This document shows, in pieces, positions 1 through 64,000 of a stretch of DNA of 64,000 bases. The notes beneath the pieces are model-generated. The model searched no databases. It saw nothing but the letters and a program-made list of their open reading frames with translations, and was not told the origin of the DNA. Origin of the DNA: Hyphomicrobiales bacterium (GTDB lineage: Bacteria; Pseudomonadota; Alphaproteobacteria; Rhizobiales; Rhizobiaceae); NCBI GenBank assembly GCA_026400435.1, contig JAPLOZ010000011.1, forward strand, positions 1 to 64,000, written 5' to 3'. Numbering within the stretch: position 1 is the first letter of the stretch; each line of letters opens with the position of its first letter. The position numbers and the translations under genes were made by a program.

Positions 1-789
1 TTCTGCCCGCCGCTCAACATCTCGAAGAACGCGCGCTACCCGGTGATGGGCGCCGCGCTGCAGCGGCGCGGCGGCACCGCCCGCCACGATGCGGTTGCCT
101 GGGGATATGCACGCGGCGCGTCGGCGCGTGGCGTCCATATCATCCAGAACTGCGAGGTGACCGGCATCAAGAGGGCGGCAAGCGGCGCAGTGACCGGCGT
201 CGAGACGACGCGCGGCTTCATCGGAGCCAAGAAGGTCGGCGTGGTCGCAGCCGGGCACAGCTCGGTGATCATGGAGATGGCCGGCGTGCGCATGCCGCTC
301 GAATCCTATCCGCTGCAGGCGCTGGTGTCGGAGCCGGTGAAGCCCGTGTTCCCGTGCGTCGTGATGTCAAACACGGTGCACGCCTATATCTCGCAATCCG
401 ACAAGGGCGAGCTGGTGATCGGCGCCGGCACCGATCAGTACGTCTCCTACTCGCAGACCGGCGGACTGCACATCCTGAACCACACGCTCGACGCCATCTG
501 CGAGATGTTCCCGATGTTCACCCGCATGAAGATGCTGCGCTCGTGGGGCGGCATCGTCGATGTGACGCCGGACCGCTCGCCGATCCTGGCCAAGACGCCG
601 GTGCCCGGCCTCTACGTCAACTGCGGCTGGGGCACGGGCGGCTTCAAGGCGACGCCGGGTTCGGGCCATGTCTTTGCCCATACCATCGCCAACGACCAGC
701 CGCACCCGATCAACGCGCCGTTCACGCTGGAACGATTCCGCACCGGCCGGCTGATCGACGAGGCCGCTGCGGCGGCCGTTGCGCACTGA
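1..789 (+). CDS. soxB: Sarcosine oxidase subunit beta, 5' truncated by window edge
   Basis: Open frame 1 from the first base; C-terminal FAD oxidoreductase sequence ([40 protein letters not shown]); followed by soxD, soxA, soxG in canonical order. Confidence 0.95.
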
Positions 790-799
790 GGAGGGCACG

Positions 800-1189
800 A
801 TGCTTCTGATCCGCTGCCCCTATTGCGAGGAAGATCGTCCGGAACTCGAGTTCCGCAACGCCGGCGAGGCGCACATCGCGCGCTCGGCCAACATGGCTGC
901 CATCAGCGACGACGAGTTCGAGAAGTTCTTCTTCATACGGACAAATCCGAAAGGCGTCATCTTCGAGCGCTGGCGTCACGTGCACGGCTGCGGGCGCTTC
1001 TTCAACGGCGCGCGCGATACGGTCACCGACCGGTTCCTGACCGTCTATAAGGCGGGAGAACCCAAGCCCGATCTGTCCACGCTCGCGTCGAGCGCACCTG
1101 CCGCCTACGCCAACCGTCCGCCTGACCAGCTCAACGCGAAAAAGACCGCGGCGAAACGTACTGCCACCAAGAAGAAGGGAGAGGCGTGA
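800..1189 (+). CDS. soxD: Sarcosine oxidase subunit delta
   Basis: MLLIRCPYCEEDRPELEFRNAGEAHIAR, zinc-binding SoxD signature; between soxB and soxA. Confidence 0.95.
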   Translation: MLLIRCPYCEEDRPELEFRNAGEAHIARSANMAAISDDEFEKFFFIRTNPKGVIFERWRHVHGCGRFFNGARDTVTDRFLTVYKAGEPKPDLSTLASSAPAAYANRPPDQLNAKKTAAKRTATKKKGEA

Positions 1190-4185
1190 TGACCGAGCCT
1201 TTCCGCGTAACCGGCACGGGCCGGCTGACGCCCGCCAGAACCGCGCGCTTCACATTCGACGGCAAGTCATTCAGCGGCCTACAGGGCGACACGCTTGCCT
1301 CGGCGCTGCTCGCCAACGGCGTCCATCTCGTCGGCCGCTCTTTCAAGTATCATCGCCCGCGCGGCATCGTGTCGGCGGGTGCGGAGGAGCCCAACGCGCT
1401 CGTGTCGATCGAACGCGACGCCGCCCGCAAGACGCCGAACGTACGGGCCACCGTGCAGGAGCTCTATGACGGGCTTGCGGCCAATTCGCAGAACCGCTGG
1501 CCTTCGCTGTCCTTTGACATAGGCGCGATCAACGACATCGCCTCGCCGTTCTTCTCGGCGGGCTTCTACTACAAGACCTTCATGTGGCCGAAGGCGGCGT
1601 GGAAACACCTCTATGAGCCGAAGATCCGCGCAGCTGCGGGCCTCGGCGTCGCGCCGGACCAGCCCGATCCCGACCACTACGCGTCGCGCTTCGCGCATTG
1701 CGAGGTGCTGGTGCTTGGCGGCGGCGCGGCAGGCATCGCGGCGGCCCTGGCGGCAGCCGAGACCGGCGTGCGCGTCATTCTCGCCGACGAACAGGCGGAG
1801 TTCGGCGGCGCGCTCCGCTTCGAGAGCGGTGCAAGGATAGACGGCCAGGACGGCTGGGCGTGGACGCTGGCCTCGATCGCGAAGCTCGCCGCCATGGACA
1901 ATGTCCAGCTGCTCTCGCGTACGACTGCTTTCGGATACTATGCGCAGAATTTCGTCGGGCTGACCGAGCGCGTCACCGACCATCTTGCCAACCCCGGCAA
2001 CGAGCAGCCGCGCGAACGGCTTTGGCAGGTTCGCGCAAAGAAGGTGGTGCTGGCGACCGGCGCGATCGAGCGGCACATGGTGTTCGCCGACAACGACAGG
2101 CCGGGCGTGATGCTGGCGGCCGCCGCGCGCACATACCTCAACCACCACGGCGTCGCGGTCGGCCGCAACGTCGGCGTCTATACGGCCGGCGACAGCGCCT
2201 ATGCAGCCGCGATCGACCTGAAAAAGGCCGGCGTTTCGATCGCAACGATCGTCGATCTCAGGGACAATCCGACCGGGCCGCTGGTCGACGAGGCGCGTGC
2301 GCTGGGCATCGAGATCAACCACGGCCGCGCCGTCGTGAAGGCACGCGGCAAACTGCGGGTCTCCTCGATTGTCGTCCAGCCGAAGAATGGCGGCGCGCAG
2401 CGCACCATTCCGGTTGACGCACTGATCACGTCGGCCGGCTGGACGCCTTCGGTGCATCTCTTCTCGCAGTCGCGCGGCAAGGTCGCATTCGACACCGCGA
2501 CCAGGCGTTTCCTGCCGGGCGTCTATGCCCAGGACTGCATGTCCGTAGGCGCTTGTAATGGAACGGACGGCCTGGAAATGGTGCTCGACGAGGGCTACGC
2601 GGCTGGTTCGGCCGCAGCGAGAGATGCCGGCGGCAGGGCGGCAAGGGGCGGCGCGAAACCGAAGGCCGATGCCGGCGAAGGCTGGACCGGCGGCATGCTC
2701 GGTTCGGCTCCCGGGGCAGGGGCCGGGACGACTGTCAAAGCCTTCGTCGACTTCCAGAACGACGTCACAGCCAAGGACATCCGCCAGGCGGTGCAGGAGG
2801 GCATGCGCTCGATCGAGCACGTCAAGCGCTTCACCACCAACGGCATGGCGACCGACCAGGGCAAGACTTCGAACATGCACGGCCTGGCAATCGCCGCCGA
2901 GATGCTGGGCAAGGAAATACCGGAAGTCGGGCTCACCACTTTCCGCGCGCCCTATACTCCGGTCACTTTCGGGGCGATCGTCAACCACGCGCGCGGGCCG
3001 CTGTTCGACCCGACCCGCAAGACGGCGATGCACGGCTGGGCTGCGGCGCATGGCGCGGTGTTCGAGGACGTCGGCCAGTGGAAGCGCGCCTGGTATTTCC
3101 CGAGGGCAGGCGAGGACATGCACGCTGCCGTCAACCGCGAATGCATGACGGTGCGCACGAGCGCGGGCCTGTTCGATGCTTCGACGCTGGGCAAGATCGA
3201 GGTAGTCGGGCCGGACGCGGCGAAGTTCATGGAACTGCTCTACACCAATCCCTGGGAGAAGCTCGAACCCGGCCGCTGCCGCTATGGCATCATGCTGCGC
3301 GAGGACGGCTTCATCTACGATGACGGCGTTGTCGGGCGCCTGGCGCCGGACCGCTTCCACGTTACCACGACGACCGGCGGCGCGGCGCGCGTCATGAACA
3401 TGATGGAGGACTACCTCCAGACTGAGTTCCCACATCTCAATGTGTGGCTGACCTCGATTTCCGAGCAGTGGGCGGTCATCGCGGTGCAGGGGCCGAAAAG
3501 CCGCGACATCATCGCGCCGCTTGTCGAAGGCATCGACATCTCCGACGAGGCCATGCCGCATATGTCGGTGCGCGAGGGAAAGATCTGCGGCGTGCCGACG
3601 CGGCTGTTTCGCATGTCCTTCACCGGCGATCGCGGTTTCGAGGTGAACGTGCCGGCAGACTACGGCCAGGCGGTGTGGGAAGCGTTGTGGGCCGAAGGAC
3701 AAAAGCACGGCGCCTGCGCCTATGGCACCGAGGCCATGCACATTCTACGCGCGGAAAAGGGCTACATCATCGTCGGCCAGGATACCGACGGCACCGTGAC
3801 CCCCAACGATGCCGGGCTCGACTGGGCGGTCGGCAAGAAGAAGGCTGATTTTGTAGGCATTCGCGGCCTGACCCGACCGGATCTGGTGGCGGCCGGCCGC
3901 AAGCAGCTGGTCGGCCTGAAGACGACGGACCCAAGCACGGTGCTCGAAGAAGGAGCGCAGATCGTCGCCAATCCGACCCAGCCGATCCCGATGACCATGA
4001 TCGGCCACGTCACGTCGAGTTACTGGTCGCACAACTGCGGCCGGTCGATCGCCATGGGTCTTGTTGTCGACGGGCGCTCGCGCATGGGCGAGACGCTGTT
4101 CGTGCCAATGCCATCAGGAGCGATCGAGGTCGAAATCTGCTCGCCGGTATTCTTCGACGAGAAGGGAGGACGCCTCAATGGCTAA
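1189..4185 (+). CDS. soxA: Sarcosine oxidase subunit alpha
   Basis: About 998 aa; N-terminal 2Fe-2S-like region, FAD/NAD domain (VLVLGGGAAGIAAALAAAETG) and C-terminal aminomethyltransferase domain; ATG overlaps soxD stop. Confidence 0.95.
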   Translation: MTEPFRVTGTGRLTPARTARFTFDGKSFSGLQGDTLASALLANGVHLVGRSFKYHRPRGIVSAGAEEPNALVSIERDAARKTPNVRATVQELYDGLAANSQNRWPSLSFDIGAINDIASPFFSAGFYYKTFMWPKAAWKHLYEPKIRAAAGLGVAPDQPDPDHYASRFAHCEVLVLGGGAAGIAAALAAAETGVRVILADEQAEFGGALRFESGARIDGQDGWAWTLASIAKLAAMDNVQLLSRTTAFGYYAQNFVGLTERVTDHLANPGNEQPRERLWQVRAKKVVLATGAIERHMVFADNDRPGVMLAAAARTYLNHHGVAVGRNVGVYTAGDSAYAAAIDLKKAGVSIATIVDLRDNPTGPLVDEARALGIEINHGRAVVKARGKLRVSSIVVQPKNGGAQRTIPVDALITSAGWTPSVHLFSQSRGKVAFDTATRRFLPGVYAQDCMSVGACNGTDGLEMVLDEGYAAGSAAARDAGGRAARGGAKPKADAGEGWTGGMLGSAPGAGAGTTVKAFVDFQNDVTAKDIRQAVQEGMRSIEHVKRFTTNGMATDQGKTSNMHGLAIAAEMLGKEIPEVGLTTFRAPYTPVTFGAIVNHARGPLFDPTRKTAMHGWAAAHGAVFEDVGQWKRAWYFPRAGEDMHAAVNRECMTVRTSAGLFDASTLGKIEVVGPDAAKFMELLYTNPWEKLEPGRCRYGIMLREDGFIYDDGVVGRLAPDRFHVTTTTGGAARVMNMMEDYLQTEFPHLNVWLTSISEQWAVIAVQGPKSRDIIAPLVEGIDISDEAMPHMSVREGKICGVPTRLFRMSFTGDRGFEVNVPADYGQAVWEALWAEGQKHGACAYGTEAMHILRAEKGYIIVGQDTDGTVTPNDAGLDWAVGKKKADFVGIRGLTRPDLVAAGRKQLVGLKTTDPSTVLEEGAQIVANPTQPIPMTMIGHVTSSYWSHNCGRSIAMGLVVDGRSRMGETLFVPMPSGAIEVEICSPVFFDEKGGRLNG

Positions 4186-4753
4186 GGCTTCACAGTCGGC
4201 CACTGTCCAGTCCAGCGCCCTGCGGCGGCCCGCCGAGGCCGGCCGCGCGTTCTCGGCCCGGGGTGTCGAGCTGGTAGCGCTGCCGCCCGCGCACCGCATT
4301 TCGCTGCGTGCGCCGGCCGGCTCTGTTGCGGAGCTTTCCAAGGCGCTGGGCCTCACCTTGCCGCAGAAACCGAAGACCTCGGCGTCGAAGGGCACTCGCA
4401 CCGCGCTTTGGCTCGGGCCCGACGAGTGGCTGGTGTTCGACGATGGCGCGAAGGATCCGCTGAACGACTGCGCAGGCGTTGCGGCGCTGCATTCGGCGGT
4501 CGGAATTTCCCACCGCAATATCGCGGCGTCGGTGACGGGACCAGGCGCCGCCCGGACCGTCAATGCAGGATGCCCGCAGGACCTGTCGCTCGCGCTTTTT
4601 CCGGTCGGGGGCTGCTCGCGTACCATTCTTGGAAAGGCCGAGATCGTGTTGCTGCGCACCGGCGACGAGGCCTTCCGCGTCGAATGCTGGCGCTCCTTTT
4701 CCGACTATGTCTTGACCTTCCTTACGGAAGGTGCGCGCGACGCTGCGGTCTGA
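4178..4753 (+). CDS. soxG: Sarcosine oxidase subunit gamma
   Basis: Position in soxBDAG; ATG at 4178 overlaps soxA 3' end; LWLGPDEWLVFDD motif. Confidence 0.9.
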   Translation: MAKASQSATVQSSALRRPAEAGRAFSARGVELVALPPAHRISLRAPAGSVAELSKALGLTLPQKPKTSASKGTRTALWLGPDEWLVFDDGAKDPLNDCAGVAALHSAVGISHRNIAASVTGPGAARTVNAGCPQDLSLALFPVGGCSRTILGKAEIVLLRTGDEAFRVECWRSFSDYVLTFLTEGARDAAV

Positions 4754-4812
4754 ACTGAGGCCCGGAGCGCGCCGCGTTCCGCCGGCTGCCTCCGGGGGCT
4801 CCCCCCAGTTCA
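4751..4812. terminator. Nested inverted repeat between convergent genes, probable bidirectional terminator
   Basis: TGAACTG (4751-4757)/CAGTTCA (4806-4812) enclosing CCCGGAG (4761-4767)/CTCCGGG (4790-4796). Confidence 0.45.
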
Positions 4813-4816
4813 ATGA

Positions 4817-5489
<673 letters not shown>

Positions 5490-5518
5490 AGACGCTTTCA
5501 GCATGGTCAGCGGCAGCC

Positions 5519-5543
5519 GGAACGAAACAGTGCGACAGGCGTT
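5519..5543 (+). promoter_or_regulatory. Candidate sigma-EcfG promoter (GGAAC-N16-CGTT)
   Basis: GGAAC 5519-5523, 16-nt spacer, CGTT 5540-5543, 33 bp upstream of the ATG at 5577. Confidence 0.65.
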
Positions 5544-5576
5544 GTGTGTCGCTTCCGATTTGCAAGGACGAAACAC

Positions 5577-5891
5577 ATGGCTTCCGCTTTCTCACGTTTC
5601 CGCGGCGATATCGAAGACGATCTCGAAGCGCAGGTTGCAAGGCTGACAAAAGAGCTCGCAATGCTGCGGAAGTCGGCTGGCAAGCGCGGCTCCGTGGCCT
5701 ATGGCGATGCGCGCGGCGCGGCTGCGGACCTGTATGGCGACCTGCGCGAACGGTTCATCGAAGCAATTCCGATCGTGCGCAAGCAGGCCAAGGCAGCCGA
5801 CCGTGCAGCGCGCGACAATCCGACGGTGACCGCCGCCGTGGTCGGCCTTGCCGTGGTTGGCCTGCTGGTAACAATGATAGCGCGCCGCTGA
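5577..5891 (+). CDS. DUF883/ElaB/YqjD-like membrane-anchored protein
   Basis: Coiled-coil-like N-terminus, then RDNPTVTAAVVGLAVVGLLVTMIARR C-terminal TM with Arg-Arg end. Confidence 0.7.
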   Translation: MASAFSRFRGDIEDDLEAQVARLTKELAMLRKSAGKRGSVAYGDARGAAADLYGDLRERFIEAIPIVRKQAKAADRAARDNPTVTAAVVGLAVVGLLVTMIARR

Positions 5892-5898
5892 GCGGTGT

Positions 5899-6276
5899 TC
5901 AGCCGTCGTTCGAGGCGTTGAGCTGGTCGGGCATGAGCCCGCTGTCCCGCCTCGAATCCGCCAAAACCTCGCCGAGGGTCAGCCTGCGCGTCGCGATCAT
6001 CGGCGCATAGGCATTTCGCAATCCAGCCATGCGCGGGTTGTCCCGGTGCAGGGCCAGCGCGGTCTGGTCAGCGTATAGTTCGGTGACCAGAATGAGGTTG
6101 GGCGCAGGCGCGCCCTTTGCGTCCAGAACTTTCACGACTTCGAAGCGCAGGCAGCCGCGCTCTTCGGCAAGGGTTTTTCTTGCGTGGTCCTTCATGAGGG
6201 CGATGAATTCGTCTTCGCGTCCGCCCTGCGTCTCGAATTCGACGATGATGCTGATCTGCGGCACATTTGTCTCCAT
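5899..6276 (-). CDS. Antibiotic biosynthesis monooxygenase (ABM)-family / putative quinol monooxygenase
   Basis: ISIIVEFETQGGREDEFIALMKDHARKTLAEERGCLRFEV. Confidence 0.85.
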   Translation of the reverse strand: METNVPQISIIVEFETQGGREDEFIALMKDHARKTLAEERGCLRFEVVKVLDAKGAPAPNLILVTELYADQTALALHRDNPRMAGLRNAYAPMIATRRLTLGEVLADSRRDSGLMPDQLNASNDG

Positions 6277-6300
6277 ATGGTCCCGGCCGACGACAATACG

Positions 6301-6774
6301 TCAAGCCGGCTTGGGCGGCACGAAGGCGAGCGTGAGCCAGCGCGCCGTGAGGGCGGGTTTAGCCGATCCATCAATCTCGATGGTTACGTCGTTGGTGACC
6401 TGCACCCAACCTGAAGGCCGGATCTTGAGGTCGGCCAACACAAACCGCGCCCTGATGCGGGCGCCGCTCTTTACCGGCGCGACGAAACGCACCGTATCGA
6501 AACCATGGTTGATTCCGATGTCCGCGCGTTCGACTTTCGGCGCCGTTTCGAAGGCAAAAGCCGACAACAGCGAAAGCGTCAGGAAACCGTGCGCTATCGT
6601 TCCGCCGAACGGCGTCTCCGCCGCGGCTCGGGCCGGGTCGCAATGGATGAACTGATGATCGTCGGTTGCATCCGCGAACTGGTCGATCATGGTCTGCGTG
6701 ATCTCGCGCCACGGCGACAGGCCGCTTTCCTTGCCGACCATCGCTTGCAATTCGTCGAGCGTTATCGTCCTCAA
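6301..6774 (-). CDS. MaoC family dehydratase
   Basis: FADATDDHQFIHCDPARAAAETPFGGTIAHGFLTLSLL hotdog/MaoC signature; TTG start overlaps upstream stop. Confidence 0.9.
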   Translation of the reverse strand: MRTITLDELQAMVGKESGLSPWREITQTMIDQFADATDDHQFIHCDPARAAAETPFGGTIAHGFLTLSLLSAFAFETAPKVERADIGINHGFDTVRFVAPVKSGARIRARFVLADLKIRPSGWVQVTNDVTIEIDGSAKPALTARWLTLAFVPPKPA

Positions 6775-7505
6775 GCCGACTGTCTCCTCTCGCGCTGGGC
6801 AAGCGTTCGAACCTTTCGAAGGGCATTGCGCCGGAGGTAGAGCTGGTCGCCATGCCGTGGAGCGCTGTGGGCCTCTCGAAAGCCGTGCCTCAAGAGGTAA
6901 TCGCGCAGCTCCGGATATAACACTCCTCCTTCATAAAATCTTCGGCGTGACACTTCGACGATAACGGCCTTTGCATGGTTCAGCACTGACTGTCCGCCCT
7001 TAAGCGCAAGCAGCTCCGCGCCCTGTACGTCCACGACAAGGAGATCAGGCTTGGCAAATCCGTTTTCCATCGCAATTTCATCGAGTGTCCTCGTCACGAC
7101 TTCTTCGGAGATCCCGGTGTCTTCAACACTCGGCCAATAGCGCTTGAACATCGGCGTCGCCGCATACATCGAACTGGATGCCCCCTCATTGCTGAAGCGC
7201 CGCAGATGAAGAACCTGATTGCCCGTGTCGGCGACAAACGCGTTGACCGCTGTGTGGCTCGTCGCGGCGTTCGACTTGACGGCCAGCCGGGCGACGAGTT
7301 CGCGGTAGTCCGCCGCCGACGCCTCAACCCAGAGCACTTTGGCAAGGCCAAGCGCCTCGTAGTCGGCGCGCTCTTCGCCGAAATGCGCTCCAACGTGGAT
7401 TGCCGTTGCCAGGCCAATCTCCGCGCCCAGGCCCTCCTTCAGAACCTCGATAGGTTCGCGGTGCGCTTTTCTGAACCCAAGCAATCTCAGACATCTATTC
7501 AACAC
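6771..7505 (-). CDS. FkbM family methyltransferase
   Basis: AIHVGAHFGEERADYEALG... LLVVDVQGAELLALKGG..., FkbM SAM-binding motifs; GTG start. Confidence 0.85.
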   Translation of the reverse strand: MLNRCLRLLGFRKAHREPIEVLKEGLGAEIGLATAIHVGAHFGEERADYEALGLAKVLWVEASAADYRELVARLAVKSNAATSHTAVNAFVADTGNQVLHLRRFSNEGASSSMYAATPMFKRYWPSVEDTGISEEVVTRTLDEIAMENGFAKPDLLVVDVQGAELLALKGGQSVLNHAKAVIVEVSRRRFYEGGVLYPELRDYLLRHGFREAHSAPRHGDQLYLRRNALRKVRTLAQRERRQSA

Positions 7506-7682
7506 TACAGGAGTTTCCCGGGACCGCGGTGGTGTTCAAACCCGGTTCCAACCCAGCCGGCCTGCATGGCCTGCGATCACATTGCAAATGCAGAGTTAAA
7601 TGTCTTACGGTCGCCACTCGGAAGACATTGTTTTGCAGCATGCGGGTGACCAATTGAGTTTCACTTCAAGGCAGGGTTCAAA

Positions 7683-8513
7683 TTGATATTGTACGTCATA
7701 AACACTCAGAAGTCTCAAGACAGAATGTTGCATATGCAGAATATGCTTCATGGGATGAACGTAGATTTTTCTCGCGTTGACGCAATTGATGGAGATGATC
7801 TTACGGAGTCGGATCTTGCGTATTGGCAATCCCGCTCGCGGGTGTGGGCGCCGCTGACAGCCAACGAGATCGCCTGCTTCTTGAGCCACCGCAAATCATG
7901 GCAGCTGGTCGTCGAGCGAGGCGAGCACTGGGCTTTTATCTGTGAGGATGACATTCACGTCTGCGAGGCATTTGAACAATTCGTGAGAACGCCGACGTGG
8001 CTCCCGGAGAAGGCTGACATCGTCAAGGCGGAAACCGTGCTCGAGCGGGTCGAATTGGATCGGAATCCGACCTCCGATAAATTGAACCACGCTCTGAGGA
8101 AACTGAACTCCGAACATCTCGGCGCCGCTGCATATTTTGTTTCCCTCGATGCCTGCAAACGCCTGCTTCAGCTTACAGACGAAATTTGCGAGCCCGTCGA
8201 TTGCCTGCTGTTTTCGTCGCGTGCGCCTATAATGTGTCAGTTGGAGGTCTATCAGATCGACCCGGCGCTGTGCATTCAGGATCGCTTTCTCGCACGCGAG
8301 GGGCAAGGTTTGGGGCTGGTCAGCCAGATACCCCTGACGCGGTTCGACAAGGTTGCGCCGGTTGGATTCAACCAGTGGGCAAGCAAGTTGTGGCTGGAAG
8401 CAAAGCGACCTTTGCGGCAGTTCGCGGGGCTCGTGCGACGCAAGGCCCTGACCGCGATTGGGCGCTCTGTCTTCAAGGTCGTGCCGATTCATCTCGCTCA
8501 AAGGCAAGAATGA
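7683..8513 (+). CDS. Glycosyltransferase family 25 (LPS/surface glycan type)
   Basis: LYVINTQKSQDRMLHM..., FSRVDAIDGDDL, EIACFLSHRKSWQ, ICEDDIHV. Confidence 0.85.
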   Translation: MILYVINTQKSQDRMLHMQNMLHGMNVDFSRVDAIDGDDLTESDLAYWQSRSRVWAPLTANEIACFLSHRKSWQLVVERGEHWAFICEDDIHVCEAFEQFVRTPTWLPEKADIVKAETVLERVELDRNPTSDKLNHALRKLNSEHLGAAAYFVSLDACKRLLQLTDEICEPVDCLLFSSRAPIMCQLEVYQIDPALCIQDRFLAREGQGLGLVSQIPLTRFDKVAPVGFNQWASKLWLEAKRPLRQFAGLVRRKALTAIGRSVFKVVPIHLAQRQE

Positions 8514-9379
8514 GAGGACACGTCATCAGTCGGATATACGCTGGCATGGGCAACCAGATGTTCCAGTATGCCGCGGGAAGGGCCTTGGCTCTTCGCAGTG
8601 GAAGTTCGTTCCAATTGGACTGCCGCCACCTCGACAGCGCCGGGTCACCGCCCTACGGGCTTGGCCATTTCAACATTGAAAGGGCGCTCAGTTCGGGAAG
8701 GTTGCCGCCGGAGCGCAAGGGTCAGCGGATCAGGTACAATGTCTGGCTGAAGTTGAAACTCCCCCCACAGCTGTTGAGGGAGAAACATGCGCGGTTCGAC
8801 GAACGGTTGCTCGCGCCACTGACCGATGTGTTTCTGGACGGCTATTGGCAATCCGAGCGGTATTTCGCGGATGCTGCCGATACGATCCGTGTGGATTTCC
8901 AGTTCACCACGCTGCCCGATCTACAGAACGCACGTCACCTCGAGCGCATCAGTGCGGTTCGAGCAGTTTCGCTCCACGTTCGGCGTGGCGACTACCTTCG
9001 ACCGGAGGTGCAGGCGCAATTTGGCTCGCCGACGCTGAAGTACTATCGCGACGCCGTCGACCTGATCGCTTCGAATATTGACGCCGAGCCCGTGGTCTAT
9101 GTCTTCTCGGATGATCCCGAATGGGTGCGCGACAATCTCATCTTACCCTTCGAGACAAGAGTGATGGCGCATAACGGTCCGGACAAGAACTACGAGGACA
9201 TGCGCCTGATGAGCGCCTGCCGGCACCATGTCATCGCCAACTCAAGTTTTTCGTGGTGGGGGGCCTGGCTCAATGCATCTCCCGACAAGATCGTCGTTGC
9301 ACCGAAACAATGGTTCGTCGATCCGAGAATTGACAATCCGGACATCACGCCCGACTCATGGCTGCGCCTGGATGGGTGA
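8510..9379 (+). CDS. Alpha-1,2-fucosyltransferase (GT11)
   Basis: IYAGMGNQMFQYAAGRALA N-terminus and SLHVRRGDYL (HxRRxDY) motif; ATGA overlap with GT25 stop. Confidence 0.92.
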   Translation: MRGHVISRIYAGMGNQMFQYAAGRALALRSGSSFQLDCRHLDSAGSPPYGLGHFNIERALSSGRLPPERKGQRIRYNVWLKLKLPPQLLREKHARFDERLLAPLTDVFLDGYWQSERYFADAADTIRVDFQFTTLPDLQNARHLERISAVRAVSLHVRRGDYLRPEVQAQFGSPTLKYYRDAVDLIASNIDAEPVVYVFSDDPEWVRDNLILPFETRVMAHNGPDKNYEDMRLMSACRHHVIANSSFSWWGAWLNASPDKIVVAPKQWFVDPRIDNPDITPDSWLRLDG

Positions 9380-9391
9380 GGCAGCCCCGAC

Positions 9392-10348
9392 TCAAACGGC
9401 CCTGGTGTCGACTCGCTCGAGAAAATGCCGGTAGGTCGCGCGGATGCCGTCCTCCAGGCCAATCTTCGGGCGCCATCCCATCGCGGCGATCTTGCTGCCG
9501 TCCATCAGCTTGCGCGGCGTCCCGTCGGGCTTCGTCGGGTCCAGAACGAGCGCGCCACCATAGCCGACGATCCGGCAGACGATCGCGGCGAGTTCCAGGA
9601 TGGTGAGGTCGCTGCCGCTGCCGACATTGATGTGTTCAGCGCCGGAATAATGCCGCATCAGGAACACAAGCGCCTCGGCGCAGTCATCGACATGCAGAAA
9701 TTCGCGGCGCGGCTTGCCGGTTCCCCAGAGCATCACGCTCGGTGCGCCTGAAGCCTTGGCATCATGCACCTTGCGGATCAGCGCGGGCAGAACATGGCTT
9801 GTCGCAAGGTCGAAATTGTCGCCAGGACCGTAGAGGTTGGTCGGCATCGCCGAGATGAAGTCCGCGCCGTGCTGCTGCCGGTAGGCCTGGCACAGCTTGA
9901 TGCCGGCAATCTTGGCGATTGCGTACCATTCATTCGTCGGCTCCAGGGGGCCGGTCAGAAGCGCTTCCTCGCGTATCGGCTGCTCGGCAAGTTTCGGGTA
10001 GATGCAGGAAGAGCCCAGGAACAGAAGCTTTTCCACGCCGGATCGGTGCGCCGCCGCGATGACATTCGCCTCGATCATCAAATTGTCGTAGAGGAAATCG
10101 GCGGGTGCGGTCGCGTTGGCAAGGATGCCGCCCACCTTGGCCGCGGCGAGAAACACCACCTGCGGGCGGTTTTCGGTCATCCAGCGATCGACAGACGCCT
10201 GGTTCTTCAGGTCAAGTTCGGTGCGCGACGCGGCGAGCACCGTGCAGTTTTCCCGACCAAGCCGGCGCACGATCGCGCTGCCGACCATGCCATTATGGCC
10301 GCAGACCAATACCCGCTTGCCGGCCAGGTCGAATTGGACCTCAGCCAC
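9392..10348 (-). CDS. fcl: GDP-L-fucose synthase
   Basis: [65 protein letters not shown]. Confidence 0.93.
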
Positions 10349-11420
10349 GGCTGTTCGACTTGACGGACAGTTCCGCTGCCTGCAGGTCGGCCAGCGTCAT
10401 CTCCTCCACCAATTGCTCGAACGTCGTCCTGGCCTTCCAGCCAAGCTTCTCGCGGGCCTTCGACGCGTCGCCAAGCAGGGTCTCCACTTCGGCGGGGCGG
10501 AAGTAGCGGGGATCGACGACGACGATCGCGTGACCGTCCGGCGTCAACGCCTTCTCGTCGACGCCTTCGCCCTCCCAGCGCAGTTGCATGCCGAGCACCC
10601 TGGCCGCCGCGTCGACGAAATCGCGCACGCTGCGCTGCTCGCCGGTGGCGATCACGAAGTCCTCGGGCGTCGGTTGCTGCAGCATCAGCCACTGCATCTC
10701 GACATAGTCGCGCGCATGCCCCCAGTCGCGCCGGGCGTCCAGATTGCCAAGCAGCAGCCTGTCCTGCACGCCAAGCTTGATGCGCGCCAGCGCTCGCGTG
10801 ATCTTGCGGGTGACGAAGGTCTCGCCGCGCACCGGCGACTCGTGGTTGAACAGGATGCCGTTGCAGGCATAGAGCCCGTAGGCCTCGCGGTAGTTGACGG
10901 TGATCCAGTAGGCATAAAGCTTGGCGACGCCATAGGGGCTGCGCGGGTAGAAGGGCGTGGCCTCGGTCTGCGGTGTCTGCTGTACCAGTCCATAGAGTTC
11001 GGAGGTCGAAGCCTGGTAGAATCGCGTCTTGTCCGCGAGACCCAGAATGCGGATCGCCTCAAGCAGCCTCAGCGTGCCAAGTGCGTCGGAATTGGCCGTG
11101 TATTCGGGTTCCTCGAAGGATACCGCGACGTGGCTCTGCGCGGCGAGGTTGTAGAGTTCGTCGGGCCGGGTCTGCTGGATGATATGGGTGAGGCTCGAGG
11201 AGTCCGTCATGTCGCCGTGATGCAGCACGAAGCGGCCCGCCTTGCCGGGCTCGCCGTCGAACAGATGGTCGATACGAGCGGTGTTGAACAGCGACGTGCG
11301 CCGCTTCACTCCGTGGACGACATAACCCTTGCCGAGCAGGAATTCGGCAAGATAGCTGCCGTCCTGTCCGGTAACGCCCGTCATCAGTGCGATTTTGCCG
11401 TTCGGCGCGGGTAGGGGCAT
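10341..11420 (-). CDS. gmd: GDP-mannose 4,6-dehydratase
   Basis: [69 protein letters not shown]. Confidence 0.95.
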
Positions 11421-11660
11421 TTCGGTCCTTGAACGTTTCCGGCGACACTGTTCGCCAGACTGGTCGAGGTCGTCCTATCGCGGAATGCCCTGGCGTTTCA
11501 ACCGCTGCTGGCGCCAATGCTGGCAGTTTGTCGACGGGACCGGCGATCCTGCTCCGGTCCAAGAACACATCGCGGTCGCTTTCATCTTCGAGAGCTGTTC
11601 GTTCCCCGACCGAAAATGGATGTGGGGCAGCAGTGCCGTCAACGATGTCGTTGATATGCT

Positions 11661-12731
11661 CTAGTGGAGCACCAGCACGTCTTCGGGCGAAAAGCTGATC
11701 TCAGCCTTGTCGCCGACGGTTGGCGGCGGTGACGCCGGGCTGTTGAATGTGTCGAGCGAGACACGATCCTTGCCAACGCCGACGCGGACCCGGATCACCG
11801 ATCCGAGGAAGCTGACCTCGGAAATCTCGCCGCCCAGCGTGGCGTCGCGGCCTGGCTGGCGGCCGAGCGAAATTGCCTCCGGGCGCAATGCCAGCGAAAG
11901 CGTGTCGCCGGCTTTCGAGCCGTTCAGCTTGCCCTTGAGCAGGACGCTGCTGGGGCCGACCTGCACAGCGCCGGTCGAAGGATCGGTGACGGTACCCTCC
12001 AGCACATTCAGCGTACCGACGAAATTGGCGACGAATTTTGTGGTCGGGCGGTTGTAGATCTCAAACGGCGTGCCGACCTGCTCGGCCTTGCCGCCATACA
12101 TCACGGCGATACGGTCGGAAATCGACAGCGCCTCTTCCTGATCATGCGTGACGAAGATTGTCGTGATGCCGAGCTTCTGCTGGATCGAACGGATTTCCTC
12201 GCGCAGCGACACGCGCACCTTGGCGTCGAGCGCCGAGAGCGGCTCGTCGAGCAACAGCAGTTTCGGGCTGGGCGCCAGCGCGCGGGCAAGAGCGACGCGC
12301 TGCTGCTGGCCGCCGGATAGCTGGTAGGGGTAGCGGTCGCCAAACTGGTCGATCGGCAGGCGGATGATGTTGAGCATCTCGGCGACGCGCTTGTCCGCAT
12401 CGGCCTTGGGCATGCCGGCGACCTTCAGTCCGAACGCGACGTTCTGCGCGACGGTGAGGTTGGGAAACAGCGCATAGGCCTGGAACACCATGCCGACGTT
12501 GCGCTGGTTGGGCTTCAGCCTGGTAACATCCCTGCCGCCGACGATGATGGAACCCGAAGTCGGTTCTTCGAAACCGGCTACCATGCGCAGCACCGTCGTC
12601 TTGCCGCAGCCAGATGGCCCGAGGAACGAGACGAATTCGCCAGGCGCCGCTTCGAGGGTAAAATCCTGAACGACGGTATTGGGGCCGTAGGACTTCTTGA
12701 CATGCTGGATGCTGAGGAAGGGATCGGCCAT
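11661..12731 (-). CDS. ABC transporter ATP-binding protein (spermidine/putrescine/iron type)
   Basis: Walker A GPSGCGKTT, signature LSGGQQQRVALARAL, Walker B LLLLDEPLSALD, TOBE-like C-terminus. Confidence 0.95.
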   Translation of the reverse strand: MADPFLSIQHVKKSYGPNTVVQDFTLEAAPGEFVSFLGPSGCGKTTVLRMVAGFEEPTSGSIIVGGRDVTRLKPNQRNVGMVFQAYALFPNLTVAQNVAFGLKVAGMPKADADKRVAEMLNIIRLPIDQFGDRYPYQLSGGQQQRVALARALAPSPKLLLLDEPLSALDAKVRVSLREEIRSIQQKLGITTIFVTHDQEEALSISDRIAVMYGGKAEQVGTPFEIYNRPTTKFVANFVGTLNVLEGTVTDPSTGAVQVGPSSVLLKGKLNGSKAGDTLSLALRPEAISLGRQPGRDATLGGEISEVSFLGSVIRVRVGVGKDRVSLDTFNSPASPPPTVGDKAEISFSPEDVLVLH

Positions 12732-12748
12732 GGTATTGGGCTTTCAGA

Positions 12749-13540
12749 TCAGCGGGGTTGGTTCGACGATTTAGGCGCGTAACGCGACAGCAGCTGGATA
12801 AGCGACATGCAGCCCCAGGTGATAACGAAGGCGATGATTGCCAGCGCCGCGGGCTCGTAGGCGCGGTTGGCGCCGATGTTCTGCAGATAAGGGCCGAAAG
12901 CAGGCCGGTTCAGCAGGCTCGCCATGGTGAACTCGCCGATGACGATGGCGAACGTCAGGAAAGCGCCCGACAGCACGGCGATCAGCACGTTGGGCAGGAT
13001 AACCCGCCCTATGATGGTGGTCCAGCCGGCGCCGAGGATCTGCGCCGCTTCCGTCAGCGTGCGCACGTCGATGGTCCGGAGGCCTGTGTCAACCGCCCGG
13101 TACATGTAGGGCAGCGCGAGCGTGGCATAGCCGATCACCAGCAGCACGTTGGTGCCGCTTGTCGTCGCAAGAAACGGCAGCGGCGAATTGGAGCCATACA
13201 TGCGGATATAGCCGAACACGATGACGATCGCCGGTATGACCAGTGGCAAGAGCGTGATGAACTCGACGATTGGCCTGAGCTGCGGCATGCGCAGCCTGAT
13301 CCAGTAGGCGGTTGGCACTACGAGCAGCACGCCAAGCACGATGGTGAAGAGGGCGGCCACGATTGAATAGGTGAAGCTTTCCTGGAAATGGGGATCGCCA
13401 AACACAGAGCGATAGGCGTCAAACGAGTAGATGCCGCGCGTCTTGCGCAGCGAAAATTCGAACGTAGCGATGAGTGGAATAAAGAAATAACCCGCGCCGA
13501 TGGCGAAGGTGACCCAGGCCCAGAAGCGTCCGGACTTCAT
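12749..13540 (-). CDS. ABC transporter permease
   Basis: MKSGRFWAWVTFAIGAGYFFIPLIATFEFSL; EAAQILGAGWTTIIGRVILPN EAA loop. Confidence 0.93.
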   Translation of the reverse strand: MKSGRFWAWVTFAIGAGYFFIPLIATFEFSLRKTRGIYSFDAYRSVFGDPHFQESFTYSIVAALFTIVLGVLLVVPTAYWIRLRMPQLRPIVEFITLLPLVIPAIVIVFGYIRMYGSNSPLPFLATTSGTNVLLVIGYATLALPYMYRAVDTGLRTIDVRTLTEAAQILGAGWTTIIGRVILPNVLIAVLSGAFLTFAIVIGEFTMASLLNRPAFGPYLQNIGANRAYEPAALAIIAFVITWGCMSLIQLLSRYAPKSSNQPR

Positions 13541-14451
13541 TTCAGCCACCTCTCCGAACGGGTCCGGAACCAGATGTAGAACACATTGGCGAGGCCGGTA
13601 ATGACGATCATGCCGAAAGCTATGGCGTAGCCGAGATGCGCATTGTGCAGCACGTCGCCGCGAATCTGCGCGTAAAGCACGATGGGAATGATGTTGAGCG
13701 AGGAACCGGTCAGTGCATAAGCAGTGGCGATGGCGCCGAAGGCGTTGGCAAAGAGCAGGATAACCGTGCCCAGGAAACTCGGCCAGATGACCGGGACGAC
13801 AACCATGCGCCAGTATTGCGACTGGGTGGCGCCGAGCGTAGAGGCCGCCTCGCCCCATTCCTTCTTCAGCCCGTCGATCGCCGGCGTGATGATGACAACC
13901 ATCAGCGGGATCTGGAAATAGACATAGGTAAGCGTCAGGCCCCAGAAGGAAAGGATGTTGAAGCCGTTGGCATAGAGGTCGAAGCCGAAATAGGTCTTGA
14001 GGATCACGGTGGCCAGACCAAGTCGGCCGAGCGTTGCGATGAACGCGAAGGCCAGCGGCACGCCGGCGAAATTGGAGGCGACGCCCGAGAAGGTCAGCGT
14101 CGCGGATCGTATCCAGTTGGGAAGACCACCCCGCACGATGGCGATGGCAATGGCCAGACCCATAAGGGCGCCGATCAGCGCGGAGGCAAGACTGACCTTG
14201 ATCGAGATCCAGTAAGCGGCGACGATCGATGGCTGCGACAGTGCCGCGATGTTTTCGAAAGTGAATTCGCCCGCGTCGTTCTGGAAGGCGCCGATCATCA
14301 GATAGAAAGTCGGCAGGATCAGGAACATGACGGCGAAGATGAAGAACGGCGCGACGCCCAGCCACTGCGTTGGAAGCCGCATCCCGCGCGCTTCAGCAGG
14401 AGGCGCGGTCCTTCCTGCGGTCGCCGGATCTGAAAGGCTGAGATCGGTCAT
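13537..14451 (-). CDS. ABC transporter permease
   Basis: Multi-TM; EAASTLGATQSQYWRMVVVPVIWP EAA loop; 4-bp overlap with next permease. Confidence 0.93.
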   Translation of the reverse strand: MTDLSLSDPATAGRTAPPAEARGMRLPTQWLGVAPFFIFAVMFLILPTFYLMIGAFQNDAGEFTFENIAALSQPSIVAAYWISIKVSLASALIGALMGLAIAIAIVRGGLPNWIRSATLTFSGVASNFAGVPLAFAFIATLGRLGLATVILKTYFGFDLYANGFNILSFWGLTLTYVYFQIPLMVVIITPAIDGLKKEWGEAASTLGATQSQYWRMVVVPVIWPSFLGTVILLFANAFGAIATAYALTGSSLNIIPIVLYAQIRGDVLHNAHLGYAIAFGMIVITGLANVFYIWFRTRSERWLK

Positions 14452-14514
14452 TCGCCGGCTACCGTGACAGAGAAAGGCCGGGCGGCAAAATTGCCGCCCG
14501 GCCGACTTCGGATC

Positions 14515-15621
14515 TTACTGGACGTTGGCGCCGACGACGGCGTCCCAGTTCTTGGTGATCGCTTCCTTGGCCTTGCCCTGCTCTTCGAGGGTCGGGAACA
14601 CGGCGGCTTCGTAGGCGGCTGCCGGCGGCATCTTCGCCAGCATTTCCGCCGGGATCAGGCCCTTCTTGGCGAGATCGTTAAAGCGGATCGGATGGCAGTA
14701 GCCAGCGAGCCAGCCGAGCTGGCCTTCGTCCGAATAGAGATGTTCCATCCAGAGCTTGGCTGCGTTCGGATGCGGCGCGAAGGCGCTGATCGCCTGCACG
14801 TACACACCCGCGACGACGCCGGTCTTAGGCACGATCACGTCGACCGGCGGATTGCCGTTCAGCGTGTCGCGGCCAGCCAGCGCGTTGTAATCCCAAGTGA
14901 TCAGGATTGGGGTCTGGCCCTGTGCAAGCGTGGCAGCCTTGCCGATGACCGGTACGAAGTTGCCGGCGGCATTGAGCTTCTTGAAGAAGTCGAGGCCAGC
15001 TGTGCCGGCAGCTTCACCAGCGGCGGCGCCGCTGGAAAGGCCAGCGGCATAGACACCCTGGATCGCCTGGTTGGACGCACGCGGATCACCGGCGAGCGCA
15101 ACGGCGTTCTTGTACTCGTCCTTCAGCAGATCGGCCCAGTCGGCCGGCGCGTTCTTGACGATATCCTTGTTCACTTCGAAGGCAAGCACACCGTAATAGT
15201 CGCCGGTCCAGAAGCCTTCGGCGTCCTTGGCGCTGTCCGGGATCGAGTCCCAGGTCGAGACCTTGTAGGGCTGGATCAGGCCGTCGGCCTTGGCGGTCGG
15301 ACCGAAGGAGAGGCCGACGTCGATCACGTCAGGCGCCTGGGGGCCCTTGTTGTCCTTGTTTGCCTTGATCACCTCGATCTCGTCGCCCGAGCCGGCGTCG
15401 GGATTGAGTTCGTTGACCGTGATTTCAGGATACTTCTTCTTGAACGCGTCGATGACGGCGCCGTAGCCGCACCAATCATGCGGCAGCGCGATCGTGGTGA
15501 GCTGGCCCTCAGCCTTCGCGGCTGCAACCAGTTCGTCCATGGACTGCGCCGATGCGAAAGCCGTCGTCACCATGAGCGACGCGGCCGAAAGGGAAAGCAC
15601 TTTCCCCGTGAAATTGAACAT
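14515..15621 (-). CDS. ABC transporter substrate-binding protein
   Basis: Signal peptide MFNFTGKVLSLSAASLMVTTAFASAQ; periplasmic binding protein body; adjacent permeases/ATPase. Confidence 0.92.
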   Translation of the reverse strand: MFNFTGKVLSLSAASLMVTTAFASAQSMDELVAAAKAEGQLTTIALPHDWCGYGAVIDAFKKKYPEITVNELNPDAGSGDEIEVIKANKDNKGPQAPDVIDVGLSFGPTAKADGLIQPYKVSTWDSIPDSAKDAEGFWTGDYYGVLAFEVNKDIVKNAPADWADLLKDEYKNAVALAGDPRASNQAIQGVYAAGLSSGAAAGEAAGTAGLDFFKKLNAAGNFVPVIGKAATLAQGQTPILITWDYNALAGRDTLNGNPPVDVIVPKTGVVAGVYVQAISAFAPHPNAAKLWMEHLYSDEGQLGWLAGYCHPIRFNDLAKKGLIPAEMLAKMPPAAAYEAAVFPTLEEQGKAKEAITKNWDAVVGANVQ

Positions 15622-15751
15622 GTGTTCTCTCCGTTGAACTGACGCCAGTAGACGCCTCGGATGCGGTAGCGCTGTCGTGTGACAGTCCGATGAATGCTGG
15701 ACCGTAAACCCTCCCAAGGCCCGAAAAGTTAACCCCTTTTTCGAGACTCTA

Positions 15752-15796
15752 GCAATCGTCGCCGAGTTTATTTCTCGGCTAATCATCGGCGATTGC
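15752..15796. promoter_or_regulatory. Nested inverted repeat upstream of ABC transporter operon
   Basis: GCAATCG(15752)/CGATTGC(15790) enclosing GCCGAG-TTTATTT-CTCGGC (15761-15779). Confidence 0.5.
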
Positions 15797-15854
15797 CTGC
15801 TTTCCGGTCTTCTACGCCCGTTTGCGACCATTGCCGGCCCGGGTGCGACAGCCT

Positions 15855-17027
15855 TCAGAGCTTTCCGGCAATCGTGTTGTCGAGCAGCGCCAGCGCAGCC
15901 TTTCTGGTGAGCTTGACAGGGTTGCCCCCGGTGCTCGGATCGGCCACCGCCATGACGGCGATCTCCGCCTTGCGCCGGGCGTCCATCTTAAGCCCCTTGA
16001 CCAGGTCGGGCAGCGTGTGGGGAACCTTGAGGTCCTTCCTCAGCTTCAGGATCGCCTTCGCGAAACCGTCAAAGCCGCCCTTGATTCCGAGATAGGCGGC
16101 GGCGCGCGCGATGCGCTCCTCGATCGCCGGGCGGTTGAAGGCGAGCACATAGGGCATGAAGACGCCGTTGGTCATGCCGTGATGGGTGTCGTAGAGCGCA
16201 CCGATCGGGTGCGACAGCGAGTGGATCGCGCCTAGTCCCTTCTGGAAGGCGGCGGCGCCCATGGCTGCGGCGGCCATCATGTTGGCGCGCGCGGTGACAT
16301 CTTTTCCATTCGCCGCCGCCTTGGGCAGGTTTTCGAAAACGAGGCGCATCCCTTCAAGGGCGATGCCGTCCGCCATCGGGTGGAAGCCGGGCGCCGAGTA
16401 GGCTTCGAGGCAATGGGCAAGCGCGTCCATGCCGGTGCCGACCGTGATGAAGGACGGCATGCCGACGGTCAGTTCCGGATCGGCGATCACGATTGCCGGC
16501 AGGAGTTTTGGATGGAAAATGATCTTCTTGGTGTGCGTGGCTTCGTTTGTCAGCACGCCGGCGCGGCCGACCTCCGAGCCGGTGCCCGCGGTGGTTGGCA
16601 CCGCCACGATCGGCGCGATGGCGTCGGAATTCGCGCGGGTCCACCAGTCGCCGATATCCTCGAAATCCCAGACCGGCCTTGTCTGGCCAGCCTGGAAGGC
16701 GACCAGCTTGCCGAGGTCGAGCCCCGAACCGCCGCCGAACGCGATAACGCCGTCATGTTTCCCCTTCTTGAACGCGGCAACGCCGGCGTCGAGATTGGAG
16801 CCGACCGGGTTCGCCTTGACGTCCGAGAAGACGGCGTAGGGTATCTTGGCGTCGTCGAGGATCTTCAGCGTCGATGCGACGACCGGCAGCTTGGCCAGCC
16901 CCGGATCGGTGACGAAGAGCGGGCGCTTGATGCCGGCAAAAGCCAGCGCGTCGGGCAATTCCTTGATGCGGCCCGCGCCGAAGCGAACTGTGGTCGGGTA
17001 GTTCCATTTGGAAATCAGCTTGGTCAT
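15855..17027 (-). CDS. Iron-containing alcohol dehydrogenase
   Basis: GGGSGLDLGK, VPTTAGTGSEVGRAGVLTN, HCLEAYSAPGFHPMADGIAL, GAIHSLSHPIGALYDTHHG metal-binding motifs. Confidence 0.95.
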   Translation of the reverse strand: MTKLISKWNYPTTVRFGAGRIKELPDALAFAGIKRPLFVTDPGLAKLPVVASTLKILDDAKIPYAVFSDVKANPVGSNLDAGVAAFKKGKHDGVIAFGGGSGLDLGKLVAFQAGQTRPVWDFEDIGDWWTRANSDAIAPIVAVPTTAGTGSEVGRAGVLTNEATHTKKIIFHPKLLPAIVIADPELTVGMPSFITVGTGMDALAHCLEAYSAPGFHPMADGIALEGMRLVFENLPKAAANGKDVTARANMMAAAAMGAAAFQKGLGAIHSLSHPIGALYDTHHGMTNGVFMPYVLAFNRPAIEERIARAAAYLGIKGGFDGFAKAILKLRKDLKVPHTLPDLVKGLKMDARRKAEIAVMAVADPSTGGNPVKLTRKAALALLDNTIAGKL

Positions 17028-17056
17028 GGCGGTGCTTTCAGAAGCAGTTGTCGGGC

Positions 17057-18445
17057 TCAGATCTTTTCGCGCAGATGGTAGCTCTTTGGCCGGGTCAAAT
17101 TGTCGTAGCCGATCTCCGACAGGCCGGCGCCCTTGCCGGTGTCCTTGACACCGGTCCAGACCAGTGCGGGGTCGAGATAGTCGCAGCGGTTCATGAACAC
17201 GGTGCCGGTCTCGACGCGGTCGCCGATGGCAATCGCGTGCTCCGTGTCGGAGGTCCAGATCGAGGCGGTCAGCCCGTAGGGGCTGTCGTTCATCAGCGCG
17301 ATCGCCTCCTCGTCGTTCCTCACCTTCATGATGCCGACGATCGGCCCGAAGCTTTCCTCGCGCATGACCGACATCTGGTGGTTGACTCCGGTCAGCACTT
17401 CCGGCGCGAGGTACGGCGAGCCGGCAATATCGTTAGCCAGCTTCATGTTGACGTGCGATGTCGCGCCCTTGCGCAGCGCCTCGGCATTCTGCTCGCGGAT
17501 CAGATCGGCGAAGCGCGCCTGGGCCATCGGCCCCATGGTGGTCGCCTGTTCGAGCGGATTGCCGACGACATAGTTCCTGGTCTCGGCGACGAACCCCTCG
17601 ACGAATTCGTCATAGACCTTCTCGTGGACATAGACGCGCTCGATGCCGCAGCAGCACTGGCCGGAATTATAGAAGGCACCGTCGACGAGATTGGCGACCG
17701 CGAAATCGAGCTTTGCGTCGGGCAGCACGTAGGCCGGGTCCTTGCCGCCAAGTTCGAGCCCGAGCGTCATGAAGGTGCCCGCCGCCGCCTTCTCGATGGC
17801 GCGGCCGCCGGCGACCGAGCCGGTGAAGTTGACGTGGTCGATCTTGCCCGAGCCGAGCAGTCGTTCAGTCTGGACGTGGTTCAGCACGATGTTCTGGAAG
17901 ATGCCCTTGGGCAGTCCTGCCTTCTCGAACGCCTGCGCGAAACGCTCGCCGACGAGCAGCGTCTGGGCGGCGTGCTTGAGGATCACGGCCGAGCCGGCCA
18001 TCAGTGCCGGCACGATGGTGTTGACGGCGGTAAGATAGGGATAGTTCCACGGCGCGATAACCATCACGACGCCGAGCGGCTCCTTCTTCACATAGCGACG
18101 GAAGCCCTCCTTCGGGTTGGAGGCGGGAACTGGAGCGAGCGCCTTCTCGGCGATCTCGACCATGTACTGCGTGCGTTCGCGCACGCCGCCGAACTCGCCG
18201 CCGTAGCGCACGGGACGTCCCATCTGCCAGGCGATCTCGGGCACGATCTCGTCGGTCATCGCGACCAGCGCCTCAAGCATTGCGAGCATGTATTTGCCGC
18301 GCGCGGCGATTGGCGTCTTGGCCCATTCGACCTGCGCCGCCTTCGCACGCTCGACGACTGCGTTGACTTGGGCGTCGGTCGCAACCGGCCGCTCGGCGTA
18401 GATCGAGCCGTCGACGGGAGATTTGAGTTTGATGGTTTCGCTCAT
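17057..18445 (-). CDS. NAD(P)-dependent aldehyde dehydrogenase
   Basis: APWNYPYL, LELGGKDPAYVLPDA, FYNSGQCCCGIERVYVHE catalytic Cys motif. Confidence 0.95.
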   Translation of the reverse strand: MSETIKLKSPVDGSIYAERPVATDAQVNAVVERAKAAQVEWAKTPIAARGKYMLAMLEALVAMTDEIVPEIAWQMGRPVRYGGEFGGVRERTQYMVEIAEKALAPVPASNPKEGFRRYVKKEPLGVVMVIAPWNYPYLTAVNTIVPALMAGSAVILKHAAQTLLVGERFAQAFEKAGLPKGIFQNIVLNHVQTERLLGSGKIDHVNFTGSVAGGRAIEKAAAGTFMTLGLELGGKDPAYVLPDAKLDFAVANLVDGAFYNSGQCCCGIERVYVHEKVYDEFVEGFVAETRNYVVGNPLEQATTMGPMAQARFADLIREQNAEALRKGATSHVNMKLANDIAGSPYLAPEVLTGVNHQMSVMREESFGPIVGIMKVRNDEEAIALMNDSPYGLTASIWTSDTEHAIAIGDRVETGTVFMNRCDYLDPALVWTGVKDTGKGAGLSEIGYDNLTRPKSYHLREKI

Positions 18446-18460
18446 GAAAACTCCATAAGA

Positions 18461-18877
18461 TCAGCAGGCAAGTGCGCTGACATGGCCCTGCTTGGCATAT
18501 TCGAGGATCGCACGGTCGCGGGTCATGAGAGTCAGGTCATGGGCGCGCGCCGTGGCGACCAATATCCGATCTGCGGGATCGCGATGCAGATTTCCTGGCA
18601 GAAAAGAAGACTCAATTAGCACTTCCGGAGACAGGGGCTCAATCCTGACCCCCGTGGCGGCAACCACTTCGCCAAATAGCGCAAGGGGCGTCCTAGTGGC
18701 TGGCAGCCGGTCCTTGCAACTCAATAAACCGAGTTCCCAAGCCGAGATTGGGGACACTCGGATTTTTTCGTCCGCGGCGAAGGCGGCTTTCATCGCTGCC
18801 CTCGCTTCCGGCTTTATCACTTCGTCCATTGCGATCCAGATGATCGCGCAAGTGTCGAGCAGCAGCCTTTTCGTCAC
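18461..18877 (-). CDS. vapC: PIN-domain ribonuclease toxin, VapC family
   Basis: LLLDTCAIIWIAMDE; ISAWELGLL; LHRDPADRILVATARAHDLTLMTRDRAIL acidic PIN motifs; 4-bp overlap with upstream gene. Confidence 0.92.
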   Translation of the reverse strand: MTKRLLLDTCAIIWIAMDEVIKPEARAAMKAAFAADEKIRVSPISAWELGLLSCKDRLPATRTPLALFGEVVAATGVRIEPLSPEVLIESSFLPGNLHRDPADRILVATARAHDLTLMTRDRAILEYAKQGHVSALAC

Positions 18878-19359
18878 GGCGTCTTGTCCGGTTCGAAAGC
18901 TGGCTGGGTGTAATCATAGTCGGCGACAAGAGTGACCCTGCCCTTCCATATCCCAAAGAGAGGATGATCAGGTTTTTGCGATCGTTCTCCCGCATTGCTG
19001 CCTTCATAGGGTGCCTGCGTTGCTTCTGCGAGGCCTGATGTATCATGGCCAGCCAGTGTCCGAATGTTCACGCGGGAATAACCTTCCGGCCAGCCCTCCA
19101 AGCTGAAATCCACCTTCTTGTCAGCCAGATCGACATTTGAAGTACGGTAACTCGCGCGCATCCAAGCGCGTGCCTGGCTGTGGCCGCTTGGGCTGTTGCT
19201 CCACCATTCCTCGCGTTTTCGGGCCGACGGTGGGAGGGGCGCCCCAACTATCGCTTCGATTTCGGCAAAGGACAGGGTGAGTCGTCCCTGCCCGGAGAAA
19301 AGCAGGTACTCAAACAGTGGGTGATACTTCGTTCCTTCAGTCATGCTGAAACGTACCAT
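18874..19359 (-). CDS. Putative atypical antitoxin (DUF7662-like N-terminus, VapB/Phd-like C-terminal tail)
   Basis: YHPLFEYLLFSGQGRLTLSFAEIEAIVGAPLPPSARKREEWWSN...HSQARAWM plus C-terminal HPLFGIWKGRVTLVADYDYTQPAF; overlaps vapC by 4 nt. Confidence 0.7.
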   Translation of the reverse strand: MVRFSMTEGTKYHPLFEYLLFSGQGRLTLSFAEIEAIVGAPLPPSARKREEWWSNSPSGHSQARAWMRASYRTSNVDLADKKVDFSLEGWPEGYSRVNIRTLAGHDTSGLAEATQAPYEGSNAGERSQKPDHPLFGIWKGRVTLVADYDYTQPAFEPDKTP

Positions 19360-19378
19360 CAGTTCGCCGGTATACCAA

Positions 19379-19391
19379 TAGTATCTTACTA
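19379..19391. promoter_or_regulatory. Candidate operator: inverted repeat TAGTA-TCT-TACTA upstream of the TA pair
   Basis: Perfect 5-3-5 inverted repeat, 20 bp upstream of the antitoxin start; adjacent GGTATACC palindrome 19369-19376. Confidence 0.5.
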
Positions 19392-19399
19392 CCTATGGC

Positions 19400-20776
19400 T
19401 CAATACCTCTCAAACCCTCTGTGCAGTTCCCAGTCGGTGATGCGACGGTCGTATTCGAACTGCTCCCACTCGGCGGTGTTGACGTAGTGGTCGACCACAT
19501 CGTCGCCGAGGGCGGCGCGCAGCATCTTCGATTTCGCCAGGCTTTCGGTCGCGGCGCGCAGCGTCTTGGGGATTTCCGGCGTGCGGCTTGCCTTATATGC
19601 GTCGCCCTCAAAAGGCTTCTGCAACTCCAGCTTCTCATCGAGGCCTGCGAGCCCGGCGGCGATGAGCGCCGCGAAGGCAAGGTAGGGGTTGAGGTCGGCG
19701 CCGCCGATGCGGCACTCCATGCGCACGCCCTTGGTGCCTTCGCCGCAGAGCCGGAAGCCCGCCGTACGGTTGTCGCGACTCCAGATGATGCGGGTCGGCG
19801 CCCAGGTAGCGACCTGGAAGCGCTTGTATGAATTGACGAAGGGCGCGAGGAACCAGGTGTATTCACGCGCATATTTGATCTGGCCCGCGGCCCAGCTCTG
19901 GCCGATCTTCGACAGGCCCCATGGCCCCTTCTTGTCGAGGAACAGCGGCGTCTTCTTATCGGCGCTCCACAGCGAGTTGTGGATGTGGCTGGAATTGCCG
20001 GCGAGGCCGTAATTGTACTTCGCCATGAAGGTGATCGCCTTGCCCATCTGGCCGGCGATCTCCTTGGCGCCATTCTTCAGGATGACGTGGCGGTCGGCCA
20101 TGTCGACGGCCTCGGCGTAGCGGACGTTGATCTCTTCCTGTCCCGGGCCCGCTTCCCCCTTGGAGTTCTCGATCGGAATTCCCGCCGCCTCCATCTCGTT
20201 GCGCAGGCGGCGCATCACGTCCTCTTCCTTGGTGGTGATGCCGATCAGGTAGTCGCCGATGTATGGTGATGCGGTCGACAGGCCCTGCCAGTGTTTTCCA
20301 CGCGCAGAATCATAGGTTTCGTTGAACAGGTAGAACTCGAGCTCGGAAGCGAAGTAGCCGACATAGCCGCGCTCCTTCAGCCGCGCGACCTGGCGCTTCA
20401 GGATGGCGCGCGGCGAATGCGGCAGGTCGTCATGCGTGTGATGATCCTGCAGGTCGCACAGAACCAGCGCTGTCTTTTCCAGCCACGGAACATTGCGGAT
20501 GGTCGCGAGGTCGGGCTTCATGACGAAGTCGCCATAGCCTTGCTCCCAGCTCGCCGCCTTGTAGCCCGGCACCGGCTCCATATCGATGTCGTTGGCCAGC
20601 AGATAGTTGCAGCCATGCGTCTCGTCGTAACCGCTCTCGACGAAGAACTTCGCCAGGAAACGTTTGCCGACCAGGCGGCCCTGCATGTCGACGGCGCACG
20701 CCAGCACCGTATCGATACCGCCTTCCGCAACTGCCTTCTTCAACTGATCGAATGTGAGGTTGCCGGCCATTCGCAA
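19400..20776 (-). CDS. Glutamine synthetase family protein (PuuA/GlnT-like gamma-glutamylation enzyme)
   Basis: GYFASELEFYLFNETYD; GEAGPGQEEINVRYAEAVDMADRHVILKNGAKEIA; NSSHIHNSLW; class distinct from housekeeping GlnA. Confidence 0.9.
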   Translation of the reverse strand: MRMAGNLTFDQLKKAVAEGGIDTVLACAVDMQGRLVGKRFLAKFFVESGYDETHGCNYLLANDIDMEPVPGYKAASWEQGYGDFVMKPDLATIRNVPWLEKTALVLCDLQDHHTHDDLPHSPRAILKRQVARLKERGYVGYFASELEFYLFNETYDSARGKHWQGLSTASPYIGDYLIGITTKEEDVMRRLRNEMEAAGIPIENSKGEAGPGQEEINVRYAEAVDMADRHVILKNGAKEIAGQMGKAITFMAKYNYGLAGNSSHIHNSLWSADKKTPLFLDKKGPWGLSKIGQSWAAGQIKYAREYTWFLAPFVNSYKRFQVATWAPTRIIWSRDNRTAGFRLCGEGTKGVRMECRIGGADLNPYLAFAALIAAGLAGLDEKLELQKPFEGDAYKASRTPEIPKTLRAATESLAKSKMLRAALGDDVVDHYVNTAEWEQFEYDRRITDWELHRGFERY

Positions 20777-20857
20777 ATACTCCGCGCGGATCTTGCTTGG
20801 GTGTCAGGTGTCAAAATCCGGGGCCGGTGTTGCCGGCCCCGGAGAACGCAGTTCAGG

Positions 20858-22420
20858 TCAATTGCCGGTTTCGCCGACAGCCCGCTCAGCTGCCGCGATG
20901 ATGGCTTTGCGGGCTGCGATGCGGTCGCCGGTCGGCGGCCCCTCGAAGCGGCGCCGTTCGACGACGACCCACAGGATCAGCGCCAGGGCGAGGAACCCCA
21001 ACACGACGTAGAGCACTCGCTCGTTCGGCGGTGCGATTGCGATGAACAAGATCACCGCCATGCCAATGACGGAAAGCAAGGTGACCAGTTTGTAGACGCC
21101 GGCCGACATCGCCCATGGGCCGGGGTTTGGCCATTTCGGGCCACCGAAGGCAAGGACGCCCGCGATCAGAGGTACGGTGAACGACAAGAACAGGAACACC
21201 AGTGTTGAGTTCACCACGATGACGTAGATCGAGGTTTCGCCGACCTTGATGGTCATCGCCAGCACCACGTAGAGGATGCAGAGCACGGTCGCAGTCCAGA
21301 TCGCGTTGACCGGGGTACGATACTTCGGCGAGACGGTGGACAGGGCTTTTGAGCCGACCGGCACACCATCATCGCGCGAGAAGGCAAAGAGCATGCGGCT
21401 GGCCGAAGTGACGGTGGCAAGGCCGCAAAGCAGTTGCGCGATGAAGATGAAGAAATAGATCGCCAGTTTCAGCGCCGAGGGCAGAATCGCGTCCATTGTG
21501 GCAAAGAACATGCTCCAGCCCTGACCGGCGGCAACCGCCAGATCCGGAATGGCCAGCGTGATGGCGCAGATCATCACCCAACCGACGATCGATGACCAGA
21601 ACACCGAGGTCACGATGCCGCGCGGCACAGAGGTTGCGGCGTTCTTGGTTTCTTCCGAGGTATGCGCCGAGGCGTCATAGCCGGTGATGGTGTAGACCGG
21701 CAGCAGGAGGCAGAGCAGGAACAGATAACCCATGCTGTCGGATTGGGGGAAGACGTTGCCGCCCACCTCGCCGGAGTAGTTGGTGAAGGTCCACAGCCGC
21801 GAAATGTCGATGGCCGGCGCGAACATCAGGCAGGCCACGACCAGAACGGCCGTGGTGGCGAAAATGATGTAGCCCGAGATGTCGGTCAGGAAGGTGGTGG
21901 CCTTGATGCCGATGTGGTTGAAGATCGCCTGGATGACGGTGATGGCGGCGACGAACAGCACAACCTGCATGTCTGTGCCGGTGAAGCCGAACCAGCTGCC
22001 GAAGGTGCCGGCGAAGAAATAGGCGGTGCCGATGTTGATGGCGCCGAGCACCGTGATCAGGCCCAGCAAGTTGAGCCAGGCGGTGAGCCAGCCCCAGAAC
22101 CGGTTGCCGAGGATCGAACCCCAGTGATAAAGCCCGCCCGCTGTGGGGAAGGCCGAGGCGATTTGCGCCATCGACAGCGCGAACATGCCCGACAGGGTGC
22201 AGCCGACGATCCAGCCGATGCCGGCACCTGCGCCGCCGACTGACGAGATCGCCTGGGCAAAGGAATTGATTCCCCCCGACAGAATGCAGATGATCGAGAA
22301 CGAGATGGCGAAATTTGAAAACTTTGACATGGAACGCGAAAGCTCCTGCGCGTAACCCATGCCATGGAGGACTTTAAGGTCCTCATGGTGGTCTTTGTCC
22401 GAATATGCTTTCCCTACCAT
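20858..22420 (-). CDS. APC family amino acid/amine permease
   Basis: About 520 aa multi-TM; FSIICILSGGINSFAQAISSVGGAGAGIGWIVG; GYDASAHTSEETKNAATSVPRGI APC motif. Confidence 0.93.
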   Translation of the reverse strand: MVGKAYSDKDHHEDLKVLHGMGYAQELSRSMSKFSNFAISFSIICILSGGINSFAQAISSVGGAGAGIGWIVGCTLSGMFALSMAQIASAFPTAGGLYHWGSILGNRFWGWLTAWLNLLGLITVLGAINIGTAYFFAGTFGSWFGFTGTDMQVVLFVAAITVIQAIFNHIGIKATTFLTDISGYIIFATTAVLVVACLMFAPAIDISRLWTFTNYSGEVGGNVFPQSDSMGYLFLLCLLLPVYTITGYDASAHTSEETKNAATSVPRGIVTSVFWSSIVGWVMICAITLAIPDLAVAAGQGWSMFFATMDAILPSALKLAIYFFIFIAQLLCGLATVTSASRMLFAFSRDDGVPVGSKALSTVSPKYRTPVNAIWTATVLCILYVVLAMTIKVGETSIYVIVVNSTLVFLFLSFTVPLIAGVLAFGGPKWPNPGPWAMSAGVYKLVTLLSVIGMAVILFIAIAPPNERVLYVVLGFLALALILWVVVERRRFEGPPTGDRIAARKAIIAAAERAVGETGN

Positions 22421-22474
22421 TTTAACTGTCCCCTTTGTTTTGTTTGATTCAGCCGGCTGGCCAAACCTCTGTTG

Positions 22475-23275
22475 CTAGCCCGGCACCACGCTCCCCGTGC
22501 CACTATCGAGACCAGCCAAGATATCCGTCAGCAGAAGCGCCCATTTGCGCTGCCCCGCTTCGTCTTTTATTTCTTCGTTGCGGATTTCGATCATCGCGCA
22601 AGGCAGGCCATGCGCGCGGGCATGCCGTTCAAGCGTGAAATACACGCGATCGGCGGGCGAATAGGGCTGGTTGTCGCCAACCGTCAGGTTGCCGGCGCTT
22701 TCGAGCGCGGCAATCAACGGCGCGGATAGCCGCTCGTCGTCGTCATGCAGGATGCCGATCTGCCATGGCCGGGCGACGCCCTTGTAAATGGGCGTGAAGG
22801 AATGGATCGTCACCAGCCACGTCTCGCGGCCAGCCGCCAGTCGCTCGGCGACGAGATCGTCGATCGTCGCGTGGAATGGCTGCCAGGACAGCGCGATGCG
22901 CTGGGCGCGCTGCTTTTCGGTGAGCGTGGCATTGCCCGGGATCGGCGTGGTTTCGCTGATCGGTGGGATCAGGTCCGGCGCATCCAGGGGGCGGTTGCAG
23001 TCGATCAAAAGGCGCGACATGCCGGCTTGCACGAGCGTCGCGTCGAGCCGGTCAGCCATTTTCAGGCAGACGGGCAAAGCGCCCGGATCCCACGCGATGT
23101 GACGCTGCAGGTCGGCATCGGCGAGGCCGAGCGTCCCGTACTGAGGGGGGAGGTAATTCGTCGCGTGTTCGCAGATCAGCACGACAGGCGAGGTCCCGGC
23201 GCGGTTCGTCACACGCACCAAACCCTCCCCGACGGAGCCTTCACGAGCGCGTATTGCCTGTCCTGCGACCAGCAT
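22475..23275 (-). CDS. N-formylglutamate amidohydrolase family protein
   Basis: VLICEHATNYLPPQYGTLGL; HIAWDPGA; LLIDCNRPLDAPDLIPPIS; TIHSFTPIYKGVARPW. Confidence 0.88.
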   Translation of the reverse strand: MLVAGQAIRAREGSVGEGLVRVTNRAGTSPVVLICEHATNYLPPQYGTLGLADADLQRHIAWDPGALPVCLKMADRLDATLVQAGMSRLLIDCNRPLDAPDLIPPISETTPIPGNATLTEKQRAQRIALSWQPFHATIDDLVAERLAAGRETWLVTIHSFTPIYKGVARPWQIGILHDDDERLSAPLIAALESAGNLTVGDNQPYSPADRVYFTLERHARAHGLPCAMIEIRNEEIKDEAGQRKWALLLTDILAGLDSGTGSVVPG

Positions 23276-23428
23276 CAGGTCCCCTGCAAGCGCTGTATCT
23301 TACGATACGTTTTTTATTTCGTTGCGCTCGTCTGGATGATTTCATACATCTTTGCCGGCTTTGTCAAACATGTTCTTGTGGCGCACAGCAGAGGGAGGCC
23401 GCCGGGGAGATCGCTGGCGGGAAGGATC

Positions 23429-24256
23429 ATGGCGCATGGCGTCGCCGAGCTCATTTCCGATCGGATCGACACGATGCCTGCCGGCGAGCGCCGCGCGGCG
23501 CAGGCGCTGGTGGCCAACTATCCGGTGATCGGCCTGAAGACGGTGGCGGAGTTTTCGCAGGCGGCCGGCGTCAGTTCGCCAACGATCCTGCGCTTCGTGG
23601 CGCGGCTCGGATTCCAGAACTATCCGGAGTTCCAGGCGGCGCTGCAGGACGAACTGGCCGCGCAGCTGCAGTCCCCTGCGTCCCGCGCGGGACAGCCGCA
23701 GCCGTCCAGGCAGGGCAGGACGCCGGCGACCGTCGAGGCGACACTGGAAAACATCCGCGAGACCTTCCGCCATGTGTCGGCAAAGCAGATCGCCGATATC
23801 GTCGCGCTGCTTGCCCAGCCGAAGGCCGACGTGTTTCTCGTCGGCGGCCGCTTCACCGATCCGGTGGCGCGTTACATGGCAGCTCACCTCACCATCATAC
23901 GGCCGCGCGTGCAGCATCTTGTGGGTCAGGAGAGCAACTGGCGGGACCGGCTGATCGACATGGGCAAGCGCGACGTCGTCATGATCTTCGACATTCGCCG
24001 CTACCAGGAGAGCCTGTTGCGTTTCGCCGAAAAAGCCCACCAGCGCGGCGTGCACATCATCCTATTCACCGACCAGTGGCTGTCGCCGATCGCGCGTTTC
24101 GCACGCCATGTCGTCGCAGGCAGAACGGCTGTGCCGTCGCCGTGGGATTCTTCCGCCGCGCTGTTCGTCGTGGCGGAGATGCTGATCGGCGAACTGACGC
24201 GGCGGTTGGAATCCGAAAGCGCGCGCCGGATCCGCGAGATGGAAAACCTGCGCTGA
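23429..24256 (+). CDS. MurR/RpiR family transcriptional regulator
   Basis: N-terminal HTH LKTVAEFSQAAGVSSPTILRFVARLGFQNYPEFQAAL and C-terminal SIS-like domain; divergent from amidohydrolase gene. Confidence 0.92.
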   Translation: MAHGVAELISDRIDTMPAGERRAAQALVANYPVIGLKTVAEFSQAAGVSSPTILRFVARLGFQNYPEFQAALQDELAAQLQSPASRAGQPQPSRQGRTPATVEATLENIRETFRHVSAKQIADIVALLAQPKADVFLVGGRFTDPVARYMAAHLTIIRPRVQHLVGQESNWRDRLIDMGKRDVVMIFDIRRYQESLLRFAEKAHQRGVHIILFTDQWLSPIARFARHVVAGRTAVPSPWDSSAALFVVAEMLIGELTRRLESESARRIREMENLR

Positions 24257-24445
24257 ACAAGCTTTTGTGAACAAGGCCTTGGCGGGCGGCAGATGCCCCA
24301 ACCTTACCGGGATTTAATGATATTGCGGGTGCGCCGCAGCCGTGAAATTGTCATAACACCCACATAGGGATTCACTGTCGGCACGGTGAACCGCGTCGCG
24401 ATATGTACACATGCGACCGACGTCGCACCCCCGCCCGGAGCATCA

Positions 24446-25609
24446 ATGGCAGCCTGGAAACAGATCGTGATTGCGCTTGTCATGCTCGCCGTGGCGATGG
24501 GCGTGTGGGTCAAGTTCTTTCCGGGAGCATCCGAGGTTCTCGCCGGCTGGGACATCAACTGGCCGGGAAGCGTCGTCGCCGCGCGACCCTCGGCCCCGGC
24601 GGGAGCGCAGCAATCGAGGAGTGGCGCCGGCCCACGCACGGCAGTCGTTACCGCGCAGGTCACGAGCTCGGTGATCAACGACAGGCTTTCTGCGATAGGC
24701 ACCGGGCGCGCCAACAACTCCGTCACCGTGAAACCATACACGGCGGGCCGCGTGACGGGCCTCGAGGTCGAGTCAGGCCAACGCGTCGAGGCGGGCACTG
24801 TAATCGCAATGCTCGATTCCGAAGTCGAGCAGATCGCGCTCGACCGCGCCCGGATCGCACTCGCCGACTCCGAGGCAAGGCTCGAGCGCATCCGCTCGCT
24901 GAAGATCGCCAACACCGCCACACAGGTGCAGGTCACCGATGCCGAACTTGTCGTTGGCAATGCGAAGCTGGCGTTGCGCGATGCGCAGCTCAATCTGGAC
25001 CGGCGGTCCGTCACCGCGCCGATCGAAGGGATCGTCGGCATCCTGCCGGTCGAGGCGGGCAACTATGTCACTACCGACACCGTGGTCGCGACGATCGACG
25101 ACCGATCGCGCATCAAGATCGACTTCTACGTGCCGGAGCGCTTCGCCGCCAACATGGCTGTCGGGGGGCTGCTCAACGCTTCGCCCATCGCACGGCCTGA
25201 AGAAGTGATCGAGGGTTCCGTCAGCGCGGTCGACAACCGCGTCGACGACAAGAGCCGGACATTGCTGGTGCAGGCCTCGATCCCCAACGACAAGGACACG
25301 CTGCGCGCCGGCATGTCGTTTCGCGTCGAGGTGCGTTTTCCGGGAGATACCTACCCCTCGGTCGATCCGCTGGCCATCCAGTGGGGAACAGACGGCGCTT
25401 TCGTGTGGGTCATCCGCGACGGCAAAGCCAAGCGGACGCCAGTCCGGATCGTCCAGCGCAACACCGAAAACGTGCTTATCGCGGCCGAGGGCATCGGCGC
25501 CGGCGATACGGTCGTGACCGAAGGAGTCCACGTCGTGCGCGAAGGCGCCGACGTGCTGGTCGCCAAGAGCGATCCCGCCGCGCCGGCGGCTGCCGGCAAC
25601 GGGTCTTAG
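24446..25609 (+). CDS. RND efflux periplasmic adaptor (membrane fusion protein)
   Basis: VKPYTAGRVTGLEVESGQRVEAGTVIAMLDSEVEQIALDRARIALADSEARLERI; precedes RND permease; start could be 24386. Confidence 0.92.
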   Translation: MAAWKQIVIALVMLAVAMGVWVKFFPGASEVLAGWDINWPGSVVAARPSAPAGAQQSRSGAGPRTAVVTAQVTSSVINDRLSAIGTGRANNSVTVKPYTAGRVTGLEVESGQRVEAGTVIAMLDSEVEQIALDRARIALADSEARLERIRSLKIANTATQVQVTDAELVVGNAKLALRDAQLNLDRRSVTAPIEGIVGILPVEAGNYVTTDTVVATIDDRSRIKIDFYVPERFAANMAVGGLLNASPIARPEEVIEGSVSAVDNRVDDKSRTLLVQASIPNDKDTLRAGMSFRVEVRFPGDTYPSVDPLAIQWGTDGAFVWVIRDGKAKRTPVRIVQRNTENVLIAAEGIGAGDTVVTEGVHVVREGADVLVAKSDPAAPAAAGNGS

Positions 25610-25620
25610 AAGGGCTGCGG

Positions 25621-28600
25621 ATGTCGGAAGCAGGCAGCGCCCATCCCGAAGCCGGCATGACGGCACTGTTCGTGCGCCGTCCGATCCTGGCCTTCGTGCT
25701 CAACACGCTGATCGTGGTCGCCGGGCTCGCCGCCCTGTTCGGCGTCGAAGTGCGCGAATTGCCCGACGTCGACCGCCCGGTCATCACCATCACCGCCGAC
25801 TACGACGGGGCAGCCGCCGAGACGATCGACCGCGAACTCACCGCCGTCCTTGAGAGCGCAGTGTCGCGGGTCTCCGGCGTAAAGTCGATCACGTCGTCTT
25901 CGTCCTACGCGCGCAGCCGCGTCACGGTCGAGTTCAACGATGGCGTCGACCTCGATGTCGCGGCCTCGGACATGCGCGACGCGGTCGGCCGCGTCGCCAA
26001 CCAGCTTCCCGACGACGCTGATCCGCCCCGCATCGTCAAGGCTGACGCCAATGCCGACGCCGTGATGCGGCTTGCCGTCACCTCGGACACACTGTCGGTG
26101 GAGGACATGACGATCCTGGTCGAGGACCAGGTCGTCGATACGCTCTCGGCGGTTCCTGGTGTCGCCGACGTGCAGGCCTATGGCGACCGCGACAAGATAT
26201 TCCGCATCGACATCGACCAGTCGAAGCTCGCCAGCCTCGGCTTGACGATCGCCGACATGCGCAATGCGCTGTCGTCCATCGCGCTCGACACACCGGCCGG
26301 CGCACTGACCACGACCGACCAGAACATCATCGTGCGTGCCACCGCCGACGTCACCACGCCCGAGGCGTTCGAGGCGCTGATGATCGGAGACCAGAACCGG
26401 CTCGGCGACGTGGCGACGGTGACCCTTGGGCCCGACGTCGCGCAATCCGCGCTGCGCTCCGACGGGAAGACGGGCATCGGGCTCGGCATCATCAGGCAGG
26501 CAGAGTCCAACACGCTCGACATTTCCGATGGCGTGCGCGCGGCGGTCGCCAGCATCCAGAAGACCCTGCCGGAGGGCATGAGCATTCGCGTCACCAGCGA
26601 CGATGCCGTTTTCGTGCGCGGCGCCGTCCACGAGGTCGAGATCGCCTTGATGATCTCTGTCTCGATCGTGCTATTGGTCATCTATGTGTTCCTGCTAGAC
26701 CTCAGGGCGACGCTCATTCCCGGGCTGGCGCTGCCGGTGGCGCTGATCGGCACTGTCGCGGCGATCTACCTGGTCGGCTTCTCGATCAACATTCTGACCC
26801 TGCTCGCGCTGGTGCTGGCGACCGGGCTGGTCGTCGACGACACGATCGTGGTGTTGGAAAACATCGTGCGCCGGCGCAACGAGGGCATGGGGCCGCGCGC
26901 CGCCGCGGTGCTCGGCACGCAGGAAGTTTTCTTCGCCGTGGTGGCGACCACCGCCACGCTGGTCGCAGTCTTCGTGCCGCTTTCGTTCCTGCCCGGCCAG
27001 ACCGGCGGCCTGTTCCGCGAGTTCGGTTTCGTGCTTGCAATCGCCGTTATCCTTTCCTGCGTGGTAGCTCTTTCGCTGTGCCCGATGCTGGCTTCGCGCA
27101 TGCTGACGGCGCATGCCGGCGAGCACCACGGCGGCGTCATGGGGTCGATCGGCGGATGGCTGGCCGCCGTTTACCGCCGGAGCCTGCACGCCTGCCTCGG
27201 CGCGCCGCTGATCGTGGTGCTGTTTTCGGCGCTGCTTGCCGCCGCTGCGTGGGGCGCCTTCGGGCTGATACGGCAGGAATTGACGCCCAGTGAGGACCGC
27301 TCGCTCGCCATGCTGCGCATCAGCGCGCCGCAGGGCGTGAGCCTCGACTACACGACCCAGCAGCTCAAGCGGATCGAGCAACTCATCCAGCCGCTCAGGG
27401 ACTCGGGTGAAATCCAGGCGACCTTCGCCAACGCAGGGCAGGGCGGCTCGGTCAACAGCGCCTTCATGGTGATGGCGCTGGCGCCGTGGGACGAGCGCAA
27501 GCGCTCGCAGCAGGAGATCATGGCCGACATCGTCAGGCTTGTCGCAGAGGTGCCCGGCGTGCGCGCCTTCCCGGTCACGCCCAACAGCCTGGGCATCCGC
27601 GGCGCTGGCAACGGACTGCAGTTCGCGGTCATCGGCTCGAACGGCTATGCCGACCTCGGCGCCGCCGCCAACGGCATCATCGCCGAGATGGAGAAGGATC
27701 CGCGCTTCCAGCAGCCGCGGCTGTCGACCGACGCGACGCAGCCGCAGCTTTCCGTATCGATCAACCGGGAGCGAGCATCCGATCTCGGCATCGACATCGC
27801 CGGCCTTTCGAGCGCCATTCAGGCCATGCTCGACGGCAACCAGATCGACGAGGTTTTCATCAACGACCGCTCCTATGCCGTGAAGCTGGTCTCCACCTCA
27901 AATCCGATCAACGATCCGACCGACATGGAGAACATCTTCCTCAAGACCACCTACGGGCGCTTCGTGCCGCTCGCCTCCATCGCGACGCTGACGGAGAAGG
28001 CGGTGCCGCCTTCGCTGACGCGGGAGCAGCAGTTGCGGTCGGTCGCCGTGACCACCAACCTCGCGCCCGACTTCGCGCTCGGCGACGCGCTGATGCGCGT
28101 CCAGGAAATCGCCGCGCCGCTTGTCCCGCCCGGCAGCCGCATCCTGCCGCTCGCGGAAGCGGCGACGCTCGGCGAATCCAACAGCGCCATGACGACCGTG
28201 TTCGGTTTCGCGCTGGTCATCATCCTGCTGGTGCTCGCGGCACAGTTTGAAAGTTTCGTCAGCGCGGTCATCATCATGGCAACCGTGCCGCTCGGCGTTG
28301 CATGCGCCATACTTGCGCTGCTGATCACCGGAACCAGCCTGAATGCGTACAGCCAGATCGGCCTGGTGATGATGGTTGGCATCATGGCCAAGAACGGCAT
28401 CCTGATCGTCGAGTTCGCCAACCAGCTTCGCGATCGCGGCATGGATGTTCGCCAGGCAATCGAGGAAGCGGCCAACATCCGGCTGCGCCCGGTCGTGATG
28501 ACCATGATCTGCACCGTGCTCGGAGGCCTGCCGCTGGTTCTGGCGTCTGGAGCCGGCGCGGAGGCACGCATCGCGCTCGGGTGGGTGATTGTTGGCGGGC

Positions 28601-28749
28601 TCGGCCTTGCCACCGCCTCGACGCTGTTCCTGACGCCCGTCGCCTACTTGCTGCTCGGCCGCTTCGTAACGCCCAAGGTGCATGAAGAGCAGAGGCTGAA
28701 GCGCGAGCTGGAAGAGGCCGCCTATACCGGCACGGAGCCGGCCGAATAG
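25621..28749 (+). CDS. RND family efflux transporter permease (AcrB-like)
   Basis: 1042 aa; RRPILAFVLNTLIVVAG; ATGLVVDDTIVVLENIVRR; VMMVGIMAKNGILIVEFANQLRDRG. Confidence 0.96.
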   Translation: MSEAGSAHPEAGMTALFVRRPILAFVLNTLIVVAGLAALFGVEVRELPDVDRPVITITADYDGAAAETIDRELTAVLESAVSRVSGVKSITSSSSYARSRVTVEFNDGVDLDVAASDMRDAVGRVANQLPDDADPPRIVKADANADAVMRLAVTSDTLSVEDMTILVEDQVVDTLSAVPGVADVQAYGDRDKIFRIDIDQSKLASLGLTIADMRNALSSIALDTPAGALTTTDQNIIVRATADVTTPEAFEALMIGDQNRLGDVATVTLGPDVAQSALRSDGKTGIGLGIIRQAESNTLDISDGVRAAVASIQKTLPEGMSIRVTSDDAVFVRGAVHEVEIALMISVSIVLLVIYVFLLDLRATLIPGLALPVALIGTVAAIYLVGFSINILTLLALVLATGLVVDDTIVVLENIVRRRNEGMGPRAAAVLGTQEVFFAVVATTATLVAVFVPLSFLPGQTGGLFREFGFVLAIAVILSCVVALSLCPMLASRMLTAHAGEHHGGVMGSIGGWLAAVYRRSLHACLGAPLIVVLFSALLAAAAWGAFGLIRQELTPSEDRSLAMLRISAPQGVSLDYTTQQLKRIEQLIQPLRDSGEIQATFANAGQGGSVNSAFMVMALAPWDERKRSQQEIMADIVRLVAEVPGVRAFPVTPNSLGIRGAGNGLQFAVIGSNGYADLGAAANGIIAEMEKDPRFQQPRLSTDATQPQLSVSINRERASDLGIDIAGLSSAIQAMLDGNQIDEVFINDRSYAVKLVSTSNPINDPTDMENIFLKTTYGRFVPLASIATLTEKAVPPSLTREQQLRSVAVTTNLAPDFALGDALMRVQEIAAPLVPPGSRILPLAEAATLGESNSAMTTVFGFALVIILLVLAAQFESFVSAVIIMATVPLGVACAILALLITGTSLNAYSQIGLVMMVGIMAKNGILIVEFANQLRDRGMDVRQAIEEAANIRLRPVVMTMICTVLGGLPLVLASGAGAEARIALGWVIVGGLGLATASTLFLTPVAYLLLGRFVTPKVHEEQRLKRELEEAAYTGTEPAE

Positions 28750-28778
28750 ATCATGACAACGACAGGACGCGAGCGCCC

Positions 28779-29192
28779 ATGCTTCTGGTGAGTACCTACG
28801 TCGCGGCGAGCGATATCGAGGGTGTTGGCGTTTTCGCCGCCGAGCCCATAGCCAAGGGGGCGCTGATCTGGCGGCTGAACCCGGATTTCGACCGGCTCGT
28901 CCCCGCAGACAGCTATGACGCCCTGCCGGAAACGATGAAGGAACTCATCGACCGCTACGCATATCCGAGCCCCGACAAGCCCGGCTATCTTGTCTATGAA
29001 GTCGACAACGGCCGGTTCATGAACCACTCCGACGCCCCCAACACCGACTTTTCGCAATATGGCGGCGGCTTTGCCCTGGCGGACATCGCCAAGGGGCAAG
29101 AACTTACGTGCGACTACAGCCAGTTCCATGAAGGCTTTGAACTGCTGCTGTCGCCAGACAGCCATGCGGTCGGGTCAGCGGTTCCAGGCTGA
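28779..29192 (+). CDS. SET domain-containing protein (putative lysine methyltransferase)
   Basis: GVGVFAAEPIAKGALIW; RFMNHSDAPNTDF; ADIAKGQELTCDYSQF, SET motifs. Confidence 0.88.
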   Translation: MLLVSTYVAASDIEGVGVFAAEPIAKGALIWRLNPDFDRLVPADSYDALPETMKELIDRYAYPSPDKPGYLVYEVDNGRFMNHSDAPNTDFSQYGGGFALADIAKGQELTCDYSQFHEGFELLLSPDSHAVGSAVPG

Positions 29193-29201
29193 GCGGCAGG
29201 G

Positions 29202-29501
29202 TCAACCGGCCCGGGCTATGCGTTCGGATGACACGGCGGCCGGCGCGGGCCGGACACTGGGCCGCAAGATGCCCATGATGCGCGCGAAGCCGGACAACGA
29301 TTTGCGAGCTTCCTCGACCCCGAGATTGCCATCGCGCGCGGCGGTGCAAGCGTTGTAGGCCGCGTCATAAACCGGCCCGCGTCGCGCGCCTGGCCAATTG
29401 CGCAGGAAAACCAGCGCCTGGTCGAGATATTCAATCTCCACGCCAGACGGGTCGTGACTGGACACCAGGCAAACCGGTTCTAAAAACAGCATTTTTGACA
29501 T
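29202..29501 (-). CDS. DUF982-like hypothetical protein
   Basis: EYLDQALVFLRNWPGARRGPVYDAAYNACTAARDGNLGVEEARKSLSGFARIMGI. Confidence 0.7.
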   Translation of the reverse strand: MSKMLFLEPVCLVSSHDPSGVEIEYLDQALVFLRNWPGARRGPVYDAAYNACTAARDGNLGVEEARKSLSGFARIMGILRPSVRPAPAAVSSERIARAG

Positions 29502-29642
29502 CGCTTCCTCCCGAAAGCCTTGGCGGAGCTTTCAACCACAGACAACGCCTGTCGGCGGCAAAGGTTCCACCAGCTAACCCCAGATTGTCGATCGGCTGTC
29601 GCTCACTCGCACGGGAGTTGATGACAACGGTTCTAAGCTGGC

Positions 29643-29817
29643 TTCAGAAGGTAGGCAGCCAGCGAGCAGCGGCGTCAGCCGAGTCTTCTGGCCGCGTATT
29701 GAATGCGATCGTGGCGCCCGGAGCCTCCCGGTGCACCGCATTGACGATCTGTTCAAACAGCGCGAGGCCTTGGGGCGGCAGTCGAATTCCCGCGCCGATC
29801 ACCACGCAGTGGTAGTT
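29643..29817 (-). pseudogene. 5'-truncated C-terminal fragment of a conserved-type hypothetical protein
   Basis: Translates NYHCVVIGAGIRLPPQGLALFEQIVNAVHREAPGATIAFNTRPEDSADAAARWLPTF* with no upstream start in frame. Confidence 0.55.
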
Positions 29818-29820
29818 GGC

Positions 29821-30247
29821 GCGTGCCAGGTCAGGCCATTCATCGGCGCATTATCCGCGATCTCAATGTGGCGGGTTTCAAGGAGCTGCGCGGGCCGCAC
29901 ATGGCGGTGCTGCAATTTCCGGGCCCGGACGGGGTTCGCCCCGGCGCTCTGGCCGAACGCGCCGGCATGAGCAAGCAAGCTTGAACCAGCTGCTGAGCAG
30001 CCTCGAAGCGTATGGCTACCTGGAATCCAAGGGCGAGCACGCGCCGCGCGCGCGGACCCTTCAGCTTACCCAGCGTGGGCGGGAGGCATATTCCAAAATC
30101 CACGACATCCTGCACGATACCGAACGCGAGTGGAGCGTCGAACTCGGCCAGCAGGATTTCGGCCGGCTCAAGGAACTGCTGCTGCGCGTGTGGACCAGTT
30201 CGCAAGCGACGAAACCAAGACTACGCGCCCATCCGATGCCCGCGTAG
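29821..30247 (+). pseudogene. MarR family transcriptional regulator, frameshifted
   Basis: HRRIIRDLNVAGFKELRGPHMAVLQFPGPDGVRPGALAERAGMSKQA then stop; +1 frame continues LNQLLSSLEAYGYLESKGEHAPRARTLQLTQRGREAY...LKELLLRVW. Confidence 0.75.
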
Positions 30248-30553
30248 AACACTTCTACGACCTCCAGTACTTGATATTAACGCACAAGATAGTGAGTATT
30301 GACATGTGCCGCTCGCCGGACCATTGATGCTGCCCTGCGGCATGGGAGGTCGTGCCGCAAGGGAGGACCCAGGGAAATGCTATATTCGGCTGCTTCATGG
30401 TTAGCCGTGGCCGGAGTGCAATGGTGATGCATGCGCCGCTGTGGGGCTCGGGCGATGTGCTTCCATTTCGGCGGCGCGCGACGCGCGGCATGCCGTTGAC
30501 CTGGAATGTCGGGGCGGCTCAGTCGCTCGTGAACCCAGAGGCATAGCAGGCAC

Positions 30554-32134
30554 ATGAACGACGGTGCGATGCAGTCCTATTCGCTGACGCTCGACAAATA
30601 TCTCGACCATGCCGCGAAATGGCATCCCGAAACCGAGGTGGTGACGGCGCGCCGCGACGGTGAAAACATGCGCGTCGGCTATGCGAAGCTGAGGCATCGT
30701 GCGCTGCTTTTCTCGAGTGTCCTTTCAGGGCTTGGCGTCCGCGCCGGCCAGCGCGTCGCAACACTCGCCTGGAACAGCCAGGCTCACGTGGAAGCGTGGT
30801 TCGCGATCATGGGCATGGGGGCTGTGTGTCACACGCTGAACCCCCGCCTGACCGCGAGCCAGACGGCGGCAATGCTGCGTCAGTCGCAGGCACAGGTTCT
30901 CATCGCCAGCGCCGATCTGTTGCCGCTGGCTAGCGAAATCGCGGCCGCAGCGCCGCTGTCTCATGTTCTTGTCATCGACGGCGACGCCGGCGAGCGGATC
31001 GACGGCGTCACCGTGACACCGATCGAGGAGCTGCTTGCCGATGCGAAACACGACGTCGCGTGGGGCGGCTTCGACGAGAACACCGCGTCCGGTCTATGCT
31101 TCACCTCGGGCACGACGGGCGAGCCAAAGGGCGTCACCTACACCCATCGCTCGAGCTATCTTCACACGCTGCGGCTGCTGCAGGCCGACGTGATAGGCAT
31201 CACGGCGAGGGATACCGTTCTTCCCGTTGTTCCCATGTTCCATGCCAATGCCTGGGGGATGCCATTTGCGGCCCCCGCCGTCGGCGCCCGCCTTGTGTTG
31301 CCCGGACGCCATTCGGATGGCGCCAGCCTCGCCCGGCTTATCGTGTCGGAAGGCGTGACGGTGGCAGCCGGCGTTCCAACCGTCTGGCTGGGGCTGCTCG
31401 AATATCTGGAGGCCGAAGGCGGCGAGGTTCCCACCTTGCAACGGATCCTCGTAGGCGGCGCGCCCATGCCGCAGGCGCTCATGCAGCGCATCGAGCAACG
31501 GCTGGGCGTCGCTGTGCAGACAAGCTGGGGCATGACCGAACTTTCGCCGCTCGGCACGATGGCCCTGCCTGCCGATCCCCGCCGCAACGCAGCCCTGTCG
31601 GGACGGCCAGCCATCGGCGTCGACCTGCTGCTGACGGATGCCGATGGCCAGGCGCTGCCCAACCAGCGCGAGGCGGAAGGACATCTGCGCGTGCGCGGCC
31701 CGGCCGTCGTCGAACGCTATCTGGGGCAGGACGGCCCGGCGACCGACGCGGATGGCTGGTTCGATACGGGTGATCTCGCCCGCATCGACCCCGAAGGCAA
31801 CCTCATCATCACCGGGCGGGCGAAGGACCTGATCAAATCGGGAGGCGAATGGATCAATCCGGCACAGATCGAGGCCATCGTCAGCGCGCTGCCGCAGGTT
31901 TCGCTCGCCGCAGTGGTCGGGCGCTTGGATCCGAAATGGGGAGAAAGGCCGATCCTGCTGGTCGAGATGCGCAAGGACGAGGACCTCACCGACCAGCAGC
32001 TTCTGGCATCCTTGAAGGGGCGGGTTGCCTCCTGGTGGATACCCGACGAAGTTGTGCGCGTGCCGAAAATGCCCACGGCGGCGACCGGCAAGGTGGACAA
32101 GATGCGCTTGCGATCGCAGTTCGGCCAGGTCTGA
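30554..32134 (+). CDS. Acyl-CoA synthetase / fatty-acid--CoA ligase (FadD/DmdB-like)
   Basis: LCFTSGTTGEPKGVTYTHRS; VQTSWGMTELSPLG; DGWFDTGDLARIDPEGNLIITGRAKDLIKSGGEWI. Confidence 0.95.
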   Translation: MNDGAMQSYSLTLDKYLDHAAKWHPETEVVTARRDGENMRVGYAKLRHRALLFSSVLSGLGVRAGQRVATLAWNSQAHVEAWFAIMGMGAVCHTLNPRLTASQTAAMLRQSQAQVLIASADLLPLASEIAAAAPLSHVLVIDGDAGERIDGVTVTPIEELLADAKHDVAWGGFDENTASGLCFTSGTTGEPKGVTYTHRSSYLHTLRLLQADVIGITARDTVLPVVPMFHANAWGMPFAAPAVGARLVLPGRHSDGASLARLIVSEGVTVAAGVPTVWLGLLEYLEAEGGEVPTLQRILVGGAPMPQALMQRIEQRLGVAVQTSWGMTELSPLGTMALPADPRRNAALSGRPAIGVDLLLTDADGQALPNQREAEGHLRVRGPAVVERYLGQDGPATDADGWFDTGDLARIDPEGNLIITGRAKDLIKSGGEWINPAQIEAIVSALPQVSLAAVVGRLDPKWGERPILLVEMRKDEDLTDQQLLASLKGRVASWWIPDEVVRVPKMPTAATGKVDKMRLRSQFGQV

Positions 32135-32200
32135 CCGCCGGACTACAAACTGGACAAACCATCTTCAGAACCGGCGCTGGCCGGGCACAGGAAAAATGCA

Positions 32201-33388
32201 ATGAGGGAAGCCGTCATAGTAAGCACCGCCCGAACCGGGATCGGCAAGGCCAGTCGTGGCGCGCTGAACGACACCAGATCGCCCACTCTCGCCGGCCACG
32301 CGCTCAGGCACGCGATCGAACGCGCGGGCGTGGAGGCAGGTGAGATCGAGGACTTCGTGCTCGGTACCGTTCTGGCGGCAGGCACGGCGGGCATGAACCT
32401 TGCACGCAATGCAGTGTTCGCCGCCGGCGCGCCGGCGAGCGTGTCCGGCCAGACCGTGGATCGACAGTGCGCATCGGGGCTGACGGCAATTGCGACCGCC
32501 GCCAAGCAGATTGTGGTGGACGGCATGGATATCGTCGCCGCCGGCGGCCAGGAGAACATTTCGGCGGTGCAGGAGCGGTATTTCGCCTGGGTCGGCGAAG
32601 AGGCTGATCCCAACGTCGTCGCCAAGGCCGAGCAAGCCTACATGCCGATGCTGAGGACAGCCGAGTTCGTTGCGAAGAAATACGGGGTCAGTCGAGAGGC
32701 GCAGGACGAATATGCGCTGCAGTCGCAGCAGCGAACGGCGGCAGCCCAGCAGGCGGGCCGTTTCGACGAAGAGATCGTGCCGTTCAGCACCACCATGCTT
32801 GTGAAGGATAAGGACACGGGCGCCGTCACGCGTCATGCGGTCACGCTCGACCGCGACGAGGGCAATCGTCCCGGCACCACGCTCGAAAACCTTGCAGGAC
32901 TGAAGCCGGTGATCGAAGGCGGCGTCATCACTGCCGGCAATGCGAGCCAGCTTTCCGACGGGGCTTCGGCCTGCATCCTGATGGACTCGAAACTCGCGCA
33001 GAAGCGCGGTCTGACGCCGCTCGGCACCTATCGCGGCATGGCAGTGGCAGGTTGCCCGCCCGAGGAGATGGGCATCGGTCCCGTCCACGCGGTCCCGAAG
33101 CTGCTGAAGCGCCATGGGCTGTCGGTAGGCGACATCGGTCTTTGGGAGCTCAACGAAGCTTTTGCCGTGCAGGCCCTTTACTGTCGCGACATGCTGGGCA
33201 TCGACCCGGCGCTCTATAACGTCAACGGCGGCGGGATCTCCATCGGTCACCCCTATGGCATGACCGGCGCAAGACTGGTCGGCCACGCGCTCATCGAGGG
33301 GCGGCGGCGCGGCGCCAGATATGTCGTCGTGACGATGTGCGTCGGCGGCGGCATGGGGGCCGCGGGGCTGTTCGAACTTGCAGCGTAG
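32201..33388 (+). CDS. Acetyl-CoA acyltransferase (thiolase)
   Basis: [19 protein letters not shown] active-site Cys; [32 protein letters not shown]. Confidence 0.95.
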
Positions 33389-33394
33389 GGTAAA

Positions 33395-34141
33395 GTGTGT
33401 GCGGCGCAGCCGTTTGCGCCGGTCCAGTTCAGAAGGGTACGCAGTTTGACGGTACAAAGGACGTCCCGCCGCAAGGGCTCAACCAAGGCCGAGCAGCGTG
33501 CCGAGATGACCGAGCAGATACTCGATTCAGCAGAGTTCCTGTTCTCGCGACACGGCCTGTATGGCGTCACCCTGAAGGATGTCGCCAAGCAGGTTGGCGT
33601 GCACCATACGCTGATCAACTATTACTTCGAGGACAAGAAGGCGCTGTTCGACTCGGTGTTCGCGCGGCGTGCCGTCGTTACCAACGAGCGACGCATGCGG
33701 ATGCTGGAAGAGTATGAGAAAGCCTCGGGCGAAAAGCCGACGGTCGAAGGCGCATTGCGAGCGTTCCTCGACACCGACCTCGACCTCTACACGGAGGGCG
33801 GCGAGGGCTGGAGAAACTATGCGGCTCTGGGCGCGCAGGTTGCCAACACGCCCGAGTGGGGCGCCGAAATGATGGACCGGCATTTCGATCCGGTGGTCTT
33901 GCGGCTGATTGGCTTGCTCAAGAAGGCGCTGCCGGATTGCGCGGAAGAGGAAATCTTCTGGGGCTACCACTTCGTCACCGGCGCGCTGATGCTGACGCTG
34001 GCGCGCACCGGCCGCATCGACAAGCTCTCGGGCGGGCTCTGCCGGTCGGAGGACTTCATGGCGATCAAGGCGCGGATGGCGACATTCATGTCGGCAGGAT
34101 TCCTTGCGATCTGCCGCAGGAAACAACCGTTGCAGGGCTGA
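33395..34141 (+). CDS. TetR family transcriptional regulator (start uncertain)
   Basis: ILDSAEFLFSRHGLYGVTLKDVAKQVGVHHTLINYYFEDKKALFDSVF. Confidence 0.92.
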   Translation: MCAAQPFAPVQFRRVRSLTVQRTSRRKGSTKAEQRAEMTEQILDSAEFLFSRHGLYGVTLKDVAKQVGVHHTLINYYFEDKKALFDSVFARRAVVTNERRMRMLEEYEKASGEKPTVEGALRAFLDTDLDLYTEGGEGWRNYAALGAQVANTPEWGAEMMDRHFDPVVLRLIGLLKKALPDCAEEEIFWGYHFVTGALMLTLARTGRIDKLSGGLCRSEDFMAIKARMATFMSAGFLAICRRKQPLQG

Positions 34142-34230
34142 TTTCATCCTTCGGGTGCGTCTCTAGACCCACCGCTTCGCACAAAGAAGAGCTTGCGCGG
34201 AACTAATTAATTATCTAGTGAGTGAATAGA

Positions 34231-35133
34231 ATGAAAAACGATGCCGGAGAGGCCGAAAAGATGTTGGGAGGGCGTGTTGCGATCGTTACCGGGGCCGGCG
34301 GCGGGCTCGGTCGGTCACACGCTCTGTTGCTTGCCCGACTGGGTGCGAAAGTCGTGGTCAACGACATGAATGCCGGTGCGGCGCAGACGGTTGCCAAAGA
34401 GATCGGCGATGCCGGCGGTGCGGCGATCGGAGTTGCCGCCTCGGTAACCGACGAAGTGCGGATCGCAGAACTGGTCGGCCGCGCTATGGACGCCTGGGGT
34501 CGCATCGACATCCTCGTCAACAACGCCGGCATCTTGCGCGACAGGAGCTTCGCCAAGATGACGATCGCCGAGTTCCGTGAGGTGATCGACGTCCATCTCA
34601 TGGGTTCGGTTATTTGCACCAAGGCCGTCTGGGAGATCATGCGCGAGCAGCGCTACGGACGGGTCGTGATGACTACATCGTCTTCCGGGCTTTTCGGCAA
34701 TTTCGGACAGACCAATTATGCGGCCGCCAAGACGGCGCTTGTCGGCCTGATGCAGGCGCTCGCGCTTGAAGGCGAGAAGTATGGCGTCAAGGTCAATTGC
34801 CTGGCGCCCACGGCGGCGACTTCAATGACGGGCGAACTGCTTTCGCCCGACGCGGTCGAGCGGCTTTCACCGGATTTTGTCAGCCCCGGCTTGCTGGCGC
34901 TTGTCGGCGAGGATGCCCCGACGCGGGCTATCCTGTGCGCGGGTGCTGGCCATTTCGCTCGTTCCAACATCACGCTGACGAAGGGCGCATACGTGGGCGC
35001 CGACGCGGGTGCGGCCGAGCGCGTGGTGGCCAACTGGGACCTGATCAGCGATCGGACCGGCGAGATCGTGCCTGACCACGGCTTCGTGCAGATGGGGCGC
35101 GAATTGGCCAGCGCGCCGGTCGCAGGCGGGTAG
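34231..35133 (+). CDS. SDR family oxidoreductase (3-hydroxyacyl-CoA dehydrogenase-like)
   Basis: RVAIVTGAGGGLGRSHALLLARLGAKVVVND; NNAGILRDRSFAKMT; NYAAAKTALVGLMQALALEG. Confidence 0.93.
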   Translation: MKNDAGEAEKMLGGRVAIVTGAGGGLGRSHALLLARLGAKVVVNDMNAGAAQTVAKEIGDAGGAAIGVAASVTDEVRIAELVGRAMDAWGRIDILVNNAGILRDRSFAKMTIAEFREVIDVHLMGSVICTKAVWEIMREQRYGRVVMTTSSSGLFGNFGQTNYAAAKTALVGLMQALALEGEKYGVKVNCLAPTAATSMTGELLSPDAVERLSPDFVSPGLLALVGEDAPTRAILCAGAGHFARSNITLTKGAYVGADAGAAERVVANWDLISDRTGEIVPDHGFVQMGRELASAPVAGG

Positions 35134-35430
35134 GCCTCAAAGGACGCGCGGCGGTATTCGGAGGAAACCGTCGCTCGGGAAGGAAGGCTCCGGTGGGAGC
35201 CAGAGGAGCAGGGCAGCCAGACCGCGTGACAGCGGCCGGGCCGTCGCGCAACCGGGCGATCCGGTTCTATGGGAGGGAGAGCATAGTGGGCAAATCGTGC
35301 GGATGGGTGGCGCAGCGCCAGGCGGCTGAGGAGCATCGTCGCGCGGTCATCCATGTGCCGCGTTCGCCGCAGCCGCGGCTGATGCCGCCGGCGTTGCCAA
35401 AGGGCCCGAAAGCGTGAGGTGCCGAGGGCG

Positions 35431-36462
35431 ATGAATTCAACCAATGCCGCCAACGCGGCCGCAATGACGCCAACGCCGCGACGAGGTGTGGGTCGCAAGA
35501 ACATGCTGGAGCGTGTCGTCGCGGTGGCGACGCTTGTGCTCGTGGTCGTGTTCTCGTTTTCAATCGATGGGTTCGCCACGCTCGGCAACTTGCGCGTTAT
35601 TCTCTCGAACTCGGCCTCGCTGGCCATCCTCAGCTGCGGAATGGCCGTCGTCATCATCTCGCGCGGGCTCGATCTGTCCCTGATCGCCCAGATGGTGGCC
35701 GGCGCAACCATCTTCGGCATCCTTATCAGCAGTGGCGTGACGGCCCCCGCGGCGCTCCTGGTCGCTATTGTTGCCATGGTCGTTTTCGGCTTTCTCAACG
35801 CCTGGCTTATCGCCTATGTCGAAATTCCGGCCATGCTCGCGACGTTGGCTTCTTCAATGTTCCTTGTAGGCCTGCTGCGTTTCGCCATCCTGCGCGGCGA
35901 GTTCCTGCTGCTCCTGCCCAAGTCGAACCCGACCGTAGCCTTTCTGGCCGGCGACATCGTGCCCGGGATATCGATGCCGGTCTTGCTGATGGTGGCGACG
36001 CTCGCGGCAACCTGGTTCCTGCTCAACCGCGCCTCGGTCGGGCGCGTGGTCTATGCAATGGGCGACAATTTCCAGGCGGCGCGGCTTGCTGGTCTGCCGG
36101 TGCGTACGTCAACCATTGTGGTCTATGTGTTTTCCGCGGTGACGGCCCTGATCGCCGGGCTCATCATGGCTGCCGCCAGCGGCGCGGTTGACTTTCGCAC
36201 GGTGACCAACGGCACGTTGCTCTTCGACGTCATCCTCGTTGTCGTGCTCGGCGGCATACCGCTGCGCGGCGGGCGAGGCGGCGTGCGCAACATTGTCGTC
36301 GGCGTCGCGCTGATCGCAATCATGCGCAACGGAATGACGCTGATGGATTTCACGACGCAGACGCAAGACATGCTCAAGGGGCTGGTGCTGCTGACAGCGA
36401 TCGTCACCGACAACTACCTCAATCCCAGAGACGCCGAAACCGACACAGTGGGCGATCTCTGA
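35431..36462 (+). CDS. Ribose/simple-sugar-type ABC transporter permease
   Basis: RbsC-like multi-TM; LGGIPLRGGRGGVRNIVVGVALIAIMRNGM. Confidence 0.93.
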   Translation: MNSTNAANAAAMTPTPRRGVGRKNMLERVVAVATLVLVVVFSFSIDGFATLGNLRVILSNSASLAILSCGMAVVIISRGLDLSLIAQMVAGATIFGILISSGVTAPAALLVAIVAMVVFGFLNAWLIAYVEIPAMLATLASSMFLVGLLRFAILRGEFLLLLPKSNPTVAFLAGDIVPGISMPVLLMVATLAATWFLLNRASVGRVVYAMGDNFQAARLAGLPVRTSTIVVYVFSAVTALIAGLIMAAASGAVDFRTVTNGTLLFDVILVVVLGGIPLRGGRGGVRNIVVGVALIAIMRNGMTLMDFTTQTQDMLKGLVLLTAIVTDNYLNPRDAETDTVGDL

Positions 36463-36491
36463 CGATTTCGTGTTCAACAAGGGAGGAAAGC

Positions 36492-37481
36492 ATGCCGTAC
36501 AGATTGGGAAATATATTCAGGACCGCGGCGACGGCCGTACTGATAGGCGCCTGCGCGCTGATCGGTACGAACATTGTCGCTCAGGCAGACAGCAACATTG
36601 CTGGCAAGAAGGTGATCTTCGTACCGATCGCCATGGGCATTTCACTGACTGAGGGTTGGGCGCGCCGCATGCGCGAGCACGCGGCCGTCCACGGATATTC
36701 GCTCGACGTGCGCGACGCCGCCTTCAACACCGCGACGATGGCGGAACTGGTCGCCAAGGCGATCAGCGAAAAGCCGGACGTGCTGGTCGTGCACAATCCG
36801 ACCGTGCAGTTGCTCGCCCGCCAGATCAAGCAGGCAGAGTCCGAGGGCATCAAGGTGCTGCAGATCAATCTGCAGTCGAACCAGCCCTCAGCGGCCTTTG
36901 TCGGCGCGAACTGGGAGCGCATCGGCCGCGAGATCGCCGAGGATATCGTCAAGGAGTGCGGCGCGGGCAGCGGCAAGTCCGGCAAGGTCGCCATCATTCC
37001 CGGCCAGCTCACGGCAGCCGACAGCGTGATCATGAACGAGGCGGCCTTCAAGGTGTTCGAGCAGCACAAGGAGATCGAGGTCGTTTCGAACCAGGCTTCC
37101 GACTGGGAGCCCGAGAAGGCGCGCCAGATCACCGCGACCGTGCTGCAACAGCATCCCGACCTGTGCGCCATCTTCGGCCACTGGGACGTCCACACGATGG
37201 GAGCGGGCAATGCGGTCAAGGACGCCGGCAAGGCCGATTCCGTGCTCGTCTATTCGACGGGCGGCGGCGACGACGTAGCCTGCAAGGCCGTCGAAGACGG
37301 CATCCAGGACCGCATCTGGAGCTATGACGCTGATGGTCAGGGCCGTGACGCCGGCACGATGGTTGACCTTCTGCTGCAGGGTGCGGCGACGGCCGACGGC
37401 TCCATGATGATCGTCGACTCGCCGATGAAGATCATCAAGGCTGGCGAGGGCTTCGATCCGTCGCTCTGCTGGAAGATGTGA
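36492..37481 (+). CDS. Sugar-type ABC transporter substrate-binding protein (RbsB-like)
   Basis: Signal peptide; GKKVIFVPIAMGISLTEGWARRMREHAAVHGYSLDVRDAAFNTATMAELVAKAISEKPDVLVVHN. Confidence 0.93.
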   Translation: MPYRLGNIFRTAATAVLIGACALIGTNIVAQADSNIAGKKVIFVPIAMGISLTEGWARRMREHAAVHGYSLDVRDAAFNTATMAELVAKAISEKPDVLVVHNPTVQLLARQIKQAESEGIKVLQINLQSNQPSAAFVGANWERIGREIAEDIVKECGAGSGKSGKVAIIPGQLTAADSVIMNEAAFKVFEQHKEIEVVSNQASDWEPEKARQITATVLQQHPDLCAIFGHWDVHTMGAGNAVKDAGKADSVLVYSTGGGDDVACKAVEDGIQDRIWSYDADGQGRDAGTMVDLLLQGAATADGSMMIVDSPMKIIKAGEGFDPSLCWKM

Positions 37482-37567
37482 GGGCGACCTTCTCGTGACC
37501 GTATGAGCGGTAAAAGCGCGGGGCCCATCGGGGCCTCGCGCAACCACGTTCCAGTTGGAAAGCCCTG

Positions 37568-39700
37568 ATGGCCGTTGACATCGATTTCCCCAGCTTGCCC
37601 AAGCAGCGGGTGCCGCGCTTCGTCCTTTCGCCGCGCCGCATCCTCGCCGACGTGCTGTCGAAGGGCTGGGTCGAGAGCCTGATCCCGTTCGTGGCGTTGC
37701 TGTGCGTCGTCGCCGGCGTGCTCGCCACGACGAACGGATATTTCGAGGGTTCCAACCTGCGCAATCTCGCGCAATATGCCGCCGACGGCGGCCTGGTCGT
37801 GCTGGCTCTTCTGGTCGTTGTGGCGGTTGGCGGCATAGACCTGTCCGTCGGTTCCAACTTCGCGATGTCCGCTTTCGTCGCGCTGTTCTGCTTCCACATC
37901 CTGCAACTGCCGGTGCCTGCGGTGCTTCTGGCGAGCCTGCTGGCCGGGGCGACCATCGGCGCCGTCAACGGGTTCATTGCCGGGCTGCTTGGCTGCGGCG
38001 CGCTGCTGACCACACTTGGCACGATGATCACCACGCGCGGCCTCTACACGCTCGCCTCGCAGGCACAACTCGTGGAGATATCGAGTTCAGCGCGGATCGA
38101 CGACCTGTGGGACTGGATCGGCTTCGAGAAGGTGCTGACCCTACCGGTCGGCTTCTGGGCGCTTGCCGTTGTCGCGGTCCTTGTCCTGATCATGTTTCGC
38201 CAGACCCGCATCGGCTGGCACATCCTTGCCGTCGGCGGCAACCGCAAGGCGGCACGGCACGGTGGCATCCGCGTCAAGTCGACGATCTTTTTCGCCTATG
38301 TGCTGGCCGGCGTGATCGTCGGTCTCTCCGGGTTTCTGTTCGCCGCGCGGCAGAACAGCGTTGGCTCCGACACCGGCATCGGCATGGAGTTCTTCGTGCT
38401 CACCGCGCTGGTGGTCGGGCTTGGCGGGTTCGTGCCAGGTCGCGGCGCCGTGGTTTCGGTGCTTATCGGCTTTGCGACGATCTACATACTGAACAACGCG
38501 ATGATCAACGCCGGCTTTCGGGGTGACTTCGTCCAGCTCAGCATGGGCGCGATCATCGTCGTCATCCTCGCCATCGACGTGAAGTTCCGCAAGAACCGGC
38601 ACCGGCTGCTGGCATCGACCTATCTCGATCCGGTGTCGTTCGATGCCGGCACGGTCGAGGGGATGCGTGGATTGATGCCCGACGAGACCGCGCCGAAGCT
38701 GAAGGACGCCAGGATTCTCGCCTCCGGTCGCGTGGATGGCCCCGAGGATGTCCTGCTCGACGCTGCCGGCAACCTCTATTGCGGCACGCGCGACGGATAT
38801 CTGTACAGGTTGAACGCTCCCGACCACGCCGAGGCAGAGGTGCTGGCCAAGATCGGCGGCCGTCCGCTTGGCCTTGCCCTTGATCGCGAGGGGCGCATCG
38901 TTGCCTGCGTCGCCGGCATGGGGCTCGTGCGGGTGACCATGGACGGACAGGTGGAGCTTCTGACCGACCAGACCGAGCGCAGTCTGTTGAGCGTCCAGGA
39001 CGACACCACCATCCGCATGGCCGACGATCTCGATATCGGGCCGGACGGCACCATCTACTTTACCGATGCGACAAAGCGGTACGACATCGAGAACTGGGGC
39101 CTCGACCTTCTGGAGGGCCGGCCCAACGGTCGCCTGCTGTCCTACGACCCTGCCACCCGCAGGACGCGCACGGTTTGCGACAACCTTGTCTTTCCAAACG
39201 GCGTCTGCCTCGCCCACGACGGCAAGCACCTGCTGGTCGCGAGTACCTGGGACTGCTCGATCCTGATCTTCGACCTGGCGCGGCTGTCCGACGGTCCGCG
39301 CGTGTTGCTGAGCGGCCTGCCGGGCTATCCGGACAATATCAATCGCGCCTCGGACGGCGGCTACTGGGTGGCGCTCGCTGGCATGCGCAATCCCGTCTTC
39401 GACGAGGCAATGCGCCATCCCGGCGTGCGCCGTCGCATGACCCGGCACGTTCCGCCGACGAACTGGCTGTTCGGCAATCTCAACATCGGCGGTGTGCTGA
39501 AGGTCGATGGCGCCGGCAAGGTCGTCGATGCGTTTTGGGATGCGCCCGACGGGCCGCTCTACATGATCACCTCGATGCGCGAGCACGAGGGCGAGCTCTA
39601 TCTGGGCGGCGTTACCAACGACAAGATCGGCTGCCTGAAGCTCGACAAGGCGGATCCAACATGGCGGGGGCCCGAGAGCTATTGGGGAGGCCGGTCATGA
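37568..39700 (+). CDS. RbsC-like ABC permease fused to C-terminal SMP-30/strictosidine-synthase-like beta-propeller
   Basis: Single 710-aa ORF: aa 1-~345 permease (VVVAVGGIDLSVGSNFAMSAF), aa ~380-710 propeller (GRVDGPEDVLLDAAGNLYCGTRDGYLYRL... FPNGVCLAHDGKHLLVAST). Confidence 0.9.
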   Translation: MAVDIDFPSLPKQRVPRFVLSPRRILADVLSKGWVESLIPFVALLCVVAGVLATTNGYFEGSNLRNLAQYAADGGLVVLALLVVVAVGGIDLSVGSNFAMSAFVALFCFHILQLPVPAVLLASLLAGATIGAVNGFIAGLLGCGALLTTLGTMITTRGLYTLASQAQLVEISSSARIDDLWDWIGFEKVLTLPVGFWALAVVAVLVLIMFRQTRIGWHILAVGGNRKAARHGGIRVKSTIFFAYVLAGVIVGLSGFLFAARQNSVGSDTGIGMEFFVLTALVVGLGGFVPGRGAVVSVLIGFATIYILNNAMINAGFRGDFVQLSMGAIIVVILAIDVKFRKNRHRLLASTYLDPVSFDAGTVEGMRGLMPDETAPKLKDARILASGRVDGPEDVLLDAAGNLYCGTRDGYLYRLNAPDHAEAEVLAKIGGRPLGLALDREGRIVACVAGMGLVRVTMDGQVELLTDQTERSLLSVQDDTTIRMADDLDIGPDGTIYFTDATKRYDIENWGLDLLEGRPNGRLLSYDPATRRTRTVCDNLVFPNGVCLAHDGKHLLVASTWDCSILIFDLARLSDGPRVLLSGLPGYPDNINRASDGGYWVALAGMRNPVFDEAMRHPGVRRRMTRHVPPTNWLFGNLNIGGVLKVDGAGKVVDAFWDAPDGPLYMITSMREHEGELYLGGVTNDKIGCLKLDKADPTWRGPESYWGGRS

Positions 39701-40737
39701 TGTCGATCTTCCGGTCCAGGCGGCAGGAACCGCCAGCGATGACGCTGGAGGGTATGCTCGGCCCGAATGGCAGGCTGGACGATGCCGCCGGCATGTGCGT
39801 CGACGCTCCCGATGCACTCTGCGTCAACGCCGATGGCCGGCTGCTGGTCAGTTCCGGCACGCGGGTCATGGCGCTCGGCGCATGGGGCGAAGAACCGCTG
39901 GTGTGGGCGTCCTTCGATGCGCCGGTCACCGCGCTTTGCCATGGCGGCGGGCTTGTTGCGGTTGGGCTTGCCGGGGGGAGCCTGGCGGTTCTCGATGCCA
40001 CGGGCCGGCCGCACGACGGCTGGTCTCTGCCGGCTGGCTCTGTCGCCTCCGTGGTCGACTGCGCGTTCAGATCGCAGGATGAAATCCTGCTGGTCGATTG
40101 CGGCTACGGCGCCGACGCCAACGTTCTGTCGCAGGCGGCATGGGATGAAGAGCCGCGCGGCCAGTTGATCGCGCTTCGCCGCTCAGGCCAACCCAGCGTG
40201 GTCGCGGCAGGCCTGCACTGTCCGATGGGTGTCGCCTTGGACGCGAAGGGCTCGGCGCTGGTTTCGCTGCTGGAGCGTGCACGCATCGTCGATCCATCCG
40301 GTCGCAGCCTTCAGTCAGGATATCCGGGCTATCTCGGCCGCTTGCGCAGGACTGGGAACGGCTACGTTCTTGCGTGCCTGTCGCGGCGCAATCCGCTGAT
40401 CGAGTTTCTCAAGACAGAACGCGCCTTTGTCGCCGAGATGAAAGCAAAGATCGCGCCGCGCCACTGGATAGCGCCGCGCGCCAGCCCGGAGTTCAGCCAC
40501 GACTTCCCGATCGAGCTCGGCGCGACGCGACTGTTCGGCGAGATCAAGCCATGGGCGCCGTCCTTCTCCTACGGTCTGCTGATCGAGATGGACGAGAGCC
40601 TGATGCCGGTTGGCTCGGCCCAGTCGCGGGCCAATGGACGGCGCCATGCGATTTGCGACGCGACTGTGTGGAACGGCGCTCTCATTGCCGTCAGCAGGGC
40701 GAGCGGCGAAATCCTGAAGGTCGGGGAGGCAGCATGA
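39697..40737 (+). CDS. SMP-30/strictosidine-synthase-like beta-propeller protein
   Basis: DAPDALCVNADGRLLVSSGTRVMAL; GLHCPMGVALDAKGSALVSLLERARIVDPSGR; 4-bp overlaps with both neighbours. Confidence 0.75.
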   Translation: MMSIFRSRRQEPPAMTLEGMLGPNGRLDDAAGMCVDAPDALCVNADGRLLVSSGTRVMALGAWGEEPLVWASFDAPVTALCHGGGLVAVGLAGGSLAVLDATGRPHDGWSLPAGSVASVVDCAFRSQDEILLVDCGYGADANVLSQAAWDEEPRGQLIALRRSGQPSVVAAGLHCPMGVALDAKGSALVSLLERARIVDPSGRSLQSGYPGYLGRLRRTGNGYVLACLSRRNPLIEFLKTERAFVAEMKAKIAPRHWIAPRASPEFSHDFPIELGATRLFGEIKPWAPSFSYGLLIEMDESLMPVGSAQSRANGRRHAICDATVWNGALIAVSRASGEILKVGEAA

Positions 40738-42239
40738 CCGCCAAAGCCGTGCGTCCCGTCGTCAGCCTCGAAAACGCGACCAAGACCTATGGCGGCATCG
40801 CCGCGCTGGCAGAAGCGAACTTCGAGCTCTATCCCGGAGAGATCCACGCCCTGGTCGGCGAGAACGGTGCGGGAAAGTCGACGCTGTGCAAGCTGATCGC
40901 CGGCGTCATAGCGCCATCCGACGGCCTGCTGCGCGTCGATGGCGAGACCGTCACCTTCCTTGCCCCCAAGGATGCGAGCGCGCGCGGCATTTCGATGGTC
41001 TACCAGGAAACGAGCCTGGTGCCGCAGCTCACCGTGGCGCAGAACATCGTGCTCGGCCGCGAGCGCGCCTTCAATTCGGTCCGCAAGGTACGCAACGCCG
41101 CGCGGCAGGTGCTGCAGCGGCTAAACTTCAAGGTCGACCCCTCGCAGCTTGCCGGCTCGCTGTCGGCGGCCAAGCGGCAGATGGTCGAAATCGCGCGCTC
41201 GGTGTTGAACGAGGCGCGCGTCATCATACTTGACGAGCCGACCGCCGCGCTGACCCCCGAGGAAACCGACCATCTCTTCGACCTGATGAAGTCGCTGCAG
41301 CGCAGCGGCGTCGCGATGATCTTCATTTCGCATGCGCTGGAAGAGGCGCTCAGCCACGCCGACCGGATCTCGGTTCTGCGCAACGGCCGCATGATGGTCA
41401 CCGGCCCGGCGACCGACTTCGACCGTTCGAGCCTGATCAGGCACATGATCGGCGAGGACCTGAACGAGCGCGGCCCGGCACCGGCGGCAGCGGGTGCCGC
41501 GCGGTCCGTGGTGCCTGTGCTGCGGGTGGAAAACATCCGTATGGGCAGCATTGTCAACAACATGTCGTTCTCGATCTTCCCGGGCGAAGTCACCGGCATC
41601 GCCGGGCTGATCGGCTCGGGGCGCAGCGAGGTGGCCAAGGTCATCATGGGCCATACCAAGCGCAATTTCGGAGGCGGCCGCATCTGGCTCGACGGCCGCG
41701 AGGTGCGCTATGCGATTCCCGCCGAGGCGGTCGCCGACGGCATCGCCTATGTCAGCGAGGACCGCAAGCTGGATGGGTTCTTCGACACGTTGAGCGTAAC
41801 GGAGAATGTCGGCCTTGGCTGGCTGGCCAAGTTCGGCAGGCGTACCCTGCTAGCGCCGTTTGGCCGAATGCATCAGGTCGCCCGTGAATGGGAGCAACGC
41901 CTGTCGATCCGCGGTATCGCCGCCAATCAGCCGGTGCTGCATCTTTCGGGCGGCAACCAGCAGAAGGTTGTCATCGCCAAGTCGCTGGTGCAGCAGCCGA
42001 GGCTTGTCATCTTCGACGAGCCGACGCGCGGCGTCGACGTCGGAGCCATCGCCGAGATCAGGCAGATCATCCGCAGCATCGCCGAAAGCGGCGCCGGCGT
42101 GATCCTGATTTCGTCTTACCTGCCGGAAATACTCGACCTCTCCGACCGCATTCTCGTCGCCAAGAGCGGCACCATCGCCGCCGAGTTCTCACGCGCCGAG
42201 GCAACCGCCGAGAAAATACTTCACGCGGCCGTCCACTAG
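40734..42239 (+). CDS. Sugar-type ABC transporter ATP-binding protein (RbsA-like, duplicated ABC)
   Basis: GENGAGKSTLCKLIAGVI; SAAKRQMVEIARSVL; second half LSGGNQQKVVIAKSLVQQPRLVIFDEPTRGVDVGA. Confidence 0.96.
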   Translation: MTAKAVRPVVSLENATKTYGGIAALAEANFELYPGEIHALVGENGAGKSTLCKLIAGVIAPSDGLLRVDGETVTFLAPKDASARGISMVYQETSLVPQLTVAQNIVLGRERAFNSVRKVRNAARQVLQRLNFKVDPSQLAGSLSAAKRQMVEIARSVLNEARVIILDEPTAALTPEETDHLFDLMKSLQRSGVAMIFISHALEEALSHADRISVLRNGRMMVTGPATDFDRSSLIRHMIGEDLNERGPAPAAAGAARSVVPVLRVENIRMGSIVNNMSFSIFPGEVTGIAGLIGSGRSEVAKVIMGHTKRNFGGGRIWLDGREVRYAIPAEAVADGIAYVSEDRKLDGFFDTLSVTENVGLGWLAKFGRRTLLAPFGRMHQVAREWEQRLSIRGIAANQPVLHLSGGNQQKVVIAKSLVQQPRLVIFDEPTRGVDVGAIAEIRQIIRSIAESGAGVILISSYLPEILDLSDRILVAKSGTIAAEFSRAEATAEKILHAAVH

Positions 42240-42264
42240 GCAGTCAGGGCTTCCGCCTGCGGCA

Positions 42265-42621
42265 TTACGAGCCGACAGCGACAACGAAATGCTTGGTCAC
42301 CGGCTCGACGATCTTCCAGGTGCCCTTGAAGTTTGCTTCCACCACGAAGGCATCGCCAGGTCCCACCTCGACCGGGTGACCTCCGTCCTGGGTGATGACG
42401 ATCCGGCCGGAAATCAGGTGGACGAATTCATAGTCGGTATAGGTTGCGTGATAGGTGCCGGGCGTTGCCTGCCAGGTGCCTGACAGGACTTTTCCATCCG
42501 CTGTGGTGTGCTGAACGGTCGTCGTCATCGTGGGCTTGCCCTCGACAACAACCCAGCCCGGCAGATCGCCCGTCTCCGAGTTCTGAAGGCTGCCGAATTT
42601 GCGAACGGTGCTCTTCGTCAT
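42265..42621 (-). CDS. Cupin domain-containing protein
   Basis: YEFVHLISGRIVITQDGGHPVEVGPGDAFVVEANFKGTW. Confidence 0.85.
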   Translation of the reverse strand: MTKSTVRKFGSLQNSETGDLPGWVVVEGKPTMTTTVQHTTADGKVLSGTWQATPGTYHATYTDYEFVHLISGRIVITQDGGHPVEVGPGDAFVVEANFKGTWKIVEPVTKHFVVAVGS

Positions 42622-42863
42622 CGATATCTCCTGTGCATTCTGAATGTGCCCGTCGTCTCTTACCCGATGGATGACGACCATGACAGCCGGCAATCCAGCG
42701 GAACTCACGCGTAAGAACGATCGGGCGAAAGACTAGCTGCATCGTGTTTGAGCTTGTGAAACGAAAGCAGCCGATATGGCGGAGACAGCCTTGCAACAAT
42801 CCGATTCCCACCAAGCTCTAGGCGGCGTATATTAGCTCGTGTTAATTCACTTTGGAGGTGGAT

Positions 42864-43175
42864 ATGCGTGCATTGCAGATCTATTTAGCGATAGCCTGTT
42901 CAGCATTCCTCGCATCCTCGGCAATTGCCCAACCAGGGTCCGGTCCACAAAGCCAATGGTTGTCGGCAGCACACGACAGCCAATTCGGTCTAGACCACAT
43001 GGGCTACAAGCATAAGGCCTATCAGGACTACAAAGTGGAAAGGATCCAGGAGGTCTGCTGTCCCGGCGGATACCCTTGGTATCGCCAGTCGACCAATACC
43101 TGCTTCGGCAGCTACGAGGATTGTCACGATACGGATGGCGGAGGGTGGTCATGCAGGCAAGTCAACGCCTGCTAG
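42864..43175 (+). CDS. Secreted cysteine-rich hypothetical protein
   Basis: GGAGGTG ribosome site then signal peptide MRALQIYLAIACSAFLASSAIAQ; CCPGGYPWYRQSTNTCFGSYEDCHDTDGGGWSCRQVNAC. Confidence 0.7.
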   Translation: MRALQIYLAIACSAFLASSAIAQPGSGPQSQWLSAAHDSQFGLDHMGYKHKAYQDYKVERIQEVCCPGGYPWYRQSTNTCFGSYEDCHDTDGGGWSCRQVNAC

Positions 43176-43275
43176 CACCGTAGCCGCGGCATTCGGGACA
43201 CATTCGCGGCTTGCGATCGCGCCAGTTGCATTGCCGACGGTTTACCGCAAGCCAGAATACTGATTTTGAGACGGA

Positions 43276-43350
<75 letters not shown>

Positions 43351-43526
43351 ATCCGAAGCTCGCGCATACACCACTTTTGCCGGGGCGCGTCAATAGCCGG
43401 TCGGAGGGGCAAATCCTTGCCGGGGGCAGGGTACCGGCAGGCCGTCGCGAAAGCCGGCGCGGGTACTATCCGGGCGATCCGCGCGGCAGCGTTGCTCGGG
43501 CCGCGCGAGGTGCGCGGGCGGCGGCT

Positions 43527-43889
43527 TCAGGCTGCCTTCAGCATCTTCTCGACCTCGTTGACGAGATCGCGCAGGTGGAAGGGCTTGGAAAGGATCTTGG
43601 CGTCCTTGGGGGTCTTGGAGTCGGGGTTCAGCGCCACGGCCGCGAAGCCGGTGATGAACATCACCTTGAGGTCGGGGTCGATCTCGGTGGCGCGGCGCGC
43701 CAGCTCGATGCCGTCCATCTCGGGCATGACGATGTCGGTCAGCAGCAGCGAGAAGGGCTCCTCGCGCAGCCGCTCGTAGGCGCTGGCGCCGTTGTCGAAA
43801 TCGCTGACGTCATAGCCGGCGCGCTCAAGCGCCTTCACGAGGAACCGACGCATGTCCTCGTCGTCTTCCGCAAGCAGTATCCGTGCCAT
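43527..43889 (-). CDS. cpdR: Response regulator CpdR
   Basis: MARILLAEDDEDMRRFLVKALERAGYDVSDFDNGASAYERLREEPFSLLLTDIVMPEMDGIELARRATEIDPDLKVMFITGFAAVAL. Confidence 0.92.
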   Translation of the reverse strand: MARILLAEDDEDMRRFLVKALERAGYDVSDFDNGASAYERLREEPFSLLLTDIVMPEMDGIELARRATEIDPDLKVMFITGFAAVALNPDSKTPKDAKILSKPFHLRDLVNEVEKMLKAA

Positions 43890-44168
43890 GCCAATCCCGT
43901 CCGAATTACCGAAGCCGCACGACCCCGACGCGCAGGGCTGCCGCTCCCACCCTGATTGCCCGAACACCGGATGGGCCAAGCGCTGCCGCTTCGGGTCCGA
44001 TGTCGCGAGGCCTTTCCCACCGGGCCCCGTTAACCATGATGTATATGAAGCCTCGAGTGTAAACATCAAGTGAATGTTGCGTGCGCGTTCCGGCAAGATC
44101 GCATTTGCGGTGCTGGACAGCGGGGCTTGCGGGTGTCAGTTTCGACGCATGGAGTGCTTCGTAGCGAG

Positions 44169-45068
44169 ATGGCGTTCATGACGGCGAAAAGCGACTTTTC
44201 CGTCGTGCCGCCGTTCCAGGTCCGCGAGAGTGCGGACCAGCGTGTCCCGTTCGTCTTCAACTCGCCCCATAGCGGCCGCCATTATCCCGAGCGCTTCCTC
44301 GCGTTGACCAGGCTCGACCGCATGGCCATCCGCCGTTCGGAAGACAGCTATGTCGACGAGTTGTTCGGCGCCGCGGTGCCGCTTGGAGCGCCGCTCCTGG
44401 CGGCAAACTTTCCCCGCGCCTACCTCGACGTCAACCGGGAACCCTGGGAGCTCGACCCCAGAATGTTCGTCGAGCCGGTGCCTTCCTTCGCCAACATCCG
44501 TTCGGCCAGGGTGGCCGGCGGGCTTGGTACCGTGCCCAAGCTGGTCGGCGAGGGACTGGACATCTACGCAGGACGTCTGCCGCTGGTCGAAGCGGTGTCG
44601 CGTATCGAGCATGTCTACAAGCCCTATCACGACACGCTCAAGCGGCTGCTCACGCGCACCCATCAGCGCTTCGGCTATGCGGTGCTGATCGACTGCCATT
44701 CGATGCCGGCCAGCATCCGCATCGGCGACACGGGTCTGCGGCCGGATTTCATTATCGGCGACCGCTTCGGCGTATCGGCGACCCGGGCGCTGACGCAGAC
44801 CGCGATCTCGTTGCTCGTCTCGATGGGCTATACGGTCGCCCACAACAAGCCCTATGCGGGCGGCTTCATTACAGAGCATTACGGCCGTCCCGCGCGGGGG
44901 CTGCACGCGCTGCAGATCGAAATCAATCGCGGGCTCTACATGAACGAACACACGCTGGTGCGCTCGGCCGGCTTCGACGCGCTGGCCGACGATCTTGCGC
45001 TCTTTTCAGCCGAACTGATGGCGATGCCCGACCACAATTTCCTCGACCTCCCGCTGGCCGCGGAATAG
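44169..45068 (+). CDS. N-formylglutamate amidohydrolase
   Basis: VPFVFNSPHSGRHYPERFL; DVNREPWELDPRMF; YAVLIDCHSMPAS; next to cpdR. Confidence 0.92.
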   Translation: MAFMTAKSDFSVVPPFQVRESADQRVPFVFNSPHSGRHYPERFLALTRLDRMAIRRSEDSYVDELFGAAVPLGAPLLAANFPRAYLDVNREPWELDPRMFVEPVPSFANIRSARVAGGLGTVPKLVGEGLDIYAGRLPLVEAVSRIEHVYKPYHDTLKRLLTRTHQRFGYAVLIDCHSMPASIRIGDTGLRPDFIIGDRFGVSATRALTQTAISLLVSMGYTVAHNKPYAGGFITEHYGRPARGLHALQIEINRGLYMNEHTLVRSAGFDALADDLALFSAELMAMPDHNFLDLPLAAE

Positions 45069-45109
45069 CCGGACCTGCCCGCCGGCCGTATTCGCGGTGG
45101 ACATGCACG

Positions 45110-45192
45110 AAAAAAAACCGCGCCGTTTCCGACGCGGTCGAAGTCTAGGGAGGAAACGCCCAAGGAGGGCATGGACAGGAGAACCTGTCCGA
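45110..45192 (-). ncRNA. mmgR: suhB/mmgR-type (alpha-r8) trans-acting small RNA
   Basis: Three hairpins: GGACAGG-TTCT-CCTGTCC, GCCC-TCCTT-GGGC, and terminator ACCGCG...CGCGGT followed by T8; loop/linker CCTCC motifs; upstream TTGACA (45220-45225) N16 TAAACT (45198-45203) on minus strand. Confidence 0.85.
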
Positions 45193-45197
45193 CTCAA

Positions 45198-45225
45198 AGT
45201 TTATGGTGCGATGCACAAATGTCAA
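45198..45225 (-). promoter_or_regulatory. Sigma70-type promoter for the sRNA
   Basis: Minus-strand TTGACA, 16-nt spacer, TAAACT, 6-7 nt before inferred 5' end. Confidence 0.75.
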
Positions 45226-45322
45226 CGACCGCCGGTGGCTTTTGTCAGACATATTGAATAATTGCGGGATATCGTCGTCATAGTTGCAATTCTGCACCAG
45301 TTTCTGCCACCAGGAGGCGAGT

Positions 45323-46141
45323 TTGAAGATTGCGGTTGAGTTCTTCCGGCGCATTGCGGACGTCGCTGGCGCCGAGACGTTGCCGCGGTTCCGCCGCTTT
45401 GGCGACGTGCTCAACAAGCTGGAGGGCGGCTTCGATCCTGTCACCGAGGGGGACCGCGAGGCGGAGAAGGCTATCCGCGCGCTGATCAAAGCGGAGCATC
45501 CCGGCCACGGCATTCTGGGCGAGGAGTTCGGTTCGGAAAACCCGTCCAGCGAATACGTCTGGGTGATTGACCCGATCGATGGCACGCGCTCCTACATTTC
45601 GGGCATTCCGCTGTGGGGCACCCTTGTCGGGCTGACCCACAAGGGCAACGCGGTCGCCGGCATGATGGCGCAGCCCTTTATCGGCGAGCTGTTCTATGCC
45701 ACCGGCGGCGAGGCCTGGTATGAGGGGCCGCATGCAAGCCAGGCCGGGAAATCGGCGCCCCGCCAGCGCCTTTCGACGCGCAAGACGGCCAGGCTCGCCG
45801 ACGCGACGCTCTGCACGACGACACCGGCGCTGTTCCAGGGCGACCGTCGCGTTGCCTACGACAGGCTGGAGAGATCGGTGCGGCTGGCGCGCTACGGTAC
45901 CGACTGCTACGCCTACGCAATGCTCGCTGCAGGCAACATCGACCTCGTCGTCGAGGTCGGGCTGCAGACCTACGACATCGTGGCGCTGATCCCGATCATC
46001 GAAGCGGCGGGCGGCATGGTCACCGAGTGGAGCGGCGGGCCGGCGGAGGATGGCGGCGGCATCGTCGCCGCGGCAACGCCTGCTCTCCATGCCGCCGCGA
46101 TGGAGGTGCTGCACGCCGGGCGCAGCGATGCCGTTGGCTAG
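45323..46141 (+). CDS. hisN: Inositol monophosphatase family / histidinol-phosphatase (start uncertain)
   Basis: FDPVTEGDREAEKAIR; GILGEEFGSENPSSEYVWVIDPIDGTRSYISGIPLWGT; no good ATG, TTG at 45323 preferred. Confidence 0.88.
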   Translation: MKIAVEFFRRIADVAGAETLPRFRRFGDVLNKLEGGFDPVTEGDREAEKAIRALIKAEHPGHGILGEEFGSENPSSEYVWVIDPIDGTRSYISGIPLWGTLVGLTHKGNAVAGMMAQPFIGELFYATGGEAWYEGPHASQAGKSAPRQRLSTRKTARLADATLCTTTPALFQGDRRVAYDRLERSVRLARYGTDCYAYAMLAAGNIDLVVEVGLQTYDIVALIPIIEAAGGMVTEWSGGPAEDGGGIVAAATPALHAAAMEVLHAGRSDAVG

Positions 46142-46152
46142 GATGCCGGGCG

Positions 46153-47109
46153 CTACAGCCCTTCGTCGCTGCCGGGTATGAAGGCGTCGAACGCCGCCAG
46201 CAACTGCTCGCGGAAGATGTCGGCTTCCTGGAGCAGTTCGTGGCGAGCGCCTGCAATGGTGAGGATAGAACCTCCGCGCAGGCGCCTGGCATAGGCGGCG
46301 ATGGCCCGCGTCGAGACGACCTCGTCATTGCCGGCGCCGACGAACATGACCGGGATGGTGATCCGCTGCATGAAAGCCGGGTTCTCGACGACCGCAACGG
46401 CCCTGCATGCAGCGCGAATCCAGGCGACGGTCGGGCCGCCGAGCGCCAGCTTGGGAAACTTCTCGTAGATTTCCATGTTGCGGCGGTAGCGGCCGATGTC
46501 GGTCGTCACCTTGTTGGTGGCGAACGGCGGCGAGCGCCTCGGGCGCGCTCCCCATGCGCCGTACATGCGGCCGAGCCCAAGCCAGTAAAGCACGCCGGCG
46601 AGACGGCTTATCGCCGCCATGGACAGCGGGAATCCGGTGTAGGTGAAGAAAGGTGCCGCCAGCACCATGCGCTGCACGCGGTTGACAAGCGACGGCGTGG
46701 CAAGGAGCGCGATCAGCGACCCTGTGGAGTGGGCAAGCACATAGTATGGTCCCCTGCAGTCAGGCAGCACGACCTCCTCGAAGAAGCGGTCGAGATCCTT
46801 CACGTAGTCCTGGAAGTCGCGCACGTGGCCCCGCTGCGGGTCGCGCAACAGCCGCTCCGAGCCGCCCTGACCGCGCCAGTCGAAGATCGCGGACGTGAAG
46901 CCGCGCTCGGCGAGATTGCGCGCCGTTTCGAAATACTTCTCGATGCACTCGTTGCGGCCGGAAAGGATGATCACCGTGCCCTTCAACGGGCGCGCCACGG
47001 CTGGAAAGCGGCCATAGCGCAGATTGCGGCCATCGAAGCCCTTGAAATAGCCGCCTGCCGCTCTCTCCGGCGCAGGATTGCTGGGAATTATGTTGAAGAT
47101 ATCCGTCAT
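46153..47109 (-). CDS. Alpha/beta hydrolase, lysophospholipase-like
   Basis: TSAIFDWRGQGGSERLL; YYVLAHSTGSLIALL nucleophile elbow; GARHELLQE. Confidence 0.9.
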   Translation of the reverse strand: MTDIFNIIPSNPAPERAAGGYFKGFDGRNLRYGRFPAVARPLKGTVIILSGRNECIEKYFETARNLAERGFTSAIFDWRGQGGSERLLRDPQRGHVRDFQDYVKDLDRFFEEVVLPDCRGPYYVLAHSTGSLIALLATPSLVNRVQRMVLAAPFFTYTGFPLSMAAISRLAGVLYWLGLGRMYGAWGARPRRSPPFATNKVTTDIGRYRRNMEIYEKFPKLALGGPTVAWIRAACRAVAVVENPAFMQRITIPVMFVGAGNDEVVSTRAIAAYARRLRGGSILTIAGARHELLQEADIFREQLLAAFDAFIPGSDEGL

Positions 47110-47403
47110 CGGGCGCTTTCGCGTCGCTGCGCGCTTGTCGTGCACGCAGGTGATAGAAAGCGCCGGGCGAGAAAGCAAGGAACCAGTTGCCGCGAAGGCA
47201 AAGCCGGAAGACCGCTCATCGCGGCCTTCCGGCCCCGGTCGATCCGGGGAAGGGACGTTGCACCCGGCTCGGCCACTACGCGATGAGGAGTTCCGCATCA
47301 CGTCGTCACGCCAGCAACCTAACCGCGCCGGCCTGAACGCGCGCCGAAGCGACGGTTCATTTCGCGTTCAGGAAGCGCGCCCGGCAATGCGCTTTGAAAA
47401 AAC

Positions 47404-47432
47404 CTTGAAATGCCGTTTTGGGCTCCCCAAAT
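47404..47432 (+). promoter_or_regulatory. Sigma32 (RpoH)-type heat-shock promoter
   Basis: CTTGAAA (47404-47410) - N14 - CCCCAAAT (47425-47432). Confidence 0.8.
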
Positions 47433-47438
47433 CAGCAA

Positions 47439-47548
47439 TGCGGCCGCCGTGTCAGGGGCCGCTGGTCCATCGGAGCGCCAAAGGGATTCGTCCCGGGTTC
47501 CGGACAAGGACCAAACGCAAAACCATGTTGCTCAACAGGAGAACACCC
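47439..47548 (+). promoter_or_regulatory. ROSE-like RNA thermometer in the 5' UTR of the Hsp20 gene
   Basis: TTGCT (47528-47532) facing AGGAG (47537-47541) with central G-G mismatch; upstream nested stem TGGTCC/GGACCA, CGGA/TCCG, GGGA-TTCG-TCCC. Confidence 0.75.
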
Positions 47549-48010
47549 ATGCGTCACGTCGATTTTTCCCCCCTCTATCGCTCGACCGTAGGCTTTGACC
47601 GTCTGTTCACGATGCTCGATTCGCTTGCGCAGCCCGACAACGCCCAAACCTACCCGCCCTACAACATCGAGCGTACCGGCGAGGACGCCTACCGCATCTC
47701 CATGGCGGTCGCCGGCTTCTCCGACAAGGACATTGCCATCGAGGCGCACCGCAACGTTCTGTCGGTCAAGGGCGAGCGCAAGGACGAGGCCAACGCCGAC
47801 GGTTCCGAAGTGCTCTATCGCGGCATCGCGGCTCGCACCTTCGAGCGCCGCTTCCAGCTTGCCGACCATGTCGAGGTGCTCGGCGCCGAGCTCAAGAACG
47901 GGCTGCTCCACATCGACCTCAAGCGCACGGTCCCCGAAGAGCTGAAGCCGCGCAAGATCGAGATCGCCTCCGACGGCAAGGCCAGGCAGATCGAAGCGAA
48001 AGCCGCCTGA
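47549..48010 (+). CDS. Hsp20/IbpA small heat-shock protein
   Basis: YPPYNIERTGEDAYRISMAVAGFSDKDIAIEAHRNVLSVKGERKDE; FERRFQLADHVEVLGAELKNGLLHIDLKR alpha-crystallin domain. Confidence 0.95.
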   Translation: MRHVDFSPLYRSTVGFDRLFTMLDSLAQPDNAQTYPPYNIERTGEDAYRISMAVAGFSDKDIAIEAHRNVLSVKGERKDEANADGSEVLYRGIAARTFERRFQLADHVEVLGAELKNGLLHIDLKRTVPEELKPRKIEIASDGKARQIEAKAA

Positions 48011-48068
48011 CCTCTGTGAAAGTCTCCTCCCGAGACGAGAAGCGGCGCCGAAAGGCGTCGCTTCTGGA

Positions 48069-49118
48069 TCAGCCGATAGTCTCCCCAAACCGATCCACGT
48101 CGTCGGCAGTGGTCGCGAAGCTGGTGACGAAGCGCCACAACTTTTCACCGTCCGCCATGCCGCCGTCGAACCTCGCCGGCTTCAGCCATTCGTAGAAGCG
48201 CGCGCCCTTCTCCTGCAGCATCATGGCGGTCGCCTCCGGCATGATGGCGAAGACCTCGTTCGCGCCGGGCTGCCATGCCAGGCGCGCCTTGTTCGAGCCT
48301 GCTATATGTCTGGCGAGCCTTGATGCCATGGCGTTGGCATGGGCGGCGGTTTCCAGCCAGAGACCACCTTCGAAATAGGCATCGAACTGGGCCGCGATGA
48401 AACGCGACTTCGAAAACAACTGCGCGGCGCGCTTGCGTATGAAGGAAAACTCCTTCGCCCGGTCGAGGTCGAACATGACCACCGCCTCGGCGCACCAGCA
48501 GCCGTTCTTGGTGCCTCCGAAGGAGACGATGTCGACGCCGCTCTTCCACGTCATCTCGGCGGGCGTCGCACCGAGGGAGACCAGTGCATTGGCGAAGCGC
48601 GCGCCGTCCATGTGCAGCGGCAGTGAATGTTTCCTTGCGACTTCCGAGATCGCCCTGATGTGATTGAGGCCATAGACAGTGCCGACCTCCGTCGCCTGTG
48701 TGATGGAGATTGCCGCGGGACGTCCCGCATGCACGTTGTCGACCGCGAACCGCCCGACTGCGGCCGCGAGACTTTCGGGGTCGATGCGGCCAAGCGCGCC
48801 GTCCACCGCGAACAGGCGCGAACCGCCCATGAAATATTCCGGCGCGCCGCATTCGTCGTCCATGATGTGCGATTCACGATGGCAGAACGACAGTCCGCCC
48901 GGGCGGTCGGCGCTGACCAGGGACAACGCGTTCGCCGCCGTGCCGGTGCCGACGAAAAACACGGCCACTTCGCGCTCGAAGATCTCCGCGAACTTTTTCT
49001 GCACCCTGGCGTCGAGTTCGCCGTTGCCGTAGGCGGGCTCGTAACCCGATGCGTGCGCTGCAAGATTGGCGGCAATCCTTGGATGCGCGCCCGCCCAGTT
49101 GTCCGATGCAAAGATCAC
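48069..49118 (-). CDS. ltaE: Low-specificity L-threonine aldolase / beta-eliminating lyase family
   Basis: FASDNWAGAHPRIAANL; FVGTGTAANALSL; LPLHMDGARFANALVSLG; VDIVSFGGTKNGCWCAEAVV PLP-Lys region. Confidence 0.92.
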   Translation of the reverse strand: MIFASDNWAGAHPRIAANLAAHASGYEPAYGNGELDARVQKKFAEIFEREVAVFFVGTGTAANALSLVSADRPGGLSFCHRESHIMDDECGAPEYFMGGSRLFAVDGALGRIDPESLAAAVGRFAVDNVHAGRPAAISITQATEVGTVYGLNHIRAISEVARKHSLPLHMDGARFANALVSLGATPAEMTWKSGVDIVSFGGTKNGCWCAEAVVMFDLDRAKEFSFIRKRAAQLFSKSRFIAAQFDAYFEGGLWLETAAHANAMASRLARHIAGSNKARLAWQPGANEVFAIMPEATAMMLQEKGARFYEWLKPARFDGGMADGEKLWRFVTSFATTADDVDRFGETIG

Positions 49119-49475
49119 GTGTGTTGTCCCGTCCGTTGACGGCGCGACCCTGACCGCTTTTGCCCGGCGACTTCAAGAGGCAGTCGGCCAGAAACCGTCG
49201 CTTGGCTGCCGCCCAATCGAACAGGGGGTGCGACAGAAGGTTATCGAGTTCAGCCAAGAGGCGTAATTTTCTTTCGCGTGCTCGACTAATTTTTTGTGAA
49301 TCGGTCTTGTGCGCGCCTTCGGTTTCTGCAATAACAATTTAGGACAGTATTGCTGTCTTATTTATCTTCGCAATGGATGGCCGGTATGGCGTATGGTTGC
49401 GCCTTGCCGGTTTTGCGCGCGGCGGATGCCGCGAAACGAACCCGCCCCGCGAGGGGCAAGGAACGGAGGAGGGAT

Positions 49476-54215
<4,740 letters not shown>

Positions 54216-54220
54216 TTGGC

Positions 54221-55675
54221 ATGGGCAAGGTAACAGGCTTTCTCGAAATCGACCGGCAGGTGCACAAGTACCAGCCGGCGTCAGACCGCATCCGGCATTT
54301 CCGCGAATTCACGTTGCCGATGTCGGACAAGGAGGTCGAGAAGCAGGCGGCGCGCTGCATGGATTGCGGCGTGCCCTTCTGCCACGGCCCGACCGGCTGC
54401 CCGATCCACAACCAGATCCCGGACTGGAACGACCTCGTCTATAATGGCGACTGGGACAACGCTATCCGCAACCTGCATTCGACCAACAACTTCCCCGAAT
54501 TCACCGGCCGCGTCTGCCCGGCGCCCTGCGAGGAAGCGTGCACGCTCAACCTCGAGGACATTCCGGTCGCCATCAAGACGGTCGAGCAGGCGATCGCCGA
54601 CAAGGCATACGAACTCGGTCATGTCAGGCCCCAGCCGGCCGAGCGCAAGACGGGAAAGCGGGTGGCAGTCATCGGCTCGGGCCCGTCGGGAATGGCCGCG
54701 GCCCAGCAGCTCGGGCGCGCCGGCCACGACGTCCATGTCTATGAGCGCGAATCCAAGCCCGGCGGGCTGATGCGGTTCGGCATTCCCGACTTCAAGATGG
54801 AAAAGCACTACATTGACGCCCGCGCCACGCAGATGGAAGGAGAGGGCGTCACTTTCCACTGCGGCGTCAATGTCGGCGTCGACAAGCCGGTCGCCGAACT
54901 GCTCGCCGAGCATGACGCGGTGCTCTATTGCGGCGGCTCCGAAACGCCGCGTGCGGCCGGCATTCCTGGCGACGATTTCGAGGGCGTGCATGACGCGATG
55001 CCCTATCTGGTGCAACAGAACAAGCGCGTCGGCGGCGAGGACATCCAGTCGGTCGCCTGGCCGCAGGAGGCGGTTGTCGCGGGCGGTAAGCATGTCGTCG
55101 TCGTTGGCGGTGGCGACACCGCGTCCGACTGCGTCGGCACGGCCTTTCGCCAGGGCGCGGTGCGCGTCACACAACTCGACATCCGCCCGCAGCCCCCTGA
55201 AAAGGAGAACAAGCTCGCGGTCTGGCCCTACTGGGCGACCAAGATGCGCACCTCTTCCTCACAGGCGGAAGGCGCGGAACGCGAATTTCAGGTGGCTACG
55301 CTCGAATTCATCGGCGAAGAAGGCCAGCTCACCGGCGTGAGGTGCTGCGAGGTCGACGACCGACGCAAGCCGATCGCCGGCACCGAGTTCGTCATCCGCG
55401 CCGATCTTGCCTTCATCGCCATCGGTTTCGCCGGGCCGCTGTCGAGTGGCCTCGTGAAGGAACTGGACGGGCGTCTCAAGCTCGTTTCCGACAGCCGTCG
55501 CTCCGTAAACGTTGCGGCGAGCGATCGCGACTACAGGACCAGCGTTGACAAGCTGTGGGCGGCGGGCGACGTCCGCCGCGGCCAGTCGCTGGTCGTCTGG
55601 GCGATCCGCGAGGGCCGTCAGGCGGCACGCGCGATCGACGAGGCGCTGATGGGCTCGACTGTCCTGCCGGCCTGA
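54221..55675 (+). CDS. gltD: Glutamate synthase (NADPH) small subunit
   Basis: MGKVTGFLEIDRQ; CMDCGVPFCHGPTGCPIHNQIPDWND; VAVIGSGPSGMAAAQQLGRAGHDV. Confidence 0.97.
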   Translation: MGKVTGFLEIDRQVHKYQPASDRIRHFREFTLPMSDKEVEKQAARCMDCGVPFCHGPTGCPIHNQIPDWNDLVYNGDWDNAIRNLHSTNNFPEFTGRVCPAPCEEACTLNLEDIPVAIKTVEQAIADKAYELGHVRPQPAERKTGKRVAVIGSGPSGMAAAQQLGRAGHDVHVYERESKPGGLMRFGIPDFKMEKHYIDARATQMEGEGVTFHCGVNVGVDKPVAELLAEHDAVLYCGGSETPRAAGIPGDDFEGVHDAMPYLVQQNKRVGGEDIQSVAWPQEAVVAGGKHVVVVGGGDTASDCVGTAFRQGAVRVTQLDIRPQPPEKENKLAVWPYWATKMRTSSSQAEGAEREFQVATLEFIGEEGQLTGVRCCEVDDRRKPIAGTEFVIRADLAFIAIGFAGPLSSGLVKELDGRLKLVSDSRRSVNVAASDRDYRTSVDKLWAAGDVRRGQSLVVWAIREGRQAARAIDEALMGSTVLPA

Positions 55676-55680
55676 TATCT

Positions 55681-58191
55681 CTAAGGTTGGGCGACCATTA
55701 GCTGGCCCGGCGGAATAAACGCCGCTTCCTTGCCGGGGAAGCCAGGCGGGGTCGCGGCCTTTTCCGGCAGCACGGTCGGCGGCGCAGGCCCAGCTGGTGT
55801 GGCAGGCATTGCCGGCCGAATTGACGGATCGGCGACGTCAGGGATCTCGGTCGCTGCAGGCATCTTTCCAGACGCCGTCGGCACAACGGGTGCTGCAGCT
55901 TGTTCCGGGAGCACGCTCGGCGGTGCGGGAGCGACCGGGGTTGAGGACACGGCCGGCGCCGGGACATCCTGTGGCGGCAAGTCTTCGCTCGCTGGTTGCG
56001 CCGTAGAGAACCCGCTGCCTTCAGGGGGGGCGACTGGCGCGGGCGGCGCGGCTTCCATCACGGGCGGTGCAGGTGCGGCCGGCGTGCCAGACGGCTGCGC
56101 CTCTTCGGACGCCTCGCCCGGCGCCATCCGCGCCGGCGCCTCGACTGCCGCGGTCGTCTCGGCCATAGGCGCCGATCTCGCCGGAGCGCTGCCGGTTATG
56201 TCGTTGGGTTCGATCGACGGGACCGTCTTGGCAACAGCGATGCCGGACTCCGGCTCGAGCGGCATCGCGGGCACGGCGGCGGTCTTGGGTGTCGCGGCGG
56301 CGGGAAGCAGTTCGGAAGGCGCTTCCTTGCCTTCGGGCAACGCCGCGACAGGCATCGGCTCCGCCTTCCGGGGCGCCATCCGAGCCGGCGCGTTATCCTC
56401 AGCCATGCCCGGCAGGATCGAGGGTACGGGGGGTTTTGCTGGCGCGCTGTCAGGCAGCGCAGGTGTCGCGTCCCCCGTCGGTTCGGCGGTCGTTTCGCCG
56501 GCCGACGCGGTTGGAATTTCGGCCTCTCCTTGGGCTGCCGGGACCTCGACCGGCTGCGGTACTGCGGTCGGCGCGCGGTTTGCTTCCGGTCCGATCGACT
56601 TCGGGCGCTTGAAGGCCTGTTGCGGCGCGCCGCGCGCCGGCGACAGGTCAAGCGGGTCGCCCTTGGCCAGTTCCGGCGCAACTGCCTTGGGCAGCGTTGG
56701 CGGCGTGGCTATCGGCGGCGGCGCGGCGGCGACATCTGGCGCGGCCTGCAGGGGCGAGACTTCCTCCAACCGGTCGGGCGCGAGTTGTGGCGGCATGCGC
56801 GCCGGCATCGGCGGCGTCGGCTCGGTCAGGACGTTGGAGCGCACGGAGCGAACGGCCGCGCGATCCTGTGCGGGGTCGACCGGCTTCGAGGGGGCAACGA
56901 CTTTGTTCGTCGTGTTGTCAAGGTTCATCTGGCGCATCGCTGTCGCAGCAGAGGCCAGCAAAGGACCGGAGAACTGGTCCGCGCGGCCCGCCAGCGGCGC
57001 TGGCGCGATACCTTCGACCGAGAGCTTTTCGCCGGGCGTACTCGCCTCAAGGCGCGGCGCGGCGGTTTCGCCAAGCAAAGCCTCGCCACCGTCGAGCCCA
57101 GGCGTCCGTAACGCGACCGGGCGCGCCGGGTCGACCAGCCCGACCTCATTGGGATCGACCGCTATGTCCAGATTGGCGGGCTCCTGCTGCTCCGCCGGCC
57201 CCAGTGGGCCGAAAATGCGGTATGCGGGACGCGGCCCGGGCTGTACAGCCGTTGCGACTGCTGCGGCAGGATCCTCGCCCAGTGCCTTGTAGAGCGGCTT
57301 TTCGACGTAGAAGGCTACCTTGCGCTTGCCAGGCCGGGCGAGGTTTATGCCGTCATTGGCGCGCAGGCGGGCCGGCTGGCCGTTGATGTCGGGTCCGCTC
57401 GGCACATAGGCGCCGTTCTCATCCACGAAACCGTCCCAGATGTCGACGAATTCGCCCCCGGCGCTGGTGGCCGCCGCGCGGTAGATGTCGTTGAAGGCCA
57501 GCACGTCGAGCATCATCTTCGACGATTTGAATGGCGGCATGCCGACCCACAGCAGTGGCACCTTGCGCGCCGCGACCGTGCCCGCCAGTTCGCCGGCTCG
57601 GGCCGCGTATTCCTTGGTCCATGCATCCGACCGGACGGTTTCGCGAATGCCGTCGACAAGCATCTGCTGTCGATCGTTGGTGCCGATCATGACGATTACC
57701 GCCGCCGGCCTTTCGGTGGTGATCAGTTCGTCGGCTCTTTGAGCCCAGTTGTGGAAATCCTCCCGCACGAAACCCGACGAACCGCTGGTGCGGTCGACGA
57801 TTCTGACATTCGGATTCTGGACAAAGGCGGTTGTCAGGCCCTCGGCAAGTCCGCTGGCAAGGAAGTCGCCGATAACCAGCACAACGCGGGCGTCCAGCCG
57901 CTTGGTGACCACCGTTGCCTGCGGCGCCACGTCAGCACCTTCCTGAGGCGCCCGGTTGACCTTTTTCTTGCGGGGTTTGACGGGCTTGGCGACGTCAGCA
58001 GGAGGGTCCTGGATGCGATAGGCCGGGCGATTGCCGAACAGCCTGTTCAACAGCCCCGAGTGTGCCGGCTGCTCCTGCGCGTGGACGCTGGATGACAAGA
58101 CAAGGCAGAAGGCCGCTGCGAGAACGGCCAGCGCGAGGACTGAAGCTGCAAATCGGGATGAGTTGAACCCATGGCCCGTTCCCGCCGTCAA
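55681..58191 (-). CDS. DUF459/SGNH-hydrolase family exported protein with long Pro/Ala-rich tail
   Basis: VVLVIGDFLASGLAEGLTTAF; MIGTNDRQQM; then about 400 aa of Pro/Ala-rich sequence. Confidence 0.85.
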   Translation of the reverse strand: MTAGTGHGFNSSRFAASVLALAVLAAAFCLVLSSSVHAQEQPAHSGLLNRLFGNRPAYRIQDPPADVAKPVKPRKKKVNRAPQEGADVAPQATVVTKRLDARVVLVIGDFLASGLAEGLTTAFVQNPNVRIVDRTSGSSGFVREDFHNWAQRADELITTERPAAVIVMIGTNDRQQMLVDGIRETVRSDAWTKEYAARAGELAGTVAARKVPLLWVGMPPFKSSKMMLDVLAFNDIYRAAATSAGGEFVDIWDGFVDENGAYVPSGPDINGQPARLRANDGINLARPGKRKVAFYVEKPLYKALGEDPAAAVATAVQPGPRPAYRIFGPLGPAEQQEPANLDIAVDPNEVGLVDPARPVALRTPGLDGGEALLGETAAPRLEASTPGEKLSVEGIAPAPLAGRADQFSGPLLASAATAMRQMNLDNTTNKVVAPSKPVDPAQDRAAVRSVRSNVLTEPTPPMPARMPPQLAPDRLEEVSPLQAAPDVAAAPPPIATPPTLPKAVAPELAKGDPLDLSPARGAPQQAFKRPKSIGPEANRAPTAVPQPVEVPAAQGEAEIPTASAGETTAEPTGDATPALPDSAPAKPPVPSILPGMAEDNAPARMAPRKAEPMPVAALPEGKEAPSELLPAAATPKTAAVPAMPLEPESGIAVAKTVPSIEPNDITGSAPARSAPMAETTAAVEAPARMAPGEASEEAQPSGTPAAPAPPVMEAAPPAPVAPPEGSGFSTAQPASEDLPPQDVPAPAVSSTPVAPAPPSVLPEQAAAPVVPTASGKMPAATEIPDVADPSIRPAMPATPAGPAPPTVLPEKAATPPGFPGKEAAFIPPGQLMVAQP

Positions 58192-58200
58192 TCCATGCTC

Positions 58201-59427
58201 CTATCGCTTTCTCAGCTTGGTGAGCACTTCCATGCTTGGATGGCCGTCCGGCGTCAACCCCGCCTGAGCCTGAAAAGCCTTGATCGCGGTCTTCGACCCT
58301 TCGCCGATTTTTCCGTCGAACTTGCCGTCATAGTAGCCGTTCATCGACAGCCGTTGCTGCAATTCCTGCTTTTCCACGAAGGACAGCTTGGTAAAGGGGC
58401 GGTTCCAGTCGCGAACGAGCCCGCCGTAACCGGCGATTTCGTCGGCCAGAAGACCGACAGCGAGCGCATATTTGTCGGCGTTGTTGTATGCTTTCAACAC
58501 GAAGAAGTTTTTCGTCATGAGGAAGGTTGGCCCATTGCGGCCGTCCGGCACCTTCAGTTCCGCCCTGTCGCCGCCCTGGCGGAACGGCTTGCCGTTGGCG
58601 CGTGTCACGCCGAGGGCCTGCCACTTGGAAATCGTCATCGAACCGCTGGGAAACTTGCGGCCTTCAGGCAACTCTACCTCGTAGCCCCACGTCTTGCCCG
58701 CCTGCCAGCCGTTCTTGCGCAGAAGGTTGGCCGCGGTGGCAAGCGCATCCGGCACGGAGTTCCAGATATCGCGGCGGCCGTTTCCATCGAAGTCGACGGC
58801 GAACGCCTGGTAGCTGGTGGGGATGAACTGGGTGTGGCCCATGGCGCCTGCCCACGATCCCGTCAGATGGCTTTCGTCGATATCGCCGCTCTGCAGGATC
58901 TTCAGCGCGGCGATCAGCTGGGTACGGGCGAATTTTGCGCGCTTCTTGTCGGCATAGGCGAGCGTGGCCAGCGAGCGCACGACGTTGCGCATCACCTTGT
59001 CGTTCTTCATGATCTCGCCGTAGTTCGTTTCCATCGACCAGATTGCGAGGAGGATGTGTCGGTCGACGCCGTACCGTGCCTCGATCCGGTCGAGCGTGGA
59101 CTTGTATTTCTTTGCCAGGGCACGGCCATTGGCAACCGAGTCCTCATGGACGCGGTTGTCGAAATAATCCCATACCGGCGCTGTGAATTCGGGCTGGTAG
59201 CGAGCCTTTTCAAGCACTTCAGGATCGACGCTGTCGACGCCGCGGAATGCGCGGTCGTAGGTGGAGCGCGAAATGCCGTTGTCGGCGGCTGTCTGGCGGA
59301 AGCTCGCCACCCAGCGCTCGAAGCCGGCGTCGGCAAGGGCTGCGGTCGAGAAGACGGCAATCCCGAGCCCAACGAGCGCGGCGGCTGCCGTGCCGGCGAA
59401 CCGCCGAATGCCTGGGTTGAGACGCAT
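58201..59427 (-). CDS. Lytic murein transglycosylase (MltB family) with peptidoglycan-binding domain
   Basis: IEARYGVDRHILLAIWSMETNYGEIM; LTGSWAGAMGHTQFIPTSY; C-terminal LQQRLSMNGYYDGKFDGKIGEGSKTAIKAFQ. Confidence 0.95.
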   Translation of the reverse strand: MRLNPGIRRFAGTAAAALVGLGIAVFSTAALADAGFERWVASFRQTAADNGISRSTYDRAFRGVDSVDPEVLEKARYQPEFTAPVWDYFDNRVHEDSVANGRALAKKYKSTLDRIEARYGVDRHILLAIWSMETNYGEIMKNDKVMRNVVRSLATLAYADKKRAKFARTQLIAALKILQSGDIDESHLTGSWAGAMGHTQFIPTSYQAFAVDFDGNGRRDIWNSVPDALATAANLLRKNGWQAGKTWGYEVELPEGRKFPSGSMTISKWQALGVTRANGKPFRQGGDRAELKVPDGRNGPTFLMTKNFFVLKAYNNADKYALAVGLLADEIAGYGGLVRDWNRPFTKLSFVEKQELQQRLSMNGYYDGKFDGKIGEGSKTAIKAFQAQAGLTPDGHPSMEVLTKLRKR

Positions 59428-59623
59428 CTTTTCCTCCTTCACGATTTCAGGAAGCCGATTCATCGCCTATGCGGGTTAGCAATCAGTTTACCATGTCGAT
59501 CAGCGGAAACGAAAACGCTGTGTCGGCGATGACCGCCGAACACGAATCCGTGATTCTCTCCCGATAGCCGGCAAATCCGGCATCAAAATGTCCACGCCCC
59601 AATCGGGGTGGCACCGGCGCCCG

Positions 59624-61255
59624 TCAGCGCTGCAGCTTGAGGCCGAGGAATATGCTGTCGGTTTCGCTGTCGCGGCCAGGCAGGTTGCTCGACACGCTCT
59701 CGTGTCGGACGCGGCCGGTGATGCCGGCATAGCGGTTGAGCCACCAGGTCAGGCTGGCCTCGGCGTTGAGGATCGTTTCTTGGCCTTCGTTGCCGACATA
59801 GTCGCGCCATGCCGCACCAAATGCGGCGTTGCCGGTCAGGTTGGCGCGCATCTGCCGCTCGATGGCGAGGCTCGTCGCATAGAGCACCGAGCCGCTCTCG
59901 CCGGCCGTCGTGGCGCCTTCCAGCGTCGTTGAGCCGCCCAGCCTGACGTTCGTTCCGCGCAGCGGCGACCACAGCACGCCGGCAGCGACGCTCGGCGTCG
60001 AAAGCGGCTCGAGCCTGTCGTCGTCGAAATCCTCGCGGATCCAGCCGGCTGCGATCTCGCCCGACAGCTTTTCGCCCCGGTCGAATGCCAGGCCACCACG
60101 AAATGCCATCTGGTCGGATGAACGCCGGTAGCCCGCGTCGTCCACTTCCTGGCTGTAGAGGTTGCGCCCGATCTCGGCCTCCACGAAGGGCGTCAGCGAG
60201 GGCGAGATTTCGTAGCCGGTGCGCAGCGCCAGCGTGTACAGCGTCGAATCGCGGTCTGCCTGGGACAGCACGCCGCCGCCTTCGAGGTCGGCGTCGCCAT
60301 AGGCGTCGTGGCTGATGCCCCCGGTGACCGCGAAGCGTGCCTTGCCGACATCCTTCTCCAGCCCGAGAGTCCCGCCGACAGTCTGGGTCAGCGGCTCGTC
60401 GACCGTGTCTGGAACGACAACCGGGGAGGCCGCCGATTCCGGAGCGATGGCATAGGTGAAAGTGCCACGGGCTCGATATTCGTTGCCAAGTTCCAGTTCG
60501 AGTGCGGCGTCGACAGCTCCCCTGACGTCGTCAACCTCCTCGCCCGACAGGGTCTTGCGGAAGGTGCCGAAAGCGTTGATCTCGGCGGAGTTGCTCGCCC
60601 AGTCGGATGCAGCGTTCAACCGCAGCGTGGTTTCCGACAGCACCGCCGCCGAGCCGCCGGCCGAAGAATCGGCGTTGCTTGTCGCGGTGATCCCGGTTTC
60701 CAGCGTTGGTTTTATGATGAACGAACCCCAGCGAATGCCGACGGCGCCGTAGGGGTCGTCATCGTCCAGCCGATCCAGCCCTTCGATCGCCTGGGCGCGT
60801 TCGGCGCCCTGATCGAGCGGTTCGTCTTCCAGCGAGTCGATTGTTGGTTCGCGCACCGTGCCGGTAGATGTCTCGTCGGTCTGTTCGGCCGGCGCGACCG
60901 CGGTCTCGCGCTGCTCTGCCGTCGCGCCTGTGGCTGCCTGTTGGCGGCCGAACGCTTCGTCCTCGTCGTCCAGCGCATTCGCCTGGTCCGCCGCGACGGG
61001 CTCCGGCAGCGCACCGGGGCTCACCGGCACATAGGCCGGAGCGGGGTCGTTGGCGGTCTGATCCGCAATGTCGCCGCCGAGCCCGCCGCGCAATCCCGTT
61101 GCATCCTGGGCCTGGACAGGGCCGGCCATGACCAGCCCGGTCGCGGTGGCAGCCAGAAGCATTGCCTGAAAAGCGCCCAGGCCCGGACGTGGCTTGTTGT
61201 GTGGGCGTACCGGAGGCATTTCGACCCGAATGAGTGGCGACGCGAGCCGCGCCAT
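59624..61255 (-). CDS. Outer membrane beta-barrel protein
   Basis: Signal peptide AMLLAATATGLVMAGPVQAQ; beta-rich repeats; terminal aromatic/hydrophobic strand SDSETDSIFLGLKLQR. Confidence 0.8.
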   Translation of the reverse strand: MARLASPLIRVEMPPVRPHNKPRPGLGAFQAMLLAATATGLVMAGPVQAQDATGLRGGLGGDIADQTANDPAPAYVPVSPGALPEPVAADQANALDDEDEAFGRQQAATGATAEQRETAVAPAEQTDETSTGTVREPTIDSLEDEPLDQGAERAQAIEGLDRLDDDDPYGAVGIRWGSFIIKPTLETGITATSNADSSAGGSAAVLSETTLRLNAASDWASNSAEINAFGTFRKTLSGEEVDDVRGAVDAALELELGNEYRARGTFTYAIAPESAASPVVVPDTVDEPLTQTVGGTLGLEKDVGKARFAVTGGISHDAYGDADLEGGGVLSQADRDSTLYTLALRTGYEISPSLTPFVEAEIGRNLYSQEVDDAGYRRSSDQMAFRGGLAFDRGEKLSGEIAAGWIREDFDDDRLEPLSTPSVAAGVLWSPLRGTNVRLGGSTTLEGATTAGESGSVLYATSLAIERQMRANLTGNAAFGAAWRDYVGNEGQETILNAEASLTWWLNRYAGITGRVRHESVSSNLPGRDSETDSIFLGLKLQR

Positions 61256-61375
61256 GCTTACCGAACCGTAAACGGCGATGGTTAATGGAGGGTTGAAACG
61301 GTGTCGGGGCGACGCGTGCGCAAGTGGACAGAACGCCCCTGAAGCGCTAATCCGCTTTCCATGCATGGCTTACCG

Positions 61376-62359
61376 ATGAAGAAAGTGCCCGAGCGCAGCG
61401 CGTCGATCGCTTCGGCGTTGCGAACGGTCGCGACCGAACAGGCGGGGATGGCAGCACTCGCCGCGGCGCTCGACAACGGCCTTTCGGATGCCTTCGCGCA
61501 GGCGATCGAACTGATTTCGGCGATCGGCGGCCGCGTCATCGTCACTGGAGTCGGTAAGAGCGGACATATCGGCGCAAAGATCGCCGCCACGCTCGCCTCG
61601 ACCGGCACGCCGGCTTTCTTCGTGCATCCCGCCGAAGCCAACCACGGCGATCTCGGAATGATCGCGAAAAACGACGCCATTGTCGCGATGTCATGGTCCG
61701 GCGAAAGCGCCGAACTCAAGAGCATCGTCGCCTATTCGAGGCGTTTTTCAATTCCGCTGATCGCGATCACCTCGGGCGACACTTCCGCGCTGGCCCGCGA
61801 GGCCGACGTCGTGCTGCTCCTGCCGCGCGTGCCGGAAGCCTGTCCGAACGGCCTTGCGCCGACCACCTCGACGCTACTGCAACTCGTCATTGGCGATGCG
61901 CTGGCTGTCGCGCTGCTGGAAGCGCGCGAATTCACGCCGGACCAGTTCCGCATCTTTCACCCCGGTGGCCAGCTTGGCGCCGGCCTGATGAAGGTGAAGG
62001 AGATCATGCACCAGGGCGAAAGCCTTCCGCTGGCAACGGTTGGTGACGCACTGAGGGACGCCATCGTGACGCTGTCGCGAAAGCGCTTTGGCTGCGTCTG
62101 CATCGTCGATGGCGAAGGCCGGCTTGCCGGCATCATCACGGACGGCGATCTTGCCCGCAACCTCGACAAGAACCTCGGCGCGCTGACCGTCGACGACATC
62201 ATGACCCGCACGCCGAAGACGATCGACCCCGACACGCTGGCCGGCGAGGCGATCGCCATCCTCGACGAAAAGCGCATCAGCGCTCTGGTGGTTGTGGAGA
62301 ACGACCGTCCGGTCGGCATCGTTCACTTCCACGACCTGCTCAAGATCGGCGTGGCGTAA
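61376..62359 (+). CDS. kdsD: KpsF/GutQ family arabinose-5-phosphate isomerase
   Basis: SIS domain VIVTGVGKSGHIGAKIAATLASTGTPAFFVHPAEANHGDLGMI; two CBS domains. Confidence 0.95.
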   Translation: MKKVPERSASIASALRTVATEQAGMAALAAALDNGLSDAFAQAIELISAIGGRVIVTGVGKSGHIGAKIAATLASTGTPAFFVHPAEANHGDLGMIAKNDAIVAMSWSGESAELKSIVAYSRRFSIPLIAITSGDTSALAREADVVLLLPRVPEACPNGLAPTTSTLLQLVIGDALAVALLEAREFTPDQFRIFHPGGQLGAGLMKVKEIMHQGESLPLATVGDALRDAIVTLSRKRFGCVCIVDGEGRLAGIITDGDLARNLDKNLGALTVDDIMTRTPKTIDPDTLAGEAIAILDEKRISALVVVENDRPVGIVHFHDLLKIGVA

Positions 62360-62428
62360 AGACATTCACATGACGGCGTCAATGCAGGGCTTCGCGCCCA
62401 CTGCAAAAGCGAGCAGGTAACGGCCGCT

Positions 62429-62893
62429 TCACACCGCTTCCACCACCAACTCCAGATCGAGATCGGTCGCCGCGCTGACGCGTACCGTGGCGCCCACCGG
62501 CAGGTTGGGTCCCGAGACGCGCCACATCGTGTCGCCGATCTTGATGCGTCCGCGCCCGTTGGTGATAGGCTCGGTCAGCGTCGCGGTGCGACCGACAAGC
62601 TGGTCGCCGCGCCTGTTGAGCAGCGGCTGGTCGGTTTGGTCGCCGCGCCTGCCCATTATCTTCTTGCCGGCGAAGGCGGAGGCTAGTGCCAGCACCAGGA
62701 AGATGACCACCTGCAATTCCCCGCTCCAGATTGCCGCGTCCCACAGCATCAGCGACAGGGCGCCGACGATCAGCGCGGCAATCCCGATCCACAGCAGGAA
62801 GACGCCGGGCACCAGAATTTCGAGCGTCAGGAGCACGAAACCCAGCGCCATCCAGTTCCAGGGGCCGAGTTCGGCGATGACGTGCTCAAGCAT
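62429..62893 (-). CDS. NfeD family membrane protein
   Basis: Three TM segments then OB-fold-like GRIKIGDTMWRVSGPNLPVGATVRV; next to SPFH gene. Confidence 0.92.
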   Translation of the reverse strand: MLEHVIAELGPWNWMALGFVLLTLEILVPGVFLLWIGIAALIVGALSLMLWDAAIWSGELQVVIFLVLALASAFAGKKIMGRRGDQTDQPLLNRRGDQLVGRTATLTEPITNGRGRIKIGDTMWRVSGPNLPVGATVRVSAATDLDLELVVEAV

Positions 62894-62905
62894 TGGTTTG
62901 CTCCG

Positions 62906-63856
62906 CTACTGGTTCTCGTCGGGCCGTACGACAGGCGGGCGCGCGGCGTGGCGCTGCGCGCCAGCGGTGCCCTCGGCCCGGAAGACTTCCTTGGCAATCT
63001 GGCCGATGCCGCCGAGCGTGCCGATCAGCGATGAGGCTTCGATCGGCATCAGCACGACCTTGCTGTTTGGCGCCGAGCCAATCTTGGCCAGCGCCTCGGT
63101 GTATTTCTGCGCCACGAAGTAGTTGATCGCCTGTACGTCGCCCTTGGCGATGGCTTCCGACACCACCTGCGTCGCCTTGGCTTCGGCCTCTGCGGCGCGT
63201 TCGCGCGCCTCGGCGTCGCGGAATGCCGCCTCGCGGCGGCCTTCGGCCTCGAGAACCTGTGCTGCCTTGAGGCCCTCGGCCTCCAGGATCTGCGCGCGCT
63301 TGTTGCGCTCGGCCATCATCTGTCTGCCCATCGACTCGATGAGATTGGCCGGTGGGTTGATATCCTTGATCTCGACGCGCGTGATCTTGATGCCCCAAGG
63401 ATGCGCGGCTTCGTCGACTACACGCAGAAGCCGCTCGTTGATGGCGTCGCGGTTGGACAGGAGCTCGTCGAGGTCCATCGAGCCCATGACCGTGCGGATG
63501 TTGGTCATCGTCAGGTTGAGGATGGCGTTCTGCAGGCCGGCGACCTGGTACGCGGCTTGCGGCGCGTTGAGCACCTGGTAGAACGCGACGCCGTCGACCG
63601 CGACCATCGCGTTGTCCTTGGTGATGATTTCCTGCGTGGGAACGTCGAGAACCTGCTCCATCATGTTCATCTTGGCGCCGATGCGGTTGATGATCGGCGT
63701 TATGATGTTGAGGCCCGGCGCGAGCGTGACCGTATATTTGCCGAAGCGTTCGACGGTGTAATTGTAGCCCTGGGGCACGGTCTTGACGCTGGCAAAGATG
63801 AGCAGCAGAACAAAGACGACAATCACTGCTAAGACGATGTCGAAGCCCGAGAACAT
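62906..63856 (-). CDS. SPFH/Band 7 family protein (QmcA/paraslipin-like)
   Basis: [69 protein letters not shown]. Confidence 0.95.
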
Positions 63857-64000
63857 GCGCGTTTCCCCCGTTGAGGCGGTGTTTCCGCCTGAGAATCACT
63901 TAGGAATCCGACGATGACTATACAATCAGACTGTGGCGGATTGGTTAGCGATCACTCTTAACGGGATTTAACGACGGGATTTATCGCTTGAACGCATAGA

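What the first reader, a model, noticed from the sequence alone, without database searches (positions are those of the whole stretch)
18461..19391. VapC toxin paired with a noncanonical antitoxin, embedded inside a metabolic gene set
The gene overlapping vapC by 4 nt is not an ordinary short VapB/AbrB/RHH antitoxin. It encodes about 160 aa with an N-terminal YHPLFEYL...LTLSFAEIEAIVGAPLPPSARKREEWWSN...HSQARAWM module (recalled as DUF7662-like, normally of unknown function) and a C-terminal HPLFGIWKGRVTLVADYDYTQPAF tail resembling the toxin-binding tails of VapB/Phd antitoxins. Inference: the N-terminal module acts as the DNA-binding/autoregulatory part, giving an undescribed antitoxin architecture. 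The pair sits between the glutamine-synthetase-like gene and the ALDH gene on the same strand, with its own inverted repeat just upstream.
Basis: partly seen in the sequence, partly recalled or inferred. Interest (0 to 1): 0.72.

Follow-up and report, generated by a model that had tools for sequence, protein, structure and literature searches.

The report
VapC toxin with DUF7662 antitoxin
A bacterial toxin gene is paired with an antitoxin whose DNA-binding half is a protein domain of so far unknown function (DUF7662); the same pair occurs in about a hundred related genomes, often at one fixed position inside metabolic operons, so this gives the orphan domain a likely job.

Summary
In detail: a 161-aa DUF7662 protein (18874-19359, -) overlaps a PIN/VapC toxin (18461-18877, -) by 4 nt, between a GS-like gene and an ALDH gene. 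In an unbiased phylum survey, DUF7662 proteins with the C-terminal tail had vapC next door in 8/8 cases, those without in 0/18; in a wider search 80/80 tailed homologues had it. The tail is modular: the same tail and VapC clade also occur behind XRE-HTH and Phd-like N-termini, once in the same GS/ALDH slot where DUF7662 normally sits. DUF7662 is predicted (AF2, pLDDT >90) to have winged-helix order, is fused elsewhere to an HNH nuclease, and its genes share operator-like half-sites (ATAG[GT]TA in 32/74 upstream regions versus 2/301 controls). So this is a VapBC-like type II module in which DUF7662 fills the DNA-binding slot; I found no earlier description. The module is an accessory recurrently placed at fixed junctions of core operons: GS|ALDH (37 loci; 65/80 orthologous operons lack it, two carry decayed tail remnants), upstream of gatB (10) and of an AFG1 ATPase (8). 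Toxicity, neutralisation and DNA binding are untested.

The parts
18874..19359 (-). antitoxin gene, DUF7662 + tail, 161 aa (alternative, likelier start ATG at 19344, 156 aa)
   Evidence: start by comparison with L002
19111..19326 (-). DUF7662 domain (residues 12-83), predicted winged-helix DNA-binding module
   Evidence: Pfam PF24698 E=3e-15; AF2 pLDDT >90, order a-b-a-a-b-b
19156..19179 (-). predicted recognition helix (residues 61-68), inside motif WWSNSPSGHSQARAWM
   Evidence: AF2 secondary structure; helix motif associates with operator class
18895..18966 (-). C-terminal toxin-binding tail HPLFGIWKGRVTLVADYDYTQPAF (residues 132-155)
   Evidence: alignments A1/A3; same tail behind XRE-HTH, Phd-like and other N-termini
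18461..18877 (-). VapC-type PIN toxin, 138 aa, GTG start overlapping the antitoxin stop; acidic residues D8, E48, D100, D103, D121 intact; C-terminal Cys138
   Evidence: Pfam PF01850; alignment A2; conservation in 105 rows
19379..19391 (.). inverted repeat TAGTA-AGA-TACTA, candidate operator; overlapping ATAGGTA half-site at 19390-19396
   Evidence: sequence; half-site enrichment
19400..20776 (-). glutamine-synthetase-like gene, upstream member of the host operon
   Evidence: conserved neighbour
17057..18445 (-). aldehyde dehydrogenase gene, downstream member of the host operon
15855..17027 (-). iron-containing alcohol dehydrogenase gene, next member of the host operon

Best explanation
A two-gene type II toxin-antitoxin module. 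VapC (PIN RNase) is the toxin. The upstream protein is its antitoxin: the C-terminal tail wraps and blocks VapC, and the N-terminal DUF7662, predicted to be a winged-helix domain, binds dyad operators of the ATAGKTA/TAGTA type just upstream and represses its own transcription, probably more tightly as the complex with VapC. DUF7662 has taken the place that Phd or HTH domains have in sister systems with the same tail and toxin. The module is an accessory that sits in the junction between a GS-like gene and ALDH/Fe-ADH genes of a catabolic operon. Shown: co-occurrence, covariation, tail homology, domain exchange, intact acidic residues, half-site enrichment, conserved insertion site. Inferred: toxicity, neutralisation, DNA binding, autoregulation.
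For: 26/30 loci of the first search have vapC directly downstream; tail present: 8/8 next to vapC, tail absent: 0/18, in an unbiased PF24698 survey of 399 genomes; 80/80 further loci, all with gaps within -30..+30 nt. Antitoxin-VapC distances correlate, r=0.57, p=0.001. Same tail and VapC clade behind XRE-HTH (L156, HTH_3 E=1.3e-6) and Phd-like (L171, L173) N-termini, and the tail with a more distant VapC behind a PSK_trans_fac-like one (L192); the L156 VapC is nested (96*) among Mesorhizobium DUF7662-partnered VapCs and lies in the same GS/ALDH slot. AF2 winged-helix order, pLDDT >90; weak Foldseek list rich in winged helices. ATAG[GT]TA upstream in 32/74 vs 2/301 controls, p=1.7e-23. DUF7662 fused to HNH and inside a gene annotated GIY-YIG. 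PIN acidic residues D8, E48, D100, D103 invariant in 105 rows, D121 in 104.
Against: No experiment. Foldseek gives no significant match for DUF7662 (best E=0.63), so 'winged helix' is a topology reading. The window's own dyad is not significant alone. Operator classes differ between subgroups, and the helix-operator association is not corrected for kinship. The fused-pair AF2 model gave no interface read-out.
Confidence: 0.87

Rival explanations
1. The DUF7662 protein neutralises VapC through its tail, but DUF7662 is not the DNA-binding part (it could be a dimerisation, RNA-binding or sensor module); the operator motif is read by another regulator or is part of the promoter.
For: No solved homologue and no significant fold match; many half-sites lie near -35/-10-like sequence.
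Against: Position-for-position exchange with XRE-HTH and Phd-like domains, fusion with HNH, dyad symmetry of the sites and their association with the predicted recognition helix.
Confidence: 0.13
2. The module is not an addiction/stress toxin but an operon regulator: the DUF7662-VapC complex at the junction sets expression of the downstream genes (ALDH, gatB, AFG1), and VapC acts mainly as co-repressor or trims the operon mRNA.
For: Recurrent placement at fixed junctions, upstream gene 50-100 nt before and downstream gene close after the module.
Against: 65/80 orthologous GS operons lack it; decayed remnants exist; several unrelated host operons; GS-VapC covariation is weak (r=0.28); PIN acidic residues are invariant, so nuclease activity is probably selected.
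Confidence: 0.12
3. Ordinary neighbours: the DUF7662 gene and vapC are adjacent by chance or by general operon membership, not partners.
For: DUF7662 also exists without vapC.
Against: Strict link with the tail, constant order and overlap, covariation, independent operon contexts.
Confidence: 0.01

Closest known systems
Phd/YefM-VapC systems (PhdYeFM_antitox PF02604 + PIN), including the second VapC of the same genome (G000:C66, L196)
   Same: PIN toxin of the same broader family, antitoxin-first order, tail with G..KG/RG motif
   Different: N-terminal fold is Phd, about 80-90 aa; here DUF7662 and 120-170 aa
PIN-COG2442 (DUF433) systems such as Synechocystis vapBC10 (PMC3834315); COG2442 predicted winged HTH (PMC2701414)
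   Same: winged-helix-type antitoxin paired with a VapC
   Different: different domain family; Makarova 2009 lists PIN partners (RHH, AbrB, PHD, COG2442, COG2886, MerR, COG2880, COG1753); DUF7662 does not appear among the names seen there
NetFlax/Panacea antitoxins with exchangeable neutralising segments (PMC10440598)
   Same: principle: a linear neutralising segment joined to exchangeable globular domains
   Different: other domains; DUF7662 not among the passages found in the main text
VapBC structures 9h6a, 3zvk, 3tnd
   Same: VapC fold, E about 4e-5 to 1e-4 with the VapC half
   Different: antitoxins of other families, AbrB-type (own knowledge)

Membership tests
type II TA / VapBC | two-gene operon, antitoxin first, short gap or overlap | tested here: met
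type II TA / VapBC | PIN-domain toxin with conserved acidic residues | tested here: met
   PF01850; D8, E48, D100, D103 in 105/105, D121 in 104/105 rows
type II TA / VapBC | antitoxin with toxin-binding C-terminal segment homologous to known ones | tested here: met
   tail HMM hits HTH, Phd-like and PSK_trans_fac-like antitoxins at E 1e-8 to 1e-9 in the ORF set
type II TA / VapBC | antitoxin with N-terminal DNA-binding domain and operator | tested here: inconclusive
   predicted winged-helix order, half-site enrichment, domain exchange; no binding assay, no significant fold match
type II TA / VapBC | toxin toxic, antitoxin neutralises | not testable with these tools
   needs expression assay
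VapB families with RHH, AbrB or Phd N-terminus | RHH, AbrB or Phd domain in the antitoxin | tested here: not met
   only DUF7662 found, Pfam E up to 1 and NCBIfam
DUF7662 (PF24698) | match over the curated cut-off | tested here: met
   56.2 bits against 26

The most novel reading that the evidence does not exclude
The module is wired into its host operons: the DUF7662-VapC complex, bound between GS and ALDH (or before gatB or the AFG1 gene), couples toxin release to expression of the downstream enzymes, so that these TA systems act as built-in governors of nitrogen/amidation operons rather than as mobile addiction modules.
Probability: 0.17. Interest if true: 0.82.

Novelty: new variant of a known kind. 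Interest (0 to 1): 0.62.

Why it matters
It gives a testable function to a widespread orphan domain (found in Pseudomonadota, Deinococcota, Bacillota, Cyanobacteria and Archaea), shows a natural exchange of DNA-binding domains in front of a fixed neutralising tail and toxin, once at one locus in place, and reveals a TA family that repeatedly occupies the same junctions of core metabolic operons, contrary to the usual picture of TA modules scattered on mobile DNA.

Tried and rejected
PDB sequence searches with both window proteins: nothing. PADLOC: none; PHROGs: only weak VapC matches, E 0.06-0.08. Foldseek for DUF7662: no significant hit. Covalent read-through model of an in-frame pair (L064, TGA read as Q) as a stand-in for AF-Multimer: confident domains, pTM 0.56, no interface data returned, so not used as evidence for binding. 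First thought that enriched upstream words (GACTGGGA, GGGTTCGA) were tRNA ends: they are the 3' end of the GS gene (TDWELHRGFERY), which led to the conserved synteny. Mobile origin: no plasmid or phage record covers 80% of the antitoxin. Papers: no hit for DUF7662.

Full report
Observation. On the minus strand, GS-like (19400-20776), a 161-aa ORF (18874-19359), a 138-aa ORF (18461-18877) and ALDH (17057-18445) follow each other; the two small ORFs overlap by GTGA. Pfam gives DUF7662 (E=3e-15, residues 12-83) and PIN (E=3.4e-12); NCBIfam and PADLOC add nothing of weight and PHROGs only weak VapC matches. The genome holds one such antitoxin.

Partnership. A search of 398 genomes of the order found 58 with relatives; 26 of 30 fetched loci have a VapC directly downstream. 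This search favours full-length matches, so I repeated it with the Pfam model alone over 399 genomes of the phylum: all 8 DUF7662 proteins with the tail lie next to vapC, none of 18 without it does (about 1 in 1.6 million by chance if independent, my arithmetic; the 8 include the window). A third search, selected for full-length likeness, gave 80/80, mostly Alphaproteobacteria with some Gammaproteobacteria, Nitrospinota and Acidobacteria bins. Antitoxin and VapC distances correlate (r=0.57, p=0.001). Acidic residues D8, E48, D100 and D103 of VapC are invariant in 105 rows and D121 in 104; 102 of the 103 rows other than the Phd outgroup end in Cys.

Tail and domain exchange. The tail consensus is HPxFGxLKGTVTIxxGxDLTxPAxPxW. 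Searching genomes with the VapC profile found the same toxin clade and tail behind other N-termini: XRE-HTH (L156, HTH_3 E=1.3e-6) and Phd-like (L171, L173; Pfam below its cut-off), and the tail with a more distant VapC behind a PSK_trans_fac-like segment (L192, below cut-off). More distant VapCs have clear Phd partners (L163 E=3e-9), as has the second VapC of this genome (L196, E=7.8e-7, just under the cut-off). L156 is the plainest case: its VapC is nested with 96% SH-aLRT support among Mesorhizobium VapCs that have DUF7662 partners, and it lies in the same GS/ALDH slot, so the DNA-binding half was exchanged in place.

DUF7662 as DNA-binding domain. AF2 with 81 sequences gives pLDDT above 90 for most of the core, order helix 13-22, strand 26-30, helix 31-38, short helices, helix 61-68, strands 71-77 and 82-87, the order of a winged helix (my reading). 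Foldseek has no significant hit; its weak list is rich in winged helices (Stn1, AbfR-DNA, OhrR, CodY). Elsewhere DUF7662 is fused to HNH_2 (Caballeronia) and lies in a gene annotated GIY-YIG (Haloplanus). Upstream regions of 74 dereplicated antitoxin genes contain ATAG[GT]TA in 32 cases against 2 of 301 low-GC control windows from the same loci (p=1.7e-23) and 6 of 2288 of all controls; other subgroups have ACACACTGTGT- or ACATATGTTAAC-like dyads, and the class goes with the helix motif (18/22 NSxIT with ATAGKTA, 6/32 N[NS]xMT, 5/5 HSH with the third class; permutation p=5e-4, kinship not corrected). The window has TAGTA-AGA-TACTA and an ATAGGTA; its closest relative has GATAGTA-ATA-TACTATC.

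Host operon. The GS-like gene lies 50-102 nt upstream in 37 loci and ALDH downstream in 33, followed by Fe-ADH, from Mesorhizobium, Hoeflea, Devosia, Bosea and Pannonibacter to Rhodobacteraceae. Of 80 orthologous GS genes in the order, 65 are followed directly by ALDH or Fe-ADH, 10 by the TA module, 5 by neither. Nearest empty sites are G209, G069, G248 (83-85% GS identity). G224 and G211 keep decayed tail pieces in the gap (LFGLLKGKITIAPGIDLTEPV; HPLFGAMKG-stop), that is, losses. GS-context VapCs are clustered but not one clade (13 changes against 28.8 shuffled), and GS-VapC covariation is weak (r=0.28): old presence with losses plus some transfer. Two more niches recur: upstream of gatB (10 loci; with an amidase/gatA upstream in L093 and some others) and upstream of an AFG1-type ATPase (8 loci). 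The enzymes match no NCBIfam equivalog cut-off; gamma-glutamylation and oxidation of an amino alcohol is a plausible role, inferred only.

Known or new. PIN partners listed in 2009 (PMC2701414) and NetFlax (PMC10440598) establish the principle of exchangeable domains; DUF433-type winged-helix VapB is the nearest studied analogue (PMC3834315). I found no paper naming DUF7662, within a library that lacks most subscription journals. Hence: a new variant of a known kind.

Noticed in passing
L093, L102, L104, L114, L077, L098, L015, L003, L006, L090 (gatB downstream); L091, L125 (amidase upstream): The same TA family sits directly upstream of gatB, in several cases with an amidase (gatA) gene upstream, i.e. 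inside the tRNA amidotransferase operon.
   Followed up: partly
L013, L017, L018, L022, L023, L115, L121, L130: A third fixed niche: the module lies upstream of an AFG1/ZapE-type ATPase gene.
   Followed up: partly
L263 (G224) and L246 (G211), gap between GS and ALDH: Decayed antitoxin tails without vapC: fossils of the module at the same junction.
   Followed up: partly
window 18464-18466 and VapC homologues: The very last VapC residue is Cys in 102 of 103 rows apart from the Phd outgroup; no explanation (structural, redox or aldehyde-reactive?).
   Followed up: partly
L159, L161: Divergent DUF7662 without the WWSN motif but with tail and VapC, L161 in the GS slot: a decaying or re-specialised DNA-binding module.
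   Followed up: no
L308, L309, Anabaena sp. 90 NC_019428, Streptococcus suis prophages (H23-H26): DUF7662 occurs with HNH, in genes annotated GIY-YIG and DUF4268, and in S. suis prophages (one annotated RloF), hinting at defence or mobile-DNA roles.
   Followed up: partly
L011 1141-2076 (-), similar L027: 312-336 aa DUF7662 proteins with a weak FitA-like RHH match (E=0.01, L011) and no vapC nearby.
   Followed up: no
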